In this document: piece after piece, positions 1 to 64,000 of the stretch
Numbering within the stretch: the first letter of the stretch is position 1
Layout of the letters: each line of letters begins with the position of its first letter
Source: Methylocystis sp. L43
GTDB lineage: Bacteria; Pseudomonadota; Alphaproteobacteria; Rhizobiales; Beijerinckiaceae
NCBI RefSeq assembly: GCF_015709525.1
Contig: NZ_JADNRA010000034.1
Coordinates: 62,001-126,000, forward strand
Length of the DNA stretch: 64,000 bases
Reading direction: 5' to 3'
The notes under the pieces: generated by a model
Databases searched by the model: none
What the model was told of the DNA's origin: nothing
What the model saw: the letters and a program-made list of their open reading frames with translations, nothing else
Made by a program: the position numbers and the translations under genes

Positions 1-1
1 T

Positions 2-244
2 TTTGGCCGGCGCCTAAAAGCCATGGCGGAGACGGCGCGCCAGGAGACGCAGACGCTGCGCGACCTGCAGGATCAAAAGCCGCCGGACCCCGAAGCGATC
101 AAAAAGGCGAGCGAAGCCGTGCAGTGGCGGCTGCGGCTCTTCGAGGAGCAGCGGCGAATGGTCGGCTATGTGTGCGAGAGCCCGGCGCTGATCGAGCAGC
201 GTTTCGGCGCGCTCGCGCGCGCCATCCAGCAGGCGATGGAGTGA
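2..244 (+). CDS. C-terminal part of an unidentified protein (5' end outside window)
   Basis: The frame is open from the window edge to a TGA at 242-244, so this is probably the tail of a gene that starts upstream, although an internal ATG at 23 would give a 73-residue protein. The visible part is charged and helical, rich in Arg, Glu and Gln (for example EAVQWRLRLFEEQRRM), and has no motif I recognise. It converges with the xox operon, from which a palindromic repeat separates it. Function unknown; it could be a small stand-alone ORF or part of a longer cytoplasmic protein. Confidence 0.45.
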   Translation, partial: FGRRLKAMAETARQETQTLRDLQDQKPPDPEAIKKASEAVQWRLRLFEEQRRMVGYVCESPALIEQRFGALARAIQQAME

Positions 245-252
245 AAGCTCCC

Positions 253-329
253 TCATTGCGAGGAGCGTAGCGACAAAGCAATCCAAAAAATCCGCGCCAA
301 TCTGGATTGCTTCGCTGCGCTCGCAATGA
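253..329. repeat. Palindromic intergenic repeat (family A, copy 1)
   Basis: The left arm (253-284, starting TCATTGCGAGGAGCGTAGCG) and the right arm (304-329, ending CTCGCAATGA) are imperfect inverted copies and would form a long hairpin. A second copy of the same family lies at 5538-5649. It fills the gap between two convergent genes and could act as a bidirectional transcription stop. This is the style of intergenic mosaic repeat common in alphaproteobacteria. Confidence 0.8.
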
Positions 330-344
330 CGGCTGCGAGGCGCC

Positions 345-914
345 CTACTCGCGCGGCTCGGGCTGGCGCTCCTCGAGCGGATGGCCGGCCTGCTCCCAGG
401 CGTCGGCGCCGGGCGGATACCACAGCACATGCGTATAACCGAGGGTGAGCGCGCGTTTCGCGGCGTTCCAGGACGCCCAGCAATTGGTGCGGCAATAGAA
501 GACGAGCGGCTTCGATTTGTCGCCGCCGCTTGCGCGCGCCACGCCTTGCTCGAAATAGCGCGCCATCGGCTCGGAGAGTTCGCCAAAGCCGGTGTCGGGA
601 AGCCAGATGCTGCCGGGAATGTCGAAGCGCTTCGGATCGCGCCAAACCGCATTCTTCGGCAGGCCTTCCGGCTTTGGCGGCCGCGAAAGCGCGTCGATGA
701 AAACCGCTTTCTTGCCGCTCCACAGGTCAAACGCCTGCGGGGTGTCGAGGACGGTCGCGCCCTTGAGCGTCGCCGGCGTCGGCGCGTGATAATTGTCGAG
801 GCGGTAGCCTTCCGGCTCCGGCGGCGTTTGGGCGCTAGCCGACGCGGCGCAAAGCGCGACCGCCGCGCAGAGCGCGAGAACGCCGCGAGCCAAATGTTTC
901 GCCGAACTCATCAT
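345..914 (-). CDS. PQQ-dependent catabolism-associated CXXCW-motif (rhodanese-like) protein
   Basis: A 189-residue exported protein. It has an N-terminal signal peptide (hydrophobic stretch ending in ASASA) followed by a rhodanese-like fold ending in the signature FYCRTNCWASWNAAKRA. The two cysteines are three residues apart (CRTNCW). This family occurs beside PQQ-dependent alcohol dehydrogenases and is thought to act in the periplasm in quinoprotein maturation or the associated electron relay. The start ATG at 914 overlaps the xoxJ stop as ATGA, which implies translational coupling; a second ATG at 911 is an alternative. It is the last gene of the xoxF-xoxG-xoxJ operon. The exact role is not established. 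Confidence 0.85.
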   Translation of the reverse strand: MMSSAKHLARGVLALCAAVALCAASASAQTPPEPEGYRLDNYHAPTPATLKGATVLDTPQAFDLWSGKKAVFIDALSRPPKPEGLPKNAVWRDPKRFDIPGSIWLPDTGFGELSEPMARYFEQGVARASGGDKSKPLVFYCRTNCWASWNAAKRALTLGYTHVLWYPPGADAWEQAGHPLEERQPEPRE

Positions 915-1810
915 GGAACCGTGATCGCATGTCCCGACTCGTCGAGCAACGGGACTCCATAATCGCGAAGAATGCGCTCCAGCTCGATCTTGTTTTGGGC
1001 GATCAGCGTATTGAGTTCGCGCTTCCAGTTCTGATCGGAATGGCGAACCCCGAAACCGATGCGGAAGGCCATGCGGGCGCCAGGCGTCTCCGGCAGCGGC
1101 GTCACATTCAGCTTCTCGCTCGAATGTTTGGCGTAGTAGCCGGCGATCGGCCCCCACAGCAGCGCCACGTCAATCTCGCCCTTTTCGAGATCATGCATCA
1201 TCGCCGCGCCGGAGGATTCGACGCGCGTGTCGACCATCAGCGCATAGGGCTTCACCGACGCCATCAGACCATTCATCGCCAGAACATTGCCGGGCGGCGT
1301 GTTGGCGACAAGGCCGATGCGACGCGGCTTTTCCTTCAAACGGGGATCGTCGAGCGCCTTGACGCCGTCAAGCTCCGAGCCCGCCCGGGTCACGATGGCG
1401 TAGGTCGTCCGGTAATAGGGATTGGTGGTCTGCACGAGGTCATTGCCCTGCGGCATGCCGAGGATGACGTCGCAAAGATGCGCGTTAAGCGTATTGCGCA
1501 CAAAGCCCGTGGCGCCCGGATAATAGGTATAGGCGAGATCCTTGCCGAGCTTCTTCGCCAGGAGTTCGGCGATCCTGTTCTCGAAGCCTTCGCCCTTGTC
1601 GTTGGAAAAGGGAAGATTGTTCGGATCGGCGCACACGCGCAACGTCTTGGGATCGACGAGTTCGATCGAACCCTGATTATCGTCGCCCTTGGCGCCGGCG
1701 TCGGGCCCCATATGCTGCGCCGAGGCGGGGGCCGCCACAAAGAGGATTGCGGCGGCCCAGCCCGTCGAGAGCAGCGCGGAAAAACCGCGCCGATGCGTGA
1801 AGCGGATCAT
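911..1810 (-). CDS. xoxJ: XoxJ, periplasmic binding-protein-like partner of the lanthanide methanol dehydrogenase
   Basis: A 299-residue protein with a signal peptide (cleavage near AAPASAQ) and a type 2 periplasmic solute-binding fold (LRVCADPNNLPFSN near residue 55; ALLWGPIAGYYA near residue 220). Proteins of this type (XoxJ/MoxJ) are encoded beside methanol dehydrogenases and are proposed to help activate the apo-enzyme rather than import a solute. The ATG at 1810 lies 17 bases after xoxG. The upstream in-frame extension runs through the antisense of xoxG and was not used. No ABC permease or ATPase gene is adjacent, which fits a chaperone role. Confidence 0.92.
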   Translation of the reverse strand: MIRFTHRRGFSALLSTGWAAAILFVAAPASAQHMGPDAGAKGDDNQGSIELVDPKTLRVCADPNNLPFSNDKGEGFENRIAELLAKKLGKDLAYTYYPGATGFVRNTLNAHLCDVILGMPQGNDLVQTTNPYYRTTYAIVTRAGSELDGVKALDDPRLKEKPRRIGLVANTPPGNVLAMNGLMASVKPYALMVDTRVESSGAAMMHDLEKGEIDVALLWGPIAGYYAKHSSEKLNVTPLPETPGARMAFRIGFGVRHSDQNWKRELNTLIAQNKIELERILRDYGVPLLDESGHAITVP

Positions 1811-1827
1811 GCGATCGTATGACGCTC

Positions 1828-2337
1828 TTACTTCTGATTCATGCACTCGGTCTCGGCCTTGGCGAAGGCCTCCGGGCGGTCTTCCTTCTTCCCCGGACGG
1901 CCGGGCTCGATGGCGCCGGTCGAGAGGGCGCGCAGATAGACGTAGAGATCGTCGATGTAGCAGGAGGCGTTCTTGTTTTCGGCGAAGGCCGGCATAACGC
2001 TGTTGCCGTTCTGGCGGCCGCCGATGACGATGCCGGCGAATTCGGCATAGTCGAACCGCTTCACCGAATCCTTGAGCGCCGGCGCATAGGTCGAGCCGCC
2101 GCCATTGGGGCCGTGGCAGACGTGGCATTCCGCGTGATAGCGGCGATAGCCGGAGAAGGTGTACCAGTCCACCTTGCCGTCGGGGCCGACGTTGAAGGTG
2201 GGGTCGCCTTTGGCGTCGAAATATTTGCCGTCGGTCGATTTGACGGCCTTGGGGTCTCCCGGCGCGTCGGCCATTGCGGAGCTTCCCACGCACATGATGA
2301 CGCCCAGAGCTAACGCTCCGGCAAGCGACGATCTCAT
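1828..2337 (-). CDS. xoxG: XoxG, cytochrome c electron acceptor for XoxF
   Basis: A 169-residue secreted c-type cytochrome: signal peptide (ALALGVIMCVGSSAMA), then one CxxCH haem site (ECHVCHG near residue 77) and a Met-containing segment (NSVMPAF) that can supply the axial ligand. It takes electrons from the PQQ of XoxF in the periplasm. ATG 2337 was chosen because an AGGAGAG ribosome-binding sequence lies just upstream and the signal peptide begins there. It lies between xoxF and xoxJ. A hairpin in the xoxF-xoxG gap may set its expression below that of xoxF. Confidence 0.93.
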   Translation of the reverse strand: MRSSLAGALALGVIMCVGSSAMADAPGDPKAVKSTDGKYFDAKGDPTFNVGPDGKVDWYTFSGYRRYHAECHVCHGPNGGGSTYAPALKDSVKRFDYAEFAGIVIGGRQNGNSVMPAFAENKNASCYIDDLYVYLRALSTGAIEPGRPGKKEDRPEAFAKAETECMNQK

Positions 2338-2379
2338 TACCTCTCTCCTTGGTCTCTTTTCTTCCCACACTGTGTAAAC

Positions 2380-2421
2380 GCCGACGCTCGGCGGCACCTT
2401 GACGGTGCGCCGAGCGCCGGC
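2380..2421 (-). promoter_or_regulatory. Stem-loop between xoxF and xoxG
   Basis: Read on the minus strand, a GCCGGCGCTCGGCGCACC arm pairs with a near-complementary arm (GGTGCCGCCGAGCGTCGGC) around a short loop. Only three T follow the stem, so it looks like a partial terminator or mRNA-stabilising hairpin that would leave xoxF transcript more abundant than xoxG and xoxJ. The structure is visible; its effect is inferred. Confidence 0.6.
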
Positions 2422-2443
2422 TTTTAATTGCTTCGCGTCTCGC

Positions 2444-4252
2444 TTAGTTCGGCAGAGCGAAGACAGTCAAGACGCCGCCAAGAGCCGTATAGTTGGCCAG
2501 CGACGCGTAGTTGCCCACGGCGCCGAGTCCCTCGTTGCTCTTTGAGAGGCCAGCCGCCAAGCCGATGCCGGCCCAGCCGCCAACGCCCGAGAGCACCGCG
2601 ACATACTGCTTGCCGCCGGACTCATAGGTGGTGACGTTGCCGATGATTCCCGACGGAGTCTTGTACTTATAGAGCTCCTTGCCGGTCTTGGTGTCGACAG
2701 CCTTCAGATAGCCCTCGAGCGTGCCGTAGAAGGTGACGCCGCCGTCCGTCGACGTCGCGCCGCCCCAAACCGAGAACTGCTCCTTATTGGACCAGACGAT
2801 CTTGCCGGTCTTGGCGTCCCAGGCGATGAAGTTGCCGGTGTGGGTCTCGCCCTTGTCCTTGCCCGCCGGGAACATTTCCAGCGTCGCGCCGACGTAGGGC
2901 TGGCCCGCCGTGTAGCTCACGCGGAAGGGCTCATAGTCCATGCAGACGTGGTTGGTCGGGACCAGGAACAGGCCCGTCGCCGCGTCATAGGTCGCCGGCT
3001 GCTGGTCCTTGGAGCCAAGGGCCGCCGGGCAGACATATTGCGTGTTGACGTCTTCGCCGTTGTGCTGCGTCGAATATTTGTCGACGACCAGCGGACGGCC
3101 ATAGGTCTTGGACGACTTGTCCATGTCGACCTTGCTCGCCCAGTTCACCGCCGGATCATATTTTTCGGCGACGAGCAGCTCGCCGTTGGTGCGGTCCAGC
3201 GTGTAGGCGAAGCCGTTACGATCGAAGTGGACGAGAGTCTTGCGCTTCTGGCCGCCCATGTCCTGGTCGGCGAGAATCATCTCGTTGATGCCGTCATAGT
3301 CCCACTCGTCGTGGGGCGTCATCTGGTAAACCCACTTCGCCTTGCCGGTGTCCAGGTCGCGCGCCCAGATCGTCATCGACCAGCGGTTGTCGCCCGGACG
3401 CTGCGAGGGGTTCCAGGTCGAGGGATTGCCCGAGCCGTAGTAGACGAGATTCAGGTCCGGATCATAGCTGTACCAGCCCCAGGTGGTGCCGCCGCCGATC
3501 TTCCACTGCTCGCCTTCCCAGGTCGTGATCCCTGAGTCCTTCTCGACCGGCTTGCCAAGATGGGTGGTCTTGCCCGGCTCGATCAGCGTGTCGGCGTCGG
3601 GGCCCATGGAATAGCCGCGCCACACCTGCTGGCCGGTCTTCACGTCATACGCCGTGATGTGGCCGCGCACGCCGAATTCGCCGCCGGCGATGCCCACGAA
3701 CACCTTGTCCTTGAAGACATGCGGCGCCGCGGTCGAGGTCTGGCCCTTGGAGGGATCGCCGTTCTTGACCGACCAAAGGAGCTTGCCGGACTTGGCGTCG
3801 AGCGCGACGAGCGTGGTGTCGGCCTGCGCCAGGAAAATCTTGCCGTCGCCATAGGCGAGACCGCGGTTGACCGTGTCGCAGCACATCACCGGCACGACCG
3901 ACGGATCTTGCTTGGGCTCATACTTCCAGAGGATCTTGTGGTCCGGATCCTTCAGGTCGAGCGCATAGACGTTGTTGGGGAACGGCGTATGCAGATACAT
4001 GACGTCGCCGATGACGAGCGGCGCGCCTTCATGGCCGCGCAGAACGCCGGTGGAGAACTGCCATGCCGGCGCGAGCTTGCCGACGTTCTCGGTCGTGATC
4101 TGCTTAAGAGCGGAATGGCGCAGGTTGGCGTAATCACCCGTCGGCATCACCCACTGCTTGGGGTCTTTCTGCAGGGTCTGCAAATCGTCGGCCTTCGCCG
4201 CACCGGCGAGCGCGAGTACGGCCACCGAAGTCGACAACAACAGTTTATGCAT
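2444..4252 (-). CDS. xoxF: XoxF lanthanide-dependent methanol dehydrogenase
   Basis: A 602-residue periplasmic PQQ quinoprotein of the eight-bladed propeller family that oxidises methanol. Features: signal peptide ending near AGAAKA; adjacent cysteines ([12 protein letters not shown] near residue 126) forming the vicinal disulfide ring over PQQ; repeated Trp-docking blades; and the active-site segment [11 protein letters not shown], where the catalytic Asp is followed two residues later by the second Asp that coordinates a lanthanide. That Asp is Ala in the calcium enzyme MxaF, so this is a XoxF. No mxaI is adjacent. ATG 4252 follows AGGAGG and starts the signal peptide. The xoxFGJ order resembles clade 5 loci, but the clade would need a tree. 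Confidence 0.96.
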
Positions 4253-4543
4253 GAGCTTTTCCTCCTGACGACGCCCGGGGCGCATTTTTATGCGCCGCCG
4301 CCGACGTCGTGCCTCCTAGGCGCCTCGACATTGGGAAGGCGATTTCCGTTTATGTCTCATGCCGGCGGGACAAAACGTCCGCCAGCGGCGAGAAGCTCCC
4401 GGTTCCCGTCCGGAAGACATCTTTTAACTCGGAAACGGCGGGATAATATGTCGCTAGCTCTTGAATCGCAATCGCAAAAAACAATGGCGTCGCCGTGCGA
4501 TGCAGCGCATCGGCCTGCCCATGAAACAGTCAAGGCTAACAAC
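4253..4543. promoter_or_regulatory. Divergent promoter region between xoxF and the metallohydrolase gene
   Basis: This 291-base stretch separates xoxF (minus) from the zinc metallohydrolase (plus), so promoters for both must lie here or in the adjoining coding ends. The xoxF ribosome-binding site (AGGAGG on the minus strand) is at its left edge. I see no strong palindromic operator. The interval 4440-4543 contains a minor open frame that looks like chance coding. Confidence 0.5.
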
Positions 4544-5467
4544 ATGTTGCGTCGCTTACTGGCGCTTGTCGCGGCGCTGGCGCCGCTTATCGCCGCGACC
4601 CCCGCCCGCGCCTTCTCCTTAAGTGAAATCGCCCCCGGCGTTTTCGCGCATCAGGGCGAAACTTCCCTCATGACCCGGGAAAATGCGGGCGACATCGCCA
4701 ATCTCGGCGCCATCGTCGGGGACGAAGCGGTCGCGGTGATCGATACCGGCGGCAGCCTGGTCGAAGGCCGCGCCTTCCTCGCGGCGCTGCGCGAAAAGAC
4801 GCGAAAGCCCATTCGCTACGTCATCAACACCCACGCCCATCCCGACCACACCTTCGGCAATGGCGCCTTCGTCGAGACCGGCGCGACCTTCGTCGGGCAT
4901 AAAAATCTGCCGCGCGCACTCGCCGCCCGTGGCCCGCATTATCTTTCGGCCTTCCGCGCGCAGATGGGCGACGCGCTCGACGGCGTGACGATCGTGCCCC
5001 CGACGCTGACCGTCGACCAGACGCTGACGCTCGATCTCGGCCATCGCGAGATCGTGCTGCAGGCGTGGCGCACGGCGCATAGCGAATGCGATCTGACCAT
5101 TCTCGATCCGAAAAGCGGCGTGCTCTTCTCCGGCGATCTGCTCTTTCTCCAGCATGTGCCGGTCGTCGACGGCAGCCTCCTCGGCTTTCTCGACGTCGCC
5201 GAGAGGCTCGCGGCGATCAAGGCGACGCAGGTCGTCGCCGGGCATGGCCCCCTCCCCGCGCCCTGGCCGAAGGCGCTCGAAGACCAGCGCGCCTATCTGA
5301 TGCGGCTGACCGCTGACCTGCGGGCCGCGATCAAGAAGGGCGAGGGCGTCGCCGCCGCCGCGAAAACCGCCGGGACCGAGGAGCGGGAGAAATGGCGGCT
5401 CTTCGACGATTACAACGCCCGCAACGCCACGGCGGGATTCGCCGAGCTGGAGTGGGAGGGGCCGTGA
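4544..5467 (+). CDS. Quinoprotein relay system zinc metallohydrolase (MBL fold)
   Basis: A 307-residue exported metallo-beta-lactamase-fold protein. The signal peptide (MLRRLLALVAALAPL, then Ala-rich to TPARA) is followed by the zinc motif NTHAHPDHTFGN (HxHxDH, about residue 100), then AHSECD, SGDLLFLQH and AGHGP, which supply the remaining ligands. This subfamily is tied by genome context to quinohaemoprotein and quinoprotein relay systems. Its substrate is not known. ATG 4544 was chosen because it begins the signal peptide, with AAGG a little upstream. It is divergent from xoxF and followed, after a repeat, by the SoxYZ-like carrier usually found with it. Confidence 0.85.
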   Translation: MLRRLLALVAALAPLIAATPARAFSLSEIAPGVFAHQGETSLMTRENAGDIANLGAIVGDEAVAVIDTGGSLVEGRAFLAALREKTRKPIRYVINTHAHPDHTFGNGAFVETGATFVGHKNLPRALAARGPHYLSAFRAQMGDALDGVTIVPPTLTVDQTLTLDLGHREIVLQAWRTAHSECDLTILDPKSGVLFSGDLLFLQHVPVVDGSLLGFLDVAERLAAIKATQVVAGHGPLPAPWPKALEDQRAYLMRLTADLRAAIKKGEGVAAAAKTAGTEEREKWRLFDDYNARNATAGFAELEWEGP

Positions 5468-5537
5468 GCATGACTTTGTCACGTGACGGCGAGCGTGGTT
5501 CGCGCTTATTCTTGCCAGTAGATCAGCGCTCCTGCCG

Positions 5538-5649
5538 TCATTGCGAGGAGCTTTATTCGAAGTCGGGTATACCCGACTTCGCAAGAAACCGACGCAGCAA
5601 TCCAGAGCCGGGCGCCTTTCAATGGATTGCTCCGCTACGCTCGCAATGA
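5538..5649. repeat. Palindromic repeat (family A, copy 2) carrying a 24-bp perfect palindrome
   Basis: The arms TCATTGCGAGGAG... and ...TACGCTCGCAATGA match the copy at 253-329. Within the left arm, at 5558-5581, lies an extra perfect palindrome (CGAAGTCGGGTA followed by its reverse complement) that interrupts the family sequence. It sits in the gap between two co-directional genes. Confidence 0.8.
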
Positions 5650-5674
5650 CGGACTTGTTTGGAGGATGCCGGAT

Positions 5675-6460
5675 ATGAACACAGCAGCCCGTTCCGCCGC
5701 CGGCGCCCTCTTCGCTCTCTTTGCGACCGCGGCCCTCGCCCAAACCGCGCCCGATCCCTGGCCCGAACTTGTCGTCGACATCTTTCACAGCCGCCCGATC
5801 GCGGCGGCCGACGGCGTTATCGCGCTCGACGCGCCGGCGCGGGCCGAGGACGCGGCGATTGTGCCGATGACCATGCGCTTCGCCGATCCCTCGCAGATCA
5901 AGGTGGCGACGCTGGTCATCGACCAGAACCCGATGCCGATGGCCGCGGCCTTCACGCTCGGCGACAAGTCCGGCGTCGGCTTCATTGAGACCCGCGTGCG
6001 GGTCAATTCCTACTCCAACGTCCACGCGGTGGCGGAAACGGGCGACGGCAAGCTTCGCGCCGACGCGAAATTCGTCAAAGCCTCGGGCGGCTGTTCGGCG
6101 CCGGCGGTCAAGGATCAGGACGAGGCGGTCGCCAATATCGGCAAGATGAGGTATCGCGAGTTCAAGAGCGCCGATCCGGCAAAACGCGAGGCGCAGATCA
6201 TGATCCGCCATCCCAACGCCTCCGGCATGCAGATGGACCCGGTCTCGCGCGCCTATCTGCCGGCGCATTTCATCGACTCTGTCGAAGTCTTTCAGGGCGA
6301 GACGCCGATCTTCAAGATGGAAGGCGGCATCTCGCTCTCGGAAGACCCGACCTTCCGCTTCACCTATGCGCCGAATGGCGCGAAGACGATCCGCGTCGAA
6401 GCTCATGACAACAAGGGCGGCGTCTACAAGGGCGAATGGCCGATCGGCGAAGCGTCATAG
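5675..6460 (+). CDS. Quinoprotein dehydrogenase-associated SoxYZ-like carrier
   Basis: A 261-residue exported protein with a signal peptide (ending in AALAQ), a SoxY-like N-terminal half (VVDIFHSRPI near residue 30, through the conserved KASGGCSAPA segment near residue 147) and a SoxZ-like C-terminal half (ISLSEDPTFRFTYAP). The Cys in GGCSAP resembles the carrier Cys of SoxY, but here it is internal rather than on a swinging C-terminal tail. The family accompanies PQQ dehydrogenase loci and the MBL hydrolase encoded just before it. ATG 5675 is preceded at a suitable distance by GGAGG; an ATG nine bases earlier is possible. Role inferred from context only. Confidence 0.85.
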   Translation: MNTAARSAAGALFALFATAALAQTAPDPWPELVVDIFHSRPIAAADGVIALDAPARAEDAAIVPMTMRFADPSQIKVATLVIDQNPMPMAAAFTLGDKSGVGFIETRVRVNSYSNVHAVAETGDGKLRADAKFVKASGGCSAPAVKDQDEAVANIGKMRYREFKSADPAKREAQIMIRHPNASGMQMDPVSRAYLPAHFIDSVEVFQGETPIFKMEGGISLSEDPTFRFTYAPNGAKTIRVEAHDNKGGVYKGEWPIGEAS

Positions 6461-6470
6461 AGCGCTTCCC

Positions 6471-6565
6471 GATCACATCGAACAATGTGATCGATAAGGA
6501 ATCGCTCAAAATCATTGGAGCAGGTTCTCATCGAAAAAGTCTGTCAACTTTTTCGGTACCTGCTC
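6471..6565. repeat. Double hairpin repeat downstream of sorB
   Basis: Two stem-loops in tandem: GATCACAT (6471-6478) with ATGTGATC (6485-6492), and GAGCAGGT...CGAAAAAGT (6518-6540) with ACTTTTTCG...ACCTGCTC (6547-6565). The element lies between converging genes (the SoxYZ-like carrier and sorB) and could end transcription from both sides. It resembles dispersed Rhizobiales intergenic repeats. Confidence 0.7.
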
Positions 6566-6575
6566 AAGGCGGCGC

Positions 6576-6887
6576 TCAATAGGTCGCGGCGAGATAATCG
6601 ACGATCGCGGCGGCGTCGGGCTCGTCGATCTGCGCATGATAGGACGCGACCATCTTCTTCACGACGCCTTCCCAGAACGCGCGGCCCATCTTCGGCGGCT
6701 GACGCTCGATATAGTCGACGGAGTGACAGACGGCGCAATTGCTCTGGGCGGTTTCCTGGCCCGGTCCGGGGCGCAGCGTCGCCGTCTCTTCCGGCAGCGA
6801 ATAGGTCAGCGTCTCGGCGGCGCAGAGCGCCGGCGCGAGTGACGCGGCCGTCGCCATCAGGATGAGCGTTTTGCGAAAGCGCGGCAT
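6576..6887 (-). CDS. sorB: SorB-like monohaem cytochrome c subunit of sulfite dehydrogenase
   Basis: A 103-residue small c-type cytochrome: signal peptide (SLAPALCAAET), one haem motif NCAVCHS (near residue 50) and a Met later (KKMVASY) as possible axial ligand. It would accept electrons from the Mo subunit encoded immediately upstream (7-base gap) and pass them to the respiratory chain. Size and position match SorB of the SorAB sulfite dehydrogenase, which detoxifies sulfite in the periplasm. The assignment rests mostly on its neighbour. Confidence 0.85.
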   Translation of the reverse strand: MPRFRKTLILMATAASLAPALCAAETLTYSLPEETATLRPGPGQETAQSNCAVCHSVDYIERQPPKMGRAFWEGVVKKMVASYHAQIDEPDAAAIVDYLAATY

Positions 6888-6894
6888 GTTTTCG

Positions 6895-8115
6895 TTAGAC
6901 CGCCTCTATCCGAACCGTCTCCACCACGTGCCGCATATAGCCGGCGTGATTCCATAAGGGCGCCAAGGGCTGCGACTGTCCGGCGCGATTGACGGCGCGG
7001 GATTTCAAATGATGCACGCCGGGCCGCAGCGACAGCTCTGTCCGCCATTCGCGGAAGGAATATCGGCCGAGATCCTCGCCGAGCCGAGCCGCGGTCCAGC
7101 TCGCGCCGTCATCGGCTGAGAGCAGCACGGCTTCGATCCCATGGCCGCCGTCGAAGGCGATGCCCCTGACCTCGAAGGCGACATGCGCCGCGACTTTCCC
7201 GTCGTCGGCCGGCCGCGTAATAAAACTGCGAACTGTGAGGCGCTTGATCGGACGAGTCGCCCCCTTCGGCGCGCCGGGCGTGACGCAGGCGCAGTCATTG
7301 TCGGGGATACGATAGGCGCTCGACATCCAGAAGCCGCTAAAATCGCTGTCGAGCACCTCGATGTCGTTGAGGTGCTTCACCCAATAGGTCCCGTAACAGC
7401 CGGGAACCACCAGCCGCAACGGAAAGCCGTTGAGCCATGGCAGGTCTTCGCCATTCATGGCGTAAGCGAGCATCACCTCGCCATCGCCGGCGTGGCCGAG
7501 GTCGAGCGCCTTGACGAAATCCGGCGTCTCCGGCGCCACTGGAGAATCGAGTCCGTTGAAGGCGACGGACTGAGCCCCCGGCTTCGGGCCGGCCTTTTCA
7601 AGCAGCGTTTTGAGCGCGACGCCGCGCCAGCGGGCGTTGCCCATCGCGCCATGGCCAAACTGTCCGCCGCCGACGCGCGGCTCGACGAAGCCGCGGCTGT
7701 TGCCCGAACATTGATTGACGGCGACGATCTCAACCGGCTCGAAGTCGCGCTTCAGCGCTGCAAGCGAGAGCGACAGCGGCGTCTCGACATGGCCCCGCAT
7801 CTCGAGGCGAAAGGCTTCCGGATCAATGCTGAGCGGAACGCCGGCGAGGTGATAGCGAACGAAAAAGGCGTCGTTCGGCGTCAACACGCCTTCGTCGTAA
7901 ACGGAAAAAGGCGTTTCGAGCTGAGGCGGCCTGACGGTCTGCTCGATCAGCGCCCGCTTTCCGGGGTAGCGCACGAGGGGCCGGTCGCCATTGGCGAATC
8001 CCAGTCGCGCGCCTTCCGCCGAATACGCGCCCCGTCCGTCAAAAGAGGACAACGCTGCGAGGCCAAGGCTTGCGCCTCGCAGAAATGATCGCCTGCTCGT
8101 GACTCGGGGCATCAT
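6895..8115 (-). CDS. sorA: SorA-like sulfite dehydrogenase, molybdopterin subunit
   Basis: A protein of about 406 residues of the sulfite oxidase family. The N terminus has a twin-arginine signal (SRRSFLRG), as expected for a folded Mo protein. The Mo-binding domain contains the ligand Cys in VNQCSGNSRG (about residue 138) and the family segments GGGQFGHGAMGNARWRGV and VPGCYGTYWVKHL, followed by the dimerisation domain (from about residue 300). It oxidises sulfite to sulfate in the periplasm. Two adjacent ATGs (8115 and 8112) are possible starts. It is the first gene of sorAB. Confidence 0.9.
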   Translation of the reverse strand: MMPRVTSRRSFLRGASLGLAALSSFDGRGAYSAEGARLGFANGDRPLVRYPGKRALIEQTVRPPQLETPFSVYDEGVLTPNDAFFVRYHLAGVPLSIDPEAFRLEMRGHVETPLSLSLAALKRDFEPVEIVAVNQCSGNSRGFVEPRVGGGQFGHGAMGNARWRGVALKTLLEKAGPKPGAQSVAFNGLDSPVAPETPDFVKALDLGHAGDGEVMLAYAMNGEDLPWLNGFPLRLVVPGCYGTYWVKHLNDIEVLDSDFSGFWMSSAYRIPDNDCACVTPGAPKGATRPIKRLTVRSFITRPADDGKVAAHVAFEVRGIAFDGGHGIEAVLLSADDGASWTAARLGEDLGRYSFREWRTELSLRPGVHHLKSRAVNRAGQSQPLAPLWNHAGYMRHVVETVRIEAV

Positions 8116-8164
8116 TCACGCCGCTCGCGGCCGGTCGCCTTGCAGCGACTGCGCGGCTAGACCG

Positions 8165-8305
8165 TCAGGAGCCCCAAATCGTCAGCGCCGCGCATAGCGC
8201 GAACGGCAGCGTCGCAAGCGCGAGAACGCTGGTAACGCACAAAAACCGCGCCGTTTCGCTCGCTTCTCTCGGAGCCGCCTTGTCCTGCCAGTTGATGAAC
8301 GCCAT
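8165..8305 (-). CDS. Small 46-residue single-span membrane protein (hypothetical)
   Basis: A short ORF with a good ribosome-binding sequence (AAGGGGATCGTG before ATG at 8305). The product begins MAFINWQDKAAPREASETAR and continues as a hydrophobic span (FLCVTSVLALATLPFALCAAL), so it looks like a small inner-membrane peptide. It lies just upstream of sorA in the same direction and may be co-transcribed with it. No homologue recognised. Conservation between related genomes would decide whether it is real. Confidence 0.45.
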   Translation of the reverse strand: MAFINWQDKAAPREASETARFLCVTSVLALATLPFALCAALTIWGS

Positions 8306-8430
8306 CACGATCCCCTTACAATTCCACACGGGGCCGCTGCCTTTGGCTCAGCTAAAGACGCGCCCGCATAGAAACGCGCGAGGCGGCGAATCGTTGCAGC
8401 ATCGTTAAAAAAGCTGAAGCGCCGGCTCTG

Positions 8431-10359
8431 TCACCGACGCGCGGCGGCGACCGGCGACCGGGTGCGGCGCTGGGTCGGCGGCGGCGCGGGCGCGGCGCTT
8501 TCGCTGAACAGTTCGGCGAGTTTTTCAGTCATGGCGCCGCCCAACTCCTCGGCGTCGACGATCGTCACCGCGCGGCGGTAGTAGCGGGTGACGTCATGGC
8601 CGATGCCGATGGCGATGAGTTCGACCGGCGACTTGCTCTCGATCTCGTGGATGATTTGGCGCAGGTGCCGTTCGAGATAGTTGCCGGCGTTAACCGAAAG
8701 CGTCGAATCGTCGACCGGCGCGCCGTCCGAGATCATCATCAGGATGCGCCGCTGCTCGGAACGCGCGAGCAATCGGCGATGCGCCCAATCGAGGGCCTCG
8801 CCGTCGATATTCTCCTTCAACAGCCCTTCCCGCATCATCAGGCCGAGGTTGCGTCTGGCGCGGCGCCAGGGCGCGTCGGCGGCCTTATAGATGATGTGGC
8901 GGATGTCGTTGAGGCGTCCGGGATTGGCCGCCTTCCCTTCGGCGATCCAGGCCTCGCGAGACTGGCCGCCCTTCCAGGCGCGGGTGGTGAAGCCGAGGAT
9001 CTCGACCTTGACGCCGCAGCGCTCCAGCGTGCGCGCCAGAATGTCGGCGCAGGTGGCCGCGACCGTGATCGGGCGTCCGCGCATCGAGCCGGAATTATCC
9101 AGAAGCAGCGTCACCACCGTGTCGCGAAAGTCCATGTCCTTTTCGCGCTTGAAAGACAGCGGCTGCTGGGGGTCGATGATGATCCGCGGCAGTCGCGCGG
9201 GGTCGAGCATGCCCTCCTCGAGGTCGAACTCCCAGGAACGGCTCTGCTGCGCCATCAGCCGGCGCTGCAGCCGATTCGCGAGCCGTCCCACGACCGAGGA
9301 GAGATGCAGCAGCTGCTTGTCCAGATAGGCCCGCAGCCGGTCGAGCTCCTCGACGTCGCAGAGCTCCTCGGCGCGAATGATCTCGTCGAAGCGGGTGGTG
9401 TAGGCGTGATAATCGGCGCCGGCGCGCTCGGCGGCGTTCGTCGCCGGGTGAAGCGCCTCGGCGGCCTCTTCGGCGTCTCCGGCGTCGGCCTCTCGCTCGG
9501 TCTCGCCATAGGGCGCTTCCGCGGAGTCGCTTTCGCCTTCCTGCTGGGCGTCTTCGGCCGCGAGCGCCGTATCCATCTCGGCGGCGCTCTTGGACTCTTC
9601 GTCGTCCCGATCGTCGCTCTCGCTCTGGTCGGGATTTTGCGGCGCATCCTCGCTTTCCTCGTCGGCGTTCGTCTCGTCGGGCGCTTCGCCGCTCGCCATA
9701 TCGAGATGCGAAAGCAGCTCGCGCACGATCTGGGCGAAAAGCTTCTGGTCCTCCACCGCCCCGGACAGTCGGTCAAGATCTGCGCCGGCGCGCTCTTCGA
9801 CGGTGTCGCGCCACAGCTCGACGATTTTTTGCGCGTGCTGCGGCGGATTGAGTCCGGTCACGCGTTGGCGCGCGAGCAGCGCCAGCGCGTCTTCGAGCGG
9901 CGCGTCGTCGCGGCCTGAGATTTCATCGGCGTGGCTGCGCTGATAGCGGTCGTCGAGCATCGCGCTGATATTCGCCGCGACGCCGGGCATCCGCATTGCG
10001 CCGATCGACTCGCAGCGCGCCTGCTCCAAGGCGTCAAAGGCGGCGCGGGCGGCCGCCGGTTCCGGCGCATAGCGCCGATGCAGAGCGTCGTCGTGACAGG
10101 CGAGGCGCAGCGCCAGAGAATCCGCCTGGCCGCGCAGAATCGCGGCGTCCTTCACGTTCAGCTTGCGCGGCGGCTCCGTCAGCCGCGCCTTCGCCCCATC
10201 GGCCCCGGCGATGAGCGAGGGTCGCTCCGGGGCGAAATTCACTTCGAGCGCGGGCGAACGCGCCATGGCGCGCATGGCGCCGGCGACGGCGCGCTTGAAC
10301 GGCTCCTGCGGCGGCTCTTTGGGCGAGGCGGGCCGTCGGTTTGTCGGTGCTGGCGGCAT
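8431..10359 (-). CDS. cobT: Cobaltochelatase subunit CobT
   Basis: A 642-residue protein, normal length for CobT of the aerobic cobaltochelatase CobNST, which inserts cobalt into hydrogenobyrinate a,c-diamide during B12 synthesis. The N-terminal helical part is followed by a very acidic linker (residues about 220-310, rich in D, E and S) and a C-terminal von Willebrand A domain with the MIDAS motif [12 protein letters not shown] (near residue 430) and [11 protein letters not shown]. CobT forms the chelatase motor with the AAA+ protein CobS, which is encoded just upstream on the same strand. Confidence 0.95.
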
Positions 10360-10422
10360 AACGGAACTATATGCGCGTGGCCAGGGGGAGCCGCAAGTCG
10401 AAACGCCGTATTGGCGGAAAGC

Positions 10423-10650
10423 TTACAATTTGCGTTCGGCCTTGCTGAAGTTCGACAGATCGCCCTCCGCCGCGGCGCGCCGACGCCAGGATTTCGCGAT
10501 CGCGGGATATTTGATTTCCTTGGAGATGCGGGAAACCTGCTGTTGCAATTTCTCGCTTCCACAGGCGGGACAGGCTGGAACGTCCGATCCGCGCACCAGC
10601 AGTTCGAATTCCGCCGCGCAGGCGTCGCAGACATAGGCGTAAAGCGGCAT
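10423..10650 (-). CDS. FmdB-family zinc-ribbon protein
   Basis: A 75-residue protein starting MPLYAYVCDACAAEFELL, with two CxxC pairs (CDAC near residue 9; CPACGSEKL near residue 28) typical of the FmdB/CxxC_CxxC_SSSS family, followed by a basic tail. The family is named for a putative regulator of formamidase but has no proven general function. It lies between cobS and cobT on the same strand, with a repeat upstream. Confidence 0.85.
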   Translation of the reverse strand: MPLYAYVCDACAAEFELLVRGSDVPACPACGSEKLQQQVSRISKEIKYPAIAKSWRRRAAAEGDLSNFSKAERKL

Positions 10651-10800
10651 GAACCCCTCGCGTCATATGCATTCGCCTCTACGCGAGCAATTTTCGTTCC
10701 GCATGTGAGGCTCGTGCTACGCGCTCGCGAGGTGTCGGTGCGCCTGTCGCGATTGGCGGCGGCGTTTCCAACCAAGCGGCTACTCGGTTGAGCGCGTCAT

Positions 10801-10910
10801 GCCCCACCCCGCTTCGCGGGAGAGGGAGAAGATTGCGCATTTTACAAGAGATTGCGCGTAACGCCCGCCGGCCCCCTCTCCCGCTTCAGCGGGGGAGGCA
10901 GGGGGCCAAG
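10801..10910. repeat. Palindromic repeat (family B, copy 1)
   Basis: The arms GCCCCACCCCGCTTCGCGGGAG and CCCCCTCTCCCGCTTCAGCGGGGG each form local hairpins and face each other across a short AT-rich centre. A related element is at 37009-37133. It fills most of the 270-base gap between cobS and the zinc-ribbon gene; nothing else is visible in that gap. Confidence 0.7.
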
Positions 10911-10920
10911 CAACGCTTCT

Positions 10921-11919
10921 CTATGTCATCACCACATTCACGGCGCTTTCCGGCAGCTCCTTGCCGAAGCAGCGCTGATAGAATTCGGCGACGAGCGGAC
11001 GCTCGAGTTCGTCGCATTTGTTCAAAAAGGTCATCCGGAAGGCGAAGCCGATGTCGCCGAAAATCTCGGCGTTCTCGGCCCAAGTGATCACGGTGCGGGG
11101 ACTCATCACCGTCGAAAGGTCGCCGGCCATGAAAGCGTTGCGGGTGAGGTCGGCCACCCGCACCATCTTATTGGCGATGTCGCGGCCTTCCTTCGTGGCG
11201 CCATAGGATTTCGCCTTGGCGAGGACGATGTTCGTCTCTGCGTCATGCGGCAGATAATTCAGCGTCGCGACGATCGACCAGCGGTCCATCTGCGCCTGGT
11301 TGATCTGCTGCGTGCCGTGGTAGAGGCCCGACGTGTCGCCGAGCCCGACGGTGTTGGCGGTCGCGAACAGGCGGAACGCCGGATGCGGCCGGATGACGCG
11401 GTTCTGATCGAGCAGCGTCAGGCGGCCGGAGACTTCAAGCACGCGCTGGATCACGAACATCACGTCGGGCCGCCCGGCGTCATATTCGTCGAAACACAAA
11501 GCCACGCAGTGCTGCACCGCCCAAGGCAGGATGCCGTCGCGAAACTCGGTGACCTGCTTGCCGTCCTTCAGGACGATGGCGTCCTTGCCGACGAGGTCGA
11601 TGCGCGAGATGTGGCTGTCGAGATTGACGCGCACGAAAGGCCAGTTGAGCCGCGCCGCCACCTGCTCGATATGCGTCGACTTTCCCGTGCCGTGATAGCC
11701 GGTCACCATCACGCGCCGATTCCTGGCGAAGCCGGCGAGAATGGCGAGCGTCGTCTGCCGATCGAAGAGGTAGTCCGGGTCGAGGTCCGGCACATGTTCG
11801 TTGCGCTCGGAAAAGGCGGGAACCTCCATATCGGAGTCGATTCCGAACACCTGGCGCACCGAGATCTTCATGTCCGGCGTGCCGTCAAGGCCCGTTGCGG
11901 CGTATTCTGCAGCGACCAA
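10921..11919 (-). CDS. cobS: Cobaltochelatase subunit CobS (AAA+ ATPase)
   Basis: A 332-residue AAA+ protein with Walker [10 protein letters not shown] (near residue 75), Walker B ALCFDEYD and sensor segment FATANT. It supplies ATP-driven work to CobN-mediated cobalt insertion together with CobT. The start is TTG at 11919: it is preceded by AAGGAGG at ideal spacing, while the next in-frame ATG (MKISVRQVF) would cut off a normal N terminus. The J-domain gene lies upstream, an arrangement common in alphaproteobacteria. Confidence 0.95.
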
Positions 11920-12013
11920 AATGCGTCCTCCTTGCGCGGACCGTTTCGTCCCCGCATGATTGCGCCGAATATGTCTGCGCCGCCGCGGAAAGCTTCGCGC
12001 GCGCGACGAGCGC

Positions 12014-12613
12014 TCAGACCAGGCGAGCGGCCCTCAGCGTCTTATAGGCATGGATGATTTCCCGCAATTTTTCCTCGCGGGAGCGGTCGCCGCCATTGGC
12101 GTCGGGATGATGGCGCTTGACGAGCTCTTTGTAGCGCGCGCGGATCGCCACGGCGTCCGCCGTCTCCTCAAGCCCCATGGCGACGAACGCCCTGATCGTC
12201 ACGGGCGAATGTTGCGGCGCGCGCTGGGCGGCGGCGGGGTGCGGACGGCGGAAGCGCTGGCGATAGACGCCAAGCGGATCGGCCGCCGTCATCGTGTCCT
12301 CGCGAAAGCCCGCCTGTCCGCGCTTCGTCCCCATGGACCAGGTCGGGCGGTGCCCGACCGTCGCATCCTTCATGTAGCGGGCGACCGAAGCGTCATCCAT
12401 GCCGTTGAAATAATTGTATGTGGCGTTGTATTCCCGGACATGTTCGAGGCAGAAGCAGAGATACTGCCCCTCACGCAGCCGGCCCATCGGCGCGCGGTGG
12501 ACGCCCTCCGCCTCACAGCCGGGAGAATCGCACCGCGTCACGGTCTCGCGCCGAGTTTCGCGCGGTTGACGCTTGGTTCGGATGCGGTCGAAGAGGGGCG
12601 AATTCAGGTCCAT
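12014..12613 (-). CDS. J-domain (DnaJ-like) protein
   Basis: A 199-residue protein with a C-terminal J domain containing the HPD tripeptide ([13 protein letters not shown], near residue 165), needed to stimulate an Hsp70 ATPase. The N-terminal half carries Cys pairs (RCDSPGC at about 27; LCFCLEH near 53) that may bind zinc. Rhizobiales genomes usually have this gene between cobS and bolA, as here. Client unknown. Confidence 0.88.
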
Positions 12614-12699
12614 TTCATTCCATTATGATGGCGCCGCAGCGCGCCGCAAGCGCAACCAAGCGCCAATGTGCTAAATCGGCGATCGAACCGGAGATAAAC

Positions 12700-12996
12700 A
12701 TGACGGATCAGGGTAAAGGCGTCGTCAAGACGCGCATCGCACAGAAACTCACCAAAGCCCTTGCGCCAGCGGCGCTCAACGTGATCGACGAATCGCACAG
12801 CCACGCGGGGCACGGGCATCACCATCCCGACGGCGAAACCCACTTCAGAGTGGAGGTGGTGAGCGCGGCTTTCGAGGGCAAGAGCTTGATCGAGCGGCAC
12901 CGTCTCGTCAATGCGCTTCTCTCCGACGAGTTGGCCGACCGCGTTCACGCTCTGGCGATCAGCGCCAAAACTCCGCACGAAGCCGCGCCCGTCTAA
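12700..12996 (+). CDS. BolA-family protein
   Basis: A 98-residue BolA-like protein (conserved core HFRVEVVSAAFEGKSLIERHRLV). BolA proteins work with monothiol glutaredoxins in Fe-S cluster trafficking and some act as transcription regulators. A His-rich insertion (SHSHAGHGHHHPDGE, near residue 36) adds possible metal ligands. ATG 12700 is supported by GGAG eight bases upstream. It is divergent from the J-domain gene, the usual alphaproteobacterial arrangement. Confidence 0.9.
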   Translation: MTDQGKGVVKTRIAQKLTKALAPAALNVIDESHSHAGHGHHHPDGETHFRVEVVSAAFEGKSLIERHRLVNALLSDELADRVHALAISAKTPHEAAPV

Positions 12997-13001
12997 GGCC
13001 G

Positions 13002-13319
13002 TCAACTGCGCAGCGGGCCGCCGTCAGCGCCGCAGTCAATCTCGGAAACGTCCTCGCCCATGGCGATGCGGGCGCGCGCCAGCGCGCCGCCGGCGTCATA
13101 GGCGTAATCGTGGCGCAGCTCCACTTCGCCATAAACGAGCTTCTCGCAACTGATGATCCTGCCCTCGGCGTCATAAGTCGCGCGAAAATACGTATTGCGG
13201 TTCTTAAGCTCGCTCGCCTCGAGCGGCCCCAGGAGCTTCAATGGCAACCGAACCCCGGAATAGGAAAGAAAATACCGGCATTCTTCTTCATTAGGCGCTT
13301 CATTAATCTCCGACATCAT
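13002..13319 (-). CDS. DUF6156-like conserved hypothetical protein
   Basis: A 105-residue soluble protein (ATG 13319, with an alternative ATG three bases in; GGGGAG upstream). It has the family pattern YFLSYSGVRLPLKLLGPLE...NTYFRATYD...KLVYGEVELRHDY. No signal peptide or catalytic motif is visible. It converges with bolA, five bases apart. Function unknown. Confidence 0.75.
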   Translation of the reverse strand: MMSEINEAPNEEECRYFLSYSGVRLPLKLLGPLEASELKNRNTYFRATYDAEGRIISCEKLVYGEVELRHDYAYDAGGALARARIAMGEDVSEIDCGADGGPLRS

Positions 13320-13390
13320 CGCTCTCCCCGGTCCCCGGCGTTTCTTTAAGCGACGCCGCGCAAGCTGGTACGAGAAAATCACGCCAACCT

Positions 13391-13426
13391 CATGGCTCCC
13401 CGACATGGCTCCCCGACATGGCTCCC
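13391..13426. repeat. 13-bp tandem repeat, about 2.8 copies
   Basis: The unit CATGGCTCCCCGA is repeated head to tail between the DUF6156 gene and serC. It looks like a small slippage product. No regulatory role is suggested. Confidence 0.8.
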
Positions 13427-13523
13427 AGAGTGCGCGACTGAAGCCAGCGGCTCTTGACGGTCGGCGGGGCAGCGCGTAGCGCGGACAGCGGCGGCGCCGC
13501 GCCGCAATGGAGAGGGCTGCATC

Positions 13524-14705
13524 ATGGCCGCCGCCGACAAAATGGCGAAACCCGCCGCCAAGCCGGCTAATCCCAGCTTTTCTTCCGGCCCCTGCGCCAA
13601 GCGCCCGGGATGGGCGCTTAGCAATCTCGCCGGGGCGGCGCTCGGACGTTCCCACCGCTCGAAGGCGGGCAAACAGAAGCTGGCGCAGGCCATCGCGCTG
13701 ACGCGGGAGATTCTGCGTGTTCCCGCCGATTACCGCATCGGCATCGTGCCGGCCTCCGACACCGGCGCCGTGGAGATCGCGCTCTGGTCGCTTCTCGGCC
13801 CCAGGAGCGTCGATGTCGTCGCTTGGGAGAGCTTCTCGAAAGACTGGGTCAATGATGTCCTGAACCAGTTGAAGATCGAAAAGGCGCGAAGCCTCGCCGC
13901 GCCGTATGGCGAATTGCCCGATCTGTCGCAGATCGACTTCGACAATGACGTCGTCTTCGCCTGGAACGGGACGACGTCGGGCGTGCGCGCGCCCAACGCC
14001 GACTTCATTGCGGCGGATCGCAAGGGCCTGACGATTTGCGACGCGACGTCGGCGGCCTTCGCGCAGCCGCTCGACTTCGCCAAGCTCGATGTGACGACCT
14101 ACAGCTGGCAAAAGGTTCTCGGCGGCGAGGCCGCGCATGGCATGCTGATTCTCTCGCCGCGCGCGGTCGAGCGGCTCGAGAGCTATGCGCCGCCTTGGCC
14201 GATGCCGAAGATTTTCCGGCTGACCAAAAAAGGAAAGCTGAACGAAGGGATTTTCCAGGGCGAGACGATCAACACGCCCTCGCTTCTCGCGGTCGAAGAT
14301 TATCTCGACGCGCTTTCCTGGGCGCAATCGATCGGCGGGCTTGAGGCGCTGTTTGCGCGCTCGAACGCCAATGCGCAGGCGGTTGGCGACTGGATTGGAA
14401 AGACGCCCTGGGTCGACTTCCTCGCCAAGGACCCCGCCACCCGCTCCAACACCAGCGTCTGCCTCATCTTCTCCGCGGAGAGCGCCGCGACAGACGCCGA
14501 CGCGCAGGCGACGCTCGCCAAGAAGATGGTCGCGATGATTGAACAGGAGGGCGCGGGCTATGATTTTGGCGCCTATCGCGACGCGCCGCCGGGCTTTCGC
14601 ATCTGGTGCGGCGCGACGGTGGAAACCGCCGACGTGGCGCTGCTGACCGAATGGCTCGACTGGGCCTATGCGCAAGCTTGCGCCGACGCCGCGCAAGCGG
14701 GGTGA
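13524..14705 (+). CDS. serC: Phosphoserine aminotransferase
   Basis: A 393-residue PLP-dependent class V aminotransferase converting 3-phosphohydroxypyruvate and glutamate to phosphoserine. Visible motifs: [14 protein letters not shown] near the N terminus, [11 protein letters not shown] (cofactor phosphate contact), and the PLP-lysine region [16 protein letters not shown] (near residue 197). Length and motifs match the alphaproteobacterial type. The pathway partner serA lies about 750 bases downstream, with a vapBC module between. Serine supply also feeds the serine cycle of type II methanotrophs. Confidence 0.94.
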
Positions 14706-14724
14706 GTTGATCACGCCCTTGGCG

Positions 14725-14749
14725 TGATATATTCGTTTAAGATATATCA
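14725..14749 (+). promoter_or_regulatory. Palindromic operator candidate for vapBC
   Basis: The perfect 8-bp inverted repeat TGATATAT (14725-14732) and ATATATCA (14742-14749), nine bases apart, lies just upstream of the vapB ribosome-binding site. VapB-type antitoxins usually repress their own operon through such a site. Binding is inferred. Confidence 0.6.
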
Positions 14750-14759
14750 GGAGGGGCGC

Positions 14760-15002
14760 GTGGATAAAGCCAAGGTTTTTTGGTCGGGGCGCTCGCAAGC
14801 TGTCCGTTTGCCTAAAGACTATCGCATCGAGGCCGATGAGGTGCGGATCAGTCGGCGCGGGGACTCAATTATCCTCGAACCTATTCCGAAAGATTGGTCC
14901 TGGCTCGATGCGATCATCGGAACCATGTCCGAGGACTTCATGGAAGAGGGTCGCGAGCAGCCGCCGATGCAGGAGCGTCCGCTACTCGATAAACTTTTCT
15001 AA
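14760..15002 (+). CDS. vapB: VapB-like antitoxin (AbrB/MazE fold)
   Basis: An 80-residue protein with the SpoVT/AbrB DNA-binding pattern (KAKVFWSGRSQAVRLPKDYR near the N terminus, then VRISRRGDSIILEP). The C-terminal tail is acidic and would wrap the toxin. Start GTG 14760 was chosen because AGGAGG precedes it by seven bases and the family begins close to this point. The toxin gene follows two bases after its stop. It sits between serC and serA, which otherwise would be neighbours. Confidence 0.88.
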   Translation: MDKAKVFWSGRSQAVRLPKDYRIEADEVRISRRGDSIILEPIPKDWSWLDAIIGTMSEDFMEEGREQPPMQERPLLDKLF

Positions 15003-15004
15003 GC

Positions 15005-15406
15005 GTGCGTTTTCTCCTTGATGCCAATGGGGTGATCGCAATTCTAAAGGGCGACAACTCGTCCCTGGCGTTGCGCCTGCGCCAACATCGGCCAGCGGAC
15101 ATATGCCTCTCGTCGGTCGTCACACATGAATTGTATTTTGGCGCATACAAGAGCGGGCGGGTTGAAGCCAACCTCGCTCGTTTGCGCGCGCTGCGGTTCG
15201 AGGTTTTGCCCTTCGATCTCGAAGATTCAATCGTCGCTGGCGAGATTCGTGCAAAGCTGCGCGCCAAGGGCGTTCCGATCGGTCCTTACGATCTCCTGAT
15301 TGCCGCCCAGGCGCTCGGACGCGGATTGGTCCTCGTTACGGCCAATGTTAAGGAATTTTGTCGCGTCGACGGATTAAAAATCCAGGATTGGACCAACGCA
15401 GGCTAA
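15005..15406 (+). CDS. vapC: VapC-like PIN-domain toxin
   Basis: A 133-residue PIN-domain ribonuclease. Acidic active-site residues are visible: Asp6 in MRFLLDANGV, Glu in VVTHELYFGA (near 41), Asp in GPYDLLIAAQA (near 95), and the following VTANVKEF segment. The family cleaves RNA (tRNA or rRNA) when not bound by antitoxin. The start codon is GTG at 15005, right after the antitoxin stop. Confidence 0.9.
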   Translation: MRFLLDANGVIAILKGDNSSLALRLRQHRPADICLSSVVTHELYFGAYKSGRVEANLARLRALRFEVLPFDLEDSIVAGEIRAKLRAKGVPIGPYDLLIAAQALGRGLVLVTANVKEFCRVDGLKIQDWTNAG

Positions 15407-15458
15407 CCCCCAAGTGCGATCTACTCCTGAGATGCATCCTCTTACCGCGAGTATTTCC

Positions 15459-17045
15459 ATGCCGCCGCGCGTTCTCATCTCAGACTCCCTTTCGCCGGCC
15501 GCCGCACAGATTTTCCGCCTGCGCGGACTGGAGGTCGATTTCGAACCGACGCTGGGAAAAGACAAGGACAAGCTTGCCGCCGCGATCGCCGACTATGACG
15601 GACTCGCGATCCGTTCGGCGACGAAGGTGACCGCCGACATCTTTGCGCGGGCGCCGCGGCTCAAGGTCGTCGGCCGCGCCGGCATCGGCGTCGACAATGT
15701 CGATGTCGCCGCCGCCACCGCGCGCGGCGTCATCGTCATGAACACGCCCTTTGGCAATTCCATCACCACCGCCGAACACGCGATCGCGCTGATGTTCGCC
15801 TTGGCTCGCGAAATTCCCGCCGCCGACGCCTCGACCCAGGCCGGCAAATGGGAAAAGAACCGCTTCATGGGCGTCGAGATCACCGGCAAGACGCTTGGCG
15901 TCGTCGGCTGCGGCAATGTCGGCGCGAATGTCGCCGAACGCGCGCTCGGCCTGAAGATGCGCGTGATCGCCTTCGATCCTTACCTCACCCAAGAGCGCGC
16001 CAGTGAGCTTGGCGTCGAAAAAGTAGACCTCGACGAACTCTTGGCGAGAGCCGACTTCATCACCTTGCATACGCCGCTCACGCCGCAGACGAAGAATATC
16101 CTCTCGGCGGAAAACCTCGCCAAGACATGCAAGGGCGTGCGCATCATCAATTGCGCGCGCGGCGGGCTGGTCGACGAAGACGCGCTGCGCAAGGCCCTCG
16201 ACGACGGCCATGTCGCCGGCGCCGCCTTCGACGTGTTTGCGCAGGAGCCGGCGAACGAAAACCCATTGTTCGGGCATCCGCACGTCGTCTGCACGCCGCA
16301 CCTCGGCGCTTCGACGAGCGAGGCGCAGGAAAAGGTCGCGCTGCAGATCGCCGAGCAGATGGCGGATTATCTCACCAGAGGCGCGATCGCCAACGCCGTG
16401 AATTTCCCCTCGATCAGCGCCGAAGAGGCGCCTCGGCTGAAGCCCTTCGTCGAGCTCGCCGAAAAGCTCGGTCTCTTCGTGGGTCAGGTCGCCGTCGCCG
16501 GCGTCGACACATTGTCGATCGTCTACGAAGGCGCCGTCGCGTTGCAGAAGACGCGGCCGATCTCGGCGGCTGCGATTTCGGGGCTGCTTCGCCCCATTCT
16601 CGAAGACGTCAATCCGGTGTCGGCGCCGATCCTCGCCAAGGAGCGCGGCCTGGCCATTGAGGAGATCACCCGCGAGGCGCAAGGCGACTATGAATCGCTT
16701 GTCACGCTCAGCGCGCATACCGCGCAGGGCGAAATTTGCGTTTCGGGTACGGTTTTCCACGACGGCAAGCCGCGTATTGTCGGCATCGGCGACATCGGCG
16801 TCGACGCCGAATTCGCGCCGTCGATGATCTATCTGACGAATGAAGACAGGCCTGGATTCATTGGCAGATTCGCCGGCGTGCTCGGCGAGGCCGAGGTCAA
16901 TATCGCCACGTTCGCGCTCGGCCGCGACAGGCCCGGCGGCGGCGCGGTCGCGCTCGTCGCGATCGACGGCGAACTGCCGCCGCAGGCGCTCACCGCCCTG
17001 AAAAGCCTGCCCGGCGTGAAACAGGCGACGACGCTTAAATTCTGA
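15459..17045 (+). CDS. serA: D-3-phosphoglycerate dehydrogenase
   Basis: A 528-residue long-form SerA catalysing the first step of serine synthesis. The NAD-binding domain has VVGCGNVGANVAERA (near residue 148), catalytic Arg in NCARGGLVDE (near 235), and Glu/His in QEPANENPLF and TPHLGAST; an intervening domain follows, then a C-terminal ACT domain (IYLTNEDRPGFIGRFAGVLG) that may sense serine. An upstream in-frame ATG at 15432 is possible, but MPPRVLISD is the usual start. The adjacent vapBC separates it from serC. Confidence 0.95.
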   Translation: MPPRVLISDSLSPAAAQIFRLRGLEVDFEPTLGKDKDKLAAAIADYDGLAIRSATKVTADIFARAPRLKVVGRAGIGVDNVDVAAATARGVIVMNTPFGNSITTAEHAIALMFALAREIPAADASTQAGKWEKNRFMGVEITGKTLGVVGCGNVGANVAERALGLKMRVIAFDPYLTQERASELGVEKVDLDELLARADFITLHTPLTPQTKNILSAENLAKTCKGVRIINCARGGLVDEDALRKALDDGHVAGAAFDVFAQEPANENPLFGHPHVVCTPHLGASTSEAQEKVALQIAEQMADYLTRGAIANAVNFPSISAEEAPRLKPFVELAEKLGLFVGQVAVAGVDTLSIVYEGAVALQKTRPISAAAISGLLRPILEDVNPVSAPILAKERGLAIEEITREAQGDYESLVTLSAHTAQGEICVSGTVFHDGKPRIVGIGDIGVDAEFAPSMIYLTNEDRPGFIGRFAGVLGEAEVNIATFALGRDRPGGGAVALVAIDGELPPQALTALKSLPGVKQATTLKF

Positions 17046-17249
17046 ATAACGCTCTTTGTTGATAATCCGTCGGCGCGCGGCGGCAGTGTTGCAAGTCTGC
17101 AACTATCCGGGAAGAAACGCGGCTTGTCCTGAGTTTCGCGCGTCCGCCCGCTTGCTTGCGCGAGCGGCCTGCGGGACTAATCATCAGCGCGTCTACGTCG
17201 CGAATTCGGATCGGCGCGACGTCAGCCCACACTTGGACAAGGGAAAATC

Positions 17250-17879
17250 ATGCGGCGTCTTGCTCTTGCACTGATTTGCGCATTCGGCGCGCTCGGCGCC
17301 CTTTCGTCTCCGGCATCCGCGCGCAGCCCTGCGCCGCAGCCAGCGCCGGCGCCGGCGCCCGTCGTCGACCCTTTCACCGCGCTATTCGGCGGCGGCTCCT
17401 TCGCCCCGCAAACCAGCGACGGCCGCCCGCAGGCGGTCGCCGTTCCGCGCGAGACCGTCGCCTTCGACGCCAGATATGCGCCCGGCACGGTGATCATCGC
17501 CACCAATGAACGTCGACTCTATTATGTGCTCGGCAATGGCCAGGCGATCCGCTACGGGGTCGGCGTCGGCCGCCCGGGCTTCGAATGGGCCGGCACCCGC
17601 TTCGTCGCCCACAAGCGCGAGTGGCCCGATTGGACGCCGCCGGCGCAAATGCTGCGTCGCCGCCCCGACCTGCCGCGGCACATGGAGGGCGGCCTCAACA
17701 ATCCGCTCGGCGCGCGCGCCATGTATCTCTCCGGCACGCTGTACCGCATCCACGGCTCCAACGAGCCCTGGACCATTGGACAGGCCGTGTCGTCCGGCTG
17801 CATCCGGATGACCAATGACGACGTGGTCGACCTCTACAACCGCGTCAAGGTCGGCACCCGCGTGGTCGTGACGCGGTAA
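17250..17879 (+). CDS. L,D-transpeptidase (YkuD domain)
   Basis: A 209-residue exported protein with a signal peptide (ending SPASA), a Pro-rich linker and a YkuD domain with the catalytic motif HGSNEPWTIGQAVSSGCIRM (His near residue 168, Cys near 184). It would form 3-3 cross-links in peptidoglycan or attach proteins to it. It is monocistronic: about 200 bases without a gene lie before it and a terminator follows. Confidence 0.93.
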   Translation: MRRLALALICAFGALGALSSPASARSPAPQPAPAPAPVVDPFTALFGGGSFAPQTSDGRPQAVAVPRETVAFDARYAPGTVIIATNERRLYYVLGNGQAIRYGVGVGRPGFEWAGTRFVAHKREWPDWTPPAQMLRRRPDLPRHMEGGLNNPLGARAMYLSGTLYRIHGSNEPWTIGQAVSSGCIRMTNDDVVDLYNRVKVGTRVVVTR

Positions 17880-17899
17880 ATTTTTTACTGCTACGTTTT

Positions 17900-17935
17900 G
17901 AACGGCCGGCGCTCGCGTCGGCCGTTCTTATTTTT
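17900..17935 (+). terminator. Rho-independent terminator after the L,D-transpeptidase gene
   Basis: Stem GAACGGCCG (17900-17908) pairs with CGGCCGTTC (17919-17927) and is followed by TTATTTTT. The next gene is on the opposite strand, so it may serve both directions. Confidence 0.85.
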
Positions 17936-17937
17936 GA

Positions 17938-18312
17938 TCATTTTTCTCCGGGCCGGTCGCGATCCAGCCCCTTCGCCGCAAGCTCTTCGAGATAGGATGA
18001 GAAGCGCTCCGACGCCGTCTCGCCAAGCTCGCGCAGATATCGCCACGTGTAGATTCCGGTGCGGTGCATGTCGTCGAAGTCGAGCCGCACGGCGTAATTG
18101 CCGACCGGCGCGACCGCGATGATCGTGACATTGCGCTTGCCCCCGATCGTTATGCGCTCCGCCGCGGAATGGCCCTGAACTTCCGCGCTCGGACTCTGCG
18201 TGCGCAACAGCTCGGCGCTGAGCGCGAATTGCGCGCCATCGTCGAAGGAGACGTTCAGCATCCGCCCGCCTTCCGAGAGGCGCAGTTCAGTTGGCCAGGG
18301 CTCCTGCCCCAT
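17938..18312 (-). CDS. DUF971 domain protein
   Basis: A 124-residue protein matching the DUF971 / gamma-butyrobetaine-hydroxylase N-terminal-like fold (WPTELRLSEGGRMLNVSFDDG; IIAVAPVGNYAVRLDFDDMHRTGIYTW). In many bacteria members of this family associate with Fe-S cluster proteins. No signal peptide. ATG 18312 begins the conserved region, with GGAG upstream. It lies downstream of mbnE on the same strand after a 104-base gap, but belongs to the core genome rather than the methanobactin set. Confidence 0.8.
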   Translation of the reverse strand: MGQEPWPTELRLSEGGRMLNVSFDDGAQFALSAELLRTQSPSAEVQGHSAAERITIGGKRNVTIIAVAPVGNYAVRLDFDDMHRTGIYTWRYLRELGETASERFSSYLEELAAKGLDRDRPGEK

Positions 18313-18416
18313 GTGCGTCTCCAGGATTCTTGTTGGCGCGAGGCAATTTGCAGGCCGAGCTCCGGCCGTCGCCAAAGATTTCTATCGCCTTCGCGCCAAG
18401 AGCGCCAACATGATCC

Positions 18417-20279
18417 TCACTGAGGGCCAGCTTTCTCGCGCCACCAGTTCTCCAAAGTGAAGCCGAAGGGAAACATCGGAAAAAGCGGCGTGTGCGCGGG
18501 ATGGCGGATCGCGGCGCTGTGCGCGCACCAGATGGCGTTCACATGCTGCAGCGGCACGAAATAGAATCCGGAGAGCAGTATGCGATCGAGCGCCCGCGCC
18601 GCCGAAATGCTGTCCGCCTTCGTCCGGGACGCGAGCAGAGTGTCGATCGCGGCGTCGAGCGCGGGCGACGCCGCCCCCGCGAGATTGAGCGAGTCTTCCC
18701 GGTCGAGGCTCGCGGCGCTCCACCGGTTCATCTGCTCCTGTCCCGGAACGGCGGCCGGCAGCCATTGCCCGGTCATCATGTCATATTCGAAGCGCTGACG
18801 CCGGCGCTGGTACTGGACTTCATCATAGACGCGCGGATTGGCTTCGATCCCGATGCGCTTCAACGAGGCCGCGAAATTGAGCGCAAGCCGCTCTTCGTCG
18901 CGATCTCGGATCATGATCTCGAAGACGAGAGGAACGCCATTCTTCTCTAGACGCCCATTCACGACGCCATAGCCCGCTTCGGCGAGAAGCGCTTGCGCGC
19001 GCCGCGCGACCGCGCGATCGCGTCCCGAACCGTCGTTCTGAACAGGTCGCCAGCGGCCTTCAAGAACATCGTCGCGAACGGCGCCGGGAAACTTCGAAAG
19101 CAAAGCGCGCTCGGCCGCGCTCGCGGGACGCCCGACCGAAGAATAATCCGATTCGCCGAAGTAGCTTTCCGTGCGGACGTATAGTCCGCTGTAGAAATTG
19201 GCGTTGATCCAATCGAAGTCATACATCATGGCGATGGCTTCGCGCAGCCGCACGTCGCGAAAGACGCCCTTGCGCAGGTTGAAGACGAAGCCTTCCATTC
19301 CCGTGGGGCGGCCGGGCCGCAGAGTTTCCTTCACAACGGAGCCGTTGCGAACGGCGGGGAAATCATAGCCCGTCGACCAACGCGCGGCGCTCGTCTCCTC
19401 GCGATAGTCGAGAAGCCCCGCCTTCAGCGCCTCGAACAACGCCGCGCTGTCGCGATAATAATCGACGTCGATCTCGTCGAAATTATAGAGTCCGCGTTGG
19501 CTGGGTATGTCGCGGGCCCAGTAGTCGGGGTCGCGGCGGAGAACCAGACGCGCGCCGGCTTTCGCTTCCGAGATCACATAAGGGCCTGAGCCAAGAGGAA
19601 TCGTCATATCGAGATCGTCGAATCGCTCAATTTTCGTGGTTCTCTCCGACAGAACCGGCATCGCGGCGAGAATGAGCGGCGCTTCGCGATCCTTCACGCC
19701 AGTCAGATCGAAGCGCACGGTATGGCCGTCGAGCGCCACGGCGGACTTCACTAACGCAAAAATCGCGCGATGGTTCGGCCGACCTTTCGACTTGAGCAAT
19801 TCAAAGGAAAATAGAACGTCCGACGCAAGGATGGGCGTCTTGTCGGAAAAGCGCGCCCGAGGGTCGATGTGAAATGTGACGTGTTCGCGCGCCTCGTCGA
19901 TTTCGACGGATTGGGCGATCAGCGGATAGAAGGAATAGGGTTCGTCCTGCGAACGCATCATCAGACTTTGCAGCACATTGTCGATGATGAGTTGCGGCGC
20001 GTCCCCAAACCTCGCGTTGAACGGATTGAGACTCGCAAATCCGCCGCGCTGGCCGAGCCGCAGCCTCCCGCCTTTCGGCGCCTCAGGATTGGCATAGGGA
20101 AGATGATCGAAATCCTTCGGCAGCGCCGGGTCGCCATAAAGCGCCAGGCCATGCGTGGCGAAAGCTTGCAGAGGATTATCGGCAAGCGCCGAAACTGACG
20201 GCACCGCGATGACATGGATCAACGCCGCGAGCCCTGCGGCGCCGATCATGCGTCCGACTGCGTGGCCAGCGCGAAGCAT
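18417..20279 (-). CDS. mbnE: MbnE-like periplasmic binding protein for methanobactin uptake
   Basis: A 620-residue family 5 extracellular solute-binding protein (dipeptide/oligopeptide, YejA-like). It has a signal peptide ending near SVSALA, then HGLALYGDPALPKDFDHLPYA and the family pattern of large peptide-binding proteins (ARFSDKTPILASDVLFSFE; GSGPYVISEAKAGARLVLRR; YDFDWINANFYSG). Methylocystis-type methanobactin loci encode such a protein, MbnE, shown to bind copper-methanobactin. Here it follows the TonB receptor gene on the same strand. ATG 20279 has GAAGGAAG upstream. No ABC permease or ATPase gene is adjacent, so inner-membrane passage must use another transporter. Function is inferred from family and position. 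Confidence 0.85.
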   Translation of the reverse strand: MLRAGHAVGRMIGAAGLAALIHVIAVPSVSALADNPLQAFATHGLALYGDPALPKDFDHLPYANPEAPKGGRLRLGQRGGFASLNPFNARFGDAPQLIIDNVLQSLMMRSQDEPYSFYPLIAQSVEIDEAREHVTFHIDPRARFSDKTPILASDVLFSFELLKSKGRPNHRAIFALVKSAVALDGHTVRFDLTGVKDREAPLILAAMPVLSERTTKIERFDDLDMTIPLGSGPYVISEAKAGARLVLRRDPDYWARDIPSQRGLYNFDEIDVDYYRDSAALFEALKAGLLDYREETSAARWSTGYDFPAVRNGSVVKETLRPGRPTGMEGFVFNLRKGVFRDVRLREAIAMMYDFDWINANFYSGLYVRTESYFGESDYSSVGRPASAAERALLSKFPGAVRDDVLEGRWRPVQNDGSGRDRAVARRAQALLAEAGYGVVNGRLEKNGVPLVFEIMIRDRDEERLALNFAASLKRIGIEANPRVYDEVQYQRRRQRFEYDMMTGQWLPAAVPGQEQMNRWSAASLDREDSLNLAGAASPALDAAIDTLLASRTKADSISAARALDRILLSGFYFVPLQHVNAIWCAHSAAIRHPAHTPLFPMFPFGFTLENWWREKAGPQ

Positions 20280-20385
20280 TGATCGCTTCCTTCGCCAGAT
20301 CGGCGGACTGAAACTATTCGGCCCGGGCAGACTCCAATTCGAAAAAAATGCTGATCGCGCTTCGCCGATAGGCGCGCGCCTGGCG

Positions 20386-20415
20386 GGCGTCGCCCCGAAT
20401 GAACGAGGCGACGCC
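20386..20415 (-). promoter_or_regulatory. Hairpin in the mbnT-mbnE gap
   Basis: GGCGTCGCC (20386-20394) and GGCGACGCC (20407-20415) are perfect 9-bp inverted copies with a 12-base loop, directly after the mbnT stop. There is no T tract, so it is more likely an mRNA-stabilising or attenuating hairpin than a full terminator. Confidence 0.55.
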
Positions 20416-20423
20416 ACACCGCG

Positions 20424-22892
20424 TCAGAACCTGAACTTCACGCCTCCGGTGAACGCGCGCGGCTGGCCGGCGATAATGCCTGCGCCTTGCGCCGTCACCA
20501 GGCCGCCGGTCGGCCAGACCAGCGGCGTTTGTATCGGTGTGCCCGCGAGAAGCGAATTGGCCACCACGAATGCGCCGGCGACGTAGGTCCGATTGAAGAT
20601 GTTCGAGGCTTCGAAATACAGCTCGATATTCTTGAAGTAGAAGTTGTCTATGTCGCGATTATAGTGCGCATTCAAATTGAACACGCTGTAGCTCGGTAGA
20701 GTGGTGAAATTGGCGTTGTCGATCGTATAATCGCTCTTGAAAATATATTCGGCGTAAGCGCCGAGACCGGCGAGATCGCCATAGGGTTGATCATATCCAT
20801 AGCGCATCGTCACAGTATGCGCCGGCACGTTGGGAATTCTGTTGCCGGCGCGGTTGTAACGAGCAGCAGCGCCGCCAGCCAGAGCAACGGGTGGGAAGCC
20901 GGCCGTAACCGACCCGAGATCGTCCCAAAAATTGGTGAAGAACTGATTGTTGAACGTATAGGCCGCGATCAGCCGCCATCCGTCAAAAGGCCGCCAATCG
21001 GCGTTGAGTTCGACGCCGCGGTGGAGAGTGGAGGGAATATTTTGCGAATAATTGGTGAGCCCATTGTTCAGCGTCAGAATCTCATTGCGATGCCATTCGT
21101 TGAAGCCGGTTACGCTGACGGTGAGGTCGGGGCGCGGCGTCCAGTCGATCCCAAGATCGACGCCCATGTTCGTCTGGGCCTTCAGGGGGTTCTGTCCGAC
21201 TCCGTTTCGGGTAGTGGTGAGAAAGACGAATGTCGGCGTGCTGTAGCCCGTCGCATAGCGGGCCCTCACTTGCCACTCGGGGCTATAGCGATAAGTGAGC
21301 GACGCTTCCGGCGCCGTGTTCCAATAATCATTGTCGACGGCGACCTGAGTCGGAAATCTGGGCGCCAGATTGGCGGGGTAGTTATAGGCGGTACTGACGC
21401 CCCAAACGCGATTCCAATTGGAGCTGAACCCGATGACGCCAGTCAGACCGGGAGCAAGAGCAATCTCTTCACGCGCGCGCAGACCGATGTTTGACGTATA
21501 GTAATCCAACTTGCCGACCTGGGCGCCGATTGCGCCGCTGTACCATCTATTCGCGATCTGATTAAACAGCGGATTGGTGGTTTTGGCGTTGTTATAGAAG
21601 AACTGGAGAAAATGCGTCGCCGGGAAGCCAAACAGATCGGTGTGGCTGGTAATGTCGGTCTGCGCGGTGATGCCCACCGTTGGACCCCTCAAGCCGACCG
21701 GGCCGCCCTGGCCGCCCGGGCCAATGATCGGCGGCGGCCAAGCTCCGTTGATGTTATCGAGATAGTCGTAAGTGAATTGCGATCGCCAGGTGGTGGCGTT
21801 GTCGAAGTCATGCTCGAACTGAACGCCGCCGATCTGTCTGAGAGAGTTCGTATGAGTGCCAAGCTGCCAGACGCTTTGACGGAGGAGCGCGCCGGATATG
21901 CCATTCGCCGGCACGTTCAGATTGTTGCACAAGTTGAGATTCAGAGAGGTCGGGATGGCGCAGCCTTGTTGAAAGGGATTGAGGTAGAACACATTGATAT
22001 TTTCTCGGTTGATGAACTCCGATCTCAAATTGTTGGCGATATATTTCACGATGACACGATCGGTAGGGGTCACGTCCCACCTGCCGAGAATCTTCGCTTG
22101 TTTGCCTGAGAAAGAATTGCGGGTATAGCCGGTGCTGTTGGCGTCGGAGGCGAAAAACGACAGATCGAAGGCGCCGAGCACGCTGTCCTTCACCGCCTTG
22201 CCGACCCGGACGTAATTGTTGACATAGCCGAAGCTGCCAAATTCCGAACCGGTGTGGACGCCGTCGATTTCGGCGCCGGAAAAGGTGCGGAAATTGATCG
22301 CGCCCGCATAGGCGTAATTGCCGAAGAGAGCGGACGATGGCCCTCGGTAGACGTCGACGGCGGCGTAGGAATGCGGATCAAGCAGGTCGGTGCGGCCATT
22401 GCCGTCGGCCGTCGTGATCGGGAACCCGTCTTCGTACATCATGATGTTGCGAACGCCAGTTGGAAAACCGACGCCAAGCCGATTGCCGGAGCCGCGAATC
22501 GAGATGAACAGATCGCGCGGATTGTTGCCTTGCTGTATGGAGACGCCGGGGCTGTATTCCAGCACTCTCCGGACATCTGCTAGGGGCGTCGGGCTCAGGA
22601 ACTTTGTGTTGACGGTCGTGACCGTCTGCCCAGGGGGGTCGCGGTAGATTGGCAATTTTGCGCGGATGGGATTGAACCCCGGCGCATATCCGGGATCGCC
22701 CGTGCTCGCCTCGCTCACGGCCGGCGTCGCCACGGCCGGACCGCGAGGAGCGATTCGGACCGGACCTGTGCGGAGCCGGCCGCCGATGTCGATCGTGGGA
22801 AGCGACTGCTGCGCATGGACAATGGGTGCGGAGGACAATAGCGCGAGGGCGCCGAGCGCGACTCCGTGCATCAATTTCGACCGGGAGCTCAT
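20424..22892 (-). CDS. mbnT: MbnT-like TonB-dependent outer-membrane receptor
   Basis: An 822-residue receptor: signal peptide (ending IVHAQ), a Pro/Gly-rich linker of about 60 residues, plug domain (VLEYSPGVSIQQGNN...ISIRGSG; DVYRGPSSALFG), then a 22-strand-type barrel ending in an aromatic Phe (GGVKFRF). It would import copper-loaded methanobactin across the outer membrane. There is no N-terminal STN signalling domain, so it is not a FecA-type transducer. ATG 22892 begins the signal peptide. It is in an operon with mbnP and mbnH upstream and mbnE downstream. The ligand is inferred from the locus and not proven. Confidence 0.85.
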   Translation of the reverse strand: MSSRSKLMHGVALGALALLSSAPIVHAQQSLPTIDIGGRLRTGPVRIAPRGPAVATPAVSEASTGDPGYAPGFNPIRAKLPIYRDPPGQTVTTVNTKFLSPTPLADVRRVLEYSPGVSIQQGNNPRDLFISIRGSGNRLGVGFPTGVRNIMMYEDGFPITTADGNGRTDLLDPHSYAAVDVYRGPSSALFGNYAYAGAINFRTFSGAEIDGVHTGSEFGSFGYVNNYVRVGKAVKDSVLGAFDLSFFASDANSTGYTRNSFSGKQAKILGRWDVTPTDRVIVKYIANNLRSEFINRENINVFYLNPFQQGCAIPTSLNLNLCNNLNVPANGISGALLRQSVWQLGTHTNSLRQIGGVQFEHDFDNATTWRSQFTYDYLDNINGAWPPPIIGPGGQGGPVGLRGPTVGITAQTDITSHTDLFGFPATHFLQFFYNNAKTTNPLFNQIANRWYSGAIGAQVGKLDYYTSNIGLRAREEIALAPGLTGVIGFSSNWNRVWGVSTAYNYPANLAPRFPTQVAVDNDYWNTAPEASLTYRYSPEWQVRARYATGYSTPTFVFLTTTRNGVGQNPLKAQTNMGVDLGIDWTPRPDLTVSVTGFNEWHRNEILTLNNGLTNYSQNIPSTLHRGVELNADWRPFDGWRLIAAYTFNNQFFTNFWDDLGSVTAGFPPVALAGGAAARYNRAGNRIPNVPAHTVTMRYGYDQPYGDLAGLGAYAEYIFKSDYTIDNANFTTLPSYSVFNLNAHYNRDIDNFYFKNIELYFEASNIFNRTYVAGAFVVANSLLAGTPIQTPLVWPTGGLVTAQGAGIIAGQPRAFTGGVKFRF

Positions 22893-22920
22893 TTTCTTTG
22901 CTTTCCTGATGGGGTGAAAC

Positions 22921-24099
22921 TCAGTGGGAGGACGCACGCGATGGCCCGCTTGCCGTCGACGCCGGTTTCCAGGGGTCGGCGAAACGTGGAGATGTCAGCA
23001 ACGACTCGTCGGTCAGCGTTTTCAGAAAGGCGATCAGATCGCTCTTTTCCTGAGGCGACAGATCGATGGGAACGATCAACGCGCTTTTGTTTGCGTTGTA
23101 TCGACCGTCGCCCTTGAGTGGACCGCTCGTGACATTGCGTCCGCCGGCCGCGTAAATGTCGATCACGTCATCGAGCGTCGCGACGCTGCCATCGTGCATG
23201 TACGGCGCGGTGACAGCGATATTGCGCAGGCTCGGCGCGCGAAACGCGCCCATCTCAGCGGGGTTATGCGTGTTCTCGAAAACGCCGCGATTGGGCTCGG
23301 GATAGGCGCCCTTTCCGTCGAGATCATAGAGGCCGGTGTTGTGAAACGGCGTCTCGATCTCGCGCGTTTTGGCGTGGTAGAACTGATCGTCGAAATTCAC
23401 GCTGCCGTGGCAGTGATGGCACTCGGCCTTCTCGCCAAAGAAGAGATCCTTGCCGCGCGTCTCTTCAGGAGAGAGCGTCGCCTTGCCTTCAAGATAGAGA
23501 TCATATTTCGAGGACGCCGAGACGACGCCGCGCTCGAAGGCGGAGATCGCCTTAATGACGTTGCCGAAGCTGATCGAGTCAGCCTCGCCGGGAAAGGCGG
23601 CCGCGAAGTCGCGGCGATATTCCGCGTCACTGTCGAAACGCGCGAGGATCTCTTTGCGGTTCTTGTCATTGACGCCCATCTCGATCGGCTCTTCGCCAAA
23701 GAGCGGGCCTTCCATCTGCCTTTCGAGGGTCACCATCGCCGGATTCGCCCAGGTGAGCGTGGCGCGCCAGGCGGCGTTGGCGATGCTGGGCGAATTGCGC
23801 GGCGTATGCTGGCCCGTGGCGCCGACGGCGACCGGGCGGCCATCGGTGAACGCCAGGCGTTGCTCGTGGCACGAGGCGCAGCTCTCCTTGCCGTTTCCGG
23901 ATAGACGCGGGTCGTAGAAGAGTTTGCGCCCGAGCTGAAAACGCGCCTCCGACATTGCGTTGTCAGCGGGAACCCGTGGCGGCGGCATGAAGTCGGGCAA
24001 GGTCCAGCGCCAGGACTCCGCGCTGGGGATGGCGTCGCCTTGCGCGCCGCCTGCGATCAGACTCGCAGCGAAGAGGAGAATGAGAGCTTCGCGCTTCAT
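22921..24099 (-). CDS. mbnH: MbnH-like di-haem peroxidase of the MbnP/MbnH metal pair
   Basis: A 392-residue secreted di-haem protein of the bacterial cytochrome c peroxidase/MauG family: signal peptide (ending AGGAQGDA), haem motifs ESCASCHEQR (near residue 74) and AECHHCHGS (near 226), and the family segment APSLRNIAVTAPYMHDGSVATL. MbnH enzymes oxidise a Trp in the partner MbnP to kynurenine, creating a copper site. Its ATG overlaps the mbnP stop (ATGA), as expected for partners made together. The C-terminal tail is Ser/Ala-rich. Confidence 0.9.
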   Translation of the reverse strand: MKREALILLFAASLIAGGAQGDAIPSAESWRWTLPDFMPPPRVPADNAMSEARFQLGRKLFYDPRLSGNGKESCASCHEQRLAFTDGRPVAVGATGQHTPRNSPSIANAAWRATLTWANPAMVTLERQMEGPLFGEEPIEMGVNDKNRKEILARFDSDAEYRRDFAAAFPGEADSISFGNVIKAISAFERGVVSASSKYDLYLEGKATLSPEETRGKDLFFGEKAECHHCHGSVNFDDQFYHAKTREIETPFHNTGLYDLDGKGAYPEPNRGVFENTHNPAEMGAFRAPSLRNIAVTAPYMHDGSVATLDDVIDIYAAGGRNVTSGPLKGDGRYNANKSALIVPIDLSPQEKSDLIAFLKTLTDESLLTSPRFADPWKPASTASGPSRASSH

Positions 24100-25163
24100 T
24101 TCGTGACCTCCGCGCGGAAAATCTTCGTCGACGCGCCGGAGGACTGGCCGGCGTCATTGGCGTCGGGCGCGGTTTCCTTGAGCCGAAGCCCGAGATTTTC
24201 GAACATCGGCGTGCATTCCGGATCGGCCGGACCGCTCATGCAGCCGGTCGAGAATCCCTGGTCTTTGCCAAGATCGATGCCGGCGAAGAGCGGCTTTAAA
24301 TCGAGCACGACGCGCTGCCGCGCGGGGTCGAAGGACGCGAGCTTCACGGGAACGCGATTTGGATTGGCGCAGGAGGTGATTTCGCCCTTCGTCGCGTCGC
24401 CGCGACAGCCCGTCGAACCGAGGTGCAGCATCCAGGTGGAGACGGTGATCGTCCCATCCGAGTTGACGCGCAGCGGCGCCGTCTTCGGCGCGTCCGCCAT
24501 CGGCGGCGGACCGTCAGTCTTGTCGCCGGCGGGCGCGCCGGGGCCATTGGCGGCCAGGGCGGGGTTTTTCGCTGGGGGCGGCGGTCGGGTCACGCCGCCA
24601 TCGGGATCAACTTCGATCTTTATGAATTTGCGGCCCGCCTGCCAGTTCCACGTCATCGACTGAAGATCGAGCGGCGCGGGAGCGGTGGCGAAATTCGAGT
24701 GGTTGAGAATAACGTCCTTGCCTTCCTTGTCCTGGACGACGCTCGGCACGCCAACGACGAAGCTGAATCCTTTGTAACGGCCGCGCGGCGCCGATCCCTT
24801 GATCGTGTCGTTGACGTCGGCGCTGCCGACGCATTTGCCAGTCTTGTTTTCGAAATCGAGCAGCGCGAGATTGGCGTATTGCCAGTCGTTTTGTTCCAGT
24901 TCGATGGGAACTTCGCGCCCGGCGGCGTCGATCAGCGCCGGCGCGGCGATGTAGAACCTCGCGTCGTGGAGCTGCGCCGGTTGTCCGCCGGTTCCAAGGC
25001 CCGCGATGTCGCGGCCGCATTCGACCGGCTGATCGCCCGCCGTCAGCGAAAAGCGTATCGCGACCTGCTGCCTTTCGGCGCCGTCGCCCTTCGCCGCCGC
25101 CTGCGCGCCGCCAACGGCCGCGAGACCGGCGATGACGGCCGTAAATCGAGTGAATGCGCGCAT
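24096..25163 (-). CDS. mbnP: MbnP-like four-Cys copper protein
   Basis: A 355-residue secreted protein of the metallo-mystery-pair four-Cys family. The signal peptide (ending GGAQA) is followed by the conserved VECGRDIAGLG, HDARFYIAAPALID and NDWQYANLALLDFEN segments, Cys in GKCVGS, Trp-rich SMTWNWQAGRKFIKIE, then STGCRGD, SCANPNRVPV and the tail TGCMSGPADPECTPMFENLG. These Cys would form disulfides and Trp residues are candidates for kynurenine formation by MbnH. A Pro/Gly-rich insertion of about 40 residues (from DPDGGVTRPPPP) splits the middle. The product is periplasmic and is presumed to bind copper. Confidence 0.9.
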   Translation of the reverse strand: MRAFTRFTAVIAGLAAVGGAQAAAKGDGAERQQVAIRFSLTAGDQPVECGRDIAGLGTGGQPAQLHDARFYIAAPALIDAAGREVPIELEQNDWQYANLALLDFENKTGKCVGSADVNDTIKGSAPRGRYKGFSFVVGVPSVVQDKEGKDVILNHSNFATAPAPLDLQSMTWNWQAGRKFIKIEVDPDGGVTRPPPPAKNPALAANGPGAPAGDKTDGPPPMADAPKTAPLRVNSDGTITVSTWMLHLGSTGCRGDATKGEITSCANPNRVPVKLASFDPARQRVVLDLKPLFAGIDLGKDQGFSTGCMSGPADPECTPMFENLGLRLKETAPDANDAGQSSGASTKIFRAEVTK

Positions 25164-25325
25164 GATTCCTCTCCTGTCAGCACGATTTTTTTGAGATGTG
25201 TGTTGGCCGCACGCGTTCGCGACGCGTGTCGGCGACGCGCGTCAGAGACGCGCGCGAAAATCAAACGCGAGGGAAATGGCGAGTGAGGGGTCGAAGACCC
25301 GGCAGCCGACCGTTAACGCGCTCTC

Positions 25326-25739
25326 TTAGGAGAGAAGCGACGGGGGTGCGCGAGAGAGCCTGTTGCGGGGCCACTGCGTGGTCGACGGCGCGAGATCGCG
25401 CTCTTCCGGCCAAAGAGGAGGAGCCTCAGACACGGGCGCCAGCACGAGGACGACGGCGGATAAGAGAACCTTTGCTCCGAGGTCGTCGTTTCGGTCGCTT
25501 AGAAAGCAAGCCATGCAGTGCATGTGCTGAACATGCGGGGCCTTGCCGTCGCCATTGGCTTGATCGGCGCAAAGCTCGTTCGCCATCGCTACGGGAGAGC
25601 TTAGGAACGCGCCGAAATCGCCGCCGTAGCGGCCGTGAGAAAAAATAAGACCCAAAGCTTGCTGAAACAGCAGACAAGCGACAGCGGCCGCCACGATCGG
25701 ACGCATGAACCGCCGCATTTTTGTCTTGTCTTGCCGCAT
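25326..25739 (-). CDS. DUF2946-like small Cys/His membrane protein
   Basis: About 137 residues from ATG 25739, or 130 or 126 from the later ATGs; no clear ribosome-binding site decides the start. It has an N-terminal hydrophobic helix (PIVAAAVACLLFQQALGLIF), then the metal-ligand-like segment ELCADQ and HVQHMHCMACFLSD, and a second hydrophobic stretch. The HxxHxHCxxC pattern resembles DUF2946 proteins often found next to copper-linked TonB receptors. It is the first gene of the minus-strand arm, 162 bases before mbnP; that gap holds GC-rich inverted repeats (ACGCGT and CGCGCGTC type). A copper-sensing or copper-handling role is a guess. Confidence 0.65.
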   Translation of the reverse strand: MRQDKTKMRRFMRPIVAAAVACLLFQQALGLIFSHGRYGGDFGAFLSSPVAMANELCADQANGDGKAPHVQHMHCMACFLSDRNDDLGAKVLLSAVVLVLAPVSEAPPLWPEERDLAPSTTQWPRNRLSRAPPSLLS

Positions 25740-26127
25740 AACGAATTCTGAGTGCACGAGGATTAACTTGTCAACGACGGTTAGCGCCCAAATTTTGCAA
25801 TAATTTAAACTGTTGCGCTGCAGCCACACTTGGTCTTTGCAATTTCGCTTTGTCTTTCAGTTGGCGGGCGCGAAGACGCCTTGCGCTCCGACATCAATCC
25901 AAATGGCGCGCGCGACGGCGGGCTGAGCGCGCACCGCAATGAAGATGCTGTGGCGGCATGAGACAGTGAAGCAGGCTCGCCGATCCTTGCCGTTTGTCAA
26001 CGCGCCTTCGCCTCACCGGACCCTCGTCGTTCCGCCATGCGCGCGTCGTATAAAGAGTTTTCGTATTGCCGCAAGATTGTTTCGCGCCTATGATCCGCGC
26101 ACCGTAGGCAATGGTTGGCGGCAATCC
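25740..26127. promoter_or_regulatory. Divergent intergenic control region of the methanobactin locus
   Basis: 388 bases without a convincing gene separate the two arms. It is AT-richer near 25760-25860 (TTTGCAATAATTTAAACTG), where a promoter for the minus arm would lie, and a TATAAAGAGTTTTCG stretch near 26050 could belong to the plus arm. An open frame begins at 25939 and joins the next gene, but its N-terminal part looks like chance coding. No strong long palindrome is visible. Confidence 0.5.
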
Positions 26128-26463
26128 ATGCTCGTTCGGGTCATTCTTTTCGTTGCGATATTGCTGCAAGTCGCTGGCGTTTCGACTGTCGCCGCGCGCG
26201 CGCAATCTCATTCTTTGGCGTTCCGCGCCCTTGTCTGCAAAAGCGATGCGAGTCCCGCGGCGCCTCACGCGCCGCGCGAACACGATGGCTCTTGCTCGGA
26301 CTGTATCGCGTGCTGCGACGCTCAGCCGCAGATCTTATGCGCCTATGATCAGATTGCGCGCCTGTCCTTTCCAACGGCGCGACTCATCGTTCGCGCTCTT
26401 CCCATCCATCCCGTGTCCCGAACGGGATCGGCGACCCCGCCGGCGCGCGCCTCCCCCGTCTAA
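26128..26463 (+). CDS. Small secreted Cys-rich protein (DUF2946-like)
   Basis: A 111-residue protein from ATG 26128: signal or anchor helix (MLVRVILFVAILLQVAGVST), then a Cys cluster HDGSCSDCIACCDAQPQILC, a pattern that could bind copper or form disulfides, and an Arg/Pro-rich tail. It is the plus-strand counterpart of the gene at 25326-25739: both flank the divergent promoter region, and each has one membrane segment plus a CxxC-type site. The ribosome-binding site is weak, so the start is uncertain. Not clearly assigned to a family; DUF2946-like at best. Confidence 0.55.
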   Translation: MLVRVILFVAILLQVAGVSTVAARAQSHSLAFRALVCKSDASPAAPHAPREHDGSCSDCIACCDAQPQILCAYDQIARLSFPTARLIVRALPIHPVSRTGSATPPARASPV

Positions 26464-26601
26464 AGACACGGCCGCACATCCGCGCGTTCGGAAGCAATGA
26501 CGTCCGCGGATCGAAACCACGCATCGCCGATGCCCTAGGGGCCGCTCGGCGTGATGCGTTTTGGATAATCGGCGCGCTTGGAGACAAGCGGGGAGGCGCT
26601 G

Positions 26602-27411
26602 ATGCAGAAGTCCCATGAGACGATCGACCGACTGTTTAGAAGCCATCATCGCGATCTGATAACGCGGGCGCGCCGCGTGATCGGCTCGGGAGACGCCGAA
26701 GACCTGGTCCAGGAAGCCTATCTAAAAATGCTGGAGAGCGACCGCGGCGAACTGATTTCGAATGCGCGCGGCTATGTGACGAAGATGACGTGCACGCTCG
26801 CGATCGACAATCTTCGGAGGCAAAGAACGCATGCCAGAGCGCTGGCCGAAGACGGCGCATGGTTCCAGTCGCCCGCCGCAGACACGCGTATCACGTCGGC
26901 CCTCGACGCATTCGGCCTGGCGTCTGACGTTCAAGCGGCCTTGATGCAATTGCCGCGATGTTGTCGTCAGATATTCTTGATGAGCCGAATCCTGGGCTTC
27001 AGCCATTCCGAGATCGCGCAGGAAATCGGCGTTTCCTTGAGAACGGTCCACCGCAGCCTCGGTCGAGCGCTCGAGCATTTCGATCGCGCCTTCGAGGTCG
27101 CGCCCTCAAGCGTCCTGAAGAACGCGCCTTACGAGTCCTCTGCCAAAGTGCCCGTGCCGCGCCCTCGACATGCGCCAAACATCGAAATCTCGACGTCTCG
27201 AAAAAATTCTCTCCCCAAGTTGTCCGATTTTTGCGGCCTCGCTCGTCATACCATTCGGGTCCCGCGTTCTGCGGAGCCCGTCTGGTCTCTCCAGACGAAA
27301 TCAAAACAGGAGGCCTTCATGACCATCCGTATCGCCAAGCGCATCACCCTCAATGTCATTGGCCGCGCCAGCGCCCGCTGCGCGTCGACCTGCGCCGCCA
27401 CCAACGGCTAA
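26602..27411 (+). CDS. mbnI: MbnI-like FecI-type ECF sigma factor, reading frame continuous with mbnA
   Basis: The first ~165 residues are a complete ECF sigma factor: region 2 (DAEDLVQEAYLKMLES near residue 31; ARGYVTKMTCTLAIDNLRR near 55) and region 4 (LPRCCRQIFLMSRILGFS...SLRTVHRSLGRALEHF, 118-160). ATG 26602 follows GGGAGG; an earlier TTG at 26578 lacks this. In Methylosinus, MbnI activates the methanobactin operon. No stop codon occurs before mbnA: the frame continues through a 74-residue Ser/Pro/Arg-rich tail (166-239) and into MbnA in the same frame, ending at the mbnA stop. No FecR-type anti-sigma gene is seen. Either the sigma factor has a long tail fused to MbnA, or translation normally ends otherwise. 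Confidence 0.8.
   Translation: MQKSHETIDRLFRSHHRDLITRARRVIGSGDAEDLVQEAYLKMLESDRGELISNARGYVTKMTCTLAIDNLRRQRTHARALAEDGAWFQSPAADTRITSALDAFGLASDVQAALMQLPRCCRQIFLMSRILGFSHSEIAQEIGVSLRTVHRSLGRALEHFDRAFEVAPSSVLKNAPYESSAKVPVPRPRHAPNIEISTSRKNSLPKLSDFCGLARHTIRVPRSAEPVWSLQTKSKQEAFMTIRIAKRITLNVIGRASARCASTCAATNG
27221..27247 (+). promoter_or_regulatory. Candidate ECF-type promoter for mbnA inside the 3' part of the mbnI frame
   Basis: TGTCCGATTTT (-35-like, from 27221) and CGTC (-10-like, 27244-27247) are 17 bases apart (TGTCCG end to CGTC), a layout seen for several ECF sigma factors. It would give a leader of about 65 bases before mbnA. Motif match only; the MbnI recognition sequence in this organism is not known. 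Confidence 0.35.
27319..27411 (+). CDS. mbnA: MbnA, methanobactin precursor peptide
   Basis: A 30-residue precursor starting at ATG 27319, five bases after a strong AGGAGG. The leader (residues 1-19, beginning MTIRIAKRITLNVIGR) matches the conserved MbnA leader with basic residues and the VIGRA segment. The core RCASTCAATNG has two X-Cys pairs (RC and TC) three residues apart. In methanobactins each X-Cys pair becomes a nitrogen heterocycle with a neighbouring thioamide, and the two together bind one copper ion. This core resembles the Methylocystis class rather than the longer Cys-richer Methylosinus trichosporium core. MbnBC, encoded next, would make the heterocycles. The product is secreted as a copper-scavenging chalkophore. 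Confidence 0.96.
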   Translation: MTIRIAKRITLNVIGRASARCASTCAATNG

Positions 27412-27420
27412 GGACGATTT

Positions 27421-27457
27421 GTTTGCGCCGTTGGCCCCCCGGGCCAGCGGCGCAAAC
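27421..27457 (+). promoter_or_regulatory. Strong stem-loop between mbnA and mbnB
   Basis: GTTTGCGCCGTTGGCCC (27421-27437) pairs with GGGCCAGCGGCGCAAAC (27441-27457) over 17 positions with a single G-T wobble and a 3-base loop, starting nine bases after the mbnA stop. There is no T run after it. It probably stabilises the mbnA message and lets only part of transcription pass into mbnB, giving precursor in excess over enzymes. Confidence 0.8.
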
Positions 27458-27492
27458 GACGTTCGGCGCGTCAAGACGAAGGCGACAAAGAG

Positions 27493-28320
27493 ATGCGACT
27501 TGGCTTCAATTTCACGCTCGGCGACACCTATGACATGGCTCAGAGGCTGATCGCCGAAGGGCACATCGATTATTGCGAATTTCTTATCGACAATTTTTTC
27601 TGCGTCGATCCAGACGAATTAGCCAAGGCGTTCGATTGTCCAGTCGGGTTGCACATTATGTATTCGAAGTTTCTCGAAGCCGATCGGCCGACGCTCGTCG
27701 ATTTCGCCGCTCGGCTTCGAGATTACATCGACGCGCTGAACCCGATTTACGTCTCCGACCATATTCTGCGCTTTTCTCACGAGGGGCGCGCCTTCTTTCA
27801 CTTAGGCGAAATCGACTATGCCGCCGAATATGAATCGGTGCGCGACAAGGTCGTGCAATGGCAGGAGATCGTCGGACAGCGCATTCATTTTGAGAATTAC
27901 CCGTCCATCATGGATGGCGGTCTGGAAGCCCCCGCTTTCTTCGAGCGCCTCATGAAAGAAACGGGCGCGGGCGTGCTGTTCGACGCCTCCAACGCCGTCT
28001 GCGCCCATCGCAACTGCGGGACGCCGTTCGAGGCCTGGCGCAACGTCATCGCCAAAGCCCAGCATTTCCACGTCGCCGGCTACCGGCAATCCTTGATCGA
28101 GCCCTTCATTTCGCTCGACACCCATGCCGAGGCGCTGGCCCCGGACACGCTGGCCTTCCTTCGCAATTTTCGATCGGTCTTCGACAAGCCGGGCGCAACG
28201 ATGACCTATGAGCGCGACGATCAGATCGAGTTCGACGATATCGTCGTCGATCTGAAGGCGTTGCGCGATCTGTTCGGCCAACCAGAAGAAACGCGTCATG
28301 ACCTTGCTCTCACTGCCTAG
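27493..28320 (+). CDS. mbnB: MbnB, DUF692 iron oxygenase subunit of methanobactin synthesis
   Basis: A 275-residue DUF692 TIM-barrel protein. With MbnC it uses iron and O2 to convert MbnA cysteines to oxazolone or related rings plus thioamide. Candidate metal ligands are visible: His54 (GLHIMYS), His90 (VSDHILR), Glu134 (HFENYPS), Asp164 and Asn167 (FDASNA), His193 (FHVAGY), Asp209 and His211 (DTH) and Glu240 (TYERD). ATG 27493 follows AAAGAG. The gene end overlaps mbnC by 23 bases, supporting coupled synthesis of the heterodimer. Confidence 0.96.
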   Translation: MRLGFNFTLGDTYDMAQRLIAEGHIDYCEFLIDNFFCVDPDELAKAFDCPVGLHIMYSKFLEADRPTLVDFAARLRDYIDALNPIYVSDHILRFSHEGRAFFHLGEIDYAAEYESVRDKVVQWQEIVGQRIHFENYPSIMDGGLEAPAFFERLMKETGAGVLFDASNAVCAHRNCGTPFEAWRNVIAKAQHFHVAGYRQSLIEPFISLDTHAEALAPDTLAFLRNFRSVFDKPGATMTYERDDQIEFDDIVVDLKALRDLFGQPEETRHDLALTA

Positions 28321-28879
28321 TCGGACTGATCGCGACCTCTACCCTGCGCTGATGTCGCCGCAGCTGAACGCAAAATATCCTGCGGACCACAAGGCGTTCG
28401 TGCGGATCGACGTGAGCCTGCGCATCTATTGGCACACGCTCTTCGACATTTGCCCAGAACTGCTGGAGCTTTCCGGTCCGGACGGCATGTCGATTTTCCG
28501 GCCTTTCATGGCCTGGGCTGAGGAAAAGAAGCTCGCCTTCGACTGGTCCTATTATCTTTGGGTCTATGTTTGGCTGCGCCAATCGCCGTTCAAGGAACGG
28601 CTGTTGGCGGACGACAAATATCTCCGATCGATCATGGCGGCCTCCGCCGCGCGGTGGGCGATCCTCGATCGTGGTCGAAGCCGCGGGATCGTGATCGGAT
28701 GCGCTGATACGGCGGATCTCGTCATCGGCTGGAAATGCCGTAACGTTCGCCTCGGACGAGAGATCGAGCTTATCGAACCCGAGGAGCCGTTGCCGGCGCC
28801 TTCAGACCTGTTCGGCTATTTTACGCTGCCGAGCTTCGAACTCGACATATTTCCGGGGTGGCAGAGCCTCGCGCGATGA
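28298..28879 (+). CDS. mbnC: MbnC, partner subunit of MbnB
   Basis: A 193-residue protein of the methanobactin cassette MbnC family (LRIYWHTLFDICPELLELSG near residue 35; FMAWAEEKKLAFDWSYYLWVYVWLRQSPF). MbnC has no known catalytic motif of its own; in characterised systems it forms a complex with MbnB and helps to bind the MbnA leader and order the active site. It overlaps mbnB by 23 bases and mbnM by four (ATGA). Confidence 0.94.
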   Translation: MTLLSLPSRTDRDLYPALMSPQLNAKYPADHKAFVRIDVSLRIYWHTLFDICPELLELSGPDGMSIFRPFMAWAEEKKLAFDWSYYLWVYVWLRQSPFKERLLADDKYLRSIMAASAARWAILDRGRSRGIVIGCADTADLVIGWKCRNVRLGREIELIEPEEPLPAPSDLFGYFTLPSFELDIFPGWQSLAR

Positions 28880-30177
28880 CAAGCGCGCCATTGTGGCGCG
28901 GATACTGGTTCCTGTTCGCCAGCACGTCCGCAGCCGCCTTCATCATGCAGATCGATCTCGCCATGGTCGCGAGATTGGGCGGCCGTGCTTCAGGGGCCTA
29001 TGCGATTCTGATGCGCATCACGCTGCTGGATGTCGCGGTCACCATCGCTTCCGCGGCCGTTGCCGCCATCGCGCTCGGCCATGCACAAAAGAAGGGCGAG
29101 ACGGCCGACGCGATCGAAAAGAGCTGCGCGCTCTCCCTCGCGCTTGGCGTCGCGACAGCGATTTTCGGCTTCTTCGCCTATCCGATCTTCCTCGACGCTC
29201 TGATGGGCGACGCCGCCGCCGCTCCCTATATCGGCGCCCCGATCCTTTGGCTCGTCGCCGGCGCGCCGTTCCGCGTTCTTTCGAACACGCAAGGATTCCT
29301 GTTGCACGCCCTCGGCCGCGGCGGCTCGGTTCTCACATGGAAGCTCACCGAAATTCCAGCCAAAGTCGGAGCCAACGTCCTGTTCATGCAGACCTTCGGA
29401 TTGGGTTTTACCGGCTGCTTTCTCGCGAGCTGCATCGTCGCCGCCGCCTCGTCTTTTTGGTTATGGACTCGGCTGCACGCGCATGGCGCGCGCAAATTGC
29501 GCCTTCCCGAACTCGCCTTTGCGCGCTCCTTTATGAGCGGAACCTTCTGGGAAGCGCTACGGGTGCTGTCGCCACAGGCGGCGATGCTCTTCTCGCTGAC
29601 GCTCTTCTCACTCCCCTGGCATTACGCCGCGAACGGCCAACGCCTCGACTCCTACGCGGCCGCGCAAACCTTCATGCTGTTCATTCTTGGGCCGCTCATT
29701 ACGCTGATGCGCTATCTCGCCATTTACCTTCCCAAGCAATCTCTTGAGGATTGGACGCCAGCCCTTGCGCCGGTGATGCGCGTCGGCGCGCCAATCGCGC
29801 TGACGGCCGCCGTCTTGCTGCTCTTCGGGCGCGACTGGGTCGGGGACGCTCTCTACCGCCAACACGGACCCTGGTGGTCCGTTTTCGTCGCCTGCTTGGC
29901 GCTTTCCATACCCATCCGATTCATCGGAAGCATCGTCCGAGGACTAACGCTCGCTCGGAGCGCCTTCGCAGAGCTGACCTCCGTCGATGTGCTTGCGCAG
30001 TGGCTCATCGCGCCGCTGTTCATTCTGTTCGGTCTCTCGGTTAACCGTCCGGAGATCGCCTACCAATCACTGATCTGGCCTGAAATCGTCGCTGTTTTCT
30101 TGCTCTGGCGCGGACTTCGATCCGCGCCCGAAGAGCCTCTTGGCGTCTCGTGGCCCTCCAAAGGACATGTGCAATGA
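28876..30177 (+). CDS. mbnM: MbnM, MATE-family methanobactin exporter
   Basis: A 433-residue inner-membrane protein with about twelve hydrophobic helices (FASTSAAAFIMQIDLAMVAR at the start; ALSLALGVATAIFGFFAYPI; MLFSLTLFSLPW) in the multidrug and toxin extrusion family. It is expected to move mature methanobactin out of the cytoplasm. ATG 28876 overlaps the mbnC stop; a GTG 18 bases earlier is less likely. It also overlaps mbnF by four bases. Confidence 0.93.
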   Translation: MTSAPLWRGYWFLFASTSAAAFIMQIDLAMVARLGGRASGAYAILMRITLLDVAVTIASAAVAAIALGHAQKKGETADAIEKSCALSLALGVATAIFGFFAYPIFLDALMGDAAAAPYIGAPILWLVAGAPFRVLSNTQGFLLHALGRGGSVLTWKLTEIPAKVGANVLFMQTFGLGFTGCFLASCIVAAASSFWLWTRLHAHGARKLRLPELAFARSFMSGTFWEALRVLSPQAAMLFSLTLFSLPWHYAANGQRLDSYAAAQTFMLFILGPLITLMRYLAIYLPKQSLEDWTPALAPVMRVGAPIALTAAVLLLFGRDWVGDALYRQHGPWWSVFVACLALSIPIRFIGSIVRGLTLARSAFAELTSVDVLAQWLIAPLFILFGLSVNRPEIAYQSLIWPEIVAVFLLWRGLRSAPEEPLGVSWPSKGHVQ

Positions 30178-31820
30178 GCGTGGAGCGAGTGCCGGTTCTG
30201 ATTGTCGGCGCCGGCTATGCCGGTCTGACTGCGGCGACGCTGCTTGCATGGCGCGGCGTCCCCTGCCGTCTCGTCGAGCGACGCGCCTCAACGTCGCGAC
30301 TGCCGAAAGCGCATGGGATCAACCGCCGCAGCATGGAAGTTCTGCGCGTCGTTCCCGGCTTGGAGGATGCGCTGTTTGCGGCAAGCCGCGCCGGCGCCAA
30401 TGAGTCCACGCTCATCGTCGCGGAGTCGGTCACGGGCCCGGCGATCGAAACGCTCGTGACCAAGACCTCGCTCGACGCAACGCCCGTGTCTCCCAGCAAA
30501 ATATGCACAGCCGGCCAGGACCGGGTCGAACCCGTGCTGCTGCGCTTCGCCCGCGAGAACGGCGCCGACGTTCGATTTTCGACGGCGCTGGCGCGCTTCT
30601 CGCAGCGAAGCGACGGCGTCGAAGCGATCCTGCGCGATGAAGCGTCGGGACAAGAGACGGCGGTTTTAGCCGACTACATGATCGCGGCGGACGGCGCCGG
30701 CGGAACGATCCGCGACGCGGGCGGCGTCAAGATGGAAGGCCCCGGCGCTCTCGCCGATACGATTTCTGTGCTGTTTGAGGCCGATCTCGACGCGATCCTG
30801 CCGAGCGACGGTTTTGCGCTCTATTATCTGCGCAACCCGGCGTTCAGCGGCGCCTTCGTCACCTGCGACGACCCCAATCACGGCCAGATCAACATCGAAT
30901 ATGATTCCACGCGCGATCAGGCGTCCGATTTCGACGAAGAACGATGCGAAGCGCTCGTGCGACAATCTCTTGGCGTCGCCGACCTTGCGGTGAAGATTCA
31001 CGACATTCGACCCTGGCAAATGGCCGCTCTTCTCGCCGATCGCATGTCATTTGGCCGGGTGTTTCTTGCGGGCGACTGCGCGCACATCACGCCGCCCGTG
31101 GGCGGGCTCGGCGGACAGACCGCGATCCAGGACGCCGCAGATCTGGCGTGGAAACTTGCGCTCGTCATCAAGGGCCAGGCCGCGCCATCGCTGCTCGACA
31201 GCTATGCGATCGAGCGTAGGCCCGTGGCGCGGATCGCGATCGCGCGATCCATCGCCAATTATGTCGAACGCCTCCTGCCCGATCGGCAGGACATCCGCAT
31301 TCGGGAAGACGAATACGGTCTTCTCGAAACCTCTATGGGCTATCGCTATCGCTCCGACGCAATCATCGCTGATGAATTCGACGACGGCGCATGCGTCGAG
31401 GATCCTCTTCGCCCGAGCGGCGCGCCCGGAACGCGCCTCGCGCATGTCTGGTTGCGGCGCGGCGAGGAGACGATCTCCTCTCACGATCTGATCGGACGCG
31501 ATTTCATGCTTTTTACCGGTCCCGACGGCGGCCCCTGGATTGAAGCGGCGCGGCGCATCGCCCTGCGTTCGAAAGCGCCGCTTGGCGTCTGCCGGCTCGG
31601 CTTCGACGTCGATGATCCGGAAGGGCTGTTTCTGCCGCGCCTGCGCATTTCGCCTGAAGGCGCGCTCCTCGTGCGTCCCGACGGCTACATCGCCTGGCGT
31701 TCGCGCGGCGGAAACCCCGATCCGCTCGCCACGCTCGAAGCGAGTTTTGCGCGCGTGCGCGGTTTCGACACGCGCCAATCCAGCGGCGGTCATGCGGCGA
31801 CGTTCGCCGACGCAAGCTAG
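30174..31820 (+). CDS. mbnF: MbnF, FAD-dependent monooxygenase of methanobactin tailoring
   Basis: A 548-residue class A flavoprotein hydroxylase: N-terminal dinucleotide fold (VLIVGAGYAGLTAATLLAWR), middle NADH/FAD segment (ADYMIAADGAGGTIRDAGG) and the second FAD motif (LAGDCAHITPPVGGLGGQTA, near residue 300), with a thioredoxin-like C-terminal domain. MbnF occurs in Methylocystis-type loci and is proposed to convert one oxazolone into a six-membered pyrazinedione ring. ATG 30174 overlaps the mbnM stop (ATGA). Confidence 0.92.
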   Translation: MSVERVPVLIVGAGYAGLTAATLLAWRGVPCRLVERRASTSRLPKAHGINRRSMEVLRVVPGLEDALFAASRAGANESTLIVAESVTGPAIETLVTKTSLDATPVSPSKICTAGQDRVEPVLLRFARENGADVRFSTALARFSQRSDGVEAILRDEASGQETAVLADYMIAADGAGGTIRDAGGVKMEGPGALADTISVLFEADLDAILPSDGFALYYLRNPAFSGAFVTCDDPNHGQINIEYDSTRDQASDFDEERCEALVRQSLGVADLAVKIHDIRPWQMAALLADRMSFGRVFLAGDCAHITPPVGGLGGQTAIQDAADLAWKLALVIKGQAAPSLLDSYAIERRPVARIAIARSIANYVERLLPDRQDIRIREDEYGLLETSMGYRYRSDAIIADEFDDGACVEDPLRPSGAPGTRLAHVWLRRGEETISSHDLIGRDFMLFTGPDGGPWIEAARRIALRSKAPLGVCRLGFDVDDPEGLFLPRLRISPEGALLVRPDGYIAWRSRGGNPDPLATLEASFARVRGFDTRQSSGGHAATFADAS

Positions 31821-31870
31821 GCGCACCGCCTCATCCTGCTCCAAAAATCTTCGTAAAGGAGAGTGGTCGA

Positions 31871-32881
31871 ATGTCCATGCTTTCGCCGGAACTCCACGCG
31901 CCTTTCCGGTCAGAACCGATCCTGGCGGTTGATCCGAAGCGGCTCGAAACGATCCAGGCTCCCTACCAGGACTTCAACCGCCTGTCGCGGGCCAGCGGCG
32001 TTTTGGACGCCCTGCCCCTTCGGGCGAAGCGTCAATTCCGCTCCTATTATTTTTTCAATCCGCCAAAATGGCGGGTCTGGGCGCGTTCGGTCGGCTCCGG
32101 CGAACGCATGGCGCCGTCCTTCGCATCGATCGGCGCGGTGCGCTCCGGCACGTCTTTCCTCTCCTCTTATATTTTCCAGCATCCGCATGTCGTGCTGCCG
32201 CTATCGAAGGAAATCTCCTTCACGGAGACGATGCGCGAACTCATGGCGCATTTCCCGACCATCGCGGCGCAAAGGGCGGCGGAGCGGCGCAACGGCGGCG
32301 CGATCACCGGCTACTGCACGCCGGTCATGCCCAATCCTCTTTGGATATTTCTGGCGCAGTCGATGTTTCCAGACATGCGGATCATCTGCGTTCTGCGCGA
32401 TCCGGTGGCGCGCACCTTTTCGCATTGGCGATGGGATCAGAAGCGGTTCATCAGCCGCAAGTCGCAGGACCCGCACTGGAAGGGCTTTCCGGACCTTCAA
32501 ACCTTGATCGAAGCCGAAATGGCGACGATACGCGGCGGCGGCATGGAGCCGCACGCGTTTTCGGGCGCGCGCGCGGGCTATTTGCGGCACAGCATCTACG
32601 CGCCCTTTCTGCGCCTGCTGTTCGAGAAATTCGGCAGAGACCGCGTTTTCATCGTCGATGCGGCGGAGTTTTTTCGCGACCCGCGATCGACCGCGAAGCA
32701 AATCTACGGGTTCCTTGGCCTGCCTGAAGTCGAGCCGCTGGTGATCGAGGAGCAAAATCCGGGTCCGCCCGGAACGCTCGAGGACGGACTTCGGGAGAAT
32801 TTGGCCGAGTTCTTCCGGCCTTACAATGAAGAGCTCTATGCTTTGCTGGGCAGGGATTTCGGCTGGGGCGCCGGCCAATAA
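31871..32881 (+). CDS. mbnS: MbnS, PAPS-dependent sulfotransferase of methanobactin tailoring
   Basis: A 336-residue cytosolic sulfotransferase. The PAPS 5'-phosphosulfate loop is FASIGAVRSGTSFLSSYIF (near residue 85), and the 3'-phosphate motif is VLRDPVARTFSHWRW (near 180). It is thought to add sulfate to a Thr next to the second heterocycle, as found in sulfonated Methylocystis methanobactins; the core here has a Thr before its second Cys. AAGGAGAG precedes ATG 31871. Last gene of the biosynthetic arm. Confidence 0.9.
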   Translation: MSMLSPELHAPFRSEPILAVDPKRLETIQAPYQDFNRLSRASGVLDALPLRAKRQFRSYYFFNPPKWRVWARSVGSGERMAPSFASIGAVRSGTSFLSSYIFQHPHVVLPLSKEISFTETMRELMAHFPTIAAQRAAERRNGGAITGYCTPVMPNPLWIFLAQSMFPDMRIICVLRDPVARTFSHWRWDQKRFISRKSQDPHWKGFPDLQTLIEAEMATIRGGGMEPHAFSGARAGYLRHSIYAPFLRLLFEKFGRDRVFIVDAAEFFRDPRSTAKQIYGFLGLPEVEPLVIEEQNPGPPGTLEDGLRENLAEFFRPYNEELYALLGRDFGWGAGQ

Positions 32882-33025
32882 GAGGCGACATTCCGCTGCA
32901 AACCTCTCCTTGCTCCAGGTCCGCCCCTGGGGTCCCGGCCTTGGCGTACGCGACGGGTGGGCTTCACGCGACCGCGTTCCGGCAATATATGGAGGACGCC
33001 GAATTTCCGCCGGTTCGAGGTAAGG

Positions 33026-34078
33026 ATGAACGCCCACGCCAGAGGGCCTGCAATTGCGACGCCCGCGGCCGCCGCGCCGGCGCCGCTTGTCGACCCATAC
33101 GGACGGACGATCTCCTATCTGCGCGTCTCCGTCACCGATCGGTGCGATTTCCGCTGCGTCTATTGCATGTCGGAACATATGCAATTCCTGCCGCGGCGCG
33201 ACCTGCTGACGCTTGAGGAGCTCGACAGGCTGTGCTCCGCCTTTGTCGCGCGCGGAACCAAGAGGCTGCGCATCACCGGCGGCGAGCCGCTGGTGCGTCA
33301 CGACGTGATGAAGCTGTTCTGCGCTCTGTCGCGCCACCTCCTGTCGGGCGCGCTGGAGGAGCTGACGCTCACCACCAACGGCTCGCAGCTTGCGCGCTTC
33401 GCGGCGGAACTCGCCGATTGCGGCGTCAAGCGCGTCAATGTCTCCCTCGACACGCTCGACCCTGATCGTTTCAAGGCGCTGACCCGCACCGGCGCGCATG
33501 CGCAGGTTCTGGCGGGCATCGCCGCCGCCCGCGCCGCGGGCCTCAAAGTGAAGCTCAACGCGGTGGCGCTCAAGGGCGTCAACGAGGACGAGTTCGCGCC
33601 GCTCGTGCGCTTTGCTCACGACAGCGGGATGGACATGACCTTCATCGAAGTGATGCCGCTCGGCGAACTTGATGGGCCGGAACGCGCCGATCAATATCTG
33701 CCGATGCAGGAGGTGCGCGATCGATTGAGCGAATCTTTCACGCTCGACGAGATCGACTATCGCACCGGCGGCCCCGCGCGCTACATGCGTGCGCGCGAAA
33801 CCGGCGGGCGCATCGGCTTCATCACGCCGCTCACCCATAATTTCTGCGAAAGCTGCAATCGCGTGCGCGTCACCTGCACGGGGACGCTGTATATGTGCCT
33901 TGGCCAGGAGGACGCGGCCGACCTTCGCGCGCCGCTGCGCGAAAGCGCCGACGACGCGCTGCTGCATCAGGCGATCGAGGCCGCGATTCTGCGCAAGCCC
34001 AAGGGCCATGATTTCATCATCGACCGAACCGCGCCGGCGCCCGCCGTCTCCCGCCACATGAGCATGACGGGCGGCTGA
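33026..34078 (+). CDS. moaA: GTP 3',8-cyclase MoaA (molybdopterin synthesis)
   Basis: A 350-residue radical SAM enzyme for the first step of Mo cofactor synthesis. It has the N-terminal Fe-S motif CDFRCVYC (near residue 44), [10 protein letters not shown], a C-terminal second cluster ([12 protein letters not shown]...MC near residue 275), and the C-terminal Gly-Gly needed for activity (MTGG). ATG 33026 with GAGG upstream; the extended upstream frame is unlikely. The 144-base gap after mbnS shows no terminator, so read-through cannot be excluded. It would serve Mo enzymes such as SorA. Confidence 0.95.
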
Positions 34079-34081
34079 GCA

Positions 34082-34957
34082 ATGGAGCCCACATCCGTCG
34101 CTTTTATCGGCCTTGGCGTCATGGGCTATCCCATGGCCGGCCATCTTCATCGCGCCGGCCATAAGGTGCGCGTCTATAATCGCACACCCGCCAAGGCGGA
34201 GAAATTCGTGGCCGAGTTCCCCGACGCCGAAGCATTCTCGACTCCCGCCGAAACTGCGAACGGCGCGGAATTCGTCTTTTCCTGCGTCGGCAATGACGAC
34301 GATCTGCGCGCGGTGACGATCGGCGACGGCGGCGCCTTCGCGGGCATGTCGGCGGGCGCGATCTTCGTCGACCATACGACGGCGTCGGCGGAGGTCGCAC
34401 GGGAGCTCCACGCCGCGGCGGCCGAGCGCGGGTTCGGCTTCATCGACGCGCCCATTTCCGGCGGGCAGGCCGGAGCCGAAAAGGGCGCGCTGACCGTCAT
34501 GTGCGGCGGCGATCCCTCGAGCTTCGCCAAAGCGGAGCCGGTGATCGACTGCTATGCGCGGGCCTGCCGGCTGATGGGGCCGCCGGGCGCGGGGCAACTC
34601 ACCAAGATGGTCAACCAGATCGCCATCGCCGGCCTGATCCAAGGTCTGGCGGAGGCGCTGCATTTCGCCAAGGCGGCGGGCCTCGAACCCGAGAGCGTCG
34701 TCGATCTCCTCAAGAACGGCGCGGCGCAATCGTGGCAGATGGAAAATCGCACGAAAACAATGGCGGCGAATGAATTCGACTTCGGCTTCGCCGTCGAATG
34801 GATGCGCAAGGACCTCGCGATCTGCCTCGGCGAGGCGCGGCGCAACGGCGCGCGGCTGCCGATCGCGGCTCTCGTCGACCAGTTCTACGCCGAGGTGGAG
34901 AAGATGGGCGGGCGGCGCTGGGACACGTCGAGCCTCATCGCCCGGCTAGAGCGATAG
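34082..34957 (+). CDS. NAD(P)-dependent beta-hydroxyacid dehydrogenase
   Basis: A 291-residue member of the 3-hydroxyisobutyrate dehydrogenase / tartronate semialdehyde reductase family: cofactor-binding GLGVMGYPMAGHL, substrate-binding DAPISGGQAGAEKGALTVM, catalytic Lys in GAGQLTKMVNQ (near residue 176). Its substrate cannot be told from sequence; 3-hydroxyisobutyrate, tartronate semialdehyde or succinic semialdehyde are all known in the family. It lies three bases after moaA and is probably co-transcribed. Confidence 0.88.
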   Translation: MEPTSVAFIGLGVMGYPMAGHLHRAGHKVRVYNRTPAKAEKFVAEFPDAEAFSTPAETANGAEFVFSCVGNDDDLRAVTIGDGGAFAGMSAGAIFVDHTTASAEVARELHAAAAERGFGFIDAPISGGQAGAEKGALTVMCGGDPSSFAKAEPVIDCYARACRLMGPPGAGQLTKMVNQIAIAGLIQGLAEALHFAKAAGLEPESVVDLLKNGAAQSWQMENRTKTMAANEFDFGFAVEWMRKDLAICLGEARRNGARLPIAALVDQFYAEVEKMGGRRWDTSSLIARLER

Positions 34958-35114
34958 GGCGGATTTAAGGCAAGTCTTAAAATTTTATGACTACGGCGGA
35001 ACCATTAGCGGGGCCGCTGCGTTTCTCCCCGGCAAAAGAGGAAGCGTCCAGGTTCGCATCGTTCGAGTAGCGAGCCGGGGAAAAATTCCCGATCACCCTG
35101 TGGGAGCCCTATTA

Positions 35115-35432
35115 ATGGCCGTTTCGCGCGAAAGCCCTTTCGCAAGCCGCACGTCCCGGATCGTCCTCGGATTCACAGTCGCCATCTGCGCGGTTGCTGC
35201 TGTCGCAGCTGCGCCCTCAGCGTCTGATCCGAAGACTCAGTCCGCCGCCACTGGCGTCCAAGCCGCCGTGAGCCTTAGTGACGTCGGCATGCGTCCGCTT
35301 GCGCGCGGACCGGCAATCCGAGTGGGGCGCGCTTACGGCGCCGAGGATGAAGATTGCACGCTCGTCATCACGCCGAAAGCTGACGAGCGGGGTCGCGTCC
35401 GTTACATGCGTAGCGTCTCCTGCGCCAATTGA
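35115..35432 (+). CDS. Small exported protein, hypothetical
   Basis: A 105-residue product with an N-terminal hydrophobic signal (IVLGFTVAICAVAAVAAAPSA), then a short domain with two Cys (EDEDCTLVIT and SVSCAN at the C terminus) that may form a disulfide. GTGGGAG lies before ATG 35115. It is followed by a clear terminator, so it is a single-gene unit. No family recognised. Confidence 0.6.
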   Translation: MAVSRESPFASRTSRIVLGFTVAICAVAAVAAAPSASDPKTQSAATGVQAAVSLSDVGMRPLARGPAIRVGRAYGAEDEDCTLVITPKADERGRVRYMRSVSCAN

Positions 35433-35475
35433 CGCCGAGAGTCGCGCACCCGGATTAGGCCAAGGGGCTGGCCTG

Positions 35476-35520
35476 AGGCGAGGATCGTTCGGAAACGAAC
35501 GTCTTCGCCTTTTTCTTTTT
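35476..35520 (+). terminator. Rho-independent terminator
   Basis: AGGCGAGGATCGTTCG pairs with CGAACGTCTTCGCCT around GAAA, followed by TTTTCTTTTT. It ends the small gene before it and faces the converging porin gene. Confidence 0.88.
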
Positions 35521-35534
35521 GAGCCGCCGCTTCC

Positions 35535-36893
35535 CTAAAATATCGTCTGCAGACGCAGGCCGAGATAGCTCGCCCGCGCCCGCAGCGGATTCCACGGATC
35601 GATGATCTGGACGTCGCCGGAGAGCCGCAGCCATCGGGTCACCGCGAAATTGTAGAAGGCCTCGACGCCGCCTTCGCTGCGACGATTGATCCGCCGCGCC
35701 GCCAAGCCGGAAAGGAGTGGCTGGGTCAGTCCGTAATGGTAATAGCCGACGCCCCACCGATCGTCCTCACGGCCGGTCATCAGATTGTAGCCGGCGAGAC
35801 CGACGAGCATGCTCCATCTGACCGGATTGGGATTGCCGTCCGACAGCGTCGCGAGCGTGAACAGACCCCAGCCGAGTTTGGGGTCCGTGGCGCTCTGCAC
35901 GAAATATTGCTGGACGGCGTAGGAGACGAACCAAAAGCCCTTCTTCGTCAGGCCGCGCAGGCGGGCAATCGCCTGACGCCTCTCTCCAATGTCGTCGAGG
36001 TCGAAACCCCGCGCATTGCTGTAAGCGAAGCGCAGCGTATGGAATCCGTTGAGGCCGCCGATCTCGACGGGGACGGTCGCCATCAGACCGGCGCCGACGC
36101 CGCGCTCGAACGGCCGCGTGATGACCCGCGCCTGCTGAGCGTTGCGCGGATCGGCGACCATGACCCTGAGGTCGAAATATTTGGTCTTGAGCGCGGCGAC
36201 GCCGCCCAAGAGATAGGGCGGCGCGATAATCAGACGGTCGGCGACGCTTTCCGGCGAGCTGACGCCGATGCCGGTCGACGGCAGCGCGAAGGCGCGGTTC
36301 ATGAAGGTGTCGATGCCGCCGCCGCCGACGAGCGGCGTCTGCGCGGCGAGCGTCAGCATGTTGAACTTGCCGATCGTCACCGAAAGCTCTTCGCTGAGCT
36401 CCTGCGTCAGCGTCATCGACAGCGCCGAGTGATAGCCGTCGCGCTCGATGAACGCCTGGGCGACGTTGACCGGAAGCAGCGCGAGATCCTGGCGGTTCAC
36501 GTTGCGGCCGAAGTAATGCTCATATTGCGCGTTGAATTTGAGCCCCTTCCAGAAGCCGAGCTTTTCGCCGTCGAGGCGCAGAAACATGTCCATCTTGCCG
36601 CCGTAGCGCGCCGTCCGGTCGATCGCGCCCGCGGGAATGCCCTGGAAGAACTGGGTGACCCAGACGTTGACGTCGATGCCGAGCCGGCGCAGCTCATCCT
36701 TGGGGCCGCCCGGCGTATCGGTCAGCGATTTCTGCTTGGCCAGCGAGACGAGACCGTCTTCCGCAAGGGTCGGCGCGCCCATCGTCGCGACGAGGGCTGC
36801 GAGGCTGGCGCCGACCGCGGCGATCAGGCTGCGCGCTCGCGCGCGTCGCCTTTTCGGGGAGGCCGGCCCGCTCCATTCCCTCCGCCGCCACAT
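35535..36893 (-). CDS. OprB-like carbohydrate-selective porin
   Basis: A 452-residue outer-membrane beta-barrel: signal peptide (SLIAAVGASLAALVATMGAPTLA), then repeated amphipathic strands, including GIDVNVWVTQFFQG, FNAQYEHYFGRN, GKFNMLTLAAQTPL and a C-terminal strand ending in Phe (ASYLGLRLQTIF). The OprB family forms sugar or small-molecule channels. ATG 36893 with GAAGAGAG upstream was chosen over an earlier frame start that lacks such a signal. Single gene, converging with the terminator before it. Confidence 0.85.
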   Translation of the reverse strand: MWRRREWSGPASPKRRRARARSLIAAVGASLAALVATMGAPTLAEDGLVSLAKQKSLTDTPGGPKDELRRLGIDVNVWVTQFFQGIPAGAIDRTARYGGKMDMFLRLDGEKLGFWKGLKFNAQYEHYFGRNVNRQDLALLPVNVAQAFIERDGYHSALSMTLTQELSEELSVTIGKFNMLTLAAQTPLVGGGGIDTFMNRAFALPSTGIGVSSPESVADRLIIAPPYLLGGVAALKTKYFDLRVMVADPRNAQQARVITRPFERGVGAGLMATVPVEIGGLNGFHTLRFAYSNARGFDLDDIGERRQAIARLRGLTKKGFWFVSYAVQQYFVQSATDPKLGWGLFTLATLSDGNPNPVRWSMLVGLAGYNLMTGREDDRWGVGYYHYGLTQPLLSGLAARRINRRSEGGVEAFYNFAVTRWLRLSGDVQIIDPWNPLRARASYLGLRLQTIF

Positions 36894-37008
36894 CTCTCTT
36901 CGGCCTTCCCGCCAGCCAGATCGGTGAATCACATGCGCTGTCGAGCTTAGCGCCATGACCGCGCTTGTCCATCCAGCCAAAGCCCCTTCGAAAGAAGGGC
37001 GCAAATAC

Positions 37009-37133
37009 CTCCCCCTTGCGGGGAGGTCGCTCGCCGAAGGCGAGCGGGTGGGGGAGCTGCTGCGCGCTTCGAGAAATCACCCCACCCGGTTCGCTTCGCG
37101 AACCACCCTCCCCGTCAAGGGGAGGGAGTCGCG
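37009..37133. repeat. Palindromic repeat (family B, copy 2)
   Basis: Within the 352-base gap between the porin gene and lysS, the arms CCTCCCCCTTGCGGGGAGG and CCCTCCCCGTCAAGGGGAGGG face each other, with inner hairpins (CGCTCGCCGAAGGCGAGCG; GGTTCGCTTCGCGAACC). It is related to 10801-10910. The rest of the gap shows nothing clear. The lysS reading frame stays open through the repeat, but that part is not coding. Confidence 0.75.
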
Positions 37134-37245
37134 CCTCTTCTTGCTTCAATCGGATTGTTTTGACGCTGCTTCTTCCTCGTTGACGCCCCGAGCCCCTCTC
37201 CCTACTGTGCCGCGCTTCCCGCTCAGATTGGCCAGTTCGCATCCC

Positions 37246-38931
37246 ATGTCCGCACCGCTCCTATTGTCGCCCGAACTCGTCGAAGCCGCGTGCGTCTCGC
37301 CCGCCTGGCCGTTCGAAGAGGCGCGAAAGCTCGTCAAACGGGTCGAGGCGAGCGGTCAGAAGAGCGTGCTGTTCGAGACCGGTTACGGCCCTTCCGGCCT
37401 GCCGCATATCGGCACCTTCGGCGAAGTCGCCCGCACCAGCATGGTGCGCCGCGCGTTCGAAGTCATGACCGAGGGCAGGATCGCGACGCGCCTCCTCGCC
37501 TTCTCCGACGACCTCGACGGGCTGCGCAAGGTCCCCGACAACATCCCGAATAAAGAACTCGTCGCCGCCAATCTCGGCAAGCCCTTGACGCAGGTGCCGG
37601 ACCCTTTCGGCACGCATTCGAGCTTCGGCGCGCATAATAATGCGCGGCTGCGCGCCTTCCTCGACGCCTTCGGCTTCGAATATGAATTCGCGTCGTCGAC
37701 GGAATATTACAAGAGCGGCCGCTTCGACGCCGCCTTGAAGCATATGCTCGCGCGCTACGACGCGGTGATGAAGATCATGCTGCCGAGCTTTCGCGAGGAG
37801 CGCGCGGCGACCTATTCGCCCTTCCTGCCGATCCATCCGAAGACCGGCATCGTCATGCAGGTCGCGTTGACAGGCTATGACGCAGAAGCGGGCACGATCT
37901 CCTGGACCGATCCCGATACGGGCGAGGCCTTCACCACGCCCGTCACCGGCGGCCATTGCAAGCTGCAATGGAAGCCTGACTGGGCGATGCGCTGGTATGC
38001 GCTCGACGTCGATTACGAGATGGCCGGCAAGGACCTCATCGATTCGGTGAAACTGTCCGGCGCGATCGTGCGGGCGCTCGGCGGGCGCCCGCCGGAAGGC
38101 TTCAACTACGAACTCTTTCTCGACGAGAAGGGCCAGAAGATTTCGAAGTCGAAGGGCAATGGCCTGACGATCGAGGAATGGCTGACCTACGCCAGCCCCG
38201 AGAGCCTGGCGCAATTCATGTTTCAAAAGCCCACCGCGGCGAAGCGGCTCTATTTCGACGTGATCCCGCGCGCGGTCGACGACTATCTGAATTTTCTCGA
38301 CGCCTATCCGCGCCAGGACTGGAAGAACCGCCTCGGCAATCCCGTCTGGCACATCCACGCCGGTGACCCGCCGCAGGCCGAGACGCTGGCGCATGAGGGC
38401 GACGCCAAGGGCGTGAGCGTCTCCTTCTCGATGCTGCTCAATCTCGCCGCCGTCGCCAACGCCGAAGATCCGGCCGTGTTATGGGGCTTTCTGCGCCGCT
38501 ATGCGCGATCCGCGACGCCCGAAAATCATCCGCGGCTCGACAGGCTCGTTGGCTACGCCGTCGCTTATTTCCGCGATTTCGTGAAGCCGGCGAAAACCTA
38601 TCGCGCCGCCGACGAGGTCGAGCGCGAAGTGCTGCAAAAGATCGACGAGACGCTGCGTGGCATAGACGTCGCCAGCGCCGAAGAGATTCAGTCGGCGCTT
38701 TACGACGTCGCCCGCGCCGCGCCGCGCTACCAGGATTTTGCCGCCAAGGGCGCGACGCCGGAGCGCCCCGGCGTCTCCAATGATTTCTTCAACATGCTGT
38801 ATGAGGTGCTGCTCGGCGAGAAGAAGGGCCCGCGCTTTGGCTCCTTCATCGCGCTTTACGGCGTCGCCGAGACGCGCAAGCTGATCGAGGACGCGCTCAA
38901 CGGCGCCTTTGTGGCGCGCGAAACCGCCTGA
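37246..38931 (+). CDS. lysS: Class I lysyl-tRNA synthetase
   Basis: A 561-residue class I LysRS (archaeal-type, standard in many alphaproteobacteria). The HIGH-like motif is [12 protein letters not shown] (near residue 47) and the KMSKS-like motif is [10 protein letters not shown] (near 290). The segment [12 protein letters not shown] is typical. It charges tRNA-Lys. ATG 37246 is where homology starts; a longer frame upstream crosses an intergenic repeat. The next gene starts within its stop codon (TGATG). Confidence 0.95.
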
Positions 38932-39479
38932 TGCGCGCAGCCGACGCCGACATTCTCATCGTGCCGGGGTGGAGCGACTCCGGCCCCGAACATTGGCAGA
39001 CGCGCTGGCAGGCGAAACTGTCGACAGCCAGGCGCGTGACTCAGCGCGACTTCGAGAAGCCGATCCGCGCCGAATGGCAAGAGGCGATCGCGCAAGAGGT
39101 TCTCGCGAGCGCGCGGCCTGCGGTGATCGTCGCGCATTCGCTCGGCGTCATCGCGGCTCTGCATGCGGCGCAGCGCGTCGGCGACAAGATCGCCGGCGCC
39201 TTTCTCGTCGCGCCGCCTTCGGAGGCGGTGATCCGCGAAATGCCCTCCGTCGATTCCGCCTTTCTACCGATTCCCCGCGCGCGGCTTCCCTTCCCCGCGG
39301 CGCTGGTCGGCAGCAGCGACGATCCCTACGCCGATCTGCTCTTTGCGCGCGATCTCGCGCAGGATATCGGCGCGCGCTTCATCGACGCCGGCGCCGCCGG
39401 CCACATCAATGTCGATAGCGGCCATGGGCCATGGCCGGAAGGGTCGCTCGCCTTCGCCAATTTCATGGCGAAACTCTAA
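38931..39479 (+). CDS. RBBP9/YdeN-like alpha/beta hydrolase
   Basis: A 182-residue small serine hydrolase: oxyanion segment VPGWSDSGPEHWQTRW, nucleophile motif VAHSLGVIAA (Ser near residue 70), Asp in GSSDDPY, and catalytic His in GAAGHINVDSGHGPWPEG. No signal peptide. Its TGATG overlap with lysS suggests co-translation. Substrate unknown. Confidence 0.88.
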   Translation: MRAADADILIVPGWSDSGPEHWQTRWQAKLSTARRVTQRDFEKPIRAEWQEAIAQEVLASARPAVIVAHSLGVIAALHAAQRVGDKIAGAFLVAPPSEAVIREMPSVDSAFLPIPRARLPFPAALVGSSDDPYADLLFARDLAQDIGARFIDAGAAGHINVDSGHGPWPEGSLAFANFMAKL

Positions 39480-39611
39480 CGCGCGTCATCAGTTCGGAGT
39501 ATTGACACGCTACTGGCGATCGTCGACCCTGACGCAATGCGCTGTTCCCAAGCGTTTTTGCGTCGGCGTGGACGCGATTTTGTAACGGCCGTTCATTGAG
39601 AAGATTGCAAG

Positions 39612-41369
39612 ATGAGCATCACCAAGACATTCCGCTCCGCTGCGCTTACTGTCGCCATTCTGTTCGCAGGCGCGCCGGCTTCGATGGCGTTGGAACGCGT
39701 CGAACAGCCCTCCTCCATTCCGGGCGCAGGCCCTTGGGACGAAAAGGCCTGGAACGACTTTTACCGTACGAGCCAAGGCTCCCGCCTCATCCCCTGGGAC
39801 TGGATCAAAGCGCTCAAGCAGGCTGACGGCCAACCCTTTCTTGCCGATGGACTCGCCCGCTACGGCTATCTGGCCAACCCCGCGAGTCCGACGCCGGGGC
39901 TGCCGGTCGGCTTCGTCGTCGCCGACGGCGTCCTGGGACCCAGCTGCGCCGCCTGCCATACGCGGCAGATCGACGTCGAGGGCAAGGCCTATCGCATCGA
40001 CGGCGGGCCGGCGCTCGCCGACATGGGCGCGCTTTGGGCCGATCTCGATACGGCGGTCGGGAAGGTTCTCGCGGATGCGGCGTCTTTCTCTGAATTCGCC
40101 AAGACCGTTCTCGGAAACGGCTACGATCCGCAAAAAGAGACCAAGCTGCGCGCCGAAGTCGATCTCTGGTATGCGCGCCACCACGCCATCACCGAGGCGG
40201 GCCTGCCCAAAGACAGGCCCTGGGGCGCCGGACGCATCGACGCCGTCGGCATGATACTCAATCGCGTCACTGGCCTCGATATCGGACCCGGCCCGACGCA
40301 TGTCATTTTGGGAAACATGCGGAAGGCGGACGCGCCGGTGCGCCCGCCGTTCCTTTGGAACGCGCCGCGGCAGGATCATACGCAATGGCCGGGCTTCGCC
40401 GACAATGGCGACCGCATTCTGGCCATGGCCAGAAATGTCGGACAGGTCTACGGCGTCTTCGGCGAATTTTTCCCGGAGAAAGACGCCACGCATCTCCTGG
40501 GCTTCAATTACGTCAAAGCCAATTCGGTCGACTTCAAAGGGCTGATCGAATTGGAGCGGCTCGTCGAGCGGATCGGCCCGCCGAAATGGCCGTGGCCCCT
40601 GGACACGATGCTCGCTGCGCAAGGCAAGCTCATCTATGAGCGTCCCTATGAAGAGGGCGGATGCGCCGATTGCCATGGGATCGACAAAGGACAGCCGCGT
40701 CTGCTCAATCCCGACACCTGGTGCACGCCCGTTCAGGACGTCGGCACCGACGCGCGCGAATATCAATATTTCGCGCCGGAGTGGAAGGTCGACACCGGCG
40801 CGCTGACGGGCGCCTTCATTCCTTTCGTGTCGGAGCCGCTTGGCAGAACCGACGCGCCCGTCTCGGTGCTGGCGACCGCGGCGCGCGGCGCAATCCTGCA
40901 GCACTTTATTCCTGTCACGGTGAATTCGGTCGAGCGTCAAAGGGCCGACGTGGCGCTGGCGCTTCTGCGGCCCTTGGTCGAAGAACTAAAGGGCGTCTAC
41001 AAGATGCCGGGCACGCCGGGCGCAGGACGATGGGCTTGCCGCCGCGCGCCCGAGACGCCGGGCAAACTCAAATTTGAATCACGCGTCCTCGAAGGCATAT
41101 GGGCGGCGGCGCCCTATCTGCACAACGCCTCGGTTCCGTCGCTCGCCGAACTCCTGAAGCCGCCACAGGACCGCGTCACGGATTTCAAAGTCGGCCCGGC
41201 CTATGACATTTCCGCTGTCGGCTTGGCCATTGAGCAGCCGAAATCGACCTTCCTGATGAAAACGGATTGCAACAGAGGCTCAGGCGTCAGCCATTGCGGC
41301 CACGACTTCGGAACGGCGCTGAGCGAGACGGACAAGCGCGCGCTGCTCGAATATCTCAAGACGCTGTGA
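39612..41369 (+). CDS. RoxA/RoxB-like di-haem cytochrome c
   Basis: A 585-residue secreted protein with a signal peptide (ending APASMA) and two haem motifs, CAACHTRQ (near residue 116) and CADCHGID (near 355), separated by a long domain, with the later family segment WAAAPYLHNASVPSLAELL. It belongs to the di-haem group that includes rubber oxygenase RoxA and cytochrome c peroxidase relatives. The polymer-oxygenase function is known only for a few members, so the activity here is open. A TTGACA promoter-like box lies near 39501. Single gene. Confidence 0.82.
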   Translation: MSITKTFRSAALTVAILFAGAPASMALERVEQPSSIPGAGPWDEKAWNDFYRTSQGSRLIPWDWIKALKQADGQPFLADGLARYGYLANPASPTPGLPVGFVVADGVLGPSCAACHTRQIDVEGKAYRIDGGPALADMGALWADLDTAVGKVLADAASFSEFAKTVLGNGYDPQKETKLRAEVDLWYARHHAITEAGLPKDRPWGAGRIDAVGMILNRVTGLDIGPGPTHVILGNMRKADAPVRPPFLWNAPRQDHTQWPGFADNGDRILAMARNVGQVYGVFGEFFPEKDATHLLGFNYVKANSVDFKGLIELERLVERIGPPKWPWPLDTMLAAQGKLIYERPYEEGGCADCHGIDKGQPRLLNPDTWCTPVQDVGTDAREYQYFAPEWKVDTGALTGAFIPFVSEPLGRTDAPVSVLATAARGAILQHFIPVTVNSVERQRADVALALLRPLVEELKGVYKMPGTPGAGRWACRRAPETPGKLKFESRVLEGIWAAAPYLHNASVPSLAELLKPPQDRVTDFKVGPAYDISAVGLAIEQPKSTFLMKTDCNRGSGVSHCGHDFGTALSETDKRALLEYLKTL

Positions 41370-41499
41370 CGCTTTCTAGCGACGCGGCGCCTTTTTCCTA
41401 AATCTGCTTTTCCGCGCGACGGCGCCGCCTATATCGACCTTGGGGACGGCGCGCAATTCCTGGCCACCGTTCACCCTTCCTCTCTGCTACGTTTGAAGG

Positions 41500-42702
41500 A
41501 TGAATCGGATAAGCGCCAGGCGTGGCGAGACTTCCTCGCCGATCTTCGCAAGATCGCCCGCTGGATTGAAAGGGACGCGCGCACGAATTAGAGGCGCCGC
41601 GCTCGTCGGGTCGCTGGCGCTCGTGGGCGCGGCGCATGCCGAACTGCTGACATTCGAGACGCGTCCCGACGGCGCCGTCGAAACTGTTTCCGCGACCGTG
41701 AAGCTCGACGGAACGTCTTACGACATCGCCGGAACGCTCGCGAAGCCGGCAAAGCCGCCAAGCGGCGCAAAGGCGCTTCTGATCGAGACGCAACCGAGCG
41801 AGGACATAAAACCGCTGGCCCTCGAGCGCGGCCTTGCCGTGCTGACGTTCGATCTTGGCAAGCTCCCCGATAAAGCTCGAGCGCCGGCCTTGCGCGATGT
41901 CCTCGGCCATCTTCGCGGCGCGCTCAAAATGAAGCGCGTGCTCGGCCGGGCGCAGGGCTCGGACGCCGACGCGATGTCGGGCGCCTCATCCGCATTCGAC
42001 GGCCTGTTGCTCCATGACGCGAGCCGCGAGCCCGCCGCCCCGACGCGCTTTATCGCGAGTTGGGGCGCCGACGCCTATTGGCGCGAGAAGCCGCGCGTCG
42101 AATTCGCGAACGCCGCGCCGCCGAACGGTCGGCGCTTCTATCTTGCCGGAATCGCCGCTTCGACGACGGCGACGAATTGCGTAGCGCCTACTAACGCGCG
42201 CCCCTCGGCCCCCGCGCAGCGCGCGCTGTTCGCCGCGCTCGACGAGTGGACGGCCAAGGGCGTCGCGCCGCCTGCTTCACGCGCGCCTCTCGACGGCGAT
42301 CTAGCACCCTCGCAGGATCTGAAATGGCCGAAAATTCCCGCCCTGCCCGCGCCGCCTGAGGGCGCGCGCCGCGTTCCTAAGATCGACGCCGACGGCAATG
42401 AGATCGCCGGTCTGCGCCTGCCCGACCTTGCGCTCCCTGTCGCCACCTTCACGGGCTTCAACGCGCAAAAGGCCAGGAAAGGACCGGCTTGCGCCGCAGG
42501 CGCCGCGATTCCCTTCGCGGCGACAAAGTCGGATCGCGAGAAGAACGCCGACCCTCGTTCCGCGCTCGTCGAGCGCTACGGATCGCGCGCCTATTTCGTC
42601 GCGACGATGCGCGTCATCGCCGACAAGCTCGTCAAAGAGCGGTTGCTGCTGCAGCAGGACGCCGACGCCTATGTCGCCAAGGCGCGTTCGGCGCCCTTCT
42701 AG
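41500..42702 (+). CDS. Alpha/beta hydrolase domain (PF20091-like) protein
   Basis: About 400 residues. The C-terminal part carries the family signature KIDADGNEIAGLRLPDLALPVATFTGFN, seen in large exported alpha/beta-hydrolase-domain proteins. A hydrophobic segment near residues 32-47 (GAALVGSLALVGAAHA) suggests export, so the true start may be internal to the first 30 residues. Compared with relatives the hydrolase core looks shortened, and I cannot see a clear GxSxG nucleophile motif. It overlaps tspO at its 3' end by four bases. Function unknown. Confidence 0.6.
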   Translation: MNRISARRGETSSPIFARSPAGLKGTRARIRGAALVGSLALVGAAHAELLTFETRPDGAVETVSATVKLDGTSYDIAGTLAKPAKPPSGAKALLIETQPSEDIKPLALERGLAVLTFDLGKLPDKARAPALRDVLGHLRGALKMKRVLGRAQGSDADAMSGASSAFDGLLLHDASREPAAPTRFIASWGADAYWREKPRVEFANAAPPNGRRFYLAGIAASTTATNCVAPTNARPSAPAQRALFAALDEWTAKGVAPPASRAPLDGDLAPSQDLKWPKIPALPAPPEGARRVPKIDADGNEIAGLRLPDLALPVATFTGFNAQKARKGPACAAGAAIPFAATKSDREKNADPRSALVERYGSRAYFVATMRVIADKLVKERLLLQQDADAYVAKARSAPF

Positions 42703-43202
42703 CGATTGAGGACAAATATCCCGGCGTCGAGATAGGTCGCGAAGGCCACCCAGAAGGCGGTTGGCGCCAGAGAATATCCCGCGACGCGATCAAGCCGCCA
42801 GAACAGGACGATCGTGGCGACGAGAAGCGCCGCCATCGGGAAAATGACGACGAGTCCGAGCTGGGGGCTTCGCGCGGAGAAAAAGGCGAATGACCAAGCC
42901 GCGTTCAGAACGAGCTGCGCGAAAAAGACGAAGATCGCGCCGCGCCGGCCCGGCGTCGTCGGCTCGAGCCGTAGAATCCGGTAGAAGGCGTAAGCCATCA
43001 ATATGTAGAGAGCCGTCCAAGCCGGGCCGAACACCCAATTCGGCGGATTCAGCGGCGGCTTAGCGAGCGTATCGTACCAAGGGATGTTCGGCGTCGTTGC
43101 GAAACTGCCGAGCACCGCGGCGACGAGCACAGGCGCCGCGGCGACGACTCCTGAGACGAGCCGCGACGGCCGCCGATCCGAAAAAGACGTCGAACTGCTC
43201 AT
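42699..43202 (-). CDS. tspO: TspO/MBR family membrane protein
   Basis: A 167-residue five-helix membrane protein with the TspO signature (WYDTLAKPPLNPPNWVFGPAWTALYILMAYA; LVLNAAWSFAFFSARSP). TspO binds tetrapyrroles such as haem precursors and modulates stress or photosynthesis genes in alphaproteobacteria. It converges with the preceding hydrolase gene. Confidence 0.93.
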   Translation of the reverse strand: MSSSTSFSDRRPSRLVSGVVAAAPVLVAAVLGSFATTPNIPWYDTLAKPPLNPPNWVFGPAWTALYILMAYAFYRILRLEPTTPGRRGAIFVFFAQLVLNAAWSFAFFSARSPQLGLVVIFPMAALLVATIVLFWRLDRVAGYSLAPTAFWVAFATYLDAGIFVLNR

Positions 43203-43260
43203 TGCGCCTTCTCGCGCCTCCTCACGCTGCGTCCCGCATATCGGGCGCAGCGCGGCGGCT

Positions 43261-44157
43261 TCAAGGCTGCTGCAGGGTCGGGTAAAAGACGGGCGTCGCG
43301 CCGACGCGAACGCTGTTCTGCGACGCGAACATGTCGTCCTTCAGCCAATTGGGCAGGTCGTCTTCGCGGTGTCGGCTGATGAGAGTCTTGTCGCTCTCGC
43401 CGAGATAGATGCGAATGCCGCCCCAGACCGCCTTATAATCATTCTCGCCCACGCGGCTTTCGATGAAGCCGGTGATCGCGGAATGGCCGAGATTCCAGAT
43501 GAGCGCCTCGCCGCTGAGCGCGGCCGCATGCCGCCCTCCGACGTAACGATGGCCGACCGAGATTTTGACGTTATAGGTCGGATAGACGCTGATATCGAAC
43601 ATGTCGAAGAAGCGCCCGCGCCGCGGCTGCCAGTGATAGGCGAGATATCCGGGTCCATAGCCCAGCGGCGTGAAGAAATGGCCCGCGCTCTCCTCATAGC
43701 CGGCGATGCTGGTGAGCGAGAACGGTCCATAGTAATAGGCGCTTTCAGCGCCGACGCGGAAACGCGTGTCGTCGAGACGCTTGTCGTGAGCGATCGCTCC
43801 ATAGCCGCCGAGGAGACCCACGCTCGGATCGCGCCAGAAGGCGTGTCCGGCGCCGCCGCTCACGAAGAAGCCGCGATGCCCCGCCGCGATCGCGTCGACC
43901 TGAAGGCCGAAACGGTCGCCGACGGGGGCCGTGATCGACCCCATCCCGCCGGCCGAGGCGTTGTTCAAACGCGCGAAGCCCACCCAGTCAGAGCCGCCGC
44001 CAAAACCTTCGAGCTTGCCGTTGACGCCGTCGACGGCGCGCTTGGGTCCGGGGTTTTCCGAGAGCGGAGCCTTCCACCAGGTCGGACCCTCGGCGCGCGC
44101 TGAAGACGCAGCGAGGGCGACCGCCAGAACGGCGAGAAGCTGACGCTTGTATGACAT
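43261..44157 (-). CDS. Outer-membrane-like secreted protein, hypothetical
   Basis: A 298-residue protein with a signal peptide (LLAVLAVALAASSARA). The rest shows alternating aromatic/glycine strands (FARLNNASAGGMGSITAPVGD; YYYGPFSLTSIAGYE; FFDMFDISVYPTYNVKISVG; AVWGGIRIYLGES) suggesting a beta-barrel. ATG 44157 begins the signal peptide. Not assigned to a named family. Confidence 0.7.
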   Translation of the reverse strand: MSYKRQLLAVLAVALAASSARAEGPTWWKAPLSENPGPKRAVDGVNGKLEGFGGGSDWVGFARLNNASAGGMGSITAPVGDRFGLQVDAIAAGHRGFFVSGGAGHAFWRDPSVGLLGGYGAIAHDKRLDDTRFRVGAESAYYYGPFSLTSIAGYEESAGHFFTPLGYGPGYLAYHWQPRRGRFFDMFDISVYPTYNVKISVGHRYVGGRHAAALSGEALIWNLGHSAITGFIESRVGENDYKAVWGGIRIYLGESDKTLISRHREDDLPNWLKDDMFASQNSVRVGATPVFYPTLQQP

Positions 44158-44292
44158 TGCTATTGAAGTCCCGTGCGGTGATCGTCGCGAGCGGTTGACC
44201 CTAGCGGGCTTCAGCGTCGCTGGCTGTGACATTGCGGCAACAGCCCTCCAAAATAGGGTCCTCAGACGCATCGAATTCACAGCTGCGTTAAA

Positions 44293-45513
44293 TTAATATT
44301 GCGGATCAAGCTTTTGACCGGCGGCGCCCAGATGTTCGCTCAAATTCTCGCGAGTCGCCGGATCGACAATGGCGAAGGGCGCAGCGACCGCCGCCCCGGC
44401 CACGCCGCCGACCGCCGAGACCGCCCCCGCGGTCGCGATTCCAAGGTGATCGCCGATGCCCGCCTGTCCGTCTCTTAGCGGCTGACCCTGCGCCAGCCTG
44501 GCGCCGATCGAGCGCACGACCTGGGGGGAGGACGCGAACTTGCTATGCTCCAAAGGATCGCTGGTGGCGATGCCCGTCAGATCGACGACCTTCACCCGAT
44601 CCCGGTCGAGGACTTCCTGATAGGGGGACGCCTTCGGATCGACCGCGCCCAGACGCGTATTGCCCCAGAAGCGGCGGGATGCCGCCAGCGCGTCGTCGTC
44701 GCGCGAGGCGAACAGCGTAAAGATCGAAGGTCGAACGCCGCCGATTTCCGCGATCTGGCGGCGGAACACGTCAAAATCGACGTCCGGCGAGGCGAGCATG
44801 ACGTTCTGGATTTTCGATCCGATCTGGCCGTTGCGGATCGCCATCTGGCGCAGCGCTTCGAGCGTCACCCAATTGCCCATGGAATGCGCGAGGATCGAAA
44901 TCTCGCCGACGTCGCGATCGCGCTGCAGCGCCTGCAGCACAAGTTCCAGGGCGTCGCGCGAATAGCTGGCGCTCTCATGGTCGTAGCCATATTGCAGCAG
45001 CCGGCCGCGGGAGGGCCAGGTGAACAGCACGGGCGTCACGTCGGCGCGCGAGTCGTGGACGATCTGCGCAAAACGATAGACGGCCTCTTCGAAACGCGTG
45101 TTGAAGCCGTGCACAAAGACCAGCACTTGCCGCCTGGGAGTCTTGCGGATGCGGGCGTTGAAGGCCGCGAGCGCCGCCTCCCGACTCAGCACATCGGCAT
45201 GAACGGTGGTGAACTGGGTGGCGGGATCGGGTGTCGGGGCTTGCGGCCACTGCACGTCGCCGACCGCGCGATTGGCGTCGGGCGGAATGGAGACCGCGAT
45301 GTCGGCGAAATGGACGCCATGCCCGCGTTCGCCCGAGAACATGACCCCCGGCTCTGACTGATCCGGCTCTCGGGTGGTGACGACCAGAAGATCGACGACG
45401 CTGGCGCCGGGCGCGACCTGATGCGTGGCGACAAGGGTGCCATGCGGCCGGCTCGAACAAGCGCTGAACGCGAGCGCCAGAAGCGCCGCCAAGATGATAC
45501 GCCCGCGCCCCAT
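44293..45513 (-). CDS. DUF900-type alpha/beta hydrolase lipoprotein
   Basis: A 406-residue lipoprotein: lipobox LALAFSAC (Cys at about residue 19), then an alpha/beta-hydrolase core with VFVHGFNTRFEEAVYR (oxyanion), nucleophile ILAHSMGNWV (Ser near 213) and an Asp/His C-terminal part. DUF900 members are predicted esterases of unknown substrate. The C-terminal tail has a Gly/Ala-rich hydrophobic stretch (GAVSAVGGVAGAAVAAPFAI). Confidence 0.85.
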   Translation of the reverse strand: MGRGRIILAALLALAFSACSSRPHGTLVATHQVAPGASVVDLLVVTTREPDQSEPGVMFSGERGHGVHFADIAVSIPPDANRAVGDVQWPQAPTPDPATQFTTVHADVLSREAALAAFNARIRKTPRRQVLVFVHGFNTRFEEAVYRFAQIVHDSRADVTPVLFTWPSRGRLLQYGYDHESASYSRDALELVLQALQRDRDVGEISILAHSMGNWVTLEALRQMAIRNGQIGSKIQNVMLASPDVDFDVFRRQIAEIGGVRPSIFTLFASRDDDALAASRRFWGNTRLGAVDPKASPYQEVLDRDRVKVVDLTGIATSDPLEHSKFASSPQVVRSIGARLAQGQPLRDGQAGIGDHLGIATAGAVSAVGGVAGAAVAAPFAIVDPATRENLSEHLGAAGQKLDPQY

Positions 45514-45722
45514 ACGCCGCCCGTGCTCAAGTGTTTTACGCGGCGTCGCCGCTCAGGCGAAGCCAAACACGCTCCGTCCCGCATCATTGCGGCTCAAATG
45601 CGACGGTTTGACCGTGTTGTGCGCAGCCGCACTGATTTCTTGAGAGGAATGCGCCATTATGGCCACGCTCGCACGAGAGTCGAGCGTCGGGGGCGGGGCT
45701 GGGACGAATCGCCTTCGACTGC

Positions 45723-45751
45723 GCAGGGGAAAGCTCAAAACTTTCCCCTGC
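45723..45751. terminator. Hairpin at the 3' end of the host-attachment-like gene
   Basis: GCAGGGGAAAG (45723-45733) and CTTTCCCCTGC (45741-45751) form a perfect 11-bp stem with a 7-base loop, right after the minus-strand gene that follows. T richness is limited on either side. Confidence 0.6.
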
Positions 45752-45754
45752 CTT

Positions 45755-46204
45755 TCAGCCGCGGGTCAGCGCCTTTTCGATATCCTTGAGCGGATGGCGG
45801 GTCAGGTCCTTGGCGAGTTCCCCCACGACCTTGCTTTGCGCCTTGGCGGACAGCTCCTTGCGGATTTCGCCGAGCGCCTTTGGCGGCGCGACAATGGCGA
45901 TGGCGTCCAATTCTCCTGATTCCGCCGCCTGATTGATGCGGTCCGCCATGGCGCGGGCGAAGCGCTCCTCCTCCAGCTCATGCCAGTCGGTGTTTTGCAT
46001 GGCGCTTCGGCCAGGCGAGAAGGACGCGAAGCTGCGGCCGGGACGATCCGTTCCTTGCTCATGCGTCGGCGGATTGTCGTCGACGCGCGTTTCGACGACG
46101 CGAAGGTCGAGGAGTTCGGCGTCGCCATGGTTTTGAAAAAAGAGCGCCCGGCGACCGTCGCCGACCAGGACCCAGGCGCCATTGCCGACGGAAAATTCGC
46201 TCAT
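45755..46204 (-). CDS. Host-attachment-protein family (baeRF-like) protein
   Basis: A 149-residue soluble protein with the pattern WVLVGDGRRALFFQN at the N terminus, HELEEERFARAMADRINQAAESGELDAIAIVAPPKALGEIRKEL in parts, and a basic end. The family name comes from an Agrobacterium plant-attachment protein; relatives share a release-factor/Pelota-like fold. No plant role is implied here. GGGAG precedes ATG 46204. Confidence 0.82.
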   Translation of the reverse strand: MSEFSVGNGAWVLVGDGRRALFFQNHGDAELLDLRVVETRVDDNPPTHEQGTDRPGRSFASFSPGRSAMQNTDWHELEEERFARAMADRINQAAESGELDAIAIVAPPKALGEIRKELSAKAQSKVVGELAKDLTRHPLKDIEKALTRG

Positions 46205-46414
46205 GATGCTCCCTCGCCTTCCAACAGCGTTCTCAACACTCTGGACGTCAGGCGAGGCCGCTCGGCTGCGGCGGGCGCAGCCGCGTCATGCGGGCGTCAT
46301 ATCCTCGCGGGAGTTGGGTCACAAGCCCGACAGCCATTACGCGCCCCTTTGCGAAGAGCGCTCTAACGCAAGGATAGCGCGCGGCCGGGCGCGTTCAATC
46401 CGCGCTTGGCCGCA

Positions 46415-46723
46415 TCACGCCGCGAGCTTTTCTTTCTTGTCTTCCTCGACGGGCGCCCGCGTCATATCCCGCAGCGCCGCGTCGCGCGACTCCGCGCAGC
46501 TTTCCGCCTTTACGGCCCTTGCCCGCAGGCGTGCGGCTTTGCGCTTGATCGCGCGCTCATTGAACGCCCAGACCAGCCAGCAGACGCCGGCGATGCTGAT
46601 GAGCGCCGTATAGGGTTCGCCAATGGCGAAAGACTTGAGGAAGGAAAAGTCGGGGGCGCATTCCTTGGCGTATTCGCAGGCGTCCGACCAGTCCTGAAAC
46701 CACTGTTTGACCGATTCCATCAT
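46415..46723 (-). CDS. Small single-span membrane protein, hypothetical
   Basis: A 102-residue product with GAGGAGG upstream of paired ATGs. Residues ~38-53 (PYTALISIAGVCWLVWAF) form a membrane helix, followed by a basic coiled-coil-like C-terminal half (RKAARLRARAVKAESCAESR). No family recognised. Confidence 0.6.
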   Translation of the reverse strand: MMESVKQWFQDWSDACEYAKECAPDFSFLKSFAIGEPYTALISIAGVCWLVWAFNERAIKRKAARLRARAVKAESCAESRDAALRDMTRAPVEEDKKEKLAA

Positions 46724-47054
46724 GACCTCCTCGCCGCGCGGACAGTTCGACGGGCGCGCGCCCCGCCGGTCGAATCGTGTAGCGCAGCCTTATGGCGAAC
46801 ATTGTGCGTTGCAGCATATCGCACGTCAACCGGCCGGCGCTCGGTCAAAATGGCGCACCGCTTTGATTTAGTTTGAAAAGCCCGCAGCGCCGGTCTCGTC
46901 GCGGACGTCTGTGCGTTCCTCTCCATGTGATGCGCGCGCGGATCACGGCCATGGGAGCAAAACACGCGCCATTGTCACAAGCCGAAAACCCAGCGATTCA
47001 GGGGGGCGCGCGTGGAATTTTTCTGACAAAAGCGCACGTCAATCAAGGACAGGA
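46724..47054. other. Gene-free stretch
   Basis: 331 bases between a minus-strand membrane-protein gene and a plus-strand lipoprotein gene. Frames present are short and interrupted. It must contain the promoters of both neighbours. No palindrome or RNA gene is evident. Confidence 0.5.
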
Positions 47055-47189
47055 ATGATGCGAACGCTACGCGTCAAATTGATGTTGCTAATCGCGATTG
47101 TTTTGGCGCTCTCGGGCTGCGGCGTGAACTATCATGTCAATCCGGGCCCACGCTCCTGGCCCGCCGCGCCGAACGCGCCCAATAAGTAA
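47055..47189 (+). CDS. Small lipoprotein, 44 residues
   Basis: A short product with a hydrophobic signal (LMLLIAIVLALSGC) and lipobox LSGC, followed by about 22 residues (GVNYHVNPGPRSWPA). AGGACAGGA lies directly before two ATGs (47055 and 47058). It precedes the AhpD-like gene by 25 bases. Function unknown. Confidence 0.6.
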   Translation: MMRTLRVKLMLLIAIVLALSGCGVNYHVNPGPRSWPAAPNAPNK

Positions 47190-47214
47190 CATCGCGCATC
47201 ACACGGGGAAGATC

Positions 47215-47613
47215 ATGGCCACGGTTCGACTGCTCGCCGACGAAGACCTCTCGCCCGAAGCGAGGGCCGTCTTCGCCGACATTCGCGCGACGCGCAAAAG
47301 CGACTTCGTCAATAATTTCTGGCGCGCGCTCGCGCATGATCACGTGACGCTGAAGCGGACCTGGGAGAGCGTGAAGCAGGTGATGGGTCCGGGCGTCTTG
47401 GAGCCGAAGGTCAAGGAGATGCTCTACATCGCCGTCTCCATCGCCCACGCCTGCCCCTATTGCATCCATTCGCACACGGCGAGCGCCCGCGCGAAGGGCA
47501 TGAGCGAAGAGGAATATCGCGAAGTGCTGGCGATCGTCGGCATGGCGTCGGAGACGAACAGACTGGTCGCCGCGCTCGGCGTGCCGATCGATGAGGAGTA
47601 TGAGGTGGTGTGA
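47215..47613 (+). CDS. AhpD-like carboxymuconolactone decarboxylase-family protein
   Basis: A 132-residue protein with the AhpD redox motif AHACPYCIHSHTASARAKG (CxxC followed by His), typical of alkylhydroperoxidase-like helical proteins that act in peroxide defence or as decarboxylases. ATG 47215 begins the conserved region (GGGAAGATC just upstream). Confidence 0.88.
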   Translation: MATVRLLADEDLSPEARAVFADIRATRKSDFVNNFWRALAHDHVTLKRTWESVKQVMGPGVLEPKVKEMLYIAVSIAHACPYCIHSHTASARAKGMSEEEYREVLAIVGMASETNRLVAALGVPIDEEYEVV

Positions 47614-47659
47614 GCGCGCGATAGGCGCGGGCCGCGCTGGAGTTACGCCAATAAGCAGT

Positions 47660-47786
47660 CCTCATTCTGAGGAGGCTCCGCAGGAGCCGTCTCGAAGGAC
47701 GAGGACTGCGGCGACTAGAAATTTTCGTCACGGGAGTCGCCCCTCGTCCTTCGAGACGCGCGCTTCGCACGCTCCTCAGGATGAGG
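47660..47786. repeat. Long inverted repeat (family C)
   Basis: The left arm (47660-47704, CCTCATTCTGAGGAGGCTCC...CGAAGGACGAGG) is complementary over most of its length to the right arm (47742-47786, CCTCGTCCTTCGAGACGC...GGATGAGG). This is a common dispersed intergenic element in Rhizobiales. It marks the left border of the AT-richer cassette that follows. Confidence 0.85.
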
Positions 47787-47820
47787 GGCTTGGGTTGCAC
47801 AATTGAAATTCGCGGCAGTC

Positions 47821-48423
47821 TTAGCGAAGGCGATATTTTTCCAAGTCTTTTTTTGTGCATACAAAATACAGCTTTCGCAAATCCATTACAATGTCACTCA
47901 ATTCTGACATCGCATAACCTGGAAAAGCCTCTAAATGCCGTCGGTCGTCCTGATCATCAGTCTCTATGAAGTGAAGTAGACTGTCGCGGACATGCTGCAT
48001 TTCCTTGATCGAGTCGTAAGCGGCCTCAAGGTTTTCAAACAGCTGCTTGTCGAGTTCGGCCACATCTTGCAACACGTTACTCATCAAATTCAACTTGGCT
48101 GCTGGAAGCGGCCAGGACGAGTGACGGCTATCCTCGAACTCCCGAGAAAATATAGGATCTCCTGAGGAGTGACGTCTAATCTTGTACGTCAGCGAAGCCC
48201 CACTTTTAAAATCATCATCAATCGATTTGACGGTCTCCAAAAGTCTTTTGTAGGTCCAAAAATTTGACTCACATTCACGTGCGAGCAGCGTCCGTAGCGC
48301 CCTTCCCTTGCGACGATCCGATTGAAAGCGCCTGAAGAACTCCATGCTTTCTTTCACGCCAAACAAAATAATTGCGGCAGTTACGGCAATCGGTAGCCCT
48401 GGCCAAGTCACTTCGAGATTCAT
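47821..48423 (-). CDS. Membrane-anchored hypothetical protein of an AT-richer cassette
   Basis: A 200-residue protein: N-terminal membrane helix (LPIAVTAAIILFGVKESMEFF), then a mostly helical cytoplasmic region (LLARECESNFWTYKRLLETVKSI; DVAELDKQLFENLEAAYDSIKEM). Base composition is visibly lower in GC than the surroundings. It is 14 bases downstream of the zinc-finger gene and probably translated with it. No family recognised. Could be an accessory of a mobile or defence-type pair. Confidence 0.6.
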   Translation of the reverse strand: MNLEVTWPGLPIAVTAAIILFGVKESMEFFRRFQSDRRKGRALRTLLARECESNFWTYKRLLETVKSIDDDFKSGASLTYKIRRHSSGDPIFSREFEDSRHSSWPLPAAKLNLMSNVLQDVAELDKQLFENLEAAYDSIKEMQHVRDSLLHFIETDDQDDRRHLEAFPGYAMSELSDIVMDLRKLYFVCTKKDLEKYRLR

Positions 48424-48437
48424 CCGTGCACCACAAA

Positions 48438-50788
<2,351 letters not shown>

Positions 50789-50881
50789 CTAACGCCTTTC
50801 CAGCGATTCTGATAGCGGATTCTATCGGGCCGGGGGCGGTCGCCCCCAGCCAAGATCATCGGATGGCGGATTGGACGCCGG

Positions 50882-51880
50882 TTACTGGGTTGGAGCTTTC
50901 CAGATCGTCGAAGGCGCGGGCTTGGTTTCCGGCGCGGCGGGCTTCGGAGCTTCCGCAGCCGGAGCCTGCGGAGCCGGCGCGGCTGGAGCCTCCGTCTTCG
51001 GCGCTTCCCACTTCAAGCCGTCACTCTTCGAGGCGTCGGGCTTCGGCGCTTCGGCGGCGGGCGGCATTGCAGGCGCAACCGCTTCAGGCTTAGTCGCTTC
51101 CGCCTTGGGAGCTTCCGCCTTGGGGGCTTCGGCAGGCGGCGCGACGGGCTTGGGGGCTTCCGCGGCCGGGGCCTGCGGAGCCGTCGTCGCCGGGGCCTCC
51201 GTCTTCGGCGCTTCCCACTTCAACCCGTCGCTCTTCGAGGCGTCGGGCTTCGAGGCTTCAGGCTTGGGCGCTTCGGCGGCGGGGGGCGTTGCGGGAGCAA
51301 CCGTTTCAGGCTTGGGCGCTTCGGCAGGCGGCGCGACAGGCTTGGGCGCTTCAGCGGCCGGAGCCTGCGGCGCGGGCTCCTGCGACGGGCGCAGCGCCGG
51401 CGCCTCGGCGGCGGGCGGAGTCGTCGCTGGCGGCGTCACGGCCGGCGGCGGCGCGGCGGCCGGCGGCGCCTCTACGGGCGCGCTCTGCTGGCGCTTCTGC
51501 TGGGCGCGCTGGAGCTGCTCGAAAATGCTGTCCTTGCCGGGTTCGGGCGCGGTTTCAGGCGCGGCCTGCCCGCCCTTGCCTTCGGTCTTGGGAATCTCCT
51601 TGATCTGGATCGATCCTGGATCAAGCGCCTTGGTCCAGTCGTCGCCGCCCTCGCTGCGCCGTTCCCAGGCCGGCAGCACGGTCAGCGCGATGCTGGTGAT
51701 GAAGAAGATCGTCGCGAGGATGCCCGTGGCGCGGGTGAGCGCATTGGCCTGGCCGCGGCCGGTGAAAACGCCGCTGCCGCCGCCCATGCCGAGCGCGCCG
51801 CCCTCCGACTTTTGATAAAGCACCAGAATGACGAGCGCCGTCACCACCATCAGGTGGATCGCGATAATGACCTGCTGCAT
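50882..51880 (-). CDS. secG: SecG with a long Pro/Ala-rich repetitive tail
   Basis: A 332-residue protein. The first ~75 residues are a normal SecG: MQQVIIAIHLMVVTALVILV, the conserved YQKSEGGALGMGGG loop, and a second helix (ATGILATIFFITSIALTVL). SecG aids SecYE protein export. The remaining ~255 residues are a low-complexity tail of Ala, Pro, Glu and Lys, with near-identical ~69-residue repeats containing SKSDGLKWEAPKTEAPA. Many alphaproteobacterial SecGs have short Pro-rich tails; this one is unusually long. ATG 51880 was chosen (GGAAGGG upstream) over a GTG six bases earlier. Confidence 0.92.
   Translation of the reverse strand: MQQVIIAIHLMVVTALVILVLYQKSEGGALGMGGGSGVFTGRGQANALTRATGILATIFFITSIALTVLPAWERRSEGGDDWTKALDPGSIQIKEIPKTEGKGGQAAPETAPEPGKDSIFEQLQRAQQKRQQSAPVEAPPAAAPPPAVTPPATTPPAAEAPALRPSQEPAPQAPAAEAPKPVAPPAEAPKPETVAPATPPAAEAPKPEASKPDASKSDGLKWEAPKTEAPATTAPQAPAAEAPKPVAPPAEAPKAEAPKAEATKPEAVAPAMPPAAEAPKPDASKSDGLKWEAPKTEAPAAPAPQAPAAEAPKPAAPETKPAPSTIWKAPTQ
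50945..51380. repeat. In-gene tandem repeat of secG (~207 bp period)
   Basis: Two nearly identical blocks start near 50945 and 51151, for example GTCTTCGGCGCTTCCCACTT at 50994 and again at 51201 (207 bases apart), with a third partial copy from about 51345. It encodes the repetitive SecG tail and keeps reading frame, so length variation between strains is likely. Confidence 0.85.
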
Positions 51881-52046
51881 GTGCACCCTTCCAGCCGCGC
51901 CTGAGCCGAGCTCGACGCGTAATCCGTTCGGCGGCCTTTTACACCAAGCGCCGCGCGCGAGGAAGGGGAGAAGACCGTGCGATCAGCCGCCTAAACGAAG
52001 AATCGCGAGCCTGGCGGCTCGCGATCGCCCGCGTCCTGGACGCCGC

Positions 52047-52526
52047 TCAATAAAAATTGCCGTCCTGGCCCTTCCACTTCGAGCCTTCTTCGTCGAATCG
52101 CGTCTCGTCATTGAAGTCGATGACCTTGCCCGGCTCGATATATTGCTTGTCCTTGATCATCTGGTTCTGGATCGTCGTCGAATAATAGCTCGTATTGTCC
52201 GAACAGCCGGGCTTCGCCGCGCCGCCCTCGGGCTTGCATTCGAGATTGGCGCCGTTCGGGAAGCGCACTTTCGCGGTGTAGTAGAACTCATAGCCGGCGT
52301 GACCGGCCCCTTCGACGTCGAGCGGCCAGAAGCGCGTGACTTTGAAGTCCTCGATCACGACGTCCTTGTCGAATTTCTTCTTGATGAGATTTTCGAAGAC
52401 CTGCTTCGCGTGCTCGGGCTTGGGCTCGCAATTGACGAGGCAGAAGGCCTTAGCGGGCGCCGCGCCGACGAGGGCGCCGAACAGGCTAAGCGCCATGAAA
52501 TGCACGATGGTTTTGTAGCTCTTCAT
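52047..52526 (-). CDS. Secreted hypothetical protein
   Basis: A 159-residue protein with a signal peptide (MALSLFGALVGAAPAKA), then CLVNCEPKPEH and two further Cys (NLECKPEGG and KPGCSD), suggesting disulfides. The core looks like a small alpha/beta domain (KQVFENLIKKKFDKDVVIEDFKVTRFW). No family recognised. Confidence 0.65.
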   Translation of the reverse strand: MKSYKTIVHFMALSLFGALVGAAPAKAFCLVNCEPKPEHAKQVFENLIKKKFDKDVVIEDFKVTRFWPLDVEGAGHAGYEFYYTAKVRFPNGANLECKPEGGAAKPGCSDNTSYYSTTIQNQMIKDKQYIEPGKVIDFNDETRFDEEGSKWKGQDGNFY

Positions 52527-52771
52527 CTCAAGCGTCTCCCAACTGCGCAGAGCCTGCGCATCGCTTCCCGCGGACGTCGCTCATTGATGACGCGTCTCGC
52601 GCGAAGCCCCCTTGCGTTTGACATTTTTCAAGCTGCACGGCTTAACGCCCTGCGGCAAGGGCGGCGCGGCAGGCGAATTGTCGCACGACAAAATGAAATT
52701 TCGTGCGGTTGCGTCGCCTTGTCGCGCGCTCTATTGACGGCGCGAGTTTCAAAGCCGACGACGAGGCATTC

Positions 52772-53881
52772 ATGGCCATATACAAGCTCCTGCTCCTCCC
52801 GGGCGACGGCATCGGACCGGAAATTTCCGCCGAGGCCGAGAAAGTTCTCGCCCTTCTGAACGAAGCGGGCGTCGCGCGCTTCGAAGTCGAGCGGGGACTC
52901 GTCGGCGGCGCGGCCTATGACGCGCATAAGCAAGCGATCAGCGAAGAAGACATGACGCGCGCGCTCGAAGCCGACGCCGTGCTGCTCGCCGCCGTCGGCG
53001 GACCGAAATGGGACGGCGTGCCTTATGACCTGCGTCCCGAATCCGGCCTCCTGCGCCTGCGCAAGGATTTGGGTCTTTTCGCCAATCTGCGCCCGGCGAT
53101 CTGCTACGCCGCGCTGGCCGACGCTTCGTCGTTGAAGCGCGACATCGTCGACGGCCTCGACATCATGATCGTGCGCGAATTGACGGGCGGCGTCTATTTC
53201 GGCGAGCCCAAGGAGATCACCGATCTCGGCAATGGCCAGAAGCGCGCCGTCGATACGCAGGTCTACGAGACCTATGAGATCGAGCGCATCGGCCGGGTCG
53301 CCTTCGAGCTGGCGCGCAAGCGCGGAAATAAGGTGACCTCCTCCGAGAAGTCGAATGTGATGAAGTCGGGCTATCTGTGGCGCGAAGTCATCGCCGCGCT
53401 GCATAAGCGCGAATATGCCGACGTGACGCTCGAACATATGCTCGCCGACGCGCTGGCGATGCAGCTCGTGCGCTGGCCCAAGCAGTTCGACGTGGTCGTC
53501 ACCGACAATCTCTTCGGCGACATGCTGTCGGACGAAGCCGCGATGCTCACCGGTTCGCTCGGCATGCTGCCGTCGGCCTCGCTGGGCGCAGCGGATGAAA
53601 AGGGCAAGCGCCACGCGATGTATGAGCCCTGCCATGGCTCGGCGCCCGACATCGCCGGCAAGGGCATCGCCAATCCGATCGCCATGATTGGTTCGCTCGG
53701 CATGGCCCTGCGCTACAGCTTCGATCTGCCGAAGGCGGCCGACGCCATCGACGCGGCGATCGCCAATGTGCTGGCGAAGGGATTGCGCACGGCCGATATC
53801 AAGGGCGACGCGCCCTCGACTGTCTCAACGAAAGAGATGGGCGACGCGATCGTGGCGGAGCTGAAGACGGCGCTGTCCTAG
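52772..53881 (+). CDS. leuB: 3-isopropylmalate dehydrogenase
   Basis: A 369-residue enzyme of leucine synthesis oxidising 3-isopropylmalate with NAD. Motifs: [11 protein letters not shown] (cofactor), [15 protein letters not shown] (substrate Arg), [17 protein letters not shown] (metal Asp residues) and [19 protein letters not shown]. Length normal. ATG 52772 begins homology; the preceding 245 bases hold no gene. It converges with folE. Confidence 0.97.
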
Positions 53882-53898
53882 AGCAGGCTCCGCGCGAT

Positions 53899-54471
53899 TT
53901 ACTTCCCGTGCACCATGCCGAGGAATTCCTCGCGGGTGCGCGGGTCGTCGCGGATGACGCCGAGCAGGCGGCTCGTCGTCAGCAGCGAGCCTGTCGTGTT
54001 GACCCCGCGCAGCGTCATGCAGCTGTGCTCCGCCTCGATGACGACGCCGACGCCCTGCGGCTCCAGAATGTCCTGGATCGCCTCGGCGATCTCGGCGGTG
54101 AGCTTTTCCTGGATTTGCAGCCGGCGCGCGAAGCCATGCACGACGCGGGCGAGCTTTGAGATGCCGACCACGCGGTTGCTTGGCAGATAGCCGACATGCG
54201 CGCGCCCGGTCACTGGCAACATGTGGTGCTCGCAGAAGCTGACGACGCGAATGTCCTTCAATACCACGAGTTCGTCATAGCCGCCGACCTCATCGAAGGT
54301 GCGCTTGAGATAGTCGCGCGGATCGACCTCATAGCCAGCGAAAAGCTCGCGGTAGGAGCGCGCCACGCGCTCCGGCGTATCGATCAGCCCCTCGCGATGA
54401 GGATCGTCACCCGCCCATTCGATGAGAACCCGCACGGCCGCCTCTGCGTCAGCTTGAGTGGGTTTGGCCAT
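53899..54471 (-). CDS. folE: GTP cyclohydrolase I
   Basis: A 190-residue enzyme making dihydroneopterin triphosphate for folate (and methanopterin-type C1 cofactors). Zinc and active-site residues: [21 protein letters not shown] (Cys and His residues near 75-80), [12 protein letters not shown] (second Cys). Start ATG 54471 was chosen because homologues begin with short acidic N termini; a longer start at 54531 is possible. Confidence 0.95.
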
Positions 54472-54573
54472 GCCTTCAGCTCTCCAGGATCGTCGAGGCG
54501 AACGCGCCCGCCCAGCCCTGGATAAAGTCACAGGCTATGGCGTTTGGCAAAGGCCACTGCTGATCCATTCGCC

Positions 54574-54606
54574 AAAAGAAAAACGCCGGCGCGCTCGCGC
54601 CGGCGT
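54574..54606 (-). terminator. Rho-independent terminator (minus strand)
   Basis: On the minus strand, ACGCCGGCGCG pairs with CGCGCCGGCGT (54583-54606), followed by TTTTTCTTTT. It ends the gene at 54627-55736. Confidence 0.9.
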
Positions 54607-54626
54607 CTTTGGATAGGTTCGCTCAG

Positions 54627-55736
54627 TTAACGCCCGAGGCCGATCGCCGATCCGACGCTGTTCACCGTGCGCTTGACGAAGCCGAACGGACCATCGCTCG
54701 CCGGCGGCGGGGGAGGAGGCGGCGCCATCGCCGCCGGCTCAGGCGCCGCGACCGCGACCGGCTCGGCGGCTGGCCTGGGTCGGCTGGCGACCGGCTTAGC
54801 CGGCTTCTTCTGCTTCACGACCTTTGCGCGCGGCGCGGGCTTTGGCGTCCCGATCGTTTCATCAGCGGCTGCCGGCGGCGCTGAAACTGGCGCGGCGGGC
54901 GCAGCCGCTTGCGGCGGCGTCAGCGCCGCGGCTTTGGGCGGAACGGCCGCCGGCGGCGATGTCGGCGCAGGGGCCGCCGGCGCCGTCGCGGTCATGGGCG
55001 TTGGCGCCGTCATGGGCGTTGGCGCCGTCGCCGTCGTGGGCAGCGGCGCCGTTGGCAGCGGCGCGAGCTGCGGCGCAGCGGCGGCGCCGGTGGGAACAGG
55101 AATGGTCGCGCCCAGCGGCGCAGCCGCCGGATTCACCGGCGTCATCGCGGCGCCTGCCGACGGCGCTGGCTCCGACTGGAGGTCCGCGCCCGACGCGGGT
55201 TCGGCGGCGGCCTCAGCTGCCGGCGCAGGCTCGGCCGGCGCTTTGGCGCTTTCCTCAAGCGCGGGCGCTTTGGCGGTCTCTTCATCCGTCGGCGCGGCGT
55301 CCTGCGGTTGCGGCGCGGCGCTGCCGAGAACGGGTTCAGCGGCTTCCGGAGCGGCCAAAGGCGGCGCCGTGGCCAGCGCCGGATCCTCGCTCGGCCCGAC
55401 CGCGCTCCACGGCCCGAGGACCCAGGTCAGGGCCGCCAGTCCGGCGATGACGACGGCCGCGGCCGCGAAGAACAAGGCCCGACGGCCGCCTTCGCGTTCC
55501 TCCTCCGGCTCGTCGTAGAATTCTTCCTCCGTCGCATGGACCGCGCCCCAAGCTTCCTCTGCGCGGGGCGCTTGAGGAGAGGGACCCGGATCGATCGCTG
55601 CGTTCGTTGGCGGGCGCTCGAAGCCCTGAGCCGGCGCCGCAGTTGGCGCGGGGCCATGGCCGAGGTCGCGGCGCAGCAACTCTTTAAACTCGGCAAATTC
55701 AGCCATCAGCTCCTTATCGTCGCCGATATCCATCAT
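54627..55736 (-). CDS. Pro/Ala-rich membrane-anchored protein, hypothetical
   Basis: A 369-residue protein with an acidic N-terminal cytoplasmic region (EEFYDEPEEEREGGRR), one membrane helix (ALFFAAAAVVIAGLAALTWVLG, near residue 90) and a ~250-residue Pro/Ala-rich external region containing short repeats (TAPTPMTAPTPMTATAP), ending in a short amphipathic segment (GPFGFVKRTVNSVGSAIGLGR). It may span the periplasm or act as a spacer. No domain recognised. Confidence 0.65.
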   Translation of the reverse strand: MMDIGDDKELMAEFAEFKELLRRDLGHGPAPTAAPAQGFERPPTNAAIDPGPSPQAPRAEEAWGAVHATEEEFYDEPEEEREGGRRALFFAAAAVVIAGLAALTWVLGPWSAVGPSEDPALATAPPLAAPEAAEPVLGSAAPQPQDAAPTDEETAKAPALEESAKAPAEPAPAAEAAAEPASGADLQSEPAPSAGAAMTPVNPAAAPLGATIPVPTGAAAAPQLAPLPTAPLPTTATAPTPMTAPTPMTATAPAAPAPTSPPAAVPPKAAALTPPQAAAPAAPVSAPPAAADETIGTPKPAPRAKVVKQKKPAKPVASRPRPAAEPVAVAAPEPAAMAPPPPPPPASDGPFGFVKRTVNSVGSAIGLGR

Positions 55737-56051
55737 GCCTGAACCCTTTCATTGGCCGCGCGCCAAGGACTCGGCGATGAGTCGCGCGCGGTCGCACCAT
55801 CCGCGCCCAGACAAACGTTAAAATGTGGCTGTACTGCGCCGCGTTGCTTTGAGCAGGTTAAAACTGTTTACTTTCAGTGTCTTGGATGTAGTTGACGCGC
55901 AGCTTGCCGCCGCGCGGGCGCGGCATGCGACGTAAATTCGCGGCCTTGCTGGAAGCTATCCAAATTAACGAAATTGACCTTTGCGCCGCGCGATTCCTAA
56001 AGTTTCTGAAGGCGCGAAAAAACGCGCTTTCTTCTCCAACGGGCTGCTCAA

Positions 56052-57308
56052 GTGACCCTTTCCTGTCTACGCAAGGCGCGCCGGGCCGCGCTTTGCGCCG
56101 TCTTCGCAGTGCTCGGCTCCCCGCTCGACGCGCAGTCCGCAGCGTCTGGCGTCGGCGCGGCCGACGAAGGGGGCCTGACGGCGCTCGAACTCCTCGGCAA
56201 GCGCGTGTTCGAAGACGCGAGCCTGTCGCGTCCGGCGGGCGTCTCCTGCGCCTCCTGCCATGACGCCGCGACGGCCTTTCAAGGCAATAATGGTTCGAGC
56301 GTCCCCGCCGTGGCGCGGGGTTCGCTGCCGACGTCTCTGGGCAAGCGCAATACGCCGTCGATCATGTATGCGTCCTTCGCGCCGCCTTTCGAATTCATCG
56401 ACGACAAGGACGAAGAGACCGGCAAGATCGAAAAAATTCCGGCTGGCGGACAGTTTTTCGATGGCCGCGCACACGATCTCCTCGCTCAGGTCGAAGGTCC
56501 GATGCTCGATCCGCTTGAGATGAACGCGCCATCGAAGCGCTTCGTCGTCGAGACGGTGCGCGATGGCGCCTACGCCGACCTTGCCCGCCAAGTCTATGGC
56601 GACAAAGTTTTCGCCGATCCGGACGCCGCTTTCGTGAAGCTCGCGCAAGCGGTCGTCGCTTTCGAGACGAGCGCGCGCTTTCATCCCTTCGCCTCCAAAT
56701 TCGACGATTATCTGCGCGGGCAAGCGCAGTTGACGGCGCTGGAGAAGAAAGGCTTCGAACTCTTCAAGGACCCGAAGAAAGGCAATTGCCTCGCCTGCCA
56801 CGCCGGCAAGGAAGATTCGCGCAGTCCGCAGGACTGGCTCTTCACCGACTTCACCTATGACGCGCTCGGCGGCCCAAGAAATAAAGCGATTCCGAGCGCG
56901 GCGAAGCCTGACTCGGCGCCCGATCTCGGCCTGTGCGCGCGGCCGAAACTCGCGGACGTCGCGCCTGCGGGTTTTAAGGTCGAGAGCGTCTGCGGCGCTT
57001 TCAAAGTGCCGACATTGCGCAACATCGCCGACACCGGCCCCTATCTGCACAATGGCGTCTTCGACAAGCTGCGCGACGTCGTCGCCTTTTATGCGACGCG
57101 CGACACCGATCCCGGCCGCTGGTATCCCAAAGACCGGCGCGGCAAACCGGAAAAATACGACGACCTGCCGGCCTCCGCGCATGACAACGTCAACGTCGAC
57201 GAGGTTCCCTACGATCGCAAGCCCGGGCAAAAGCCGCGGCTGTCCGAAAGGGACATCGACGCCATCGTCGCGTTTCTCGAAACATTGACCGATCGCCAAA
57301 AGCCTTGA
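56052..57308 (+). CDS. Di-haem cytochrome c peroxidase/MauG-family protein
   Basis: About 418 residues, start GTG 56052 (no good alternative). N-terminal signal (RRAALCAVFAVLGSPLDAQ), haem motifs VSCASCHDA (near residue 71) and GNCLACHAGK (near 252), and the family segment KVPTLRNIADTGPYLHNGVFDKLRDVVAFYATRD. It resembles but is distinct from the MbnH-like protein: the second haem region and a Lys/Asp-rich middle differ. The SmbP-like metal-binding protein follows on the same strand. Peroxidase or protein-oxidising activity not determinable. Confidence 0.85.
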   Translation: MTLSCLRKARRAALCAVFAVLGSPLDAQSAASGVGAADEGGLTALELLGKRVFEDASLSRPAGVSCASCHDAATAFQGNNGSSVPAVARGSLPTSLGKRNTPSIMYASFAPPFEFIDDKDEETGKIEKIPAGGQFFDGRAHDLLAQVEGPMLDPLEMNAPSKRFVVETVRDGAYADLARQVYGDKVFADPDAAFVKLAQAVVAFETSARFHPFASKFDDYLRGQAQLTALEKKGFELFKDPKKGNCLACHAGKEDSRSPQDWLFTDFTYDALGGPRNKAIPSAAKPDSAPDLGLCARPKLADVAPAGFKVESVCGAFKVPTLRNIADTGPYLHNGVFDKLRDVVAFYATRDTDPGRWYPKDRRGKPEKYDDLPASAHDNVNVDEVPYDRKPGQKPRLSERDIDAIVAFLETLTDRQKP

Positions 57309-57434
57309 AGCGCGACAGCGAGACGCAGAGGCGTCGCGGCTCTTGCGCGGAACCGGGTGCGCATTAAGCTACAAAAGCGGAGCTGACGGTAACGGTCGGC
57401 CCGGCGTTTAAGCAAGGATGTTGGGAGGGGGACT

Positions 57435-57773
57435 ATGATACGCAGAACGCTCATCGCCTTTATCTCGCTATCGGTCGCAGCATTGTTCTCGCCAATTGCG
57501 CTCGCGCAGGAAAATCATGTCGCCGAAGCGATCACCCATACACGCCAAGCGGTCGACGCCGGTCTTGATGGCAAGGCTGACGGGGTCGTCGAACACGCCA
57601 AGGAAGCTTTGAATCACGCTCAGGCCGCCCAGAAGGAAAAGTCGAACCGCTTCGTGCGCGCCGGCATCGTCCATCTGAAACAGGCGATCAAGTTTGGCGA
57701 AAAAGGCAACGCCAAGGGCGGCGTTAAGCACGCGAAAGAGGCGCTGGCGAAACTCGACCACGCCCCCCACTAG
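57435..57773 (+). CDS. SmbP-like small metal-binding protein
   Basis: A 112-residue secreted protein: signal peptide (SVAALFSPIALA), then a helical bundle built of repeated His-containing heptads (ENHVAEAITHTRQAVD, VEHAKEALNHAQAAQ, VHLKQAIKFG, VKHAKEALAKLDH). This is the pattern of SmbP from ammonia oxidisers, a periplasmic protein that binds several copper ions. It lies 126 bases after the di-haem peroxidase gene; the two may act together in copper handling. It overlaps murI (opposite strand) by four bases. Confidence 0.82.
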   Translation: MIRRTLIAFISLSVAALFSPIALAQENHVAEAITHTRQAVDAGLDGKADGVVEHAKEALNHAQAAQKEKSNRFVRAGIVHLKQAIKFGEKGNAKGGVKHAKEALAKLDHAPH

Positions 57774-58591
57774 GCGGTAGGGGCAAAAGCCGTCCACGCG
57801 AGGCCGTAGCGCGCGAGCGTTGCGGCGAGCGGCGCCGGGGGACGGGCGCCGCTCGTGAAGATGATGCCACGGGAGACCGGCTGGCGTCCCGGCGCATCCG
57901 CACCGAAGCGCTCGTCAAGCAATTGATCCGCGCGCCGCGCGATCGCCGGCGCGGGGTCGATCCACTCGACCGGCCAGGGCGCAAGCCGTTTGAACTCGTC
58001 GACCAGCAGCGGATAATGTGTGCAGGCGAGAACGATGGCGTCCGTGCGTCTGTCGTCTTCTTGCCTGAAGCAGGGCCCGATCTCGGCGCCGATGTCGGCG
58101 TCTCTCACGCCTTCCCCATGCATGTAGCTTTCGGCGAGACTCGCCAGGCGCTTCGAGCCGACGAGCGTCACCGAGCAATGCGCGGCGAATTGCGCGATGA
58201 GCTTTTGCGTATAGTCGCGCGCCACGGTGCCGGGCGTCCCCAGCACCGAGATCATCTTTGACCTTGTGCGCTCGGCCGCCGGCTTGATCGCCGGCACCGT
58301 GCCGACGAAAGGCAAGGCCGGCCAATGCAGGCGCAGATCGGGCAGGACAATCGTCGACGCGGTGTTGCAGGCGATGATGATCATGTCCGGCGCGTGATCG
58401 GCGATCAGCCCTTCCATGAGCTTCATCACGCGCTCGACGAGCGCCGGCTCCTCCCAGGACCCATAGGGGAAGCCGGCGTCATCCGCGCAATAGAGATAGT
58501 CCGCCGATGGCCGCAGCTTGACGATCTCGGCAAAGACCGTGAGGCCGCCGAGACCGGAATCGAAGACGAGGAGTTTGGGCGGACGGGTCAT
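57770..58591 (-). CDS. murI: Glutamate racemase
   Basis: A 273-residue enzyme making D-glutamate for peptidoglycan. Both catalytic cysteines are visible: IIIACNTASTIVLPDL (near residue 73) and IVLACTHYPLLVDE (near 187), with LVFDSGLGGLTVF near the N terminus. ATG 58591 was chosen; a longer frame upstream passes through the promoter of the next operon. Confidence 0.95.
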   Translation of the reverse strand: MTRPPKLLVFDSGLGGLTVFAEIVKLRPSADYLYCADDAGFPYGSWEEPALVERVMKLMEGLIADHAPDMIIIACNTASTIVLPDLRLHWPALPFVGTVPAIKPAAERTRSKMISVLGTPGTVARDYTQKLIAQFAAHCSVTLVGSKRLASLAESYMHGEGVRDADIGAEIGPCFRQEDDRRTDAIVLACTHYPLLVDEFKRLAPWPVEWIDPAPAIARRADQLLDERFGADAPGRQPVSRGIIFTSGARPPAPLAATLARYGLAWTAFAPTA

Positions 58592-58687
58592 GTGCGGCGA
58601 ATCTCGACGCGAATAGGACAAGATACCCGTGACAAGATCAACGCCGCCATATTGACTAGTTGGGTTGACCAGTTTAATATTTTCCTC

Positions 58688-58933
58688 ATGAGGGAAGTGC
58701 AAGCCTCGGACGCAAAGGCCCGCCTTGCGGAACTTTTGACGGCCGTTGAACGCGGCGAGACGATTGTCATCACTCGTCACGGACGTCGCATCGCGCGCCT
58801 AGCGCCGGAAACGGATCTTAAACAGGCTGAAATCGACCGGGCGGTAGATGATCTGGTGCGCTTTCGCGAACGCACTAAAAAAGCTCCGCTGGCTGAGGTG
58901 CTCGGCGCGCGCCATCACGGCCACAAATATTGA
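58688..58933 (+). CDS. Phd/YefM-family antitoxin
   Basis: An 81-residue antitoxin starting MREVQASDAKARLAELLTAV, with the family core GETIVITRHGRRIARLAPE for DNA binding and an acidic-basic tail for toxin neutralisation. Its stop overlaps the toxin start (TTGA). Confidence 0.88.
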   Translation: MREVQASDAKARLAELLTAVERGETIVITRHGRRIARLAPETDLKQAEIDRAVDDLVRFRERTKKAPLAEVLGARHHGHKY

Positions 58934-59334
58934 TCGGCTTCGTCGTCGATGCGTCGATCCTTGCAAGCTTCGCGCTTGCAGACGAACGACAGCCGCGTGC
59001 GCTCGCGGTTGTCGAGCGCCTGCGGAGCGAGACTGCGCTTGCGCCGTGCTTGCTGTTTTTTCAAATTCGCAATGTTCTGCTCGTCAGCGAGCGGCGCCAT
59101 CGACTGGCGTTGGAGGACACGGAAGAGCTTCTTCAGATCATCGCGCGCTTGCCGATAGCGATCGACTTCGATTGCGATGAGAGGCGCCTCATGCCGCTTG
59201 CACGCAAGCACAGGCTGACAGCTTACGACGCCGCCTATCTCGAACTCGCTCTTAGGGAAGGCGCTGCGCTCGCGACGCTCGACGCCGAATTGGAGCGCGC
59301 CGCGCGCGCGGAAGGCGTCGCGATTGTCGAATAG
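58930..59334 (+). CDS. VapC-like PIN-domain toxin
   Basis: A 134-residue PIN nuclease with acidic residues in MIGFVVDASILASFAL (Asp near 7), the Glu-equivalent site LFFQIRNVLL (here Gln rather than Glu), Asp in LTAYDAAYLELALR (near 99) and TLDAELERAA. Start TTG 58930 overlaps the antitoxin stop. It ends two bases before the truB stop on the opposite strand. Confidence 0.88.
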   Translation: MIGFVVDASILASFALADERQPRALAVVERLRSETALAPCLLFFQIRNVLLVSERRHRLALEDTEELLQIIARLPIAIDFDCDERRLMPLARKHRLTAYDAAYLELALREGAALATLDAELERAARAEGVAIVE

Positions 59335-59336
59335 GC

Positions 59337-60239
59337 TCAGAACGGCAGATTGAAAACCCGCGCCGGCGCGAGCGCGCCTTGGACGATTTCGCCGAAGGCG
59401 ACCGGCACGCCGCCGCAAGCGGCGTAGACGATGCCCTCATGCGGCGCGTCGCGGCCGCGCAAAATCACCGAGCCGCCGCGCCGCAGTCGCGCCGCCATGT
59501 CGCGATCGACGACGACGCAGGGCAGTTCGGCCAATCCGGCTTCGACCGACAGCAGCGCCTCTGCGGCCATGTTCTGATTTTCGATCTCGTCGAGCGTGTA
59601 GGCGTCGTCCTCGACGAAGGGACCGACGCGGGTGCGTCTCAGCGCCGTGACATGGCCGAAACAGCCCAGAACCCGACCGAGATCACGGGCAATCGCGCGC
59701 ACATAGGCGCCCTTGCCGCATTCCATGACGAAGGTCGCCTCGTCGCCAGACGCGTCGATCAGCGTCAGCGAGCGGATCTTGACGACGCGCGGCTTCAAAT
59801 CGACCTGCTCGCCCTCGCGGGCGATGTCATAGGCGCGCTCGCCGGCGATTTTGATCGCCGAGAACTGCGGCGGAGTCTGCAAAATCTCGCCGACGAACTG
59901 CGGCAGCAGAACTTCGATCGCGGCGCGCTCCGGCCGTATGGCGCTCTCTCGCACGCCGCGGCCGTCGGCGTCGTCAGTGTCGGTCTCGACGCCCCAACGC
60001 ACGGTGAAGCGATAGGCCTTCTCGCCGTCCTGAACGAAAGGCACGGTTTTGGTCGCTTCCCCGAAGGCGACGGGAAGAATGCCGGATGCGAGCGGATCGA
60101 GCGTGCCCGCATGCCCGGCTTTTTGGGCGTTATAGATGCGCTTGAGGCGCGACACCGCCTGTGTGGACGTCAGGCCGACAGGCTTATCCAGCGCCAACCA
60201 GCCGTCGACGACGACTCGGTCCGATTTTTTTTTGCTCAT
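59337..60239 (-). CDS. truB: tRNA pseudouridine(55) synthase
   Basis: A 300-residue TruB. The catalytic-Asp motif is [17 protein letters not shown] (Asp near 48), with the later [18 protein letters not shown] and [11 protein letters not shown] typical of the family, and a C-terminal PUA-like part. It modifies U55 in the T-loop of tRNAs. It overlaps rbfA by ATGA in the usual truB-rbfA-infB order. Confidence 0.96.
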
Positions 60240-60664
60240 TCCTCAACGCCATCCTCTTTGGCGTCGTCGCCATCGGCGAGATCGCGCTTCACACGGTCGG
60301 AACTGAGCAGCGCCTCGATGCGCGACACATTGTCGAATGTGTCGTCGATGCGAAAGCGGATTTCGGGCGCGAACTTCAAATTCACCTCTTGCACAATCTC
60401 CCCGCGCAAAAATCGCTTGTGGCGATCCAGCGCGGCGAGCACCTCCGGCTCATCCTTGCCGCCAAGCGGAACGACGTAAATCGTCGCAAGCTTGAGATCG
60501 GGACTCATCTTCACCCGCGAAACGGTCACGACGTGCTGTTCGAGCACCGGATCGGTGATTTCGCCCCGTGTGAGCAGCCGGGCGGCGGCGTGGCGGACGA
60601 GTTCGCCGACGCGCAACATGCGCTGCGACGGCGCGCCGGCCTGTGAGTGATGAGCTCTGGACAT
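60236..60664 (-). CDS. rbfA: Ribosome-binding factor A
   Basis: A 142-residue KH-like protein needed for 16S rRNA 5' end maturation. Conserved segments: [58 protein letters not shown] 60664 follows the family start; the upstream frame runs into an intergenic repeat. Confidence 0.95.
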
Positions 60665-60766
60665 TTTGGACCCGGTAATTGCAGTCGTCTTACGCCCGCG
60701 CCTGTGGCGGACATCCCGCGGATGAAGCGTAATGAATGGAAGGTAGCGCGGCTCAGCGCGACGAGG

Positions 60767-60789
60767 ATGGCCGGGACATGCCCGGCCAT
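60767..60789. repeat. Short REP-like palindrome between infB and rbfA
   Basis: ATGGCCGGG (60767-60775) and CCCGGCCAT (60781-60789) form a 9-bp stem with a 5-base loop, a common alphaproteobacterial REP-like sequence. It lies in the 154-base gap of the operon. Confidence 0.7.
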
Positions 60790-60818
60790 GATGTTTCGCC
60801 GCGGCGCAGCGCCGCCGC

Positions 60819-63437
60819 TTACAGCGTTCGCTTGATTTCCTCGACGCGATAGCACTCGATGACGTCGCCGGCGCGCATGTCCTGGTAGTTCTCGAAGGCC
60901 ATGCCGCATTCCTGTCCCGCGGCGACTTCCTTGACCTCGTCCTTGAAGCGCTTGAGCGTCGAGAGCTTGCCCTCGTGCACGACGACATTGTCGCGGATGA
61001 GCCGCACATTGGCGCCGCGCTCGACATTGCCATCCGTCACGCGGCAGCCGGCGACCTTGCCGATCTTCGAAATGTCGAAGACCTCGAGGATCGTCGCATT
61101 GCCGAGCAGAGTTTCGCGCAGCGTCGGCGCCAACAGCCCGGACATCGCCGCTTTCACGTCATCCACGAGATTGTAGATGATGTTGTAATAGCGGATCTCG
61201 ATGCCGGAGCGTTCGGCCGCGTCCCGCGCCTCTTTGTGCGCGCGCACATTGAAGCCGATAACCGCGGCGTTGGAGGCCTCGGCGAGCGAAATATCCGATT
61301 CCGAGATGCCGCCGACGCCGGCATGCACGATGCGCGCCCCGACCTCTTCGGTGCCGAGCTTTTCGAGCGCCGCGGCGATGGCTTCGACCGAGCCCTGGAC
61401 GTCGCCCTTGATGACCAGGGGGAATTCCTTGCGTCCGGCCGTCTTGAGCTGGCTCATCATATCGGAAAGCGAACCGCGCGCCGACCCGCCGCGCGCGGCG
61501 ATCTTGTCGCGCTTCATCCGCTCGCGATATTCGGCGATCTCCCGGGCGCGGGCTTCCGACTCGACGACCGCCACGCGGTCGCCGGCTTCCGGCGTGCCGC
61601 TGAAGCCCAGAATCTCCACCGGGAAGCTCGGACCGGCTTCGGGACGCGCGACCCCCTTGTCATCGAGCAACGCGCGCACGCGGCCCCACTGGGTTCCGGC
61701 GACGACAATGTCGCCGACGTGAAGCGTGCCGCGCTGAACCAGCATGGTCGCCACAGGCCCTCGGCCCCGGTCGAGCCGCGCCTCGATGACCGTGCCTTCG
61801 GCGGCGCGATCGGCGTTGGCCTTGAGGTCGAGCACCTCCGACTGCAGCGCGATCAGCTCGAGCAGCTTGTCGAGATTGGTCTTCTGCTTCGCCGAGACTT
61901 CGACCTCGAGCGTTTCGCCGCCCATGGATTCGACCTGCACTTCATACTGCAGCAGCTCGGTGCGCACCCGCTCAGGCTTGGCGTCCGGCTTGTCGATCTT
62001 GTTGATGGCGACGATCAGCGGCACATGCGCGGCGCGGGCGTGATTGATCGCCTCGATCGTCTGCGGCATGACGCCGTCATCGGCCGCGACGACCAGCACC
62101 ACGATGTCCGTCACCTTGGCGCCGCGGGCGCGCATGGCCGTAAAGGCGGCGTGGCCGGGCGTGTCGATGAAGGTGATGGCGTGACCGTTCGGGGCCGTCA
62201 CCTGATAGGCGCCGATATGCTGGGTGATGCCGCCCGCTTCACCGGAGACGACATTGGCCTGGCGAATGGCGTCGAGCAACGACGTTTTGCCGTGATCGAC
62301 GTGGCCCATGATCGTGACGACCGGCGGACGCGCCGTGAGATCGACGTCGACGTCGGGCGTGTCGAACAGGCCTTCCTCGACGTCGGATTCGGCGACGCGC
62401 TTGACCGTGTGGCCCATCTCTTCCGCGACGAGCTGCGCCGTATCAGCGTCGACGACGTCGTTTATCTTGTGCATCTCGCCCTGCTTCATCAGCAGGCGGA
62501 TGACGTCGACCGCTCGCTCCGACATGCGGTTCGCGAGTTCCTGAATGGTGATCGTCTCGGGGAGGATCACCTCGCGCAGAACTTTTTCCTTCTGCTCCAC
62601 CTGGCCGCGGAACAGCCGCTGCTGACGGCGCTTGAAGGAAGCGACGGAGCGCGTGCGTTCTTCGTCGGTTCCGGCCGTGGCGGTGGAGACCGTCAGCCGT
62701 CCGCGATCTTTCATCGCGCCGCCGCGAGAAGGGGTCGGGCGCGGCGGCGGAGGCGGCGTGAAGCCGCCGATCGTGCGCACGGGCGGACGTCGCACCGCGG
62801 TTTCGCCTTCGGTGCGAACGGGGGCGCGCGCCCCCGTCGAACCAGGCGCGGCAGCCGCAACCGGAGCGCGCGGCGCCGCAACGCCGGCGGCGTCGCCGGG
62901 CAGCCGGCGACGGGCCTCTTCTTCGGACTTGCGTTTCGATTCCGCTTCGCGCGCGAGACGCTCTTCTTCCTCGCGCTTGCGCGCGTCGGCGGCGGCGCGC
63001 TCAGCGTGCTCGCGCGCCTCGCGTTCGCTGCGGGCCTTGGCGTCGATTTCGGCGCGGCGGCGATCTTCCTCTTCGCGCGATTTCGCGTCGACCAGCGCGC
63101 GGGCGCGCGCCTCGCGCTCCTCATCGGTCAACGCGCGCAGCACGACGCCGGACCCGGAGCGCGGCGCTGGCGCCGAACGCTGGGTCTCGGATCTCGGCGC
63201 GGCCTTCGGCGGCGGCGCCGGCGGCTCCGCAATCGGGGCCGTCGCGCCGGCCGGCTTCGCCGGTTCGGCATGTCCGGGCGCGCGGCGTTTCACCTTCTCG
63301 ACCACGACCACTTTTGAGCGGCCATGGGAGAAGCTCTGACGGACCATGCCGTGCTCGACCGGTCGCTGCTTCAAGTGCAGCGTCTTCGACGGCGCGACGG
63401 TCAGAGTTTTGTCGCCGCTGTTCTCGCCTTCGCTCAT
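60819..63437 (-). CDS. infB: Translation initiation factor IF-2
   Basis: An 872-residue factor. The N-terminal ~350 residues are a charged Arg/Glu/Ala coiled coil with Pro-rich linkers; then come the IF2-N motif, the GTPase domain with [16 protein letters not shown] (P loop near residue 375), DTPGHAAF and NKIDKPDA, and C-terminal domains with [10 protein letters not shown]. It places initiator tRNA on the ribosome. Length and order normal. Confidence 0.97.
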
Positions 63438-63468
63438 CCAGTTCCCAATCCTGGGTCGCTACGACCCG

Positions 63469-64000
63469 TTAATTTCTGTCTGCGCAGCCGTTCGGCTTCG
63501 CCTCGTTTTCGTCATCCGCCGCCGTCGCGCCGTCGATGCATACGCCCCGATAGGCTGCGAGTCGACGGCATCGCGCGATGAAAGCCGTCGTCGGACCGCT
63601 CCCGGCGAGGGCAGCATGTATCACATTTGTGCGGCCCAACGCCAAATCCAATTGCAGCGATGAAAATAAGCCGATGACGGGGGTCGTCGATCCCGCGCGC
63701 CGGGCGGCTTGGGCAAGCTTGCGCTTGCCGTCCTCGCCGCCGTCGCGCGCTTCGATCAGCGCGCGGACAGATCCTTGCGCGAGGGCGTCGGCGACCTTGC
63801 CGAAGCCGGCCGCAACGGCGCCCGCCTTATTGGCCAGCGACAGCATCTGCAGACAATCGGTTTCGAGCAATCGGTCGACGTCCTCGGCCAATTGCGGCGC
63901 AGCGTCGACCTGCGTCTTCAGCGCGCGCGCGAACAGACGCTTTTGCACCGCCTGCGCAACGACGTCGGCGCGCGCCGTCACCCAGACGCCGCGGCCCGGA
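63469..64000 (-). CDS. YlxR/DUF448 plus L7Ae-like RNA-binding protein (5' end outside window)
   Basis: The frame is open to the window edge. The segment GRGVWVTARADVVAQAV just inside the edge is the end of a YlxR (DUF448) domain, and the following region (LSLANKAGAVAAGFGKV; GSVRALIEARDGGEDGKRKL; TPVIGLFSS) is L7Ae-like RNA-binding. This fusion is standard between nusA and infB in alphaproteobacteria. The start at GTG 63981 would truncate YlxR, so the gene is partial here. Confidence 0.9.
   Translation of the reverse strand, partial: PGRGVWVTARADVVAQAVQKRLFARALKTQVDAAPQLAEDVDRLLETDCLQMLSLANKAGAVAAGFGKVADALAQGSVRALIEARDGGEDGKRKLAQAARRAGSTTPVIGLFSSLQLDLALGRTNVIHAALAGSGPTTAFIARCRRLAAYRGVCIDGATAADDENEAKPNGCADRN

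Follow-up and report, generated by a model that had tools for sequence, protein, structure and literature searches.

Methanobactin operons of group II are without the FecR and signalling-domain pathway of Methylosinus, according to PMC3621798 and PMC9601215 (both in excerpt). In two strains with such operons, Methylocystis SC2 and M. rosea SV97, a genome-mining survey of 2013 ('Genome mining for methanobactins', BMC Biology; PMC3621798, in excerpt) noted an open frame that joins a sigma factor to MbnA, the methanobactin precursor. Because it was already noted there, the open frame as such is not new, and NCBIfam has a model for the fusion (NF040705, 'methanobactin precursor domain-containing sigma factor'). 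The excerpted account is one of annotation in two strains, and contains no selection test and no promoter found inside the tail. No experimental study of the fusion was found in the open-access literature searched, and the word 'methanobactin' is absent from the main text of the genome paper for strain SC2 (PMC3794950). Two sigma factors from other bacteria are also relevant. In OrbS of Burkholderia cenocepacia a C-terminal cysteine cluster is an on-board, iron-responsive anti-sigma factor (PMC9023288, in excerpt), and CorE of Myxococcus xanthus has a metal-sensing extension that regulates it in response to copper (PMC8999054, in excerpt). What is new here is the evidence that the link between sigma factor and MbnA is kept in step, a promoter-like element nested within it, and a reading of the arrangement that can be tested.

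The window, a stretch of 64,000 nts from Methylocystis sp. L43, has the same sigma-MbnA open frame as the group II operons of SC2 and SV97 (PMC3621798, in excerpt). A single stop-free frame of 269 codons runs on the + strand from ATG 26602 to the stop at 27411, which on translation is its sole stop. Residues 1–165 (26602..27096, +) form an ECF sigma factor domain with regions 2 and 4, both above the Pfam cut-off (Sigma70_r2, PF04542, 39.6 bits; Sigma70_r4_2, PF08281, 53.3 bits). A linker, or tail, of 74 codons follows (27097..27318, +; residues 166–239), open and in phase with mbnA, and then mbnA itself (27319..27411, +; residues 240–269), which specifies the 30-residue methanobactin precursor and forms, in the same frame, the 3′-terminal part of the sigma gene. 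Translation of 26602–27411 thus bears out the preliminary description, which had 165, 74 and 30 residues following one another in a single frame, and which also had mbnA provided with initiation signals of its own: its AGGAGG ribosome-binding site is at 27308..27313 (+), aligned in relatives, and its ATG at 27319. The precursor part matches PF25751 (Methanobactin) at 51.7 bits, above the Pfam cut-off, and on its own TIGR04071 at 55.1 bits, while the whole frame scores 468.2 bits against NF040705 (sigma_mbnA; cut-off 350) and covers model positions 1–272 of 272. The cysteine pair C260 and C264 is invariant in 18 aligned fusions.

Context also identifies MbnA, as genes for MbnB (27493..28320, +; TIGR04159, 456 bits, cut-off 325) and MbnC (28298..28879, +; TIGR04160, 297 bits, cut-off 185) adjoin it. 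After them comes the gene for the exporter MbnM (28873..30177, +, start approximate; NF045578, 518 bits, cut-off 285). The spacer between mbnA and mbnB contains a GC-rich long inverted repeat (27422–27456, +), with arms nearly identical over 13 nts and, by eye, conserved in relatives; mRNA attenuation or processing at this repeat may serve to make more MbnA than MbnBC. Divergent from the sigma-mbnA gene are mbnP, mbnH and a gene for a TonB-dependent receptor, by its position likely mbnT (20424..22937, −). Beside mbnP is a gene for a DUF2946-like protein (25326–25829, −) at 23.5 bits against a Pfam cut-off of 23.7. Among Pfam matches at E up to 0.01 the receptor has Plug and barrel and no STN domain. 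PF04773 (FecR) has a single match in the genome, on contig C25, and the window belongs to C33. With a receptor lacking STN and no FecR gene adjacent, the features of FecIRA cell-surface signalling are absent here. An unfused operon region (G167) does have FecR and an STN receptor, but the contrast between fused and unfused loci is not clean, because the receptor of another unfused region (G149) is likewise without STN. On the other side of the sigma gene, and ending 138 nts before it, is a gene for a 111-residue protein (26128..26463, +) that has the cysteine motif CSDCIACC, appears by eye to be exported and has no Pfam match. A resembling ORF precedes sigma in 15 of 19 loci, a distant clade included (upstream sequence is too short in three and one is unmeasured), and its product may work together with the sigma factor.

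Intact fusions, stop-free and above the NF040705 cut-off, are present in 18 of 39 Methylocystis genomes. One further genome of the genus (G169; locus L080, probably strain H62) keeps this order of genes, with its sigma frame broken, and intact fusions thus account for 18 of the 19 loci with this order. The break in H62 is in region 4 and by eye resembles a one-base gain in an A-run; it is either decay or an assembly error, and mbnA and mbnB are retained beside it. mbnA itself is found in 22 of the 39 genomes, 19 times in the fused type and in three unfused (G149, G154 and G167), where the frame that holds it is 38 to 76 residues long. (The two unfused copies in G154 are at two different mbnA-mbnB loci, on contigs C1 and C3.) Across the family, MbnB is present in 28 of 397 genomes drawn evenly from a larger group; 21 of these belong to Methylocystis and 7 to a second genus. 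The fusion is also annotated on two plasmid records of Methylocystis iwaonis.

The preliminary description had allowed for a sequencing error at the junction, and also for a sigma gene that lost its stop and is decaying. The former is disfavoured because the fusion recurs in separate assemblies, four of the intact ones being in assemblies of only 1 to 4 contigs (G158, G155, G156 and G151), and it was rejected as the source of the fusion. Decay by stop loss is disfavoured because 18 of the 19 loci keep the link, those of the distant clade included.

How much the lack of stop codons can tell depends on how often such tails are open anyway. From base composition the window's tail has a probability of 0.11 of being open, and one open tail is by itself unremarkable. 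A stop in the tails of close relatives, which on the preliminary description would count against a coding link, is absent: none of the 19 tails has one in frame. Of the 19 tails, 10 are open in one of the remaining forward frames and 9 in the other (for the 16 close tails, 9 in either case), and 4 are open in all three. Upstream of unfused mbnA, 3 of 11 examined cases have 126–140 open codons in phase. Two of these open stretches, from two genomes of the sister genus (L152 and L154; 126 and 128 codons), are similar in sequence and differ in length by two codons.

In neutral simulations at the full rates matched to the tails, all 16 close tails stayed open in 0 of 400 runs in each of six settings. 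In an earlier simulation the count was 0 of 300 for two rates, with a fraction of 0.02–0.05 for half the average rate. In these simulations, however, the other frames are open in only 11–26% of leaves, whereas each of them is open in 9 of the 16 close tails. This makes the stop test weak: the full-rate simulations have far fewer open alternative frames than the tails do, and because of this excess of stops in the first simulations, stop-free status was rejected as proof by itself. When rates were halved, every one of the 16 tails was open in 5, 11 and 2 runs out of 400; when they were quartered, which fits the alternative frames more closely, the figures were 52, 40 and 10 out of 400. The evidence from stops alone is thus modest, with all 16 tails open in about 0.5–13% of calibrated runs, and adds to that from indels. 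An explanation by chance or decay, in which the sigma gene lacks its own stop and its openness towards mbnA is meaningless, can draw on this upper figure, on the frequent openness of GC-rich tails in the other forward frames and on the long open frames before some unfused mbnA genes. It is nevertheless improbable, given the intactness of all but one of the loci, the restriction of tail indels to in-frame changes and the phase in the distant clade.

Indels are the strongest test of whether the link is maintained. Tail lengths range from 189 to 252 nts and are multiples of three in 19 of 19. The gap intervals in the 17 close tails, taken from one codon-blind MAFFT DNA alignment and all in the variable half of the tail, are 3, 6, 12, 12, 24 and 63 nts, six of six being multiples of three. 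In the mbnA-mbnB spacer of 16 loci, which served as control (L075 was left out as it meets a contig end), only 1 of 10 gap intervals is a multiple of three (Fisher p 0.0009), though the spacer is not a perfectly neutral control because it has its own inverted repeat and a C-run. The distant clade, L077 and L078, was left out of the 'close' sets as too distant. Its fusion protein is 44% identical to the rest, open and in phase, and has no tail protein sequence in common with the other fusions. A promoter-like element within the tail (see below) is in a different codon phase in this clade than in the 17 others, and since L077 and L078 are in phase despite this, it is phase rather than tail sequence that seems to be kept. 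Conservation of the stop-free link in related strains, the first check that the preliminary description had proposed, is thus found, with only in-frame indels in the tail. As judged from the sequence comparison, recurrence with in-frame indels exceeds chance. Selection would accordingly appear to keep the linker open and in phase, as shown indirectly and mainly by those indels.

The same check had included a coding-type pattern of substitutions over 27097–27318, and there the outcome is weak. With 16 sequences, the window included, dN/dS is 0.155 for sigma and 0.24 for MbnA, and in the tail 0.71 for residues 166–196 and 0.63–0.67 for residues 197–236 (H62, with its broken sigma frame, was left out of dN/dS, simulations and alignment A3). 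With tail dN/dS at about 0.7, conservation of the linker at the protein level is not supported. GC content by codon position is weakly coding-like for the variable tail in the whole set, though not in L077/L078. In a structure model of low overall confidence (mean pLDDT 54), residues 164–269, that is tail and MbnA, are below 50, and the linker is predicted, at low confidence, to be almost without structure. A flexible linker would show such weak constraint, and so would a weakly used one.

In one genome (G153) there are two near-identical paralogous sigma genes (L165, 3397–4107, −; L166, 3685–4395, −), each preceded by a small ORF and with a tail of about 70 residues that lacks MbnA and ends at its own stop. 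Such tails fit an account in which a long C-terminal extension of sigma is the working part and MbnA merely its physical end. That account is very improbable for the fusions, as the substitution ratio in their tails is so high and the two clades share no tail protein sequence.

Part of the tail is conserved as DNA. Over residues 197–236 pS is 0.20 and 0.14, compared with 0.34 in sigma, and rises to 0.38 over residues 233–239. The preliminary description had called the tail non-conserved, which is apt for the variable residues 166–196 and for 233–239, and is not for residues 197–232, conserved mainly as DNA. Within the conserved part is the promoter-like element GAAAAAA-N15-GTCCGATTT (27200..27230, +), in the window GAAAAAA-N15-GTCCGAT, which presumably resembles an ECF-type promoter. 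GAAAAAA and GTCCGA are present in 19 of 19 tails, with a spacer of 15 nts in 17 and of 13 nts in the two of L077/L078, and the element is 97 nts before the mbnA ATG (98 nts in L077/L078). The exact pattern occurs three times in the genome, once here, and a stricter pattern has a single match in 12 other genomes. The element is found in 8 of 19 long sources, always before mbnA of a fused-type locus. Before unfused mbnA similar elements are weak, with one regex match (L146) and one resemblance by eye (L112), and no clear one was found before mbnP, mbnH and mbnT. (Looser patterns match elsewhere in the window; one such match, at 25723 (−) close to where the gene before mbnP starts, was judged by eye to be coding.)

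Just before the mbnA ribosome-binding site is a possible 7-bp hairpin (27279..27297, +). In 15 distinct sequences 98.1% of cells are paired and 4 cells are changed on both sides, which 0 of 500 shuffles reach, and slid versions are 27–45% paired. By two of the five measures, the count of pairs with both sides changed (2) and of further pair types (5), however, 78 of 500 shuffles do as well, and the both-sided changes are all from the distant clade. The hairpin forms in folds of 48 and 73 nts and not in the minimum-energy fold of 83 nts, and RNAalifold on 143 columns gives a different fold.

These signals bear on whether ribosomes translating sigma simply have to run on into mbnA, either coupling translation of the two or supplying MbnA that is cut out later, with no regulatory role for the fusion. 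Retention of phase while tail sequence is not retained is what such coupling would give, and the predicted lack of linker structure, from a low-confidence model, is compatible with it. But mbnA, which has a promoter-like element, a ribosome-binding site and an ATG to itself, should not need coupling, and this alternative is rather unlikely.

The arrangement is better read as a nested gene with two products, free MbnA and sigma-linker-MbnA, and this much is probable. The free peptide would be made from signals within the 3′ part of sigma (the promoter-like element, the ribosome-binding site and an ATG), with the sigma factor as the likely activator of this internal promoter. The second product, of about 29 kDa, would be translated from the sigma start. 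That a sigma-MbnA fusion can be made, as had been supposed from the open frame, still stands, with the frame open and its stop-free link kept in relatives; the evidence suggests that cells make the joined protein in addition to free MbnA. Against this reading count H62, where sigma is broken and mbnA and mbnB remain, the dN/dS of the tail, the weakness of the stop test, the long open frames before 3 of 11 unfused mbnA genes and the mere three genomic occurrences of the exact promoter pattern.

The joined protein would most likely serve as an ECF sigma factor that carries its regulatory domain on board. The explanation as a whole, a two-product gene in which the MbnA end has this role, is given a probability of roughly 0.42. 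Its regulatory half is drawn from setting and analogy, namely the receptor without STN, the FecR gene elsewhere, and OrbS and CorE. How the domain might act is more tentative: the C-terminal MbnA, unmodified or modified by MbnBC, would possibly bind copper and so set sigma activity. Chalkophore synthesis would thereby follow cell copper without a FecR-type anti-sigma factor. Two points count against an on-board sensor: the MbnA cysteines are needed for free methanobactin anyway, and the two of them match neither the CorE nor the OrbS cluster. A bolder version is doubtful: the complete precursor of the product that the sigma factor switches on would serve as that factor's own sensor domain, with MbnBC converting the C-terminus of sigma into a copper-chelating oxazolone-thioamide and so building a RiPP-type copper sensor post-translationally.

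The main regulatory rival is docking of MbnBC, because crystal structures show MbnC bound to the MbnA leader (PMC8888699, in excerpt). MbnBC would dock on the fused leader as an anti-sigma factor and release sigma at high levels of free MbnA, or the other way round. The fusion contains the whole of MbnA and mbnBC is just downstream, as this enzyme feedback would have it. Feedback of this kind, with its putative interaction of sigma-MbnA and MbnBC, is quite unlikely. If instead the on-board reading is true, a RiPP precursor is a working protein domain. In either case the presence of mbnA signals inside the sigma frame matters when either gene is deleted or expressed in Methylocystis.

Of the known sigma factors, CorE shares with the fusion the ECF type and a copper-linked extension at the C-terminus, and differs from it in cysteine pattern and in that its extension is not a biosynthetic precursor (PMC8999054, in excerpt). 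The cluster of about four cysteines of the CorE or OrbS type (patterns as in the excerpt of PMC9023288) is absent here, there being two cysteines in MbnA and C211 in the tail, and membership of that type is not claimed because the pattern matches neither. OrbS is similar in setting, as an ECF sigma factor for metal starvation that serves a metallophore, with a receptor without signalling domain. No anti-sigma gene is adjacent to OrbS, and for the fusion this holds of FecR, the anti-sigma kind that was searched for; the OrbS four-cysteine C-terminal cluster senses Fe(II) (PMC9023288, in excerpt). Unlike OrbS, the fusion ends in a whole RiPP precursor, with two cysteines behind a 74-residue linker, and sensing by it is putative. 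MbnI-MbnR-MbnT of Methylosinus trichosporium OB3b likewise links an ECF sigma factor to a methanobactin system, but does so with an anti-sigma factor and a receptor that has a signalling domain, and the excerpt of PMC9601215 does not present its sigma factor as a fusion with MbnA. Set beside that pathway, a sigma-MbnA fusion kept in step would be a direct and testable answer to copper sensing in group II operons.
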